Source of the DNA: a candidate division WOR-3 bacterium
GTDB lineage: Bacteria > Hydrothermota > Tepidihabitantia > Tepidihabitantales > Tepidihabitantaceae
Length of the DNA: 38,547 bases
Direction: 5' to 3'
NCBI GenBank assembly: GCA_016867815.1
Contig: VGIR01000021.1
Span: forward strand, 1-38,547
Positions 1-38,547 of this stretch are shown here, piece after piece. Under the pieces are notes generated by a model. It searched no databases and had not been told where the DNA came from. It saw only the letters and a program-made list of their open reading frames with translations. Numbering within the stretch: the first letter of the stretch is position 1; each line of letters opens with the position of its first letter. The position numbers and the translations under genes are program-made.

Positions 1-65
1 AGAACTTGCACGAATCGGCGTCGAGGTTCCCTGCGTGGCAGACCCTGCGCCTGCCGCACCCTCAA
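1..65 (-). CDS. Possible 5' end of a gene running off the left edge
   Basis: A reverse-strand reading frame opens at TTG (65-63), or GTG (59-57) in the same frame, and stays open to the window edge for 21 codons. The residues are Arg-rich. The only support is a strong promoter ending 9 nt upstream, which matches the leaderless promoter pattern seen elsewhere in the window. There is no recognisable domain and no ribosome binding site. It could equally be non-coding. Confidence 0.3.
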   Translation of the reverse strand, partial: MRVRQAQGLPRREPRRRFVQV

Positions 66-74
66 GTCGTGTCA

Positions 75-103
75 ATTGTAGAATGGATGTTCTCGCCTGT
101 CAA
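75..103 (-). promoter_or_regulatory. Sigma70-type promoter, leftward
   Basis: Read on the minus strand, -35 TTGACA (103-98) and -10 TACAAT (80-75) are separated by 17 nt. The -35 is perfect and the -10 differs from consensus at one position. The nearest start codon (TTG at 65) is 9 nt downstream of the -10. Confidence 0.6.
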
Positions 104-198
104 CAGGCAGGGAGATCTAGGAATAGTCACCCATTCGGCGTCTCGCTGTGACCAGTGCCAGGCACGCCATTCCAAGAGCCTCCGGGCAGATTCAGCTT

Positions 199-256
199 CA
201 AGCCACAAGCCGCAAGCCCACAGCTAGCTCAAGCGCAAGCCGGCTGACGGCTGACG
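199..256 (+). repeat. Degenerate 7-nt/6-nt tandem array
   Basis: Three adjacent 7-nt units (CAAGCCA, CAAGCCG, then a CAAGCCC variant) start at 199. A 6-nt CAAG-type stretch follows, then two exact copies of GCTGACG at 243-256. It lies in the gene-free stretch 66-418, where no other gene is visible. Same class as the arrays at 1817, 6321, 24319 and 26666. Confidence 0.65.
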
Positions 257-383
257 TTTCCCGCTGGCTCCTGGTCCTTTTCCTCCCGACCTTTCCGTTC
301 CCCTCCCCTATTCCTGAGTCCAAACCCCGCGGTTCATTTAGGTGAACGGCTACGTCCCGAGCCCGGCCAGAAGCCTCGCCGAT

Positions 384-411
384 TTGACATAGCCAGAGTC
401 CGGAGTATTCT
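384..411 (+). promoter_or_regulatory. Sigma70-type promoter before a 13-codon ORF
   Basis: -35 TTGACA (384-389), 16-nt spacer, -10 TATTCT (406-411). The first ATG (419) is 7 nt downstream, the leaderless spacing seen at other promoters here. That ORF (419-460) is only 13 codons before TAA, so this looks like a promoter whose gene has been lost, or a leader peptide. Confidence 0.55.
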
Positions 412-522
412 ACTCCCGATGGTTGGCGGATTCCTCCCGGCCATGACGGAAGTGAGATAAGTAATGTCCCCGGAACTCCCCTAGCTCGGATTCGATACCA
501 AGCGTTCCGGCCATCGTCCCTC

Positions 523-551
523 TTGACGTCGGTTGGGTGCTTTTCTATAAT
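523..551 (+). promoter_or_regulatory. Promoter of the Ntn-hydrolase gene (leaderless)
   Basis: -35 TTGACG (523-528), 17-nt spacer, consensus -10 TATAAT (546-551). The ATG at 557 starts 5 nt after the -10, so transcription should begin at or beside the start codon. No Shine-Dalgarno sequence can fit. Confidence 0.75.
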
Positions 552-556
552 ACCTC

Positions 557-1258
557 ATGTCGCTGGTAGTGGCTCTCAAGGCGAAGGACGCAATTGTCAT
601 GGCTGCGGACAGTCGAGGGACTATCGGAGACCCGCGAGGCCTTACGGCCATCAACGACAAGCAGCAGAAGCTCTTTCCTTGTGGTTGCTGCGGTTTGGGG
701 CTAGTTGGGTCGATGGAGATGGGAACCGCGCTCTTGGACGTTCTGGAGAATCAGGCGCGAATCCAGGACGTGGCGAATGTGGATGACGCCGCAAGGGTAG
801 TAATGCAGCACTCCGCCACATCGTTTGGGCAGTGGTTTGGCAACATCGCGCCAGACAAGCGGCCGGTCGTAATCATAACTCTTGCTGGCTACCGTGATCC
901 TCGGGGCGCTCAACCAAAGCCCATGGTCTACAATCTCAACAGCCAGGTTAACTTTGCCCCGCAGTTATTCGGCGATGCCCCAGCCCTATCGGGGGTTCCT
1001 CAGTATGCAGTGTATCTGGTCCACCGCTACTATGACCCGACTATTCCGACTGAGAAGGCGAAAGCTCTTGCCGAATATCTTATTGCCGAGACAGCCTCAC
1101 AAGACCCCAAAGTTGGCGGTCCGATTCGTATGTCGATGATTTCGGCGGCATCTGGCTATGCACCGCTTACTGAAGAAGAGGTATTGGCGGTCCACAAGTC
1201 TAACGAGACGTTAAATGCGCGCCTACGCGAGTTCTTTGTCACGGGGGGTCCTCAATGA
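557..1258 (+). CDS. Proteasome-beta-like Ntn hydrolase, putative Ser nucleophile
   Basis: 233 residues with a proteasome/HslV-type fold signature. After Met removal the first residue would be Ser. The segment KAKDAIVMAADSR then places Asp at mature position 17 and Arg at 19, as in archaeal 20S beta subunits. A Lys in the KLF motif (mature position 37, after a 4-residue insertion) matches catalytic Lys33. GLVGSMEMGTALLDVL matches the following strand and helix H1. In this family the N-terminal Thr/Ser is the nucleophile of a self-compartmentalised peptidase. No propeptide, alpha subunit, HslU, Mpa or ARC ATPase is nearby, so ring partner and substrate are unknown. It is transcribed from a leaderless promoter and coupled by ATGA to a 48-codon ORF. 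Codon use looks more AT-rich than in neighbours, suggesting transfer. The fold call is firm; peptidase activity is inferred. Confidence 0.85.
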   Translation: MSLVVALKAKDAIVMAADSRGTIGDPRGLTAINDKQQKLFPCGCCGLGLVGSMEMGTALLDVLENQARIQDVANVDDAARVVMQHSATSFGQWFGNIAPDKRPVVIITLAGYRDPRGAQPKPMVYNLNSQVNFAPQLFGDAPALSGVPQYAVYLVHRYYDPTIPTEKAKALAEYLIAETASQDPKVGGPIRMSMISAASGYAPLTEEEVLAVHKSNETLNARLREFFVTGGPQ

Positions 1259-1401
1259 CCGCTCAAAAGATAGCTGAAGGGGCGTATTTTGTCCCCTCCT
1301 ATTCAACTCTAACTATCGAACCATCATTCGGATTCTACTCGACGCAGACGGTTCTAGTCGGTGATGACGAGCCGGAATCGGATGACTCGGTGGTCCGCTA
1401 G
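1255..1401 (+). CDS. Small protein translationally coupled to the Ntn hydrolase
   Basis: 48 residues (MTAQKIAEGAYF... to DDSVVR). The ATG overlaps the stop codon of the Ntn hydrolase as ATGA, the classic coupling arrangement. It is polar and acidic at its C terminus (DDEPESDD) with no signal peptide or membrane segment. I do not recognise a family. The tight coupling suggests a partner, substrate or regulator of the peptidase. Confidence rests on the overlap and continuous frame, not on homology. Confidence 0.55.
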   Translation: MTAQKIAEGAYFVPSYSTLTIEPSFGFYSTQTVLVGDDEPESDDSVVR

Positions 1402-1883
1402 TTCGAGGCGCTAGTCAGCGTTCGGAGCAATTGCGGGTCGCGGACGGCGGCTCCTTCTCCCACGGCATTCTGGATTGTAGGTTGTCCGTCATAGATTAGC
1501 CGCGACAGCCCTCGGCTTTGCGCCGGTGCAACGCGGAGCGAGTGCCTGGCTGGTGCTGCCGCGCAAAACATCCTAGCGTGCAACCGCCACTGGCCGCGGC
1601 CGAAGGCCGAGGGTTTCCAGCTACCATTTCCACGCGAGAAACGGCGAGAAACGGGGACGATACCCAATTGCTTCCGAAGCGCATCTAGGCAGTGTACCTT
1701 CGCTTCAATCGCCAGCCCCAAGCCTCAGCCGTAAGCTCTCCCCCGCCGATTTGACATGCAGCGCGACTGCGTCGCAGCTCAAGCACAAGCTCAAGCCGGC
1801 TGACAGCTTCCTGCCACTCGATCCCTCTATCCCTCGATCACTCGATCCCTCTCTCCTTCCATTTGACATCCCTGCCCACAGAC
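1402..1883 (+). other. Gene-free accessory stretch with short repeats
   Basis: About 480 nt with no convincing gene; the reverse ORFs here have no recognisable domain or ribosome binding site. The stretch GCGAGAAACGG recurs almost immediately near 1632-1656 next to a GGGGAC...ACCC motif, reminiscent of REP-type elements. Three 6-nt CAAGCN units lie at 1780-1797, and five perfect-register 8-nt units (CTCGATCC type) at 1817-1856. Confidence 0.5.
1817..1856 (+). repeat. Period-8 tandem array, five units
   Basis: Five contiguous 8-nt units with consensus CTCGATCC. Variation is confined to positions 4, 5 and 8, and there is no indel. It lies just upstream of the promoter of the small membrane protein gene. 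Confidence 0.8.
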
Positions 1884-1911
1884 TTGACTGATCAGGCACA
1901 GATGCTATCCT
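1884..1911 (+). promoter_or_regulatory. Promoter of the small membrane protein gene (leaderless)
   Basis: -35 TTGACT (1884-1889), 16-nt spacer, -10 TATCCT (1906-1911). The GTG start at 1917 is 5 nt downstream of the -10, leaving no room for a ribosome binding site. Confidence 0.6.
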
Positions 1912-1916
1912 AGCGC

Positions 1917-2174
1917 GTGCGTTCACTCGGTCCGGTTTTGGCTGCCGGCACCTTCGGCTCGCTTTGGCTGGCCATCAGCCTGATTGGGGGTCTGTTCGCG
2001 CTCTGCGCTATGGCCTTCTGGGTCTGGATACTGGTCGAGGTGCTGACCCGGGAGACCGACGAGGGCAACAACCGGCTGATCTGGGCGCTAGTCATCGTGT
2101 TCACCCACTGGATCGGCGCGCTCATCTACCTGCTGGCTCGGCGGCAGGAACGGATCCACAAGCTCGGCCGGTAG
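1917..2174 (+). CDS. Small two-helix membrane protein, PLDc_N-like
   Basis: 85 residues. Two hydrophobic segments (about residues 13-40 and 55-73) flank a short polar loop (TRETDEGNN). The pattern WILVEVL...NRLIWALVIVFTHWIGALIYLL resembles the phospholipase-D N-terminal (PLDc_N) domain often found alone as a small inner-membrane protein; no HKD catalytic motif is present. The role is unknown. The GTG start is set by the promoter 5 nt upstream. The gene ends at a hairpin shared with the convergent gene at 2245. Confidence 0.7.
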   Translation: MRSLGPVLAAGTFGSLWLAISLIGGLFALCAMAFWVWILVEVLTRETDEGNNRLIWALVIVFTHWIGALIYLLARRQERIHKLGR

Positions 2175-2208
2175 TCCGGACCGGGCCGAACACTAGCACA
2201 ACCTCAGG

Positions 2209-2238
2209 CCGGCTGACCGCTTAGGACCGATCAGCCGG
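2209..2238. terminator. Hairpin between convergent genes
   Basis: Perfect 8-bp inverted repeat CCGGCTGA/TCAGCCGG with a 14-nt loop, between the stops at 2174 (plus) and 2245 (minus). It is followed on the plus strand by AAAACTAAAC rather than a T-run, so as an intrinsic terminator it is imperfect. Confidence 0.45.
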
Positions 2239-2244
2239 TCAAAA

Positions 2245-2709
2245 CTAAACGGTCTCCAGCTGGCTGAGGAAGTAGTTGCGGTCTTCGTCCTTGGCGATGC
2301 CTTTGGCCGCCTCCCGCGCCAGTCCGAGGTAGCGGTCACGTTCAGGCTGGTTGCCCCCGACCGAGTTCGCGCGGGCCAGGGCTTCGTAGGCGAAGGCAAG
2401 ATCGAAGTCGGCTATGCCGTGGGACTGGCAGAGCTCGAGCGCGCGACGGCCATGGTGCAGCGCCGGCTCAGCCCGCTTCAGCACGGCATAAATGTGGGAA
2501 AGCTGCTGCTCGCCGCGAGCGAGGTTGACCGGCTCACCGACCTTGCCCCAGTGAAAGCGCGAGGCGTGCCCGGCATGAATCAACTCATCGACCTCTTCGG
2601 TCGTGCGCTCCTTCTTGTCGAGAAGATCCCAGGTCCGATTGAACAGCTCTGCTGCCATCTTCCTGTGAAACTGCTCCTCGGTCATCGTCTGTCGACTATT
2701 CTCACTCAC
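2245..2709 (-). CDS. Helical-repeat (TPR-like) cytoplasmic protein
   Basis: 154 residues, all-helical in appearance, no signal peptide. Residues about 60-150 contain paired helices typical of TPR repeats (LSHIYAVLKRAEPALHHGRRALEL, then a second pair from DLAFAYEALARA), so it is probably a binding scaffold. The start is GTG at 2709, fixed by a strong AAAGGAGG ribosome binding site about 6 nt upstream. The gene stands alone, convergent with the gene at 1917. The function cannot be told from sequence. Confidence 0.75.
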   Translation of the reverse strand: MSENSRQTMTEEQFHRKMAAELFNRTWDLLDKKERTTEEVDELIHAGHASRFHWGKVGEPVNLARGEQQLSHIYAVLKRAEPALHHGRRALELCQSHGIADFDLAFAYEALARANSVGGNQPERDRYLGLAREAAKGIAKDEDRNYFLSQLETV

Positions 2710-2816
2710 GTTTGCCTCCTTTGGCTATGTGCATACGCTAGTTCTGTATCAGACCGCCTGCAATGCAGAGGGATTCACAAAGACCCCGGTCCGATGGACG
2801 CCTGGCTCGACGCCGC

Positions 2817-2838
2817 GGGGCGGCCCGAAGGCCGCCCC
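2817..2838 (-). terminator. UUCG-tetraloop hairpin after the subtilase gene
   Basis: Perfect 9-bp stem GGGGCGGCC/GGCCGCCCC about 25 nt past the subtilase stop. On the minus-strand transcript the loop is UUCG closed by C-G, an exceptionally stable tetraloop. No U-run follows. Confidence 0.55.
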
Positions 2839-2863
2839 GATCTCAGAAAACGCTAAACCGGCG

Positions 2864-5494
2864 CTAGCGGCTGAGCAGTACTTTGCCCGTAGCCGAGTTC
2901 TGCCCGGCTTCGAGGCGGTAGAGGTAGATGCCGGACGGCACGAGCCTGCCCAGGCCATCGCGCCCGTTCCAGGCGGCCGAGTAGTAGCCGGGTTTGAGCT
3001 CGCCCTCCTGCAACGTGCGGACCAGCGCCCCAGTGGCCGAGTAAACCGAAAGCCGGGATGAGGTCGCACGCGGTATGGCATAGCGGATCGCCGTGGAGCG
3101 GCCGAACGGGTTGGGCGCTGCCCGGTCAAGGCTGAATACCCGGGGCAGTCCCCTGCCTTCTTCAATGCCGTTCGTCGAACGCACCACGACCGATTCCCTG
3201 ACCACGTTGTTACCCGTGTTCGCGTCGCCCGCCAGGCCGGTGGAGCAGGTTACGGCGAAATTCCCGAGCGTGTCGGCCGCCCAGTCCGCAAAGCTCACCG
3301 TGTCCACGCCGCCGACGCCCAGGGTCAACCGCACCGAATCGCTGTAGCCGGAGCCGATGGTGAACCAGACGTCGAGCGTCTCCGCAAACGTCCCGAAGTT
3401 CCTGACTTCCGCGGCCGGTGCGACGACCGTACCGGAATCGACCGTGTCGGTCGGAGCGGTGATGAAAGTCGCGGTCACGTCGTGGAACTCCACATCGCCC
3501 ATGACGCCGATGGCGGCGAGGGCGAACGGCTGCGGGCCCTGCGGCACGTTCCTGGCCTTGACGACGACGCTCCAACTGCCGACCTCAGGGCTGTTGATGC
3601 GGGTGCACTCCTCGACGTTCAGGGAGTCGTTGATGCCGCCGGTAGCTGACTGGCCGCCCGAATAGACGTTGCCCTTGTAGGGGGTCCCGCTGGGCGAGTA
3701 GACCGTCAGGTTGATGTCGTTGACGCAGACGTAGGAGGAGCGCATCGTGCCCGGGTAGTCGGTCCAGCAGAGCGTGACGCGGAAGGGCTTTCCCGCGGCG
3801 GTCACGTCAATCGGTATAACCACCGAATCACCGGTCTCCAGGCCGATGGTGTCGTCCAGCACCCAGAGCCGGGAGGTGTCGCCAGCGAAGTAGAGCGAGG
3901 AGTCAAGGTCAACGCGGCCCCAGCCCACGTTGTTGTCCGGCACGGTGTAGCCGGCAATATCGTTGTCCGCGCCGACAATGCCGACTGCCTTGTTGAGGGC
4001 AGCTGAGATACCCATCCGCGTGCCCGTCAGCGTGTCGCCGGTCGGATAGTAGCCGAGTTGAAAGTAGTTGCGGATAAGCGCCATCGCCCCGGCCATGTTC
4101 GGTGTCGACATGGAAGTACCGGACATCAGGACATACCCGTTCGGGTTGGAGTTGTCGGCCGACATGATGTCCTCAGCCGGCGATACCAGCTGCGGCTTCC
4201 TGCGGCCGTCCGAGGTCGGGCCGCGCGAGCTGGATGAGAAGATCTGCCGGCACGAGGTGCCCGGTCCGGTGCCGCCGGTCGAGATGATGTTCTTGGCATT
4301 GACCGGGTGCCCCATCTCGTTGACGCCCCGGTTACCCATCGAGTTGCAGTGCATGAACTTACGGTGGTTCCAGGTGAACTGGTCCGCGGTCATATCGGTG
4401 AAGACGTACTGGTTGAAGCTGTCTTTGCGGGAGTAACTCATCGAATTGTTCAGCGCGCGCAGGCTGTCAACGTGCACGTCCAGGCCAGAATCCGGGCCGC
4501 GGAAGAAGACGGTCATGTCCCAGTTGGACGGGAGGCTGTTGAAGTTCTGGAAGAAGACCCGCGCGCCCTTGGCCAACCCGTCGTTCCAGGAAGTTCCGCC
4601 CACCTCGTCATCCGAGCCGCAGAGCGTACCGGTCGTGTGCGTGCCGTGGGAGTCTGAGCCGTTGGAGCCACGGTAGGCGACGACCTTGCGATGGTTGGGA
4701 CCGGGAGTGTTGCTGACCGTGTCCCGGAACTGGTTGTGGGCGATGTTCATCGGCCCGTCGGTAAGCCCGACGAGCATGCCGCGACCGTACACACCTTTGC
4801 GCCAGATAGTCCGGGTCGTGTCGGACGCGGAGTACCCGTGCTGGTCCACCCATTGCGTGTCCATGTTGTCGGGCGTCATCGGCGTATACGGCTCGACCCA
4901 GTAGACGCCGTTGAGCCGGGCGATGGCCGGGATCTGCGTCGCGTCCACGTCCATCTTTACGCTCTTGTTCCAGGCATTGAACTCGGTCACCAGGTTGGCA
5001 GCGCCCAGGGCATCCAACTCGGCGAGCAGGTTCTGCTCGCTCTCCTGGTAGTGGAAAACGACAATCAGAGTCTGCCGGCCCGTGGCTTTCTCCAGGCCGG
5101 GGCAGAGCTTGAAGGCGGGTTGGTCGATGCCGAGCCAGCGCACCTCGGGCAGCGCCGCGATGGCTCCCATGGCTGCAGTCGGGACTCGCGCCACGAACGT
5201 GTACCGCGGGACGTACCATAGCAACTCGGCGCCGTAGCCCTCAACCGTCCGTTTCCACTCGGGGCGTATCGGACCGGGAAACTGGATCATGCAATAGGAG
5301 TAGTCCCCGGAGAAATCGGCCGCAGTCAGGTTCTGCGGCAGAACCGGCGACTTCTCGAGCGGATCGAAGCTGTAGCCCTGCACGAGGTTGATAGTCATCG
5401 GACCGGTCTGGTGCGCGGGCAGGACGACCTTGGGCAAGCCAAGAGCGGCTGTCCATGTTGCCAACGCCAACGGCAATATCCTAATCAACGACAT
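2864..5494 (-). CDS. Secreted subtilisin-like serine protease (S8, KP-43-like)
   Basis: 876 residues. The signal peptide is about 1-20. A long N-terminal pro-region (to about 230) precedes the S8 domain, with catalytic Asp246 (LTDGPMN), His283 (SHGTHTTG) and Ser461 (SGTSMSTPNMAG); Asn388 in GNRG is the likely oxyanion residue. Residues about 540-660 match the KP-43-type jelly-roll (RVTLCWTDYPG, NDINLTVYSP). A CARDB/Ig-like segment and a C-terminal FlgD-like sorting-type domain (about 785-876) follow, with SGIYLYRLEAG near the end. All catalytic residues are present. Expected to be exported and cell-surface attached or released. ATG 5494 is fixed by AAGGAG 6 nt upstream. It has its own promoter and a hairpin downstream, so it is probably monocistronic. 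Confidence 0.92.
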   Translation of the reverse strand: MSLIRILPLALATWTAALGLPKVVLPAHQTGPMTINLVQGYSFDPLEKSPVLPQNLTAADFSGDYSYCMIQFPGPIRPEWKRTVEGYGAELLWYVPRYTFVARVPTAAMGAIAALPEVRWLGIDQPAFKLCPGLEKATGRQTLIVVFHYQESEQNLLAELDALGAANLVTEFNAWNKSVKMDVDATQIPAIARLNGVYWVEPYTPMTPDNMDTQWVDQHGYSASDTTRTIWRKGVYGRGMLVGLTDGPMNIAHNQFRDTVSNTPGPNHRKVVAYRGSNGSDSHGTHTTGTLCGSDDEVGGTSWNDGLAKGARVFFQNFNSLPSNWDMTVFFRGPDSGLDVHVDSLRALNNSMSYSRKDSFNQYVFTDMTADQFTWNHRKFMHCNSMGNRGVNEMGHPVNAKNIISTGGTGPGTSCRQIFSSSSRGPTSDGRRKPQLVSPAEDIMSADNSNPNGYVLMSGTSMSTPNMAGAMALIRNYFQLGYYPTGDTLTGTRMGISAALNKAVGIVGADNDIAGYTVPDNNVGWGRVDLDSSLYFAGDTSRLWVLDDTIGLETGDSVVIPIDVTAAGKPFRVTLCWTDYPGTMRSSYVCVNDINLTVYSPSGTPYKGNVYSGGQSATGGINDSLNVEECTRINSPEVGSWSVVVKARNVPQGPQPFALAAIGVMGDVEFHDVTATFITAPTDTVDSGTVVAPAAEVRNFGTFAETLDVWFTIGSGYSDSVRLTLGVGGVDTVSFADWAADTLGNFAVTCSTGLAGDANTGNNVVRESVVVRSTNGIEEGRGLPRVFSLDRAAPNPFGRSTAIRYAIPRATSSRLSVYSATGALVRTLQEGELKPGYYSAAWNGRDGLGRLVPSGIYLYRLEAGQNSATGKVLLSR

Positions 5495-5500
5495 TTTTTG

Positions 5501-5506
5501 CTCCTT
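5501..5506 (-). promoter_or_regulatory. Ribosome binding site of the subtilase gene
   Basis: AAGGAG on the minus strand, 6 nt before ATG 5494. It contrasts with the leaderless genes in the same window. Confidence 0.75.
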
Positions 5507-5531
5507 GTAGCTGCTGGACCGAGTGGAGTAG

Positions 5532-5559
5532 ATTATACGGACAGATCAGAGGGTGGCAA
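5532..5559 (-). promoter_or_regulatory. Promoter of the subtilase gene
   Basis: Minus strand: -35 TTGCCA (5559-5554), 16-nt spacer, consensus -10 TATAAT (5537-5532). The start codon is about 37 nt downstream, giving a normal leader that contains the AAGGAG site. Confidence 0.6.
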
Positions 5560-5631
5560 GCCACGCCCGGGCGAAGAGCGAGAACTGACGACCTCGCCTG
5601 CTACCGGATGACCCTTGCAGATCCCTGCCTA

Positions 5632-6207
5632 TCAGTAGATCTTCTCTCCAACCCTGACCGAGTATGTCTTCTGGCGGTACTCCACTTTCATCCCGTCGCC
5701 GGTGACCTCGACGATCTTGCGGCCGTCGACATCGTCCCCGGCCTTCAGCCGCCGCTCGCCCACCAGCGCGGTACGCGAGCCGGTATTGTCGGTGAGTATC
5801 GCCCGCAACTGGTTCGGCGTGCTGACGGCTCGTGACGAACCGCCGCTGACGTAACCGCCGCTCGTGCTGCGCGTGGTCCGGCTGCCGCTTGCCGCGGCCT
5901 CTTGCTTGCGCCTCGCCTTCTCCTCCCGCCGTTTCGCGATCATCGAGTCCCGGCTGGACTTCGCCTTGCGCGCCACGGCTGCCACCGGCTTCCTTGTCCT
6001 GGCGTACGCACTCCCCGTATCAGCCCCGGCCGCTCTCGCCCGGGTCGCGGCCGGCTTCTTGCCGCCGCCTCCGAAGAGCAGCAACGCGACCACTATCACC
6101 ACCACGATACCGGCACCGGCGAGGACGAACTGCGTCATGGTTGTGTTCTTCGCCTTCGCCTGCCTGGGTTGCTGCGCTGCGCCTTCGGACTTCTTCGATG
6201 CCATCAT
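5632..6207 (-). CDS. Membrane-anchored protein with PilP/GspC-like C-terminal domain
   Basis: 191 residues. A short cytoplasmic N terminus precedes one membrane segment (about 27-46, ending in a Gly run). A low-complexity Ala/Arg/Lys/Ser region (47-130) is followed by a small beta-rich C-terminal domain (GERRLKAGDDVDGRKIVEV, then VRVGEKIY). That ending resembles the compact periplasmic domains of PilP/GspC/GspB-type secretion and pilus proteins, but the match is only by pattern and no secretion genes are near. AGGAGG 7 nt upstream supports ATG 6207; a second ATG follows immediately. Confidence 0.65.
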   Translation of the reverse strand: MMASKKSEGAAQQPRQAKAKNTTMTQFVLAGAGIVVVIVVALLLFGGGGKKPAATRARAAGADTGSAYARTRKPVAAVARKAKSSRDSMIAKRREEKARRKQEAAASGSRTTRSTSGGYVSGGSSRAVSTPNQLRAILTDNTGSRTALVGERRLKAGDDVDGRKIVEVTGDGMKVEYRQKTYSVRVGEKIY

Positions 6208-6278
6208 ACACTTGCCTCCTGCAATCGCGGCCTATGGTCTGTCATGGTTCCGGCACAGACTGGCTTCCGTCACGCTAT

Positions 6279-6306
6279 AACATAGCGCGGGCACTGCCGC
6301 GGTCAA
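6279..6306 (-). promoter_or_regulatory. Promoter of the membrane-anchored protein gene
   Basis: Minus strand: -35 TTGACC (6306-6301), 16-nt spacer, -10 TATGTT (6284-6279). It leaves a leader of about 65 nt containing the AGGAGG site at 6220-6215. Confidence 0.5.
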
Positions 6307-6320
6307 GCGCTGAGCCGGGA

Positions 6321-6480
6321 AGAATGACGAAGCTCGAAGCCCGAATTCCGATTGAAATCCGAATCGCGGAGTATGGCCCGATGGGAATCCGGACTTGACC
6401 ACTGACTCGTCACCCAAGTTTCGTGTGTCGGCCTTGTCCGCCACTCAGTCCTCATTCGAGCTTCGGACTTCGAACTCTGT
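6321..6480. repeat. Facing 7-nt arrays filling the intergenic space
   Basis: The left half (from 6328) has 7-nt units of the CGAANNN type (CGAAGCT, CGAAGCC), interrupted once by an 11-nt unit. The right half (6454-6477) has the reverse-complement type (ATTCGAG, CTTCGGA). The halves face each other across about 90 nt, so one strand could fold back. The array runs right up to the stop codon (6484-6482) of the outer-membrane protein gene. Confidence 0.7.
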
Positions 6481-6481
6481 C

Positions 6482-9400
6482 CTAGAAGTAAGCCTTCAGC
6501 TCGGCGCTGAGGGTATGCTCGCTCGGCCGGTCCGGGCGGTCCTGGAAGCTGTACCGGGCGGACGCCGAGAGCACGTTGCTGAACGAGTGCTCGAAGCTCA
6601 AGCCCGCCCCCGGAATCGTTCCGAGCGGCTCGATCAGCCCGACATCGAACGGCAGCACCGGGATAGTCGCGGCGCGGTGCACGACCTGAAGAGACGTTCG
6701 TACCCGGGTCCGGGAGCCGAAGCTGAACGTGCGGGCGAAACTCGCGTCAAACGCCCAGAGCGCAAACCGCCCGAGCTCGGGGTAGGAAACCGTCTCGGCA
6801 ACGCTCTTCCGTTCGTAGCCGAGCTCGGCCTCAATCCGCAGCCTGCTGCCTACTACCGGGCTGAACTCAACCCGCCAGCCGGCTTCGTCATAGTCGATCT
6901 CCCCTCCACTGAGTCTCCGCCGTGCCCGCTCGGCCTCGAACCGCGCCCGGCCTTCAACCTCGGGTAGCCGGTCACTGAACATCTCGACATAGGCTTGCTG
7001 GCGGGACGATGCCCGGCCGGTCGCAGCCAGGTTCAGGTCGACCCCGAATTCCGAGCTGGCGCCAAGGGTTGGGGTGAGTACCGGCTCGAAGCTTTTCACT
7101 ACCAGCCGCAGGTCCTGTCGGCTCAGGTCGGTGAGTACGCTGCTGTCGGTGCTGGTCCGGGTCTGGCTGAAGGATCCGGACAACGCTGCCGGGTCGAACA
7201 TCGACACGTCGCCCGAGCCGTTCAGGGACCACTCGCGTGCCTGAGTGAATCGGCCGGTCGCCACCACGACCCGCTCGTAGTCGCCGTCAGGGTCTGCGTA
7301 GTACCGGCCGCTCACCGAGTCGCGCCGAAACTCACCTTCTCCTCTCCCGACGTACCGGAAGAGCTCGTCCCTGAGCTGCACCTTGCGGTAGGACTGGTTG
7401 AAGTCTGCCTGCAGCCGCAACCCGGCCCGCGGAGTCGCGGTGCCGTTCAGGCTGGCGAGCAACTGGCTCCAGTTCTCGCCCGAGCCGGCATCGAACCGCC
7501 GGTCGTTCAGGCCGGCCATGGCGCCGAGCTGGAAGGCGGTCCCGCCGGTCCAGTCCGCCCGTGCTTCAAGGAGTCGGGCCAGGCTGGTACGCTGCCAGGC
7601 ACGAATCACCGTATCCGGTTCATAGAAACAGGAGTGACGGTAGTCTACTCCCGCAGTCAGCGCGGTAATCGGCTTCGCTTCCAGCCCGGCGATCAGCACT
7701 GACGACATGTCGCGGGCGTTCACCACGCTCTGCCATCCGGCCTTGGGATAGAGCCAACCAACCCGCGGCGTCGCGAGAACGCTCTGCCGCGTGATGTCTG
7801 CGACCCGCGTGATGTCGTATCCCAGCCACCCGGCCTGGACGCCACCATGGTATCGATAGACCGGCCCGCCCTCGAACCGATCCAGTCGGCCGGCCTCGCC
7901 GCTCAAGCTGAGAAACGCAGCCGGCCTGGCGCGCAACGAGACTTCGTCGCTCGAGCGCCTCTTGTTCTCGGCCGTGCCTCCCCAGCGATACGCGAAGTCG
8001 ACCTCCGGGCTCGCGCCCGGAGCCTCAAACCGCCGGTCCTGCAGGCGGTGCCTGTAGAGTATTCCGTAGGAACTGTCCTGCCACCCCGCATCGAGGTTCA
8101 GCGCGCCGGCATCAACCTGTGCTCCGCCCGGTGCGAACAGGTTCAGGCTCCGGCGCTGGACAAGACCCTCGACCCCGGCAGTGAACCCCGACTGCTTAAA
8201 CCCGACGCGGGCGTATGCCGCCTCGCTCCGCTCGGGCAGGGCAATCCTGCGCATCGCGACGTAGTTGCCGAGACCCGCCCCGGCGTAGCGGTAGGCGAGG
8301 ATCGTATCACTGTACCGATAGTCGCCGAGCGAATCCCCTACCAGCGTAAACCGCACCTGGTAGTCGCCCGAGTCCCTCCCGACGTACTCGAAGTGGTCTC
8401 CGACCTTGATGTAGTCACCCTGGCCCGGACCCGCGTAGGTCGCGCCATCCAGCCAGGCCCGGCCAGTGTCAGCCCCGATGGCGGCAAGCGACTCCCTGTC
8501 CGCTGGTGACAAATCCTCCGTGAAGCTGGAGCTCGGGTCGTCACCCTCCCGGAACACGCCAAAGTCTAGACTCGCTCCCGTACCCGGAACGCCGACCAGT
8601 TCCCGCTGCCCGAACCCCAGCCTCGCCGCTCCCGCGAGCAAGGAACGGCTGTAGTCACCGGTCACGTAATGGAACGTAGCCTCGATCCTCGCCAACCGGT
8701 CAATTACCCGGCGATTGGTGAACAGCAGTTCTCCGGTCGAGTAGTCAATGGTGTAGTCCGCATCCCAGCCGCGAACCATCCGGCGACCGTTGAGATAGAC
8801 CTGCTCGCTACCCGGGACTATAAGCGCCGCCCTTCCATCCGGTGCCAGGACATATGGCCCCTGCGAACCGTCGACCCCGGCCATTTCCACGCGGCCAAAC
8901 AACCCTTTGGGAGTCGCGTAGCCTCCGAACACCCCGAAGGATGGGGTCGAGGGATCGGGGATTGCAGGACTGGCCGCTGCGGTTCCAGTCAGACTGAGCG
9001 GGGATCCGGAACCCAGGCCCCTTGAATCCGTGACCCCTTGAATCCTGGTGCCTGCTTGCACCTCTCCCCATCCCGCGCTCGCTCCGATCGCCTTCCGCTC
9101 AATCGTCCCGAAACCGCCAACCGGCACGAGCAGATTCACATCACCGAAAGATCCATGCCACTGCCGGCCTCGCAGACTGATGAGCAGCTTGTCGAGTTCC
9201 TCGATATCCCGGGTAGTTCCCTCGGCCGGAATCGGCGAGCTCTGGTCGGACAGTTCCGCTTCAACTGCAATCCCCTCGAAGCTGCCCGTTATCGCCACCC
9301 GCGTAGCCTGATCGATTCCCGCGTTTGCTCCGCCGACGCTGACGCCCAGCGTCTTGCTGCCGGAAAGGTCAAGTGCGGTCGGTCCGACAGTGGGCGACGC

Positions 9401-9874
9401 GGTGTCCGCGACCCGGCCGGCGGTTGGCTGCAGGACGGATGACTCGCGGCCCGCGACCGGTGGCCGGTGCAGACGATACTCCTGCGGCATACCGGGAAGC
9501 CGCACGCAGCGGTAGACGACCCGAATCGGGACCCACTTCTCAGGCTTGCGCCAGAAGACGATGGAGCCGGTGCCGTAGTCGAACTTGTAGTCTGTCGAGT
9601 CAAGACGGGCGCCTGAGACATAGACTGCGTCCGTGCCCAGGACGAGAAACTGTCCATCAGGGGCAGATGAGTCCGGAACGACCTCAAGCGGATAGACGAA
9701 ACTGATACCGTCGCTGACGATCAGCGTCTGGCAAGGAACACCGATTGGCTCGGTCAGGGCGACTGAGACGAACAAGAACAGGGCGGCGAACGAACGCTTC
9801 AAGTCCAGCGGTCTATTCTGCCAATCGCCAATCGCAAATTGTCGTAGCTGACCTCCGCACGAGCAATGCAACAC
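6482..9874 (-). CDS. Very large putative outer-membrane beta-barrel protein
   Basis: 1,130 residues. A hydrophobic signal segment (about 28-46) precedes a beta-rich protein full of alternating aromatic/polar strands, with repeated short motifs such as GDY, YRY and RVGW. The last residue is Phe in a strand (HTLSAELKAYF), the usual signal for barrel assembly. A segment near 205-230 (SSPIPAEGTTRDIEEL) resembles uncharacterised surface proteins of FCB-type bacteria. The start is uncertain. GTG 9874 has a GGAGG-type site supplied by the palindromic element upstream but gives a 26-residue positively charged lead before the hydrophobic core; TTG 9802 would give a conventional signal peptide. That lead and a linker near 9000 (SRGLGSGSPLS) are encoded by tandem 7/8-nt arrays. 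Function unknown. Confidence 0.8.
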   Translation of the reverse strand: MLHCSCGGQLRQFAIGDWQNRPLDLKRSFAALFLFVSVALTEPIGVPCQTLIVSDGISFVYPLEVVPDSSAPDGQFLVLGTDAVYVSGARLDSTDYKFDYGTGSIVFWRKPEKWVPIRVVYRCVRLPGMPQEYRLHRPPVAGRESSVLQPTAGRVADTASPTVGPTALDLSGSKTLGVSVGGANAGIDQATRVAITGSFEGIAVEAELSDQSSPIPAEGTTRDIEELDKLLISLRGRQWHGSFGDVNLLVPVGGFGTIERKAIGASAGWGEVQAGTRIQGVTDSRGLGSGSPLSLTGTAAASPAIPDPSTPSFGVFGGYATPKGLFGRVEMAGVDGSQGPYVLAPDGRAALIVPGSEQVYLNGRRMVRGWDADYTIDYSTGELLFTNRRVIDRLARIEATFHYVTGDYSRSLLAGAARLGFGQRELVGVPGTGASLDFGVFREGDDPSSSFTEDLSPADRESLAAIGADTGRAWLDGATYAGPGQGDYIKVGDHFEYVGRDSGDYQVRFTLVGDSLGDYRYSDTILAYRYAGAGLGNYVAMRRIALPERSEAAYARVGFKQSGFTAGVEGLVQRRSLNLFAPGGAQVDAGALNLDAGWQDSSYGILYRHRLQDRRFEAPGASPEVDFAYRWGGTAENKRRSSDEVSLRARPAAFLSLSGEAGRLDRFEGGPVYRYHGGVQAGWLGYDITRVADITRQSVLATPRVGWLYPKAGWQSVVNARDMSSVLIAGLEAKPITALTAGVDYRHSCFYEPDTVIRAWQRTSLARLLEARADWTGGTAFQLGAMAGLNDRRFDAGSGENWSQLLASLNGTATPRAGLRLQADFNQSYRKVQLRDELFRYVGRGEGEFRRDSVSGRYYADPDGDYERVVVATGRFTQAREWSLNGSGDVSMFDPAALSGSFSQTRTSTDSSVLTDLSRQDLRLVVKSFEPVLTPTLGASSEFGVDLNLAATGRASSRQQAYVEMFSDRLPEVEGRARFEAERARRRLSGGEIDYDEAGWRVEFSPVVGSRLRIEAELGYERKSVAETVSYPELGRFALWAFDASFARTFSFGSRTRVRTSLQVVHRAATIPVLPFDVGLIEPLGTIPGAGLSFEHSFSNVLSASARYSFQDRPDRPSEHTLSAELKAYF

Positions 9875-9892
9875 CCTGCCCCCTCCCTTCTA

Positions 9893-9918
9893 TTCCCTCC
9901 CCCTTGAGGGGGAGGGAA
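9893..9918. repeat. REP-like palindrome (CCCTCCCCC/GGGGGAGGG)
   Basis: Perfect 11-bp stem TTCCCTCCCCC/GGGGGAGGGAA with loop TTGA, flanked by further CCCTCC and GGGTGAGGG sequence (about 9878-9930). It resembles the G/C-rich extragenic palindromes widespread in bacteria. It lies directly upstream of GTG 9874 and, on the minus strand, supplies purine-rich sequence that could act as its ribosome binding site. Confidence 0.6.
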
Positions 9919-9985
9919 GGGTGAGGGTAATGCAGGCGGCACTTCACTTACGCGGACCTCAGTAGCCGGTTCATTCCGGCTGCCG

Positions 9986-10020
9986 GCATTCGACAATCGT
10001 CAATCGTCATTCGGCAATCC
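9986..10020. repeat. Five-unit 7-nt array overlapping a stop codon
   Basis: Five contiguous 7-nt units with consensus (T/G/A)CAATCG, for example TCAATCG and TCATTCG. The array includes the stop codon and last codons (RIAE) of the lipoprotein gene. Related two-unit copies (CCAATCG) lie at 9821-9834, inside the start region of the outer-membrane protein gene. Confidence 0.75.
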
Positions 10021-10831
10021 TGTATACGCGGATCCTTGTCCCGGCATCGAGGACTGCGAGCCGGTCGCCAACCAGCACGACCGATAGCGGCCTGACCGAG
10101 TCCGGCAGGCTGAAACCTGCCACCCTGCCCTCCCTGATAACCCACAACTGCGGCCTCCCCCGCACTGCCAGGCAAAGCGTACCCTCTTCGTTGGCCGCGA
10201 GCAGATCGCAGGCGGCGGGAAGCGACAAAGACCGCGTGACTACGCCGCTGCGACTGAAGTAGTAGAGCAACCTCGACGCCGTACTCAGGACCGCAAAGCT
10301 GCCGTCACGCAAGGAGGCAATCGCGCCGGGACGGGCCACCTCTGCAGAACTCATGAACAGCCGGCTCTCGCCAAAGATACCCTTGTACCAGATTGCTGCC
10401 CGGTCCGCATCACTCACAAGCACTACCCCGGGCTCAAAGCTCGCCAAACCGGCGACCCGCACGTTGTTCAGCCACGGCTGCAGACTGAGCTTGTCCTTGG
10501 ACATCCGGTAGAGCAAGTGGTCATCGTACACGTAGATGTAGAACCGGTCAGCCGCGATGCCGGCGGGAGCGGTCACGCGCTCGGTGAGCGGAATCGTGTC
10601 CCAGACCGCGAGCGCCGCAGTGTAGCGGACGACCCGCGTGCCGGAATTCTCCAGCACCAGCAACATCTCTCCATCCGTACAGATCGCGGTAGCCGCAGAC
10701 CCGAGTTCCGCCGTAGCCTCCGGCTCCAGCGGCGCGAATCTGCTTGCGGGTTCGACCCGTCCGGCCCCAACACAACCGGTCACCAGGCATAGCGCCACGC
10801 CCAGAACTGCCTGCCTGATCACCGTGTTCAC
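10007..10831 (-). CDS. Putative propeller-like lipoprotein
   Basis: 274 residues. It begins with a lipoprotein signal (residues 1-20): a hydrophobic stretch followed by lipobox LVTGC, so Cys20 would be lipidated after LspA processing (an lspA gene lies at 26062). The rest shows repeated beta motifs about 40-45 residues apart (GEMLLVLENSG, GSFAVLSTASRLLYYF, GDRLAVLDAGTRIRVY), suggesting a small beta-propeller. No enzyme motif is seen. The GTG start sits 9 nt after a -10 box. The last codons and stop lie in a 7-nt repeat array. Confidence 0.7.
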   Translation of the reverse strand: MNTVIRQAVLGVALCLVTGCVGAGRVEPASRFAPLEPEATAELGSAATAICTDGEMLLVLENSGTRVVRYTAALAVWDTIPLTERVTAPAGIAADRFYIYVYDDHLLYRMSKDKLSLQPWLNNVRVAGLASFEPGVVLVSDADRAAIWYKGIFGESRLFMSSAEVARPGAIASLRDGSFAVLSTASRLLYYFSRSGVVTRSLSLPAACDLLAANEEGTLCLAVRGRPQLWVIREGRVAGFSLPDSVRPLSVVLVGDRLAVLDAGTRIRVYRIAE

Positions 10832-10840
10832 TGCTACTCT

Positions 10841-10868
10841 ATTGTTGCCTCGAAGCCGTGAAAGTCAA
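10841..10868 (-). promoter_or_regulatory. Promoter of the lipoprotein gene (near-leaderless)
   Basis: Minus strand: -35 TTGACT (10868-10863), 16-nt spacer, weak -10 AACAAT (10846-10841). The GTG start follows after 9 nt. Confidence 0.45.
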
Positions 10869-10991
10869 GCCATCGCCCAAATGCCGGCCGCAGGCAATAC
10901 CCCGACTCGTCGCCTGCGCTTGTGTTGTGTTTTCGTGCCTCATGCCGGGCCGGACGTCAACCGACGGTGGAGATGGAACGCGGGCGCTGCC

Positions 10992-12053
10992 CTAGTCGGG
11001 CCGTCTCATACGCAACTGGTCAATCCGGTCGAACACGTCGGTAATGGCCTCTTCATCCCTCCCGGCCTGCTTCAACAGCTCAGTCAACCGCTTGCGACCG
11101 AGCTTGTCCTCGCAGCCCGCCAGTCCGGTAAGGGTCTGACGCGGACCATCGGCAACCCCGGTGGCAAGCAGGATGGTCAGGGCCTCCGCGAGTTTCGGTA
11201 CGGCCTGCTCATGCTCGCTCCGGTCGGCCAGAATCAGCCCGATGTTGCCGAGGTCGGCCGCTACGCCGAGTTGGTGCCCGATTTCGCGGGCCAGTGCCAG
11301 CGCTTCGTTGTCGTACTTCAGCGCCTCGTCCAGATCGCCTTTGTCGCGGCAGATGTTCCCGATGCTGCCCAGGTTGCTGGCCAGACACCATTGGTCTCCG
11401 GTTTGGCGGGCCATGGCCAGCGCCTCCCGGTGGTACTCCAGCGCCTTGTCGAACTCGCTCCTGTCGTGGTAGACGTTGCCAATGTTGGCCAGTTGCGTCG
11501 CCACGCCCCATTGGTCGCCGATGTCGCGTGACATGGTCAGTGACGCCTCGTAGTACTGCAGCGCCCGGTCGAGTTCTCCCCGGTCGTGGTGGACGCTGCC
11601 GGCGTAGCCGAGGTGAATGGCCGTCGCCCATGGATCGTTGGAGTCGTCGGACAGCGCCAGCGCCTGCTCCATGAGCGTAAGCGCCCGGTCGAGTTCTCCG
11701 TTGTCGTGGAATATTCGCCCGATGTTTCCCAAAGCCCGGGACCCGCCTTGCCGATCATCATACTGCTCTGCCAGCCGCGCCGACTCCTGGAAGTCCTTCA
11801 GCGCCTCGTCGAGGCGGCCCTGCGTGTAGTGGCAGACCCCGACAAGGTTGTTGAGCGCTACCAGCCCCGGCCCGTTTGTGGCGACAATCGCCTGCTTGAA
11901 ATACCCGATTGCCTGGTCCCAGCTGGAGATATTCATCGCGGCGAATCCGAGCTCGAACGGCTCCCTGACCTCGGGTCTGGATTGCAGAAGTGCACCCAAA
12001 TACTGGGCCATCCTCCCTGGACGACACCGCACCACGCCGGGCTTCGTCGCCAT
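10992..12053 (-). CDS. Cytoplasmic TPR protein (tandem 40-residue TPRs)
   Basis: 353 residues from ATG 12053. Five or more tandem TPR units of 40 residues run through the middle (pattern LGNIGxIFxDxGELDRALxxxEQALAL), each with the G-A-Y/F spacing of TPR_12-type repeats found in adaptor proteins. The C-terminal 60 residues are charged helices. The frame is open further to a TTG at 12191 only 3 nt past the -10, but the extra 46 residues have no TPR character, so ATG 12053 is preferred; that leaves a leader of about 135 nt. No signal peptide. Partner unknown. Confidence 0.75.
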   Translation of the reverse strand: MATKPGVVRCRPGRMAQYLGALLQSRPEVREPFELGFAAMNISSWDQAIGYFKQAIVATNGPGLVALNNLVGVCHYTQGRLDEALKDFQESARLAEQYDDRQGGSRALGNIGRIFHDNGELDRALTLMEQALALSDDSNDPWATAIHLGYAGSVHHDRGELDRALQYYEASLTMSRDIGDQWGVATQLANIGNVYHDRSEFDKALEYHREALAMARQTGDQWCLASNLGSIGNICRDKGDLDEALKYDNEALALAREIGHQLGVAADLGNIGLILADRSEHEQAVPKLAEALTILLATGVADGPRQTLTGLAGCEDKLGRKRLTELLKQAGRDEEAITDVFDRIDQLRMRRPD

Positions 12054-12194
12054 CACCTTGTCTACCCCAGGTTGTAGATGAGCATTCGGCCCATGTTTGC
12101 CGCTGCGCCCGTGAAAGCGCGCGCCAGTGTGGACAGAGCGAGCAGCAGAGAGAACGCACCCGTCGGGTGTCCCATAACGTATACCAAGCAAGCC

Positions 12195-12222
12195 AGTCTA
12201 GCTTCCCCCGCCTGTATGTCAA
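12195..12222 (-). promoter_or_regulatory. Promoter of the TPR gene
   Basis: Minus strand: perfect -35 TTGACA (12222-12217), 16-nt spacer, -10 TAGACT (12200-12195). Transcription would start near 12188, well upstream of the preferred ATG at 12053. Confidence 0.6.
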
Positions 12223-12333
12223 CTCTTGGAGCTTGTCAGCCCTGCCCGCCTCCCCGCCTCTTCCGCACTGACTCCTCGGCTGCCCCTGCTACCATGTGAA
12301 TCAAGGAACACGGACCGCGGTCATGCGGTCTAG

Positions 12334-12525
12334 GGGCCAGGCCCAGGGCCGGCACGGGAATTGACCAGCGCCTGCCGGGAGATAGCCGACCTGCTGGCGA
12401 AAGCGGCCGTCAAAGGGATGGTGCCGACGGACAAGGCCGCACTGCTTACCGTGGCAACGGAAGAGGACCTCAAGCCATCGCGCAGTTCGAGCAGATGCTC
12501 TACCCGCTCGGCTGACCGGGCGCCT
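12334..12525 (+). pseudogene. Remnant of a small helical protein gene, frameshifted
   Basis: The frame encodes a helical segment (REIADLLAKAAVKG, DKAALLTVATEEDLK). After the codons for EDLK near 12472 the sense continues only in another frame as AIAQFEQMLYPLG followed by TGA at 12523-12525. Restoring one base would make one continuous sensible C terminus. No good start codon exists (an in-frame TAG at 12331, then TTG 12361). This reads as the 3' remnant of a decayed gene, or as a single-base assembly error. Confidence 0.45.
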
Positions 12526-12540
12526 CGCCGCCCGCCTGAT

Positions 12541-12568
12541 TTGACTCCGAGTTGACTTCCCTTAGAAT
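12541..12568 (+). promoter_or_regulatory. Promoter of the pepQ-efp-accC row (leaderless)
   Basis: -35 TTGACT (12541-12546), 16-nt spacer, -10 TAGAAT (12563-12568). ATG 12577 is 8 nt downstream. A second TTGACT at 12552 is too close to the -10 to be its partner. Confidence 0.65.
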
Positions 12569-12576
12569 ACGTCCCC

Positions 12577-13635
12577 ATGTCTAAGCGAATCGAACGGCTG
12601 CGCGGCCTGATGCGCCGCGAGAAACTGGACGGGTTCGTGGTCGTGAACCTGCCCAGCATCCGCTATCTATGCGGTTACACCGGCTCGAACGGGCTGATGC
12701 TCGTTACGCCACGCGATGCCTGGTTCTACACCGACTTCCGCTACCAGGAACAGATAAAGACAGAGGTGAAAAACTGCCGCAAGCACGTCCTGACGCGCGA
12801 CCCGCTTGCCCATCCGCGTCCCGAGTGGAGCCGGCCGTTCCGGCGCCTGGGTGTCGAAGAAAACCACGTCACACTCGCCCGGTACAGGCAGTTGCGCAAA
12901 CGGTTCAACAAGTCCCGACTGGTCGGGGCCAAGGATCTGGTGCTGGAACTGCGCCGAGCCAAGGAAGCGATTGAAGTCGAGCAGATAGCCGCGGCTCAGC
13001 GCATCACCGACCGCGTGTTCGGGAATGTGCTGAAGCTGGTCAAGCCGGGCGTCCGTGAACGCGACCTGGCACTCGAGATCGAGTTTCAGTTCCGCCGGCA
13101 CGGCGAGGTAGCGTTCGACTCCATCGTCGCGTCCGGAGGGAACGCCGCCAAGCCTCACGCCGGGTTCAGCGACCGGAAGTTGAGGAACGGCGACGCGCTC
13201 ACCCTCGACATCGGCTGCCGCGTGGGAGGATACTGCTCCGACATGACCCGAACCGTATTCGTCGGCAGGGCCCCGGCCGAGCTGCGCAGGGTCTACGGAA
13301 TTGTCGCGGAGGCCCAGCGGCGCGCCCTCGAAGCCATCAAGCCCGGCATCACGGGCAAGGCCGCCGACGCGGTAGCTCGCGACTTCATCGTCGAGCAGGG
13401 TTACGGCAGGCAGTTTGGCCACGGCCTCGGCCACGGTGTCGGCATGGAAGTCCACGAACAGCCCGTTCTTGCCTCTACGAGCAAGGACACGCTGTCGCCG
13501 GGGGACGTTGTCACGGTCGAGCCGGGCGTCTACCTCCCGGGCGTCGGCGGCGTCCGCATCGAAGACATGGTGCACGTCACCAAGACCGGATGCGCGAATC
13601 TTACCCGGAGTCCGAAGCGGCTGATCGAGCTCTAG
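12577..13635 (+). CDS. pepQ: Xaa-Pro aminopeptidase/dipeptidase (M24)
   Basis: 352 residues. The N-terminal creatinase-like domain (about 1-125) is followed by the M24 pita-bread domain. The five metal ligands are all visible: Asp211 (TLDIGCR), Asp222 (CSDMTRT), His286 (GLGHGVGMEVHE), Glu315 (TVEPGVYLPG) and Glu329 (VRIEDMV), with His293 in VHE as a substrate-site residue. The enzyme cleaves Xaa-Pro bonds using two divalent metal ions in the cytoplasm. Length and layout match PepQ/PepP-like proteins that commonly lie just upstream of efp, as here. The ATG sits 8 nt after a -10 box, with no ribosome binding site. Whether it is an aminopeptidase or a prolidase cannot be told. Confidence 0.92.
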   Translation: MSKRIERLRGLMRREKLDGFVVVNLPSIRYLCGYTGSNGLMLVTPRDAWFYTDFRYQEQIKTEVKNCRKHVLTRDPLAHPRPEWSRPFRRLGVEENHVTLARYRQLRKRFNKSRLVGAKDLVLELRRAKEAIEVEQIAAAQRITDRVFGNVLKLVKPGVRERDLALEIEFQFRRHGEVAFDSIVASGGNAAKPHAGFSDRKLRNGDALTLDIGCRVGGYCSDMTRTVFVGRAPAELRRVYGIVAEAQRRALEAIKPGITGKAADAVARDFIVEQGYGRQFGHGLGHGVGMEVHEQPVLASTSKDTLSPGDVVTVEPGVYLPGVGGVRIEDMVHVTKTGCANLTRSPKRLIEL

Positions 13636-13662
13636 CCGGCCCGGGAAGCAGCAGCGAGGAAC

Positions 13663-13667
13663 AGGAG
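13663..13667 (+). promoter_or_regulatory. Ribosome binding site of efp
   Basis: AGGAG, 5 nt before ATG 13673. It lies in the 37-nt gap after the M24 peptidase gene, consistent with co-transcription. Confidence 0.7.
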
Positions 13668-13672
13668 CAGAC

Positions 13673-14230
13673 ATGATCACCCCCAACGAGTTCAAGTCCG
13701 GAGTGCTCATTAAGTACAAGGACGGCACCTACCAGGTACTATCCCATTCGCGCAGCCGCACCGCGCAGCGCCGGGCCCGGGTCGTGGCCAAGCTCCGCAA
13801 CATCAAGACCGGTGTGCAGATCGAGGAGAGCTTCGAATCCGAAGCCAAGTTCGAGGAAGTCGAGATGGAACGGAAGAAAGCGCAGTTCCTCTTTCACGAC
13901 CACGTCGGCTACCATTTCATGGACACCTCGAGCTACGAGCAGTTCGCCCTCAGCGAGGAGCAACTCGGCGACAGCTCACTCTATCTGAGTGACGGCCTCG
14001 AAATCGATATCTCGTACATGGATGGCGTCCCGGTCAGCGTCGCGCCGCCGATGTTCATCGTGCTGGAGATCGTGGAGACTGAGCCGAACTTCCGCGGCGA
14101 CACCGCGACCGGCGGCGGTAAACCGGCGAAACTCACTACCGGACTGGTCGTGAGCGTACCCTTTTTCGTCAAGACCGGCGACAAGGTGAAGATCGACACC
14201 AGGACGAATACGTACGTTGAGCGGGCATGA
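13673..14230 (+). CDS. efp: Elongation factor P, atypical tip loop
   Basis: 185 residues with all three EF-P domains. Domain I is the KOW-like fold (1-65), domain II the OB fold, and domain III ends DTRTNTYVERA, the standard EF-P finish. EF-P binds between the P and E sites and rescues ribosomes stalled at polyproline. The domain I tip is unusual. The usual PGKG or PGRG loop is replaced by SRTAQRRA, and the position aligned with the modified Lys34/Arg32 is Gln32. The tip somewhat resembles the PTARGA-type loop of the EfpL/YeiP paralogue. The gene follows the peptidase by 37 nt with its own AGGAG. No EpmA, EarP or YmfI-type modification gene is in the window. Confidence 0.92.
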   Translation: MITPNEFKSGVLIKYKDGTYQVLSHSRSRTAQRRARVVAKLRNIKTGVQIEESFESEAKFEEVEMERKKAQFLFHDHVGYHFMDTSSYEQFALSEEQLGDSSLYLSDGLEIDISYMDGVPVSVAPPMFIVLEIVETEPNFRGDTATGGGKPAKLTTGLVVSVPFFVKTGDKVKIDTRTNTYVERA

Positions 14231-14252
14231 GTTCGCTCCAGCCTGAATTGCT

Positions 14253-14360
14253 GGTGACCAAATCCCCATGACCAATCAAAGCCGAATGACCCCATGCCCA
14301 CTTCGGCGTCCTCCTCTTTGGTCCATGATTGGGAATTGGCAATTGGACATTGGTCACTCC
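14253..14360. repeat. Facing 7-nt arrays between efp and accC
   Basis: The left half holds TGACCAA/ATGACC-type words. The right half (14328-14355) holds four contiguous 7-nt units with consensus ATTGGNN. The right half reads as an approximate reverse complement of the left. It is the only sequence between efp and accC, and no promoter or ribosome binding site was recognised there. Confidence 0.7.
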
Positions 14361-14369
14361 TCCTAGGGC

Positions 14370-15722
14370 ATGTCTCTTCCTTTCAAGAAGGTCCTCGTCG
14401 CCAACCGCGGAGAGGTGGCGCTGCGGATCATCCGCGCCTGCCGGGAACTGAGCGTGCCGTCGGCGCTCGTCTACTCCGAGGCGGACCGCGACTCCCTGCC
14501 AGTGCGCGTGGCCGACGAAGCGGTCTGCATCGGGCCGGCTCCCGCCCAGGACAGCTACCTGAATGTCTCGCGCATACTCTCTGCCGCCGAGATCACCAAG
14601 TCAGATGCGCTCCATCCGGGCTATGGTTTCCTCTCCGAGTCGCCGGAATTCGCCGAGGCGGCGGAGTCGTGCAAGGTCACGTTCATCGGCCCGACTGCAG
14701 AGACCCTGAGACTGGCGCAGGACAAGATCCGCATGCGGCAAATCGCCCGCCAGGCGAACCTGGCCGTCGTGCCCGGCTCCGACGGCGAGGTGAACTCGTC
14801 GACCGATGCCGCGGGTATCGCAGCCGAGCTTGGCTACCCCATCTTGGTCAAGGCCGCAGCCGGGCGCGGTGGCGGCGGCATGCGCCTGGTGAAACGGGAC
14901 AGGGACATTGAGACCGGTTTCCGCATGTGCCAAGCAGAAGCCAAGGCGGCCTTCGGTGATGGCCGAGTCTACATTGAAAAACACCTGGCCAATGCCCGGC
15001 ACGTCGAAGTCCAGCTGCTTGCCGACCGGCGGGGCAACGTCTCGTATCTGCCGGAGCGCGACTGCTCGGTCCAGTTCCGCTACCGGAAACTGCTGGAAGA
15101 GAGCCCGTCGCCGGCCGTGTCCGGGGCGCTGCGCCGCGTCCTTGGAAAGCAGGCGCTGGCGATCGGGCGGGCGGTCGGACTGACCAATTCCGGCACGGTC
15201 GAGTTCCTGATGGACGACAGAGAGAACTGCTTCTTCCTGGAAATCAACGGTCGGCTGCAGATCGAGCACGGAGTCACGGAGATGGTCACCGGATTGGATA
15301 TCGTCCAGAACCAGCTATTCTCCGCTGCCGGCGAGCCGCTCATTCTGCCCGCCGAGGACCCCGCACCCTTGGGCCATGCGATCGAATGCCGCATCACTGC
15401 CGAGGACGCTGAAGTCGGGTTCGAACCGAGTTCAGGCCTCGTGACCGACGCCAGGATGGCTGGTGGTCCGGGCATCAGGGTGGACTCGTACCTTTCGCCC
15501 GGATACGTAGTACCTCCACTCTACGAACCGCTGGTCGCGAAACTCATCGCCTGGGCTCCTGACAGGCCTCAGGCCATCGCACGGATGGCCCGGGCTCTTG
15601 CTGAAACGGCCGTTACTGGAATCACGACGACAGTCGGACTCCACCGCCGCCTGATGGAGAGCGGCCGGTTCCGGCGCGGCAAACTGGGAATCGGAATGCT
15701 CGACGAGGAGCTGGCCGCATGA
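14370..15722 (+). CDS. accC: Biotin carboxylase subunit of acetyl-CoA carboxylase
   Basis: 450 residues, the family length. The N-terminal Rossmann-like domain (VLVANRGEVALRIIRACREL), the Gly-rich ATP loop (163-172), catalytic Lys240, Arg295 and Glu299 in EINGRLQIEHGVTE, and HAIECRITAED are present. The enzyme carboxylates biotin on its carrier with ATP and bicarbonate. Oddities: the usual QRRHQK motif is QFRYRK (235-240), so the ATP-contacting His and Gln are Tyr and Arg, while Lys240 is kept; T-R of NTR is G-R. No accB (biotin carrier) gene accompanies it, although efp-accB-accC is a common order. It may be a divergent accC or serve another biotin enzyme. Its stop overlaps the next gene. 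Confidence 0.88.
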   Translation: MSLPFKKVLVANRGEVALRIIRACRELSVPSALVYSEADRDSLPVRVADEAVCIGPAPAQDSYLNVSRILSAAEITKSDALHPGYGFLSESPEFAEAAESCKVTFIGPTAETLRLAQDKIRMRQIARQANLAVVPGSDGEVNSSTDAAGIAAELGYPILVKAAAGRGGGGMRLVKRDRDIETGFRMCQAEAKAAFGDGRVYIEKHLANARHVEVQLLADRRGNVSYLPERDCSVQFRYRKLLEESPSPAVSGALRRVLGKQALAIGRAVGLTNSGTVEFLMDDRENCFFLEINGRLQIEHGVTEMVTGLDIVQNQLFSAAGEPLILPAEDPAPLGHAIECRITAEDAEVGFEPSSGLVTDARMAGGPGIRVDSYLSPGYVVPPLYEPLVAKLIAWAPDRPQAIARMARALAETAVTGITTTVGLHRRLMESGRFRRGKLGIGMLDEELAA

Positions 15723-16432
15723 GAATAGGCGTCGCTCCCGTTCCCCGCGAGTTCGCCGGCGCAGAATCGGGCTCGGCCGTGGTGGTGATCGACGTGTTCC
15801 GCGCCTCGACGACGATCGCCGCGGCGCTGGCCGGCGGCGCCAGGTTTGTGCTGCCGGTCGCAGACGTCGAACAGGCAATGAGGATGTCCGAACCCTATGA
15901 CCGCAATGAAGTCCTGCTCGGCGGAGAGCGTGAGTGCCAACGGATCGATGGATTCCAACTCGGCAACTCTCCGTTGGAGTACACGCGTGAGGCCGTCGCA
16001 GGGAAGGTGGTCATCTTCACGACTTCAAATGGCACACGGGCTCTGGCCGTCGCAAAGGACGCGGCCACGGTCATCGTCGGCAGCTTTGTGAACTTCAGCG
16101 CGGTGGCTGATGCGGTCGCCGGGCATGAGGCCGTAACCGTTCTCTGCGCCGGCAATAACGGCAGGATAAGCCTCGAGGATTTCATCTGTGCGGGCGGGCT
16201 GGTGAACCGACTGGCGAAAACCGAACCCCGGCTCGATGATGCTGCCCTGGCGGCCCGGGCCGCATATAAGAACCTTAAGGCCGACCTCGGCCGGACACTG
16301 GCAGCAACCCAGCACGCGCTTCGGCTGGCCGACCTCGGGTTCCGCGCCGACCTCGAGTTCGCGCTCAAGGTCGACTCACTGCCGATCGTACCGCGCCTGA
16401 TTGAAGGCAGAATCGTCGCACCGCCCGCTTGA
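15719..16432 (+). CDS. comB: 2-phosphosulfolactate phosphatase-like protein (ComB family)
   Basis: 237 residues with the ComB signature: VVIDVFRASTTI (22-33), LLGGER, GFQLGNSP, TTSNGTRAL and CAGNNGRISLEDF. Family members are Mg-dependent phosphatases that dephosphorylate 2-phosphosulfolactate on the way to coenzyme M or sulfolactate. Many bacteria keep a ComB-like gene without any other pathway gene, and none is seen here, so the real substrate is open. It overlaps the accC stop codon by ATGA and is translationally coupled to it. The promoter of the next gene overlaps its last codons. Confidence 0.85.
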   Translation: MRIGVAPVPREFAGAESGSAVVVIDVFRASTTIAAALAGGARFVLPVADVEQAMRMSEPYDRNEVLLGGERECQRIDGFQLGNSPLEYTREAVAGKVVIFTTSNGTRALAVAKDAATVIVGSFVNFSAVADAVAGHEAVTVLCAGNNGRISLEDFICAGGLVNRLAKTEPRLDDAALAARAAYKNLKADLGRTLAATQHALRLADLGFRADLEFALKVDSLPIVPRLIEGRIVAPPA

Positions 16433-16456
16433 CTCCGCTGCGGCGCCTGCTAAGAT
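16429..16456 (+). promoter_or_regulatory. Promoter upstream of the TPR/SirB1-like gene
   Basis: -35 TTGACT (16429-16434, overlapping the comB stop), 16-nt spacer, -10 TAAGAT (16451-16456). It gives a leader of about 100 nt to ATG 16561, or about 20 nt to TTG 16483. Confidence 0.55.
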
Positions 16457-16560
16457 TGTAGTACTGGCTACGTCAGGTCAGGTTGCCTGTACTGCCACCG
16501 GGTGCCATCCGGCTGGGAACGGCCGTAATCGCACTCGGTGCGTGCCCTATTCCCCTGACA

Positions 16561-18237
16561 ATGAACAGCGTTAGCTTCGACAAAAGTCAGCGGCTCGGGC
16601 GCGCTGTCACTGAAGTAAGGACCATACTCGAACGGGCAGCCAGCTACTACCCCTCCGATCTTCCGGTCAGTCATTACGCCCGGCGCACCAACTGGCGCTA
16701 CCAATCACGGGGCGCGGACAGCCCTCTGGACCTTGGCTTGGAGCAAGTACCGGGGTTTGAACCGCTCCGTCGTCAGCTTGAGATGGCCAGATCTCGCGCC
16801 GAAGCCCTGCTCGTCTCCGAACGGCTGGGCGAAACGATCATCGGGGCACAGGAGCGCGAGGAACTGACTCGGCGCGCGCTCGGCATACTGCCCACCGCTG
16901 AGGCCGACCGGATGCGGGAGATCTTCGCCTGCGCCGAACTCCAACCCCGCCGCTTCGCCCACTCGGCACCGAACACCGTGGCCGCCTTCGAGCAGATAGA
17001 ACGGAACTGCGGGCGCGCCACGGCGCTCACCTACTGCATGCTCAGTCTGGCCGGCCAGCGCCAGGAAGAGGAGATTGTCCGCTACGGCGAGCGTCTGGAA
17101 CAGGTCTTCAACCAGGTCGTGTCGGCCCCGGCGGTGAAAAAGGCTCTGGAAACCGAGATTCCCCGTGACGAACCAGGCAAGTTCGAAACCCTCCTCGCCC
17201 TGTTGCAGGCGGCGCGTGATCAGCTCTGGCTGCTGAAGCCGAACCGGGTGTCGAACGAGTTCTTGCTCACCCAGGTCATTGACAACTACCTCGGGGCCAA
17301 GAGCAGCGCGGGCAGCGCGCTCGGCCTCGCCCTGTTCGACAGCATCATCATCGGCAAGCTCGGATTCCGCGCCGACCTGTTTATGGAGGAGGGAGCGCTC
17401 CGGCTGCAGGTGCCCGTCGGCAACCGCAGCGTACCGTGGGAACTGACCGACCGGCGGCCCCTGTCGCACTCAACAACCGCGAGCGGCTGCGTGGTCGGTT
17501 CGCGTTCGCTGTTCACCATCACGTACAGCAGTCTGGCCGCGATGTGCTTCGCCTTCGGCATGTTCGAGCGCGCTACCGAGGCATACCGGTCCGCGCTGGA
17601 ACTCGAACCGGGCTCGGTCGAGACCCGCACTGGCCTGGCAGTCTGTCTGCTGAAACAGCAGTTGCCGGATGACGCTGTACGCGAATTGCGCGCCTGCATC
17701 GACCTGGAACCGAACGCAGCCGAGGCACACCACCAGATGGGCAACGCCTACGCACTGCAGTCGGACTGGCCCCGGGCCATAGAATCATACAAGCGGGCGC
17801 TGCGTATCAGCCGGGACGTAGCCGAGGTCTACAACAACCTCGGCTTCGCCTACCTGCATTCCGGCAACGCCCAGCAGGCTGTCGCTGCGTTCGAGGCCGC
17901 AATAAGTCACCGACCGGACTACTACCAGGCCTATTTCAACCTCGCTAATCTGCACTTGGAGCAGCAGCAGTATGACCTTGCCATCAAGCAGTATCGCGAG
18001 ACGCTGCGCATTGAACCGAGATTCGTCGCCGCCTGCTACAACATGGGCCGCGCCCACTACGACAAACACGATCTCGATGGCGCTATCCACTGCTACCAGA
18101 AGGCTGTGGAACTGAACCCCAAACACTCCGGCGCCTGGTACAATCTCGGCATCGCCTACCGCGACCAAGGCCAGGCCGAAAAGGCTGTCGAGGCGCTGGA
18201 GAAAGCCGTCACCATCAACCCGAGCCTGATGAGGTAG
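16561..18237 (+). CDS. SirB1/transglutaminase-like domain fused to TPR repeats
   Basis: 558 residues from ATG 16561; an in-frame TTG at 16483 would add 26. Residues about 1-240 are helical with no clear family. Residues about 235-330 (FLLTQVIDNYLGAKSSAG to LRLQVPVGNRSVPWE) resemble SirB1-type transglutaminase-like domains, but the catalytic Cys/His pair is not apparent, so it is probably non-enzymatic. The C-terminal half holds six or more 34-residue TPRs, ending with NPKHSGAWYNLGIAYRDQGQ. It is cytoplasmic, with no signal peptide, and probably a scaffold. It has its own promoter and lies 72 nt before the coupled GNAT cluster. Confidence 0.75.
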   Translation: MNSVSFDKSQRLGRAVTEVRTILERAASYYPSDLPVSHYARRTNWRYQSRGADSPLDLGLEQVPGFEPLRRQLEMARSRAEALLVSERLGETIIGAQEREELTRRALGILPTAEADRMREIFACAELQPRRFAHSAPNTVAAFEQIERNCGRATALTYCMLSLAGQRQEEEIVRYGERLEQVFNQVVSAPAVKKALETEIPRDEPGKFETLLALLQAARDQLWLLKPNRVSNEFLLTQVIDNYLGAKSSAGSALGLALFDSIIIGKLGFRADLFMEEGALRLQVPVGNRSVPWELTDRRPLSHSTTASGCVVGSRSLFTITYSSLAAMCFAFGMFERATEAYRSALELEPGSVETRTGLAVCLLKQQLPDDAVRELRACIDLEPNAAEAHHQMGNAYALQSDWPRAIESYKRALRISRDVAEVYNNLGFAYLHSGNAQQAVAAFEAAISHRPDYYQAYFNLANLHLEQQQYDLAIKQYRETLRIEPRFVAACYNMGRAHYDKHDLDGAIHCYQKAVELNPKHSGAWYNLGIAYRDQGQAEKAVEALEKAVTINPSLMR

Positions 18238-18309
18238 TGCGTGGGCACCGCTGGCTGGCAGGCAGTTGGTCCGGGCGGCGAGTTCTCGAGCCGGGCGCGG
18301 GGTGAGTAG

Positions 18310-19218
18310 ATGGCAGTAACGCTTGGTCGCATCTTCCGACGCACGCTGCCGGATCCCGGTGTCGACCCGGTTCCTTTCGGCCCCCGCTACTCCATCTCCG
18401 GTGATCGGCTGGCCATCGAATCCGGTCCGCTCGCCGGCACCGCACTGCGAGTTGAGCGCCGCGTCTCGCACACCAAAGCCGACTTCAGCTTCTACGAGCT
18501 TGCCGGCGACAGTTCACCGATCGCCAATCGTCAATCGCCTGTTTCTCCTGACCCGGTGGCACACTGTCACTTTGACCGCGACCCGCAGACCGGCATCGAA
18601 ACCCTCTGGAGCATCTTCATCCGATCTGAGTATCGCCGTCGCGGCTTGACGACGCTTCTGACCAGGCTCACCTTCCGCGGGCTGCTGGCTACCGGTCGGC
18701 GCCACTGGTTTTCCATTCGCAAGCTGATGCAGGTAGACACGGAAGGCCGGAACCAGATGCCGCCTCCCGGTAGTCCGCGGCCCGAAGGCCCGCAGCTGCA
18801 GCGGATTGCACTTCACAATCTGGGGTTGGGGCTGGTCGCTCTTCGGCTCGGCTTCAAACCGGAGCCTGACCTCGCGCGCCTGCTGGCTCCTGGCAACGTC
18901 GACGCCATACAGGCAATCCCGCCCGACCCACCGAGCCCACCCGGCTTGCTGCTGCGCCTCGGGACCCTCCCCGGTCTGCTGGTCGCGGCAATGGTCGACC
19001 CGAAATCCGGTCAGCCGGTCACTGACGCGAGTGCCTACGAGCGATTCGTCAGCCCGAAGCAGCTGCTCCGGCAGGCGCTGTCCGGTCACGCGGTCATCGG
19101 CAATATCGACTACATCCTCTCGCGCACCGCGATCGAGCCGCTCGCCGCCCGTCTGGCAAACGACCACGCCGAACTCCGACATTTCGCCGCTGCCCTTCGC
19201 CGGGGTGCCCCGAACTGA
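18310..19218 (+). CDS. GNAT-fold acetyltransferase-like protein
   Basis: 302 residues. Residues about 85-140 carry a GNAT core: an acidic beta strand (GIETLWSIFIRSEY) followed by motif A RRRGLTTLL, the acetyl-CoA pyrophosphate loop (R-R-x-G-x-T type). The C-terminal half has no recognised family. An 11-residue linker before the core (SPIANRQSPVS) is encoded by a three-unit 7-nt repeat array (18518-18538). The stop overlaps the next ATG (TGATG), as in the following pair, so three genes are translationally coupled. The substrate is unknown. Confidence 0.65.
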   Translation: MAVTLGRIFRRTLPDPGVDPVPFGPRYSISGDRLAIESGPLAGTALRVERRVSHTKADFSFYELAGDSSPIANRQSPVSPDPVAHCHFDRDPQTGIETLWSIFIRSEYRRRGLTTLLTRLTFRGLLATGRRHWFSIRKLMQVDTEGRNQMPPPGSPRPEGPQLQRIALHNLGLGLVALRLGFKPEPDLARLLAPGNVDAIQAIPPDPPSPPGLLLRLGTLPGLLVAAMVDPKSGQPVTDASAYERFVSPKQLLRQALSGHAVIGNIDYILSRTAIEPLAARLANDHAELRHFAAALRRGAPN

Positions 19219-19883
19219 TGCCAACGAAACTCCGGCTCGAAGCTCACCGCTCTCTGGAAGTGACCCTCGCGCTGCTCAGCCCCAAGCTGGGCTGTGGCCT
19301 GATGCTGCACAGCCTGCCGCGGCTCAACGCCTCCGACCCCCTGCACAACTCGCTGGCCAACTACGGCTACGAGAACTTCTTTGCGGACAAAGCAGCTCAG
19401 AAGGTGATCGAAAACTCCGGTCTGCTCAAGCAGTTCTTCGACAACGCGTTCACCAGCAAGACACCGCTGCGACAGAACTTCAGAGACGTCTACGGACACC
19501 TCGTAGTTTTCATGGCCATAGATGCCGCCGCCAAGACTGCGTGGTTCGTCGCCGACCCCAACAATCGCGTCGCCCTTGAGAACTACTACCGGGACGCGCT
19601 ATCGCAAGGCCTCAAGCCGCTCGGCGTAGCACTGCTCGGCTCAACCGTCAGGCTGACCCCGCCGGGCTGGCAGAACCTGTTCGACCTGCTCAGCGACAAG
19701 TTCTTCTACGCCAACCCCGGGGTCGAGCGCGTCGAGATCATGGGCATTCTGGACGGGGCGAGATGGCGGGCGCCCACACTCAGCCTGGGCGTCACGCTCT
19801 TGAACTTTCGCGAGCTTCCGGAGGTAGAGTCCGCGGTCAAGGCGGCAATGCGCGGCTCGGCCGGACCGCAGAACCGACGCTGA
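19218..19883 (+). CDS. Uncharacterised protein, middle gene of the coupled trio
   Basis: 221 residues, mixed alpha/beta, no signal peptide or membrane segment. Notable runs are LANYGYENFFADKAAQ, FRDVYGHLVVFMAIDAAA, and a C-terminal alternating strand (SLGVTLLNFRELPEVESAV). I do not recognise a family. The ATG overlaps the GNAT-like stop (TGATG), and its own stop overlaps the next ATG the same way, so the three proteins are likely made in fixed ratio and act together. Confidence 0.6.
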   Translation: MPTKLRLEAHRSLEVTLALLSPKLGCGLMLHSLPRLNASDPLHNSLANYGYENFFADKAAQKVIENSGLLKQFFDNAFTSKTPLRQNFRDVYGHLVVFMAIDAAAKTAWFVADPNNRVALENYYRDALSQGLKPLGVALLGSTVRLTPPGWQNLFDLLSDKFFYANPGVERVEIMGILDGARWRAPTLSLGVTLLNFRELPEVESAVKAAMRGSAGPQNRR

Positions 19884-20437
19884 TGGCGGACGAACCCCAC
19901 AGTTTTATCACCGGCACCCTTTGGCTCAAGCTCAAAGAAGACGTCCGCGACTTCCGGATCTTCAATAGTCGGGATCTTGCCTGCTCGGCCTACTATCACA
20001 TTCGCCGGGTGCTGCTGGCTCAGCCCGGCTGGTCTTGCCGCGCCAATCCTCCGCTTTCACACGAGAACCAACCCCCCTTACCCTCGCCTGACCTGGGCCT
20101 TTTCTCGGGCGGAACTCTCAACGCGCTCTTCCAGTTCGAGTTTCACCTCGCGCCCGGCATGAACGGCGGTTTTCCGACCGCCGCCTTGAACGAGAGGATG
20201 ACGTCGCTGCGCCGAGTGGTTGAGGAAACGGAGCTCCCGCGCGCGACGAACTCGGGACGAGTCGGACGCGGCTACCTGGTCGGCGTCTTCGACACCGAAG
20301 AGGAGTGGTTCTTCCCCGACCAAGTAGCCTGGGACAAGCAGTCCTGCGTCTGGCTGCCGGTCAACTGCCACACTTTCGCCGACTACTCGGAGTGGCGCCA
20401 GAAGTGGGACCGGATTGCCCGGCTGTCGAATCAGTAG
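19883..20437 (+). CDS. Uncharacterised protein, last gene of the coupled trio
   Basis: 184 residues from ATG 19883, which overlaps the preceding stop as TGATG; longer upstream readings of this frame only shadow the previous gene. The segment around residues 50-67 (ANPPLSHENQPPLPSPDL) is a proline-rich linker. The C-terminal part has many Trp and acidic residues (DTEEEWFFPDQVAWDK, NCHTFADYSEWRQKWDR). No family recognised and no export signal. The S55-type protease gene starts 4 nt downstream. Confidence 0.6.
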   Translation: MADEPHSFITGTLWLKLKEDVRDFRIFNSRDLACSAYYHIRRVLLAQPGWSCRANPPLSHENQPPLPSPDLGLFSGGTLNALFQFEFHLAPGMNGGFPTAALNERMTSLRRVVEETELPRATNSGRVGRGYLVGVFDTEEEWFFPDQVAWDKQSCVWLPVNCHTFADYSEWRQKWDRIARLSNQ

Positions 20438-20441
20438 CCGC

Positions 20442-22214
20442 GTGACAATCGTGGCTGGCAGACGGTCAGGTCGCGTCTCAGTCTGCGGACTGCTGCTCCT
20501 CCCGTGCCTTGCCGCAGCCCTCAGTGGAATACCGATCATGCCGGTAGACCAGCTCAAGCCCGGCATGAAAGGCACCGGGCTCTCGGTCTTCTACGGCACC
20601 GAAGTCAAGGAATTCGGAGCCGAGGTCGTCGACATAATGCGCCAGGTCTCGCCGCGCGGTGACCTGATACTCTGCCGGCTTTCGGGACAGGGCCTCGAGG
20701 AGTCCGGCGTCATCGCTGGCATGTCGGGAAGCCCCATCTACATCGATGGCAGGCTTATCGGCGCCGTTGCCTATGCGTGGAGCTTCGCCAAGGAGCCTCT
20801 GGCCGGTGTCACACCGGCGGCCGAGATGCTGAGGATATGGGACATCCCGGACCACCAACAGGATCGGGGCGGCTCGCGAACCACCCGAATCCCGGGCAGC
20901 AGCGGGCTTTCGGGCCTGTCGGCCCTGCCGCTGCCTGTAGTCATGTCCGGCTTCACTCCCGCGCTCGCGGCGCTGGTCGGACCGGAACTGATGAAGTTCG
21001 GCTTCACGCCGGTAGCGGCAACTGGTACTACCTCGGCGGAGTCCGGGGATACTCCGGAACTCGTACCAGGCTCAGCCGTCGGCATTGCCTTGATTGACGG
21101 CGACGTGCGGGTTTCCGGAATCGGCACTGTCACCTGCCGGGACGGCAACCGCATCCTCGCGTTCGGGCACCCGATGGTGCAGGCCGGCAGTGTCCGCCTG
21201 CCGATGGTCGGCGGCAGAATCCACTCGGTCGTTGCTTCGGTAGCCAGTTCCTTTAAGCTCTTCTCTCCCACTGCGCCTCTCGGCACCATCAATCAGGATC
21301 GGCTGGCCGGTGTCGGCGGCAGCCTCGGCCCCGTACCCGAGATGCTCCCGGTGACGGCAGTCATGTCATCGCCTTCCGGGCTCGACACCTATCGGTTCCG
21401 CATAGCCGAACTGGAAGACCTGGCGCCCATGCTTATCGCCACCGGTCTGGCCAGCGCCATCTACCAGACCGAGGGAAACCTCGAAGAAGCTACGCTGACT
21501 TCGCGCATGACCGTCCGCTTCTCCCCAACCGGGACCCCGAACCACGACCCGCAACTCCCTTCTTCTCCTCTGGTCATCGAACACCGCTTCAGCGGCGTCA
21601 ACCCAGCAGCCGGGTTGTACCGGTCGGCGGGCAATGAACTCGAAGTGCTCTTTGCCAACCGTTTCCTATCCGCCCCAATCGAAGCCGTGGAGTTCGCCTT
21701 AGGATTCAGCCCGGGCCGGGACCTGGTCTATCTGCTTTCGGCACGGCCGCAGACCACTTCCGTTCGTCCGGGTGACTCATTGCGCGTCACTCTCGGGCTA
21801 CGCGACTATCGCGGCGCTGACTCAGAGATAGTGATAACGGTTGGCATTCCCGAACCGACTCCCGAAGGCAATCTTCGGATCGTCATCGGACCGCCCGACT
21901 CCCTGCTGGCACTCGAAGCCAGCCGCGCTCCGGGAAGGCTGGAACCGGCTTCTTTTGCCGAGCTGGTTGAGCTGCTGTCGCAGACCGGCAGAGAGAACGA
22001 ACTGGTGGCCGCCGGCTTCTCATCCCGGCCCGGCCTGACGCTTGGGGGAAAGGAACTTCCCGCCCCACCGCCCTCGCTTCGCTCGGTCCTGCTTGACCAC
22101 CGGTCCGCTGAGCAGGTTGTGCCGACCAACGAAAGCCGGGCTTTCCACCAGGTATTCCGCCTTGAACGGGTCATTTCAGGTGTAGCCAACATCGATGTGG
22201 AGGTTAATCGATGA
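20442..22214 (+). CDS. Exported SpoIVB-type (S55) serine protease-like protein
   Basis: 590 residues from GTG 20442, 4 nt after the previous stop. The signal peptide is about 1-29. The first conserved block is PVDQLKPGMKGTGLSVFYGT, then GMSGSPIYIDGRLIGAVAY with the likely nucleophile Ser95, and later GTVTCRDGNRILAFGHPM with His243. These are hallmarks of S55-domain proteins of Gram-negative and candidate-phylum bacteria. In SpoIVB itself the His comes before the Ser; here the Ser block is first. The C-terminal 300 residues are beta-rich with no named domain. Activity is inferred. The stop overlaps the next gene (ATGA), which has GGAGG inside this gene. Confidence 0.82.
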   Translation: MTIVAGRRSGRVSVCGLLLLPCLAAALSGIPIMPVDQLKPGMKGTGLSVFYGTEVKEFGAEVVDIMRQVSPRGDLILCRLSGQGLEESGVIAGMSGSPIYIDGRLIGAVAYAWSFAKEPLAGVTPAAEMLRIWDIPDHQQDRGGSRTTRIPGSSGLSGLSALPLPVVMSGFTPALAALVGPELMKFGFTPVAATGTTSAESGDTPELVPGSAVGIALIDGDVRVSGIGTVTCRDGNRILAFGHPMVQAGSVRLPMVGGRIHSVVASVASSFKLFSPTAPLGTINQDRLAGVGGSLGPVPEMLPVTAVMSSPSGLDTYRFRIAELEDLAPMLIATGLASAIYQTEGNLEEATLTSRMTVRFSPTGTPNHDPQLPSSPLVIEHRFSGVNPAAGLYRSAGNELEVLFANRFLSAPIEAVEFALGFSPGRDLVYLLSARPQTTSVRPGDSLRVTLGLRDYRGADSEIVITVGIPEPTPEGNLRIVIGPPDSLLALEASRAPGRLEPASFAELVELLSQTGRENELVAAGFSSRPGLTLGGKELPAPPPSLRSVLLDHRSAEQVVPTNESRAFHQVFRLERVISGVANIDVEVNR

Positions 22215-24310
22215 AAGGACGCGCTGTCCGACAGGGGCCGCCGAGGCCAAGTAGCAGGGACGAAGAACAAGACGGATTCGGCATGGGACGTTTACGCTCC
22301 GCCATTCGTCGCTCGCGGTTCGTCATTCGGACTTATCTTGTCCTCTGCACGTTGTCCTTCGCACTTGGCTCCGTTTGGACGGTCGACGGCACCGATAGCC
22401 TGCTGCAGCACCTCGATCACATCGAGTTTGAGAACGTGTCAATTCACTCCGGAGGAACGGTCACCCTTTCCCCCGCCCTCACCGCCATGCCATTCGTCGA
22501 CGTGGCCGCAGTCTGGTCCACAGTCGGCGACCGCAACGGAAACGTGTACGTTGCGACCGGTAATCGGGGACGCCTCTATCGCATCGGCCGCAGCGGAAAG
22601 CCGGAGGTCATGTTGGATTCCGGGGCCGGCGAGGTCCTAGCCCTTACCGCAGACGCTGCCGGGATAGTCTACTGCGGCACTACCCCTGCCGGTAAGGTCT
22701 ACCGCATCCGTCCCGGGGAAAGACCGGAGCTTTTCTGCTCCACCGGTGAGAACTACGTATTCAGCCTGCTCGCCGCTCCCACCTCCGCCTCTGGCCCGGC
22801 GGCCCTGTTCGCCGCCACCGGCGAACACGGCAAACTGCTCCGCATTACCGCCGACGGCAAGGCGACCGAAGTGTTCGCAGCGCCACAGGCACACCTTACC
22901 ACTATGACCTGGCTCGTTCCCGGCAGGGAACTGCTGGTCGGAACGTCACCTGACGGGGTCGTGTATCGTCTCAGCTTCACTCCGGGCTCTTCCAGCCCGG
23001 ACGTGTCGGTGATCTACGACACGCCTCTTAACGAGGTGAAGGTAATCGCTGCGGACGCCTCCGGCCGGGTATACATCGGCGCCAATGCCGGCAGTGACAC
23101 CGACGACTCGGCCCGTGCGGGCGTGTACCTGGTTGACCGGTCCGGTGTTCGCCGTTGGTTCTGGCCGGCACCCGACTCGATGGTCTACGCTATGTCGTTC
23201 GTCGAGTCGCCGGGGCCGTCTCGGCTGCTCGTCGCCACAGGTAACAAGGCCACGGTCTACGAACTCGATACACTCGGCCGCGTATCGGTCCGGTACCGGC
23301 TGAAAGAAACCCAGGCGCTCTGTCTGACGTCGCCGAAGAGCGGTCTTCAGATTGGCACCGGGAATCCGGGCAAGCTCTATCAGGCCGCCTCGAGCTACGC
23401 CGATTCCGGCTTCATCACCTCGACGCCGTATGACTGCACCAATCCGGCCTTGTTCGGTACACTCGTCCACCGGGCGAATGTGCCCGCAGGAACCGCGTTG
23501 GCCTTCGAGACTCGGTCAGGCAACTCTGAGAAGCCGGATTCGACCTGGAGCCGGTGGTCGGCGGCAACCCCGGGGATTACCTCTCCATCCCGTCGGTACA
23601 TCCAGTGGCGCTGCCGCATGCGCACGTCATTTCCCAACCTCACGCCCGCACTGCGGCGGGCCGACGTCCACTTCCGCTCGGCCAATCTCGCCCCCGTCAT
23701 CAAGAAACTCGACATATCCCAACCGTCGCTCGATGACGTGGCAAAAGGACTGGGCAAACCTTCGCGCCAGGTCACGTGGGATGCAACTGACCAGGATTCC
23801 GACTCGCTCTCGTTCACGATCTTCTTTCGTAGCGAGACCGAGACATCCTGGCTGCGGGTGGGACGCGATGTGACGGACAGCCGCTTCGAACTTGACACGC
23901 GGTCCCTCCCTGATGGCTGGTACGAACTCAAGCTGGTGGCGAGTGACGGACCCACTGAGCCGGCCGGAACTGCCCTGGCCGCCGAGAGAGTGAGCCGACC
24001 GTTCATGGTTGACAACACCGCTCCAACCGTGACCGGGCTGAAGACCGGTACGCCTGACCCGAAGTCCGGGCTCTGTCGGGTCAGCTTCTCGGCACAGGAT
24101 GCTCTCTCCACCATTGCGGCGGCCCGGGTGACGGTCAACGCCGGCGACTGGGTGATACTTGAGCCTCAGGACAGGGTATTCGACTCCGGCACGGAGGCAT
24201 TCTCGGCGGAGGTCAAGCTGACAGCGGGCGCAAATGCGGTCAGCGTCTGGGTTGCCGACGCGCAAGGAAACGTAGGCGCAGCTCGGACGATCGTCCGCCT
24301 CCGTCAGTGA
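22211..24310 (+). CDS. Exported beta-propeller plus Ig-like domain protein
   Basis: 699 residues. ATG 22211 overlaps the S55 stop and has GGAGG (22199-22203) 7 nt upstream, so the start is firm. It gives an unusually long charged N terminus (about 37 residues) before the signal segment (TYLVLCTLSFALGSVW). Part of that lead (SAIRRSRFVIR) is encoded by a four-unit 7-nt array (22302-22329). Residues about 80-400 are propeller blades (GNVYVATGNRGRLYRIGRSG, TTPAGKVYRI, LLVGTSPDGVVYRL). Residues about 490-699 are fibronectin/Ig-like, with an OmpL47-like end (FMVDNTAPTVTGLKT, ANAVSVWVADAQGN). Probably cell-surface or periplasmic. Coupling suggests it works with the S55 protein. Confidence 0.75.
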   Translation: MKGRAVRQGPPRPSSRDEEQDGFGMGRLRSAIRRSRFVIRTYLVLCTLSFALGSVWTVDGTDSLLQHLDHIEFENVSIHSGGTVTLSPALTAMPFVDVAAVWSTVGDRNGNVYVATGNRGRLYRIGRSGKPEVMLDSGAGEVLALTADAAGIVYCGTTPAGKVYRIRPGERPELFCSTGENYVFSLLAAPTSASGPAALFAATGEHGKLLRITADGKATEVFAAPQAHLTTMTWLVPGRELLVGTSPDGVVYRLSFTPGSSSPDVSVIYDTPLNEVKVIAADASGRVYIGANAGSDTDDSARAGVYLVDRSGVRRWFWPAPDSMVYAMSFVESPGPSRLLVATGNKATVYELDTLGRVSVRYRLKETQALCLTSPKSGLQIGTGNPGKLYQAASSYADSGFITSTPYDCTNPALFGTLVHRANVPAGTALAFETRSGNSEKPDSTWSRWSAATPGITSPSRRYIQWRCRMRTSFPNLTPALRRADVHFRSANLAPVIKKLDISQPSLDDVAKGLGKPSRQVTWDATDQDSDSLSFTIFFRSETETSWLRVGRDVTDSRFELDTRSLPDGWYELKLVASDGPTEPAGTALAAERVSRPFMVDNTAPTVTGLKTGTPDPKSGLCRVSFSAQDALSTIAAARVTVNAGDWVILEPQDRVFDSGTEAFSAEVKLTAGANAVSVWVADAQGNVGAARTIVRLRQ

Positions 24311-24318
24311 CCATTTCG

Positions 24319-24466
24319 CAGTTTGCAGTCTGCAGTTCCGAATTCGCACTTCTGCCTTCTCGATTCTGCATTCTGACTTCTGCCTTGATCCGCACACTCT
24401 ATCCCTCTGTCCCTTTATCCCTGTCCGGCCCAAACCCTTGAGCCCCAGGACCCCCGAACCCCTGGC
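24319..24466 (+). repeat. Three successive tandem arrays (7, 8 and 8 nt)
   Basis: 24319-24388: ten contiguous 7-nt units without indel, starting CAGTTTG, CAGTCTG and drifting to a NNNTTCT consensus. 24400-24423: three 8-nt units of the TATCCCTN type. 24435-24466: four 8-nt units starting with CCCC or CCCT. The last array contains the TTG start of archease (24438) and encodes its first residues. This is the richest example of the repeat class in the window. Confidence 0.85.
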
Positions 24467-24875
24467 CTATCGCCTTCTAGAACACACTTCCGATATCAGA
24501 GTGGAGATCTACGGCACCGATCTCAAGGAGCTCTTCGCCAACGCGGCAACCTGCCTGTTTGATCTGACCCTGGATCGGAAGAAGGTGCGCGTGGTCCGCT
24601 CCGTCCCGGTCTCTCTGGAATCGGCTGACCTGCCGGAGCTATTCCTCGACTGGCTGCGCGAGCTCCTATTCCTCTTTTCCGCCCACTCGCTCGCTATTCG
24701 CCAGGTAGAGATCGCCTCCGTCGAGCCGACCAAGGTCCAGGCAACCGTCTTTGGCGAGGAATTCGACGCCGGGCGCCACGGTCTCAAGGTCGAAGTCAAG
24801 ACACCGACCTATCACGAGTACCGGATCGACACGACCGACGAAGGCTACCAGGCCACAATTGTCCTTGACGTCTAG
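24438..24875 (+). CDS. Archease
   Basis: 145 residues. The archease fold is clear: YRLLEHTSDIRVEIYGTDLKELFANAA at the start, LFLDWLRELLFLFSAH in the middle, and TPTYHEYRIDTTDEGYQATIVLDV at the end, with the conserved Asp of EHT-x-D and the terminal Asp of LDV as metal-site residues. Archease activates the RNA ligase RtcB by promoting guanylylation and multiple turnover. No rtcB gene is in this window. The only start upstream of the domain is TTG 24438, which lies in an 8-nt repeat array; the first ten residues (SPRTPEPLA) are repeat-encoded and not part of the usual fold. Confidence 0.88.
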   Translation: MSPRTPEPLAYRLLEHTSDIRVEIYGTDLKELFANAATCLFDLTLDRKKVRVVRSVPVSLESADLPELFLDWLRELLFLFSAHSLAIRQVEIASVEPTKVQATVFGEEFDAGRHGLKVEVKTPTYHEYRIDTTDEGYQATIVLDV

Positions 24876-24888
24876 AAACTGGAAAGGG

Positions 24889-26055
24889 TCAGGCTCGCCG
24901 ATTCCAGATCGGCGATATTGAACGGAGCCGGGCCACTACTTTGTCGAAAACCTCAATGGTGTAGTCTATCTCGGCCTCGGTGTTGCCCGGCCCGAACGAC
25001 AGCCGCACCGGCGAGTTGGCGAAGAGCGGCGGAATGCCTATCGCCTTGATCGTCGGCGAAGGCTCGGCGCTCCCGGTCGAGCAGGCCGACCCGGACGCCA
25101 CTGCCACACCCTCCATGTCGAGGTTCATCAGCAGAGCCTCACCCTCAACGTAGCCGACGCAGACGTGGCAGATGTTCGGCAGGCGTTTGTCGGGATGACC
25201 GTCCAGAATGAGCTCAGGAACGCGCGCCATTATCGCCTGCTCCAGCCGGTCGCGCAACTTGCGCTCGTGTTCGGCGTTCTGCTGCCATTCGGCCTTGAGG
25301 ATCTCGCACGCCTTGCCGAGGCCAGCTATGCCGATGACGTTCTCGGTTCCGCCGCGCAGTCCCTTCTCCTGGTGGCCGCCGTGCACCAGCGGGTGGATCT
25401 TCGTACCCTCGCGGATATACAGCGCGCCCACGCCTTTCGGACCCTGCAGCTTGTGCGCGGAAATGGTCAGCAGGTCGACGCCCAACTCCTTGACATCGAC
25501 CCTCATCTTGCCGGCCGCGGCCACCGCGTCGGTATGGCTGGTAACCCCGGCTTCGCGGCAAATCCGGGCAATCTCGGCAACCGGCTCGATCGTCCCGATC
25601 TCGTTGTTGGCGAGCATCACCGAGACCAGCGCCGTCTCCGGCGTCAAAGCCTGCTTCGCCGCGTCCGGGTCAACTAGACCATAGCGGTCAACCGGCAGGT
25701 ACGTCGCCCGGAATCCCACCGACTCGAGATACCGACAACTCTCCAGTACCGCACTGTGCTCAATGGCACTGCAGACAACGTGTTTTCCGTGGTCTGCCCG
25801 AGCGAAAGCCGTGCCTTTCACGGCCCAGTTATCCGCCTCGCTGCCTCCGCCTGTGAAGAAGATCTCTTCGGGACTGGCCCCCAGAAACGTGGCGACCTGC
25901 TCCCGCGCTTCCGCCATAGTCTCCGCGCACTCCCGGCCGAAGCTGTGTATGTTGGACGGATTACCGAAGACTTCATGCAGGTACGGTTCCATCGCCGCTG
26001 CGACGCGTGGGTCGACCGGCGTGGTCGAGTTGTTGTCGAGGTATACCCTGGTCAT
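24889..26055 (-). CDS. nifS: Cysteine desulfurase (NifS/IscS-like)
   Basis: 388 residues, a class V PLP enzyme that takes sulfur from cysteine for Fe-S clusters and thiolated molecules. Visible: YLDNNSTTPVDP at the start, His100 stacking over PLP, Asn151, Asp176 (HTDA), the PLP lysine Lys202 (SAHKLQGPKG), HGGHQEKGLRGGTEN, and catalytic Cys325 in SGSACSTGSAEPS. The short gap before Cys and the SGSACS context fit the IscS/NifS group. Oddity: the usual HTDAVQ has Ala at 179 instead of the Gln that contacts PLP. The gene follows lspA by 6 nt. No iscU or nifU homologue is adjacent. Confidence 0.93.
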   Translation of the reverse strand: MTRVYLDNNSTTPVDPRVAAAMEPYLHEVFGNPSNIHSFGRECAETMAEAREQVATFLGASPEEIFFTGGGSEADNWAVKGTAFARADHGKHVVCSAIEHSAVLESCRYLESVGFRATYLPVDRYGLVDPDAAKQALTPETALVSVMLANNEIGTIEPVAEIARICREAGVTSHTDAVAAAGKMRVDVKELGVDLLTISAHKLQGPKGVGALYIREGTKIHPLVHGGHQEKGLRGGTENVIGIAGLGKACEILKAEWQQNAEHERKLRDRLEQAIMARVPELILDGHPDKRLPNICHVCVGYVEGEALLMNLDMEGVAVASGSACSTGSAEPSPTIKAIGIPPLFANSPVRLSFGPGNTEAEIDYTIEVFDKVVARLRSISPIWNRRA

Positions 26056-26061
26056 GGCCGG

Positions 26062-26613
26062 CTACTCTCCTTCTGCCGCTGCGGCTGCGACTCGCGACGG
26101 AACTGGCAGCTTCGCGGACTTGGGCCGCAACAGCTCGCGTCCCAGCAGCACGGCAGCTCCGATGAACACGAACGCATCGGCGAGATTGAACACGGCCCAG
26201 GGGATGACGGAAACCCGGTTGAACAGAACCAGCGGGTGGCCGGGTATGTCAAAGAGCAGGAAGTCTATCACGTAGCTCAGTCCGGCCCGGTCAATCACGT
26301 TGCCTAGCGCCCCGCTCAGAATCAGGCCAAACGCAGTTGCCGACCACCGGTCATGAGCGCGAAGGCCGAACCAGGCCACGAGCGCGGCCGCCGACAGGGG
26401 CAGCACGAAGTACATGAACGGCGGCCCGTAGTTGAGGCTGAAGAGACCATGCGGGTTCATGGCGTACGTTACCCTCAGCACTTCTCCAATCAGACCGTAC
26501 TCGCGGCCGTCACGGAATGCGCCGCTGGTGAACAACCCATGCACGATGAGCTTGGGAATCCGGTCCGCTACCAGACCGAGAATCGCGGCCCAGATGAAGA
26601 ACTTGCGGCTCAT
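26062..26613 (-). CDS. lspA: Lipoprotein signal peptidase II
   Basis: 183 residues from ATG 26613. An upstream in-frame TTG is less likely because the promoter -10 ends 6 nt before this ATG. There are four hydrophobic segments. Catalytic aspartates are Asp108 (GALGNVIDR) and Asp146 (FNLADAFVF); NPHGLFSL matches the NxGxAFS motif, and ADRIPK is a variant of the usual DxxTK. The enzyme cleaves lipoprotein signal peptides at the lipid-modified Cys, consistent with the lipoprotein encoded at 10007. It heads a two-gene unit with nifS. The C-terminal tail is Ala-rich and charged. Confidence 0.9.
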   Translation of the reverse strand: MSRKFFIWAAILGLVADRIPKLIVHGLFTSGAFRDGREYGLIGEVLRVTYAMNPHGLFSLNYGPPFMYFVLPLSAAALVAWFGLRAHDRWSATAFGLILSGALGNVIDRAGLSYVIDFLLFDIPGHPLVLFNRVSVIPWAVFNLADAFVFIGAAVLLGRELLRPKSAKLPVPSRVAAAAAEGE

Positions 26614-26619
26614 CACCAA

Positions 26620-26648
26620 AGCCTATCTCTGCCTGAGCGGAGAGTCAA
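26620..26648 (-). promoter_or_regulatory. Promoter of lspA-nifS (leaderless)
   Basis: Minus strand: -35 TTGACT (26648-26643), 17-nt spacer, -10 TAGGCT (26625-26620). ATG 26613 is 6 nt downstream. Confidence 0.55.
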
Positions 26649-26665
26649 GGAACGGGCCCCAAACA

Positions 26666-26775
26666 CGAAACTCGAAGTCCGAATGACGATTGAATGACGA
26701 AACCCGAAGCCCGAATTCGAGCTTCAGGTCATTCGAGTTTCACTCGTCATTCGAGTTTCGTTATTCGGACTTTCC
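26666..26775. repeat. Facing 7-nt arrays between divergent genes
   Basis: The left half (26666-26711) has CGAANNN units (CGAAACT, CGAAGTC, CGAATGA), broken by one 11-nt unit. The right half (26729-26767) holds the inverse type (TCATTCG, AGTTTCG). The two halves face across CGAATTCGAG and could form a long imperfect hairpin. It lies between the promoters of lspA and nnr. Confidence 0.8.
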
Positions 26776-26781
26776 ACTCGG

Positions 26782-26809
26782 TTGACACCCTCCAGCACGG
26801 TTCTATAAT
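26782..26809 (+). promoter_or_regulatory. Promoter of the NAD(P)H-hydrate repair gene
   Basis: Both hexamers match consensus exactly: -35 TTGACA (26782-26787), 16-nt spacer, -10 TATAAT (26804-26809). ATG 26821 is 11 nt downstream, leaving a leader of only about 4-5 nt. Confidence 0.8.
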
Positions 26810-26820
26810 CACTCACCGTC

Positions 26821-28479
26821 ATGCAGCACCTAGTCACCGCGGCCCAGATGCAGGAACTGGACCGCCGCACCATTGCTGAGTACGGAATCCCGGGCCTGAC
26901 TCTGATGGAGAACGCCGGCCGGGGCGTTGTTGAGTCCATGGAGAAACATCTTGGCACCATTGCCGGAACCCGGCCGCTGGTTGTCTGCGGCAAAGGCAAC
27001 AACGGCGGCGATGGATTTGTGGTCGCCCGGCTGCTGCTGGCAAAGAACGCGAAGCCGGACTGCGTCCTGCTCGGACGGGCCGCCGACATCACCGGCGACG
27101 CACTCTTCAACTACAGACTGCTCGCCGAATCGGGCCTCAACGTTCACGAAGCATCGTCTGGCGCCGACATCGAGCCACTGTTCCAGAACCGGAAGCTCAT
27201 TGTCGATGCGGTATTCGGCACCGGGCTGACCCGCGCTCCGTCTGGGCTTGCCGCCGACGCAATCCCGCTCATCAACAACTCCCGCGCATACGTCGTCGCC
27301 GTCGACCTCCCCTCCGGACTCCGGTCCGATACCGGCGTGCCGTACGACCCGTGCGTTCGAGCCGACCTGACCGTCACCATGGCGTGGCCCAAGCTTGGGC
27401 TCTGGCTGTACCCGGGGCGGACGCTGGCTGGAAAGGTCGAAGTCGTGGACATCGGAATGCCGGGGACGAAGAACCAGGGACCGGTGCCCAAGGACGAAGC
27501 ACCGGCCTTCCTGCTCGATGCCGATCATGTCCGCTCGATTCTGCCCCGCCGCAGGCCGGACGGCAACAAGGGAACATTCGGTCGGGCGCTCTTGATCGTC
27601 GGTTCGCGAAGCTACTCCGGCGCTGCCATCCTTGCCGGAAGAACCGCGGTTAGATCCGGGTGCGGAATCGTCCAACTGGCCGTACCGGAGGGAATCATCG
27701 ACGTTGTGGCCTCCAGTGTGGTCGAGGCGGTCAAGTCTTCGCAACCTCAGACCGCAGACGCCACGCTATCTCCGGCCGCGCTTGAATCACTACTGGACAT
27801 GAGCACCGAAGCACAGGCAATCGCCATCGGTCCCGGCATCGGAACTGACCGGCGTACCCAGAAGCTGGAACTCGACTTCCTGGCCGAGGTCGAGAAGCCG
27901 ACGGTAGTTGACGCCGACGGTCTCAACAACCTCGTGGGTCGCCTGGACCTGCTGCCACGTATCAAGCCGCCAATGGTCCTTACCCCTCACCCCGGTGAGT
28001 TCGCGCGCCTGACCGGGATCAAGCCCGCGGACGCCAACGCCGACCGCGTCGGCCTGTCCCGCAAGTTCGCAGTCGAGCACAAAGTCGTGCTCGTGCTCAA
28101 AGGCGCCTCGACCGTGGTCGCGGCTCCGGACGGGCGGGTCTTCGTCAACCCGACCGGCAACTCCGGCCTGGCCACAGGAGGCACGGGTGACGTCCTGACC
28201 GGTCTCATTGTCGGCCTTATGGCACAGGGCATGTCCCCGCTCGAAGCGTCCTGCGCCGGCGTCTTTCTCCACGGTCTTGCCGCTGATATCGCTGCGCAAT
28301 CACTCACCGAGTACTGCCTCACGGCCGGCGACCTGCCCGACTTTCTGCCGAAGGCGTATGCAGCCGTACTGAGAGATGGATCCGAGGGCTCAAGGGCTGG
28401 ACTCAACGGCCCCTGTCTGACAGAGCAGGAGTTCCGGTCTATACCGCACCCAGGGACCCCAGGACCTCTGTACCCGTAG
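26821..28479 (+). CDS. nnr: Bifunctional NAD(P)H-hydrate epimerase/dehydratase
   Basis: 552 residues, two fused domains. Residues 1-220 are the YjeF_N epimerase (LMENAGRG, VVCGKGNNGGDGFVVAR, DAVFGTGLTR, VVAVDLPSGLRSDTG), which interconverts R and S NAD(P)HX. Residues about 235-510 are the ADP-dependent dehydratase, a ribokinase-like fold (NKGTFGRALLIVGS, AIAIGPGIGTD, VLTPHPGEFARLTG), with catalytic-type Asp457 in ATGGTGDVLTG. Together they repair damaged NAD(P)H. The length fits the E. coli protein apart from a C-terminal tail (PHPGTPGPLYP) encoded by an 8-nt repeat array that also contains the TAG stop. The propeller gene follows 6 nt later. Confidence 0.93.
   Translation: MQHLVTAAQMQELDRRTIAEYGIPGLTLMENAGRGVVESMEKHLGTIAGTRPLVVCGKGNNGGDGFVVARLLLAKNAKPDCVLLGRAADITGDALFNYRLLAESGLNVHEASSGADIEPLFQNRKLIVDAVFGTGLTRAPSGLAADAIPLINNSRAYVVAVDLPSGLRSDTGVPYDPCVRADLTVTMAWPKLGLWLYPGRTLAGKVEVVDIGMPGTKNQGPVPKDEAPAFLLDADHVRSILPRRRPDGNKGTFGRALLIVGSRSYSGAAILAGRTAVRSGCGIVQLAVPEGIIDVVASSVVEAVKSSQPQTADATLSPAALESLLDMSTEAQAIAIGPGIGTDRRTQKLELDFLAEVEKPTVVDADGLNNLVGRLDLLPRIKPPMVLTPHPGEFARLTGIKPADANADRVGLSRKFAVEHKVVLVLKGASTVVAAPDGRVFVNPTGNSGLATGGTGDVLTGLIVGLMAQGMSPLEASCAGVFLHGLAADIAAQSLTEYCLTAGDLPDFLPKAYAAVLRDGSEGSRAGLNGPCLTEQEFRSIPHPGTPGPLYP
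28448..28479 (+). repeat. Period-8 array encoding the end of nnr
   Basis: Four 8-nt units beginning ACC (ACCCAGGG, ACCCCAGG, two looser copies). The final unit ends in the TAG stop codon. The array lies beyond the conserved dehydratase fold. Confidence 0.65.
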
Positions 28480-28485
28480 TCCTCT

Positions 28486-29937
28486 ATGCTGCCCCTACTT
28501 CTCTTCTCCCTCCTCTCTATGTACCGTTCGGAGAACTGGCAGGTCTTTCCATCAATGGACGAAATCCGCTGCATCTCGAGCACCGGATCGGAAGTATACG
28601 TGGCGGTACCGGCCGGCGTCTGCGTCCTCGGCCGCCCCCGCTACGGCCTTGTTCGAACCCTGAACTCGGCTGATGGCATAGCGGGCGAAGTCCAGCTCTG
28701 CGCCCACAACCCTTCGCGCGGCGACGTCTTCATCACTACCGATGAGCACATCTATCGCTTCATCCCATCCACGGCCAGGGTCGAAGAACTCGCCGCGCCT
28801 TTCAAGACAGTTTCGTCCATCGGCATCGCCGACAGCGGTGCCTTCTTCGAAACCGATGCCGGGCTCTTCTTCCGTGCCCGCAGCGCCGTCGAATTCGCGG
28901 CCACGGCCGAGTTGCCACCCGACTTGCTCTGGTATGGCGGAAGAGACACAATCGAGCCGCGTGACTTCCCGTTCCTCTCCCCCTACTTCGTCATGGACGA
29001 ACAACTCCTCAACCATCCGGTTACCCTCGTACGACCAGACAAAGGCAACAAGCGCCTTTTTGCCGCGGCTCAGGGTTACGGTATTCTCGTCTACAACCTC
29101 CGCACCGGATTCAGCGAGTCGCACATCCGCTTCGGCCCGTCCCGGACCGCGGTCCGGCGCATCGCCCGGCTCGACAACCGGCTCTGGCTGGTCGGCGGCG
29201 AGACCGCGGTCGCGCTTGACTCAGCCGGCAACTGGAACTACTTCCTGACTCGGCCCGGCGACCTCTCGACCGGTGGGTTCCGGCTCCTGTTCGGCAACGT
29301 CACCAACCTCGATCGGAGCGAAGGCCTGAGTGCCTTGCTCGCCGACTCGGCCGGCCTGCTGCTCGGCACCAACTACGGCATCTACTCCCTCGGCTCGGAC
29401 AACAAGCTGGCACAACTGCTCAGCCTTCCCCGGCGGGTCAGCGGCCTGCTGAGGATAGGCGACTCCCTCCTGTTTGGCACCGAGCAGGGCCTGTTCCTTG
29501 CGACCGGGGACAGCGTCGTCGGATACGGCGACCCGTACGGTGAGACCGACTGGGGCGTCTTCGACATCACGCGGGCGGCCAATGGCACCGCCTATTTCGG
29601 CACGCTCGGCGGCGTCGTCTCGCGCACCGCTGACGGCCGCTGGTTCCGCTACGTCCCGCCCGGCTTCGACCTGAAGCAGCCGGTGTCCGCACTCGCCGCT
29701 GCCGGCACCCGCGTCTTCATGGCCACCCCGTCACTCCCCAACCCCTCGCCCTTCGCCACTCGCCCCTCCTCCGCAATCACCGTCCTCGACACGAAGGACA
29801 ACTCCTGGACCACGATTGACGCAACCCGTGGCCTTCCCGTCTCGGAAATCAACTCCCTCTACGCCGACGACCGCTACCTGTGGATTGCCTCGCCCCGCGT
29901 GGTCGTCCGGTTGGACTACACCCGGGAACTACGCTAG
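28486..29937 (+). CDS. Exported beta-propeller protein
   Basis: 483 residues. A short hydrophobic N terminus (MLPLLLFSLLSMY) suggests export, though the charged n-region is missing and the cleavage site is unclear. The rest is propeller blades of about 40-45 residues, with motifs like GSEVYVAVPAGVCVLGR, GLLLGTNYGIYSLG, DSLLFGTEQGLFLATGD and AYFGTLGGVVSRTADGRW, similar to two-component-regulator propellers. No sorting domain at the C terminus. A Pro/Ser-rich linker (SLPNPSPFATRPSS) is encoded by 7-nt repeat units (about 29745-29772). Starts 6 nt after nnr, so likely the same operon. Function unknown. Confidence 0.72.
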   Translation: MLPLLLFSLLSMYRSENWQVFPSMDEIRCISSTGSEVYVAVPAGVCVLGRPRYGLVRTLNSADGIAGEVQLCAHNPSRGDVFITTDEHIYRFIPSTARVEELAAPFKTVSSIGIADSGAFFETDAGLFFRARSAVEFAATAELPPDLLWYGGRDTIEPRDFPFLSPYFVMDEQLLNHPVTLVRPDKGNKRLFAAAQGYGILVYNLRTGFSESHIRFGPSRTAVRRIARLDNRLWLVGGETAVALDSAGNWNYFLTRPGDLSTGGFRLLFGNVTNLDRSEGLSALLADSAGLLLGTNYGIYSLGSDNKLAQLLSLPRRVSGLLRIGDSLLFGTEQGLFLATGDSVVGYGDPYGETDWGVFDITRAANGTAYFGTLGGVVSRTADGRWFRYVPPGFDLKQPVSALAAAGTRVFMATPSLPNPSPFATRPSSAITVLDTKDNSWTTIDATRGLPVSEINSLYADDRYLWIASPRVVVRLDYTRELR

Positions 29938-29973
29938 CCGGCCCGCACCGACCGCTGCCTGCGGCCTTCTCCT

Positions 29974-30198
29974 CTACCTCGCAGCAATGACCCCGGTGAC
30001 GCTTGCTTCATCCCTCATCACGCTCGGCGCCCCTTGCGCGAAGTACTCGTCGGGCGCCAGCGTCCACGCGTCATTCGCGCCTGACTGCAGGTCCATCGCC
30101 TTCCGCCCACTGATGTCAATCAGGGCGCTTGTGCTTGGGCTTGCGCTTCCCGGCAGGAATAGCACGCCGCGGCCGACGGAACACCGAAAGCCGTTGCT
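29974..30198 (-). pseudogene. Orphan, decayed C-terminal sorting-type domain
   Basis: Directly after the TAG of the gene at 30199, the same reading frame continues open on the minus strand to a stop near 29974. It encodes RGVLFLPGSASPSTSALIDI, then SGRKAMDLQSGANDAW, clearly the sorting-type domain seen in the YVTN proteins at 34604 and 35696. The signature PGVYFVR has decayed to APDEYFAQ, and the end is unlike any paralogue. A 6-nt repeat array (30125-30148, four GNGCTT-type units) replaces the usual 7-nt one. It is a relic of a lost gene or of a second, tandem domain of the neighbour. Confidence 0.7.
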
Positions 30199-31590
30199 CT
30201 ACCTTGTCTTCACCGTCCGCTGCGACTCTCCGCTAGCGTCGTGCCTGATGAAGTACACTCCCGGTGCCAGCCCGACTCCCACCCGTTTGCCGCAGCAGGT
30301 TTCGACCAGGTTCCCGGCCGCGTCGAACAGGCCGAACTTCTCCGACTCCATCCCGACAACTCGAGCGGAATAGGCAAACGGAGAGGGCACGACCTGCAGG
30401 TTGTTCTCGTGCGCCCGGGGTGCCACGGGAGGGGCATCCACGGCCAGGCTGCCATTGGCGTCGGTCTTGATCATGTACAGGTCGTAGCCGCCCGCACCGT
30501 AGGAATTGGTGAACCCCATGACCGCGAAGCCGAGGTCGGGCGTCTCAATCACGACGGCTCCCAGGTCGGAACCCGCCCCCCCGAATGTCCTGGTCCAGAG
30601 GGTGTCACCGGACGAGTTGGTCCGCAGCAGCCAGACATCCTCGCCGCCGGCGCCGAAAGATCGGGTCTGACCGGTGAAAATGAAACCGCCGTCCGCGGTC
30701 GTATCAACGCCGTAGACCTCGTCATAGTCGGCGCCGCCATAGGTTCGGGTCCAGAGCGTGTCGCCGTTCGAGTCCAGCCGCAGCAGCCAGGCGTCGGATT
30801 GGCCGGCGCCGCGGCTCTGCGTGGACGCCGCCATGATGTACCCGCCGTCCGAGGTCAGGATGACCTGTGCTCCATCATCCCGGTTCGCCCCTCCGTAGGT
30901 CTTGGTCCAGATCGGATTGCCCAGGGAATCTGCCTTCACGGCGTATATGTCTGAGCCTCCCGACCCGAAAGTCGAGGTGGAACCGCCGATGGCGAAGCCC
31001 TGGTCCGGAGTTGGCAGAGCGTACCCGAGTTCCAGGTCGGACCCGCCATAGGTCCGCGTCCACTGCGTGTCGCCCGAAACGTCGGTCTTGATCAGGTAGA
31101 TGTCCCCGGAGCCGGCGCCGAAGGCCGCGGTCATGCCGCTGACAATGTAGCCGCCGTCCGCGGTCTGCACCGCCACGTACCCCCGCGAATCGTTCGCGCC
31201 CGGGTACTTCCGGGTCCACTGCGTGTCCCCGGCCGCATTTGTCTTGATAAGCCAGATGTCGCCGCTGGTGGTGACGAGCGCGGCCCCGCAGATGATGTAG
31301 CCGCCGTCGGACGTCGACTCAACGACCTCGCCACGTTCGTCAAGCCCGGTGCCGTAGGTGCGGGTCCAGAGCGTGTCGCCGCCGGAGTTCAGCCGCAGCA
31401 GCCAGTAGTCGTAGTCGCCCGCCCCGAAAGACCGCGTCCTCGCCGCCACCACGTAGCCGCTGTCCGCGGTCTGCAACAAGTATCCCCCGTACTCGTCGGC
31501 GCCTCCCCCGTAGGTCTTCGTCCAACGTTCCACGGCGGTCGCGCCGGCCGCCAGCAGCAACACGGCCATTAACACACGAACGTATCTCAT
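30199..31590 (-). CDS. Secreted repeat protein with sorting-type C terminus
   Basis: 463 residues from ATG 31590, fixed by GGGAGG 7 nt upstream (the TTG two codons earlier is less likely). The signal peptide is about 1-20 (VLMAVLLLAAGATAV). About eight tandem repeats of 47-50 residues follow (SGDTLWTRTYGG, then DGGYIxxGxTxSFGAGGxDxWLLR), a pattern seen in surface and secreted beta-propeller-like proteins. The C-terminal domain is weakly conserved (FAYSARVVGMESEKFGLFDA) and ends LAPGVYFIRHDASGE. Probably exported and sorted to the cell surface. No enzyme motif. Downstream in the same frame lies the decayed second sorting domain. Confidence 0.82.
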   Translation of the reverse strand: MRYVRVLMAVLLLAAGATAVERWTKTYGGGADEYGGYLLQTADSGYVVAARTRSFGAGDYDYWLLRLNSGGDTLWTRTYGTGLDERGEVVESTSDGGYIICGAALVTTSGDIWLIKTNAAGDTQWTRKYPGANDSRGYVAVQTADGGYIVSGMTAAFGAGSGDIYLIKTDVSGDTQWTRTYGGSDLELGYALPTPDQGFAIGGSTSTFGSGGSDIYAVKADSLGNPIWTKTYGGANRDDGAQVILTSDGGYIMAASTQSRGAGQSDAWLLRLDSNGDTLWTRTYGGADYDEVYGVDTTADGGFIFTGQTRSFGAGGEDVWLLRTNSSGDTLWTRTFGGAGSDLGAVVIETPDLGFAVMGFTNSYGAGGYDLYMIKTDANGSLAVDAPPVAPRAHENNLQVVPSPFAYSARVVGMESEKFGLFDAAGNLVETCCGKRVGVGLAPGVYFIRHDASGESQRTVKTR

Positions 31591-31785
31591 CCGCAATCCT
31601 CCCTTTCATTCCGGGCCTCTGGGCAGTTCTCCTCCCCGTCCTCCGCCACGCCCTGTTGGCGTCAATACTCCGGTAAATCGGGTCTCGTGTCAATTCCGCC
31701 CCGGCCGCTGGCGGGGGACGCGCCCTTTGCCACAAGCCGATCCCTCTCGATCGGTTGGTTGAGGGCTCTCTCAGAATATAAGGAA

Positions 31786-31807
31786 CTGCCCGCGTTTCCG
31801 CGGGCAG
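31786..31807 (-). terminator. Terminator hairpin after the secreted protein gene at 31835
   Basis: Perfect 9-bp stem CTGCCCGCG/CGCGGGCAG, 28 nt past the stop. On the minus-strand transcript the loop is GAAA (GNRA type), and TTCCTTATATT follows, a modest U-rich tail. The best intrinsic terminator in the window. Confidence 0.7.
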
Positions 31808-31834
31808 CCTCCTGTCGACGGGTACGGAGCAGGC

Positions 31835-32827
31835 CTATTCGGTCAGGACGACCTTGGTGACGCCTGACGCGCGATTGGCGACGCCCGTTTCCGGACGCAG
31901 GAAGTACACTCCCGGCTTCGGGTTCGCCACCCTCCGCCCCATGGCGTCGAAGAGGACCTTGGACGATAGACTCTGGGCTCTCGACGCCGACATGATTGAC
32001 GGCCCACGGTTCGGCGCTCGGACTTCGGCGTTCGGCGTTTCCGCGACCCCGCCGGAACTACTGTGGACCATGACCATGATGTCATCAGCCGCCGTGAAGT
32101 TCGCACTCGTGTCACCTTCCATGCTGTGCGTCATCGCGGCCATGCCCACATCCTTGGTCAACCAGTAGTACCGTCGTGTAACCGAGGTATCGACGCCGAC
32201 CGGTACGCCACTAACGTAAGTTGTCGTGATCACGATTCCGACCCAGTTCTGCCGCAGGCAATCGTAGCTGCCGGCCGGGGTCACGACCGTGCCCCAGGCG
32301 TCTATCGTACAGCGCCGCGAGGTCGCGACAACGTGAATCGTGTCGGCCGCCGTATCGGTAGTGTTGAAATCGGTCTGCCACGAACTATTGTAGGTGGCGG
32401 GGAAATCAACGTTGATCGCCGGCGGAACGTTCACCCGCACCATCGAACCGCCGCCGAAATCGGCGGCGAATCCGCACTCCAGCAGGCTTCCCGTGTCGAG
32501 CTTGTTAAACACGTACAGCGTGTACGTCCCCCGCGGCTCCCGCGTGGCGATGTTCGCGTCCGGGAAGCGGGCGGCGAACGGCGTGCTCTCCTTGCTCACG
32601 TAAGTCATGGTAAGCACGTACCCGACGTAGGATGAGGTGTCGAACGTCCAGGTGTGCGGGCCGCCCGGCGAGCCGTTGTCCACGGTATCGTCGTGCGCCA
32701 GGTACTTGTACTTGCTGGAATCGCCGATGGTCTGGGGAACGTCACCGGCTGTGATCGTTATCTGGGCGCTGGCCACTCCCGCGAGCAGGCAGCACCCGAC
32801 GGCAAGAACCAAACGTACTGCTGACAT
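31835..32827 (-). CDS. Secreted protein with sorting-type C terminus
   Basis: 330 residues. The signal peptide is about 1-21 (LVLAVGCCLLAGVASA). The body (22-250) is a beta-rich domain with no recognised family; similar sequences usually carry conserved Trp/Tyr-rich strands as here (HTWTFDTSSYVGYVLTMTY). The last 45 residues are a short sorting-type domain (VLFDAMGRRVANPKPGVYFL). AAAGGAGG just upstream supports the ATG. Two 7-nt arrays are within the gene: 32009-32042 encodes the linker ETPNAEVRAPN, and 31859-31886 encodes part of the tail (VANRASGV). Confidence 0.8.
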   Translation of the reverse strand: MSAVRLVLAVGCCLLAGVASAQITITAGDVPQTIGDSSKYKYLAHDDTVDNGSPGGPHTWTFDTSSYVGYVLTMTYVSKESTPFAARFPDANIATREPRGTYTLYVFNKLDTGSLLECGFAADFGGGSMVRVNVPPAINVDFPATYNSSWQTDFNTTDTAADTIHVVATSRRCTIDAWGTVVTPAGSYDCLRQNWVGIVITTTYVSGVPVGVDTSVTRRYYWLTKDVGMAAMTHSMEGDTSANFTAADDIMVMVHSSSGGVAETPNAEVRAPNRGPSIMSASRAQSLSSKVLFDAMGRRVANPKPGVYFLRPETGVANRASGVTKVVLTE

Positions 32828-32845
32828 CGGACCTCCTTTGGCTGG

Positions 32846-32873
32846 ATTTTCTTCATACGGCTCTACGTGTCAA
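32846..32873 (-). promoter_or_regulatory. Possible promoter of the secreted protein gene
   Basis: Minus strand: perfect -35 TTGACA (32873-32868), 16-nt spacer, weak -10 GAAAAT (32851-32846), about 19 nt before the ATG. The AAAGGAGG site lies between. Confidence 0.4.
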
Positions 32874-32980
32874 GCGTGGCGCGTCCGGCGGTCAAAAGGG
32901 CCCGCGGCGGATGGGTGCCGCCCCGGTCTGATTTCGCTCAAGTCCTGCTGCGTGTTCTCTGCTGCCGCTCCCCTCTTGCC

Positions 32981-34126
32981 CTAGTTTGTCACTATGACCT
33001 TGGTCGGACGCGGTGAGCTTGACGCACTGCGGTTCACGCCGGACTTCACTCGCACAAAGTAGACACCGGGCTTGGGGTTCGTTGCCCTGCGCCCCACGGC
33101 ATCATAAAGGACGCTCGACGCAAGAAGCCTGAGGCTGGACGTACCGGACAGAACCGTCGGGCCAGCATTCGGCGTTCGGAGTTCGGCGTTCGGCGTTTCC
33201 TCGACTCCCAGTCCGGTCGTGTACCAGATGTCGTTGTGGTTCGTGCCGTCGTACCCGCCGCAGAGCCACAGTTTCCCGTCATAGTCCGTCAGCGGGAACC
33301 GGTAACGGGCGGACCAGGGCGCGGTCGCTGCCGCCTGGGTCCAGTTGACGCCGTCGGTTGAGTACCACGCATCGTTCAACATGGTGTTGAAGTTGTACCC
33401 GCCGATGAGCCAGAGCTTGCCGTCGAAGGCCACGGTTGCATGGGCGTTGCGACCCAGCCAGGGCGCGGACGCGGTTGCCTGAGTCCAGTTCGTGCCGTCG
33501 GCCGTGTACCAGACATCGGTCAGATACTCGCCGCCGCTGATGACCCAGAGTTTGTTGTCGAAGACAACCGGTGCCGGATACCGGCGAGCCGACCACGGCG
33601 CTGCCGCAGTCACCTGGCCCCACGTCGTACCGTCGGTCGATGACCAGATGTCATTCAGGTCGGTAGGCCCCGTGGTCTGGCCACCCATGACCCACAGCTT
33701 GTTGTCGAACGCCGCTCTGCCGTACCAGCGCCTCCAGGTCCACGGTGTGGAGTCGGCGGCCTTTGTCCAGGTCGTGCCGTCGGACGAGTACCAGACGTCG
33801 GTCAACTCGCTGCCGGCATTGGTGCCGCCGATGACCCAGAGCTTGCCGTTCAGCACCAGCACCTTGTGTGGCGCGCGACCCGGAAACGCCGAGTCGGCAG
33901 CGCACGTCCACGCCGCCCCGTCGGTCGAATACCATACGTCAGGGTCACCCAGGTGCCCATGCTGCATGTCCTGCCCGCCGATAACCCAGAGCTTGCCGCC
34001 AAAGGCGGCTGCCCCGAGGTCGCCCCGCGGTGACCAGCCGGCGGAATCGGTCGCCTCGGTCCACGTCATCTGGGCAATCGCCGTGCTCAACAGCACGGCC
34101 AGTGTCACAAACACGGTTCTTTTCAT
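32981..34126 (-). CDS. Secreted kelch-repeat protein with sorting-type C terminus
   Basis: 381 residues from ATG 34126, set by AGGAGG just upstream; the frame runs further back but without a better start. Signal peptide about 1-19 (TVFVTLAVLLSTAIA). Six kelch-like repeats of about 50 residues follow (pattern APWSARRYPAPVVFDNKLWV, then GG...DVWYTADGTNWTQA), forming a predicted six-blade propeller. The C terminus is a short sorting-type domain (VLYDAVGRRATNPKPGVYFV). The linker between them (ETPNAELRTPNAGP) is encoded by a five-unit 7-nt array (33166-33200). Probably surface-exposed; ligand unknown. A promoter lies far upstream at 34519-34548. Confidence 0.85.
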   Translation of the reverse strand: MKRTVFVTLAVLLSTAIAQMTWTEATDSAGWSPRGDLGAAAFGGKLWVIGGQDMQHGHLGDPDVWYSTDGAAWTCAADSAFPGRAPHKVLVLNGKLWVIGGTNAGSELTDVWYSSDGTTWTKAADSTPWTWRRWYGRAAFDNKLWVMGGQTTGPTDLNDIWSSTDGTTWGQVTAAAPWSARRYPAPVVFDNKLWVISGGEYLTDVWYTADGTNWTQATASAPWLGRNAHATVAFDGKLWLIGGYNFNTMLNDAWYSTDGVNWTQAAATAPWSARYRFPLTDYDGKLWLCGGYDGTNHNDIWYTTGLGVEETPNAELRTPNAGPTVLSGTSSLRLLASSVLYDAVGRRATNPKPGVYFVRVKSGVNRSASSSPRPTKVIVTN

Positions 34127-34241
34127 CCTGCCTCCTGATTCTGTTGCAGCCACCTCTACGTTCGCCGTGCGCCACTCGATTCCGCCCCGTGCGCTGAGGA
34201 GTCTGTCAGACGACAGCAGCACACGCCCGGGCGCAGGTCAG

Positions 34242-34421
34242 TCACCCGCATCCGGACGAGATCCCTACTTGGATTGTCTGCTGGCAAACGGAACAATCAG
34301 GCCGCTTTTCACCCGCCCGCGGTTTCGGCGGCGCCCGGCGGGAGGTCTTTCCGACCGCGGGTCTCCGGCGCGCACACGGCCCTTTTGTGCGGATGCCCAT
34401 TGCGGGCACCCTGTGATTCAA
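34242..34421 (-). CDS. Possible 59-residue basic small protein
   Basis: The ORF starts at TTG 34421 behind a strong AAGGAGG site and ends at TGA 34242. It begins MNHRVPAMGIRTKG, is very rich in Arg, Lys and Pro, and has three Cys near the end. No family recognised. It lies within the 390-nt leader of the kelch gene and overlaps GC-rich hairpins (34301-34391), so it may be a leader ORF, a fragment of a dispersed element, or chance. Confidence 0.3.
   Translation of the reverse strand: MNHRVPAMGIRTKGPCARRRPAVGKTSRRAPPKPRAGEKRPDCSVCQQTIQVGISSGCG
34301..34391 (-). other. Cluster of stable hairpins in a long leader
   Basis: Within the gene-free stretch 34127-34603, nested inverted repeats lie together: CGCACA/TGTGCG (34371-34376 with 34386-34391), GGTC/GACC with a 5-nt loop (34344-34356), an outer stem GCGCCCGG/CCGGCGC (34331-34371) and GCCGC/GCGGC (34301-34332). 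Read on the minus strand this could be a structured RNA in the leader of the kelch gene. I recognise no known riboswitch. Confidence 0.3.
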
Positions 34422-34518
34422 GACTCCTCCTTACTGCGACCACATCCGGTTCTCCACCAAAGCGAACCGGGCAGGCGGAACTGCGGAAGGCACTCCTTCC
34501 GACCCCCTATTCGGCGTT

Positions 34519-34548
34519 ATGTTAGCGCTGTAGAGACATCGCTGTCAA
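34519..34548 (-). promoter_or_regulatory. Promoter upstream of the kelch gene
   Basis: Minus strand: perfect -35 TTGACA (34548-34543), 18-nt spacer, -10 TAACAT (34524-34519). It would give a leader of about 385 nt to ATG 34126. Confidence 0.45.
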
Positions 34549-34603
34549 GTTATGCCGGGGCCATCCCTGCCGCGCCGGGCCGGCGCAGACTGCTGGCTAC
34601 CGA

Positions 34604-35686
34604 CTATCGCGTTACTACGATCTTGTAACAGCTTGCGGCTGACAGCTCACGGCTTTCGGCCCGGACGAAGTAGACACCGGGTACAATCGCCCGCACGTCA
34701 TTCGCGCCGGGCTTCAGGTCCAGCACCTTCCGGCCGGTCGCGTCCATCAAGCTTGTGGCTTGAGGCTTGTGGCTGGCAGCTCCCGGCAGGAACAGCACCC
34801 CGCGGATGACTGTCGGTGCCGCGTTCATCGTTCCACGCTCATCGTCCATCGTTTCCTCAATCCCGCCGCCCGAATCGCGCAGGACTGAGATCGTGGAATT
34901 CCCCTCATTGGAGACATAGACCCGGTTCTGCACCGGGTTGTAGCAGACGTCCCAGGGCCCGTCGTTGTCGGGGATGTAGCGCAACAGCGAATCGCCTGCC
35001 GCGTCGATGACGGCCACATCGTAGGCGTTGCTCGCGCAGTACACCTTGTCGTTCAACGAATCGTAGCAGAGACGGCGCGCGGTAAACCCCTCAATGCGCG
35101 CAACGACCTGGTTCGACCCGCCGTCTACGACGGTAACGCCGTTGTGGGCTGAGCCAACGTACACCTTGTTGCGCCTTGGGCTGTAGCAGAGTGACGCCGA
35201 GAACACCCCGGCACTATCGATGGCTATGACATCGTCGGTTGTACCGTCGATGACCATCACGTTGCAGCCATAGTAATCTCCGCAGTACACCTTGTTCGCC
35301 TGAGGGTTGTAGCAGATGGCTCCGGCATTGGGTGTGAGCAGGTGTTTGAGGTCCCGTCCGGTCGCGCCGTCCAGCACAAAGGTGCGGCTGCCGTATTCGC
35401 CGCCAAGCCAGTAGACCTTGTTGACTTGCGGGGCGTAGCACGCGGGGTAGTCCCTTAGACTCCGGGTAGGAGTACGTGCTATCAACCGGTCTGAAAAGCC
35501 GTCCACGATCGCGACGCCGCTATCGCAGCCGATGAAGAGGAAGTTGTTGCCCGTATTGTAGACCATGGTACCCGGTATCCCGAGTGCCGATAGCGAATCA
35601 GGCAGGACTATGGTCTTCTCGACCCACTGGCCGGGAGCAACCGAAACGATGCAGGCAATGAACAGAAGAACAGCAACCAGTTTCAC
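34604..35686 (-). CDS. Secreted YVTN-type beta-propeller with sorting-type C terminus
   Basis: 360 residues. GTG 35686 is preceded by GGAGGGAG. Signal peptide about 1-19 (VLLFIACIVSVAPG), then WVEKTIVLPDSLSA. Seven or so blades of 40-43 residues with the pattern CYNPQANKVYCGDYYGCNVMVIDG form a YVTN/NHL-like propeller. The C terminus is the sorting-type domain with RGVLFLPGAAS, DATGRKVLDLKPGANDVR and VPGVYFVR. Three 7-nt arrays are in frame: 34822-34856 (encoding ETMDDERGTMN), 34751-34785 (SHKPQATSL) and 34631-34658 (ESRELSAAS). It starts 9 nt after the stop of its paralogue, so the three propeller genes form one operon. Confidence 0.85.
   Translation of the reverse strand: MKLVAVLLFIACIVSVAPGQWVEKTIVLPDSLSALGIPGTMVYNTGNNFLFIGCDSGVAIVDGFSDRLIARTPTRSLRDYPACYAPQVNKVYWLGGEYGSRTFVLDGATGRDLKHLLTPNAGAICYNPQANKVYCGDYYGCNVMVIDGTTDDVIAIDSAGVFSASLCYSPRRNKVYVGSAHNGVTVVDGGSNQVVARIEGFTARRLCYDSLNDKVYCASNAYDVAVIDAAGDSLLRYIPDNDGPWDVCYNPVQNRVYVSNEGNSTISVLRDSGGGIEETMDDERGTMNAAPTVIRGVLFLPGAASHKPQATSLMDATGRKVLDLKPGANDVRAIVPGVYFVRAESRELSAASCYKIVVTR
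34688..35049 (-). repeat. Direct repeat copy 1 (shared with 38186-38547)
   Basis: 362 nt aligned at a constant offset of 3,498 with the right end of the window, with about 14 mismatches and no indel. The last 130 nt are identical. It covers the last blades and the sorting domain of the YVTN gene at 34604. Confidence 0.9.
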
Positions 35687-35695
35687 GTCTCCCTC

Positions 35696-38089
35696 CTACC
35701 TTGTGATAACGATCTTGCGGACCGCTTGCGGCTTGGGGCTTGGAGCTTGCGGCTCCTCGCGAACAAAGTAGACTCCGGGAGCCAGCGCCCGCACGTCATT
35801 CGCGCCCGGATGAAGATCCAGCACCCTCCGGCCGGTCGCATCCATCAAGCTTGCGGCCTGAGGCTTGCGGCTTGAAGCTCCATCCAGGAACAGCACCCCA
35901 CGAACAACGGTGGGCGTGGTTCGGATCTGCTGGAACGCCGACCCGCCGTCGATGCCGGCGAGCGAGGTGTCACGGACCACAAGGATCGCCTGCCCATTCT
36001 GATCGACCACGTACATCTTGCGGTATCGAGAAACCCACGTGATGTCTCCCGGCGACTGGCCAGCTTCAAGGAGGCCAAGGAACCGATTGGCGCGACCATC
36101 AACGAGCGATATACAACCGTACTCCGGGCTCGTCACCCACATGCGGTTCGCGACCGAGTCGAAAGACATGTCGTTCGGCCTGGCAGCAAGCCGAATCCTG
36201 GCATCGATGCTCATGTCCCGGCAGTCTATCACTGCGAGTTCGTCAGAGCCCGCCAGAAGGCAGTAGAGCTTATTGGCGGCGCGGTCCAGTCGAAACTGCG
36301 ATACACCGCCCAATGGAATGGTCTGGACCAGTTGTCTTGCCTTGCCGTCGACCACGACAAGGTTCGCGCCCGGCGCCTCGCAGACGACGACGTCCCTAGA
36401 CGGAACGTAGCACATATCCATCGGGCCGCCGTAATAGCCGGAGCCGATAGAGACGACTCCGATCACCGAATCAGTCGCGCAGTCGATCGCGCTGACGTAC
36501 AACGAATCGGCGCGGAATTCCGACACACAATAGACTCGGTTCGAGTCCGGGTTACAGGCCAGGGCGCATGGGTCTTGCCTGACCCACACTTCGCGGACGA
36601 TGCTGTCGCCCGCGCAATCGATCACGACCACGGTCGACTCGCCCAGGTTGCCGGCCCAGTAGATGCGATCCATCACCGGATTGTAGACGATGGCGGGCGT
36701 GGCATCGAAGTACAACGGCAGCGCTGCCACAAGGCTGTCGGACGAGCAATCGACAGCCAGCAGCGCGGAACCGTTGCCCTGCCACGCGCCATAGTAGAGC
36801 TTATTCGAGCCCGAACTGTAGACGGGTGAGCGCAGTCTCGACGCCGGGGTGAAGATCCTCCCCTGCAAGCTGTCCGTTGAGCAGTTGATGACGGCAATCA
36901 GCCCGCTCTCGTCGTCGCTTACATAGAGCTTGTCATAAGGCTCGACGTAGCATCCCAGTCGCGGCCGGGCGTTCATCTGGATGGCTGATACAACGTCCAG
37001 GCCTGCTGCGTCTACCACGTAGACATCCTCTGAAGACCTACCGACGAGGTAGAGACGGTTCTGCTGCGGGTCGTAGCAGGCCGGGTCTGGCTCATACGCA
37101 TCGCCATGGAATTCGACCCATCCTATTATGGAATCGCCGCTGCAAGATATGGCTGGGATGGAATTGTAGTAATCGGAGAAGCAGAAGACACGGTTGTCGA
37201 CCGAATCGAAAATGAAGAACATCGGATCGTAGTCGACCGGGCCGAGCGAGGCGAGAATTGTGTCGGTGTAGCAGTCGATGATGTGGATATAGCCGTAACC
37301 GTCACCGCAGTAGAGCTTGTTCGAAACCGGACTGTAACCCAAGGCGACCGGGTGTTCCTGTATGCCGATCAGTCTCAGCAGCGTGTCTGGGCCGGCGTCA
37401 AAGACCGCAACCTCGTCATCAGAGGAAGCGGTGCAGTACAGCTTGTTGCCAACCGGGCTATAGGCCAGAGACGTCGGATAGTCGCCGACGTCCAGGTACT
37501 TGAGCAGGCTGTCGCCGGCGCCGTCTATCACGGCAACCGTGCCCTCGTCATCGGACGGAACGTAGACCTTGTTTCCGACCGGATTGCAGCAGACCGTGCC
37601 GAAGTCGTAGTCAGTGCGGCCCACCCAGATGCGGGCAAGGACCGAATCGGTGCTACAATCGACCACGACTACCGTATCGCGCCTGGAACCCGTGAGGCAG
37701 TACACCTTGTTCGCCGCCGGGTTGTAGCCGAGCCGGGTCGGGTTGCTGCCGACGTGTAGCCGGGCGAGAACCTGGTGCGTCATCGGATCGATGACTGACA
37801 GCGACTCGCGACCGGACATATACACCTTGTTGTCATGCGAGTCGAAGGCCATGAACAACGGCTCGTCCAGGTCTATCCGCGCCACCCGGGCGTTGGTCGC
37901 AGCGTCGACGACAATGACGCCATCGTCTTCGTCCGCGACGTACACGCAATTGCTGCCTGGTACATAGTAGATGGCCTGCGGCCATATGCTGCCGAACGAG
38001 TCCGACAGCCCGATGGTCTTCTCCAGCCACTGACCGCCGGCCGCTGACAGGCAGCAGCAGACGGCCACCAACGTGCAGTCAATTCTCAT
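35696..38089 (-). CDS. Large secreted YVTN-type propeller protein, sorting-type C terminus
   Basis: 797 residues. ATG 38089 has GGAGG 4 nt upstream. Signal peptide about 1-19 (LVAVCCCLSAAGG), then WLEKTIGLSDSF as in the paralogue. About sixteen blades of 40-43 residues (pattern GYNPAANKVYCL, then VVVVDCSTDSVLARI) imply two propellers in tandem. Cys recurs in the VDC and VYC positions of many blades. The sorting-type domain has RGVLFLDGASS, DATGRRVLDLHPGANDVR and APGVYFVR. 7-nt arrays at 35849-35883 (SSRKPQAASL) and 35724-35758 (EEPQAPSPKPQA) flank that domain. Probably exported and surface-located. Middle gene of a three-paralogue operon with 9-nt gaps. Confidence 0.85.
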   Translation of the reverse strand: MRIDCTLVAVCCCLSAAGGQWLEKTIGLSDSFGSIWPQAIYYVPGSNCVYVADEDDGVIVVDAATNARVARIDLDEPLFMAFDSHDNKVYMSGRESLSVIDPMTHQVLARLHVGSNPTRLGYNPAANKVYCLTGSRRDTVVVVDCSTDSVLARIWVGRTDYDFGTVCCNPVGNKVYVPSDDEGTVAVIDGAGDSLLKYLDVGDYPTSLAYSPVGNKLYCTASSDDEVAVFDAGPDTLLRLIGIQEHPVALGYSPVSNKLYCGDGYGYIHIIDCYTDTILASLGPVDYDPMFFIFDSVDNRVFCFSDYYNSIPAISCSGDSIIGWVEFHGDAYEPDPACYDPQQNRLYLVGRSSEDVYVVDAAGLDVVSAIQMNARPRLGCYVEPYDKLYVSDDESGLIAVINCSTDSLQGRIFTPASRLRSPVYSSGSNKLYYGAWQGNGSALLAVDCSSDSLVAALPLYFDATPAIVYNPVMDRIYWAGNLGESTVVVIDCAGDSIVREVWVRQDPCALACNPDSNRVYCVSEFRADSLYVSAIDCATDSVIGVVSIGSGYYGGPMDMCYVPSRDVVVCEAPGANLVVVDGKARQLVQTIPLGGVSQFRLDRAANKLYCLLAGSDELAVIDCRDMSIDARIRLAARPNDMSFDSVANRMWVTSPEYGCISLVDGRANRFLGLLEAGQSPGDITWVSRYRKMYVVDQNGQAILVVRDTSLAGIDGGSAFQQIRTTPTVVRGVLFLDGASSRKPQAASLMDATGRRVLDLHPGANDVRALAPGVYFVREEPQAPSPKPQAVRKIVITR

Positions 38090-38098
38090 AGGACCTCC

Positions 38099-38547
38099 CT
38101 ACCTTGTGACAACGACCTTGGTGACGGAAGACGCATCACGCCCTACGCCAGACGCCCGACGCAGGAAAAACACCCCCGGCGCCAGCGCCCGCACGTCATT
38201 CGCGCCAGGCTTCAGATCCAGCACCTTGCGGCCGGTCGCGTCCATCAAGCTTGTGGCTTGGGGCTTCCGGCTTGCAGCTCCCGGCAGGAACAGCACCCCA
38301 CGGATGACTGTCGGTGCCGCGTTCATCGTTCCACGTTCATCGTCCATCGTTTCCTCAATCCCCCCGCCTGAATCGCGCAGAACCGAGATCGTGGAATTCC
38401 CCTCATTGGAGACATAGACTCGGTTCTGCACCGGGTTGTAGCAGACGTCCCAGGGCCCGTCGTTGTCGGGGATGTAGCGCAACAGCGAATCGCCTGCCGC
38501 GTCGATGACGGCCACATCGTAGGCGTTGCTCGCGCAGTACACCTTGT
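38099..38547 (-). CDS. YVTN-type propeller protein, 3' part (cut by window edge)
   Basis: The last 148 codons of a gene that enters from the right; its start is outside. It encodes the final blades (YCASNAYDVAVIDAAG) and the sorting-type domain (DATGRKVLDLKPGANDVRA, APGVFFLR, VTKVVVTR). It is almost identical to the 360-residue paralogue at 34604 until the last 20 residues. 7-nt arrays are at 38320-38354, 38249-38283 and 38133-38166. It ends 9 nt before ATG 38089, so it leads the operon. Confidence 0.88.
   Translation of the reverse strand, partial: KVYCASNAYDVAVIDAAGDSLLRYIPDNDGPWDVCYNPVQNRVYVSNEGNSTISVLRDSGGGIEETMDDERGTMNAAPTVIRGVLFLPGAASRKPQATSLMDATGRKVLDLKPGANDVRALAPGVFFLRRASGVGRDASSVTKVVVTR
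38186..38547 (-). repeat. Direct repeat copy 2 (shared with 34688-35049)
   Basis: Second copy of the 362-nt repeat described at 34688. It continues to the window edge, so the true length is unknown. Five of the mismatches fall within the 35-nt array 38249-38283. Confidence 0.9.

Follow-up and report, generated by a model that had tools for sequence, protein, structure and literature searches.

The window analysed here, a stretch of DNA of 38,547 nucleotides, corresponds to a complete contig (C21) from a MAG of 3.37 Mb in 215 contigs, and its AccC protein is 83-85% identical to the closest named records, those of candidate division WOR-3 bacteria. Towards its end lie five genes for proteins with a C-terminal sorting domain, which raise the question of what produces the short arrays of seven-nucleotide units inside their reading frames and why these are found around that domain. 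An earlier note had placed such arrays on both sides of the domain in all five proteins and read them either as hot spots where sorting domains are exchanged between passenger genes or as tolerated insertions like the palindromic elements of Rickettsia genes.

The arrays are real. Using a strict criterion (at least 16 of 21 matches at lag 7), eight islands were detected at lag 7 in the 6.5 kb that hold the five genes and none at lags 4-6 or 8-13, whereas a 4th-order Markov simulation of chance expects 0.025. The proteins and their arrays are as follows.

31835-32827, 32981-34222, 34604-35686, 35696-38089 and 38099-38545, all minus strand: the five sorting-domain proteins, the last of them incomplete because the contig stops at 38547
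32011-32039, minus strand: site 1 (linker) array of protein 31835-32827, unit CGAACGC, peptide ETPNAEVRAPN
33162-33201, minus strand: site 1 (linker) array of protein 32981-34222, unit CGAACGC, peptide EETPNAELRTPNAG
34628-34654, minus strand: protein 34604-35686, last hairpin loop; weak array, probably decayed, that encodes ESRELSAAS and falls short of the strict lag-7 threshold
34747-34781, minus strand: site 2 loop array of protein 34604-35686, unit CAAGCCN, peptide GAASHKPQATSLM
34822-34852 (limits approximate), minus strand: site 1 linker array of protein 34604-35686, unit ACGATGA, peptide TMDDERGTMNA, just below the strict threshold
35720-35755, minus strand: site 3 hairpin-loop array of protein 35696-38089 (model residues 86-98), unit CAAGCCN, peptide EPQAPSPKPQAVR
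35852-35879, minus strand: site 2 hairpin-loop array of protein 35696-38089 (model residues 44-54), unit CAAGCCN, peptide GASSRKPQAAS
38138-38166, minus strand: site 3 array of protein 38099-38545, unit GCGTCNG, peptide FLRRASGVGRD
38248-38279, minus strand: site 2 array of protein 38099-38545, unit CAAGCCN, peptide GAASRKPQATSL
38320-38350, minus strand: site 1 array of protein 38099-38545, unit ACGATGA, peptide TMDDERGTMNA

By alignment, the array at 34822-34852 is homologous to that at 38320-38350, and the array at 38138-38166 stands in place of different sequence in the paralogue 34604. The site-3 loops of proteins 31835 and 32981 gave no pass at the strict lag-7 threshold. Regarding the units, each array had been thought to be of a different type, but TPNAELR and TPNAEVR are both encoded by CGAACGC, and SHKPQA, SRKPQA and EPQAPSPKPQA all by CAAGCCN; MDDERGTMN is encoded by ACGATGA and the last loop of 38099 by GCGTCNG. 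The array proposed for ESRELSAAS is weak, being detected by TRF at a period of 14 only, with 1.9 copies. The encoded peptides had also been described as not looking repetitive; they do repeat every 7 residues (21 nt), most arrays being shorter than two such periods. Further heptamer arrays, both intergenic and genic, were seen in the window at 24318-24386, 199-218, 9820-9839, 18520-18539 and 29741-29769 (e.g., SPIANRQSP and PNPSPFATRPSS).

The domain that these arrays surround was modelled for the protein at 35696.

35699-36010, minus strand: C-terminal sorting domain and linker of protein 35696-38089 (last 104 aa), modelled as a T9SS type A sorting domain

The AlphaFold model has a mean pLDDT of 64 (mostly about 70-85 in the domain itself), and its best folds in the PDB were T9SS sorting domains, namely the NucA CTD 8glk_D (E 4.6e-3, probability 1.00) followed by the RgpB CTD 7pq4. 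At a model pLDDT of only 64, the domain is predicted to have an Ig-like fold that matches the solved T9SS CTDs. With the Por_Secre_tail profile, the five window proteins scored below the curated cut-off or gave no match, and the genome yielded 135 places at E <= 1, over 30 of them above the cut-off; the heptamer arrays probably contribute to the poor sorting-domain model scores in this lineage. Of the T9SS machine, the genome encodes SprA (429.8 bits, cut-off 200) and a PorU-like protein (358 bits, below the cut-off of 420). All 64 sorting-domain arrays sit at one of three sites. Site 1 is the linker that precedes the domain, and the other two are loops: site 2 lies between strand 1 (VRGVLFLP) and LLDATGRKVLDL, and site 3 between GVYFVR and KVVVTR. 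In the model, residues 44-54 form the loop between strands 39-42 and 53-56, and residues 86-98 lie between strands 79-85 and 97-102. The site-2 spacing was 14 residues in 15 of the 17 measurable array-bearing domains, whatever the unit, in a small and partly related set of copies. CAAGCCN arrays of other species also fall in CTDs (3 of 13 independent loci).

Genome-wide counts cover 2.46 Mb of the 3.37 Mb MAG and depend modestly on a simple home-made gene finder (1,934 genes, 85% coding) and on a home-made sorting-domain profile derived from PF18962 matches (219 proteins). At 17/21 matches, lag 7 gave 382 islands, lag 8 119 and lag 6 64; periods of 5, 9, 10, 11 and 13 gave 3, 17, 8, 1 and 0, respectively. 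The 5th to 95th percentile of array length was 28-49 nt. Sorting-domain genes had 38.0 array bases per 1000 in their last 270 nt and 0.82 in their bodies, compared with 3.9 and 5.3, respectively, in other genes. The arrays are dispersed and denser in spacers (18.7 per 1000) than in coding DNA (about 5 per 1000), and only the sorting-domain tails exceed the spacers.

The enrichment near sorting-domain junctions on which the earlier note relied is strong throughout the genome: in genes of at least 900 nt, sorting-domain tails had 105.8 arrays per 100 kb and the bodies belonging to them 2.1 (p = 7e-37), as against 9.9 in the last 270 nt and 13.6 in the bodies of genes without the domain. The tails are about 50 times denser in arrays than the bodies of the same proteins, and about 25 times once copies are collapsed, which reduces the 64 sorting-domain arrays to 30 clusters and the tail density to 51.6 per 100 kb (p = 5e-31 against their own bodies, 1.7e-9 against other gene bodies). 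Raised lag-7 and lag-14 identity was also seen in tails that carry no flagged array, which fits decayed arrays. Arrays are scarcer in passenger bodies than in ordinary genes (2.1 versus 13.6 per 100 kb, p = 6e-9), and tolerance alone fails to account for this.

With their tandem 7-bp period, few copies and imperfect match, the arrays qualify as degenerate heptameric repeats. Instead of one or a few unit sequences per genome, they show at least 15 unit families, with some 171 canonical consensus units, AATCTGC being a recurrent family (31 arrays). A unit grammar (TTC[TG]G-like) is common across arrays (2.29 versus 1.63 in the shuffled control, sd 0.015), and unrelated arrays have unit order in common (228 pairs at >=26/28 versus 78 in shuffles). 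The end units are stereotyped, several intergenic arrays have flanks and end motifs in common, and in mosaic arrays the unit drifts along the length of the array. In the peptides encoded by arrays, S, Q, P, K and R are frequent, whereas Y, W, F and V are scarce. A fixed variable position occurs in some families (CAAGCCN) and was rejected as a property of every unit, the within-array mismatch concentration being 0.377 versus 0.365 at random. The arrays were likewise rejected as contingency-locus SSRs of phase variation, which are near-perfect and frame-shifting, the arrays being imperfect and constant in length at site 2.

Genes without a sorting domain also carry arrays, 222 of them in 155 genes, and these are clustered (18 genes with three or more, 2 expected). 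The hosts include MutS, Mfd, a UvrD-like helicase, TopA, MetRS, a MiaB-like protein, the CCA enzyme, LarA, MetH and KorA; MutS, TopA, Mfd, MetRS, MetH and others hold several arrays each, of differing units. Several of the array-rich genes serve DNA repair or metabolism (MutS, Mfd, UvrD-like, TopA), and weakened mismatch repair might feed the generation of arrays. One of these genes is that for MutS.

L125:8074-11046 (contig C53 of G000): MutS gene with about six array-like inserts, one immediately before the P-loop

Compared with E. coli MutS, array insertions stand at residues 388-421, 637-668 (just before the P-loop) and 776-811; the further inserts are also heptamer-like, two of them being inverted pairs by eye and one folding significantly. 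The MutS open frame comprises 949-997 aa in the five other members of the genus and 860-924 in most other genera of the order (960 in G015). The TopA arrays coincide with the N-terminal extension and with gaps (loops) in the alignment to solved TopA. Arrays separate domains in four further proteins (MiaB-like, CCA enzyme, MetRS and a radical-SAM protein), and the KorA array lies at the gamma/alpha junction. A few arrays also encode the hydrophobic cores of predicted signal peptides in g396 (C15:10776), g235 (C60:3502) and g454 (C1:109262) (e.g., LAVGLLTANCLLLTANFVLA and SFFALLSSLFSLFLLGGC), and likewise near 1500 in loci L180 and L189.

The likening of the arrays to tolerated insertions has largely stood, being borne out by the insertions relative to E. 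coli MutS and topoisomerase I, in linkers and loops. The palindromic side of the comparison applies to some intergenic and genic copies and fails for the sorting-domain arrays, for which a hairpin or terminator role was rejected at folding z-scores of about 0 (-1.2 to +1.1). Rickettsia palindromic elements are repeats tolerated in frame inside genes, and the WOR-3 arrays resemble them in such insertion. They differ in their 7-nt unit, the lack of a single element sequence and the unpalindromic sorting-domain arrays, a hairpin body being present only in a minority elsewhere.

Within intergenic DNA, 15% of arrays have an inverted partner within 120 bp (3.9% of controls), so pairing between arrays was rejected as a general rule for them. 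Hairpin z-scores reached -5.8 at C1:119317 and -4.3 in a MutS insert. Downstream of the 3' end of a groEL-like gene (L036:4806-4925), a normal GC hairpin has inverted heptamer arrays on both sides, giving a very long stem (z -10). An inverted pair is also present in the window.

14240-14360, no strand assigned: spacer between the EF-P gene and accC with an inverted array pair (GACCAAT ... ATTGGNN), z -2.1

Placement as promoters or terminators was rejected, the spacers showing no strong preference (per 1000, 12.6 in divergent, 19.9 in codirectional and 20.4 in convergent ones). On contigs C8, C123, C37, C1, C27 and C64 of G000, some intergenic CAAGCCN/CAATCTG arrays lie inside longer dispersed repeats with common flanks (cgtagcccg... 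and ...aatgcctcgtgggagct).

CAAGCCN triplets were found at 8-30 per genome in all six genomes of the genus and in none of 55 others, whereas TTCTGNN arrays occur in the genus and also have a patchy distribution outside it (17 of 147 genomes of the phylum). A reversed control pattern also matched in G131, G134, G135, G144 and G146, which belong to other families of the phylum, and suggests that these have other heptamer units. The EF-P/accC spacer holds an array in all five genus species compared, with differing units that partly form inverted pairs. An orthologous signal peptide is encoded by CAAGCCN in G003 and by CAATCTG in G000. Over the few loci compared within the genus, most sites retain an array while its unit changes and a few vary by presence or absence; one MetRS array is conserved. 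Among paralogues, arrays of the same type diverge by 14% and the core by 15%; constant hypermutability is thus not seen, and fast mutation within arrays was rejected. Some pairs with cores 80-84% identical carry unrelated arrays of equal length, so that switching looks discrete rather than gradual, on few independent events.

These direct observations (the period, the enrichment genome-wide and in sorting domains, the three sites, the housekeeping insertions, the retention of sites with unit switching, and presence/absence) are probably, with moderate confidence, to be explained by a lineage-specific process in which slippage and copying between arrays generate heptamer arrays and selection filters for those in frame in permissive loops. 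An ongoing, genome-wide process would make and replace short imperfect heptanucleotide arrays (about 4-7 units, 28-49 nt), many of them intergenic, some as inverted pairs forming hairpins, and many inside genes. Purifying selection would retain genic arrays that are stop-free and in frame and lie in linkers between domains, in surface loops or in some signal peptides. Three permissive segments, the linker and two beta-hairpin loops, are offered by the T9SS-type sorting domain, which is also copied as DNA among some 220 genes, so that arrays would accumulate there far more than elsewhere. The selective filter is well supported; the generator would be replication slippage in steps of some 7 nt together with copying between arrays, and retention would be due to tolerance rather than to a function of the loop. 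The 6-7-8 period spectrum and the mosaic drift of units speak for slippage, and heptamer excess has been suggested to reflect the DNA segment held by the polymerase (PMC4692102). Purely local slippage poorly explains the recurrent families, the common grammar and unit order, and the stereotyped ends, which favour copying; some common flanks also speak against it.

Against this account stands the first reading of the earlier note, that the arrays are recombination hot spots which swap sorting domains between passenger genes. Exchange or duplication of the domain is itself real, since 149 tail-only DNA matches (>=80% identity) join genes with different passengers, and the conserved core is flanked by array-bearing loops. 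However, the breakpoint check went against the arrays: match boundaries fall at them no oftener than at random tail positions (starts 19.3% versus 18.8% expected, ends 21.6% versus 19.3%, with power limited by short tails and decayed arrays), the homology of paralogues 34604 and 38099 breaks inside the conserved GANDVRA block, before PGVYF and upstream of the array, and arrays abound in genes without sorting domains, which makes such hot spots highly improbable. An origin from mobile palindromic elements (like REP, ERIC or Rickettsia palindromic elements) that would insert with defined ends, also in frame into genes, and whose arms or remnants the arrays would be, one-armed in sorting domains, has in its favour the inverted partners, the strong hairpins at the groEL-like 3' end, C1:119317 and the MutS insert, the common flanks and end motifs and the unit order shared above shuffles. 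It is nevertheless rather unlikely: most arrays and every folded sorting-domain array are without an inverted partner, the many families and units amount to no single element sequence, and no transposase and no empty site with target duplication were found.

The arrays could instead be functional, either diversifying the loops of sorting domains purposefully or offering the TTC[TG]G-like grammar as a binding site. The grammar itself, the fixed site-2 length for any unit, the sorting-domain excess even above intergenic DNA and the depleted passenger bodies agree with this, but arrays in spacers of all orientations and in unrelated housekeeping genes, the loss of unit identity at orthologous sites and the failure to identify a candidate reader or writer protein render it improbable. 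It is very improbable that a dedicated DNA-writing or cassette-copying process lays heptamer arrays with interchangeable units and stereotyped ends and rewrites the loops of the secretion tag at fixed length; if true, it would diversify the loops of some 220 secreted proteins. In so fragmented a MAG, low complexity arising by chance or an artefact of assembly might be suspected, but the simulation for the 6.5 kb and the recurrence of arrays in six independent genus genomes, and in one case in the chromosome record of another WOR-3 bacterium (L195), refute it.

Comparable repeats are known. The STRR of filamentous cyanobacteria are tandem, 7-bp based, dispersed and hairpin-capable, of unknown function, and were described in intergenic and promoter regions (PMC2670836); the WOR-3 arrays share the dispersed 7-bp tandem repeats and possible hairpins and differ in having at least 15 unit families and in-frame copies in housekeeping and sorting-domain genes. 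The GGGNATC and GGGGAYT heptamers of Xanthomonas and Nostoc are degenerate, dispersed, mostly of four units and usually placed between the same genes in two related species with varying length and sequence (PMC4692102). The likeness extends to degenerate few-unit heptamers and to spacers retained with changed sequence (few loci in WOR-3), but there one G-quadruplex-forming family is involved, whereas WOR-3 has many units, unit switching per site and strong use in genes. The TAACTGA direct repeats of Beggiatoaceae, with 2-6 heptamer copies at many loci, translate into 7-residue repeats (PMC4679880), as few-copy arrays at many loci do here; they consist of one exact unit, lie mostly upstream of start codons and are rare in ORFs. 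Borg tandem repeats also occur in both ORFs and spacers; they evolve fast and encode disordered segments, often of extracellular proteins, and their in-ORF units are multiples of 3 and almost always error-free (PMC9879509), unlike the highly imperfect units of 7 in WOR-3. Degenerate heptamer repeats are thus already known, and what appears to be new here is the number of unit families and the heavy in-frame use in protein loops.

An excess of heptamers in bacteria has been noted and polymerase slippage proposed for it, though it has received little study (PMC4692102). This genus shows the excess at an extreme level, with many units, core DNA-metabolism genes hit and units that switch at conserved sites, and this level, the many units and the switching make the generator testable by comparing a few genomes. 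What emerges resembles a process of rapid repeat turnover, with protein structure as its filter, more than a device for swapping domains, and its arrays form a natural insertion scan of the loops that tolerate foreign sequence.
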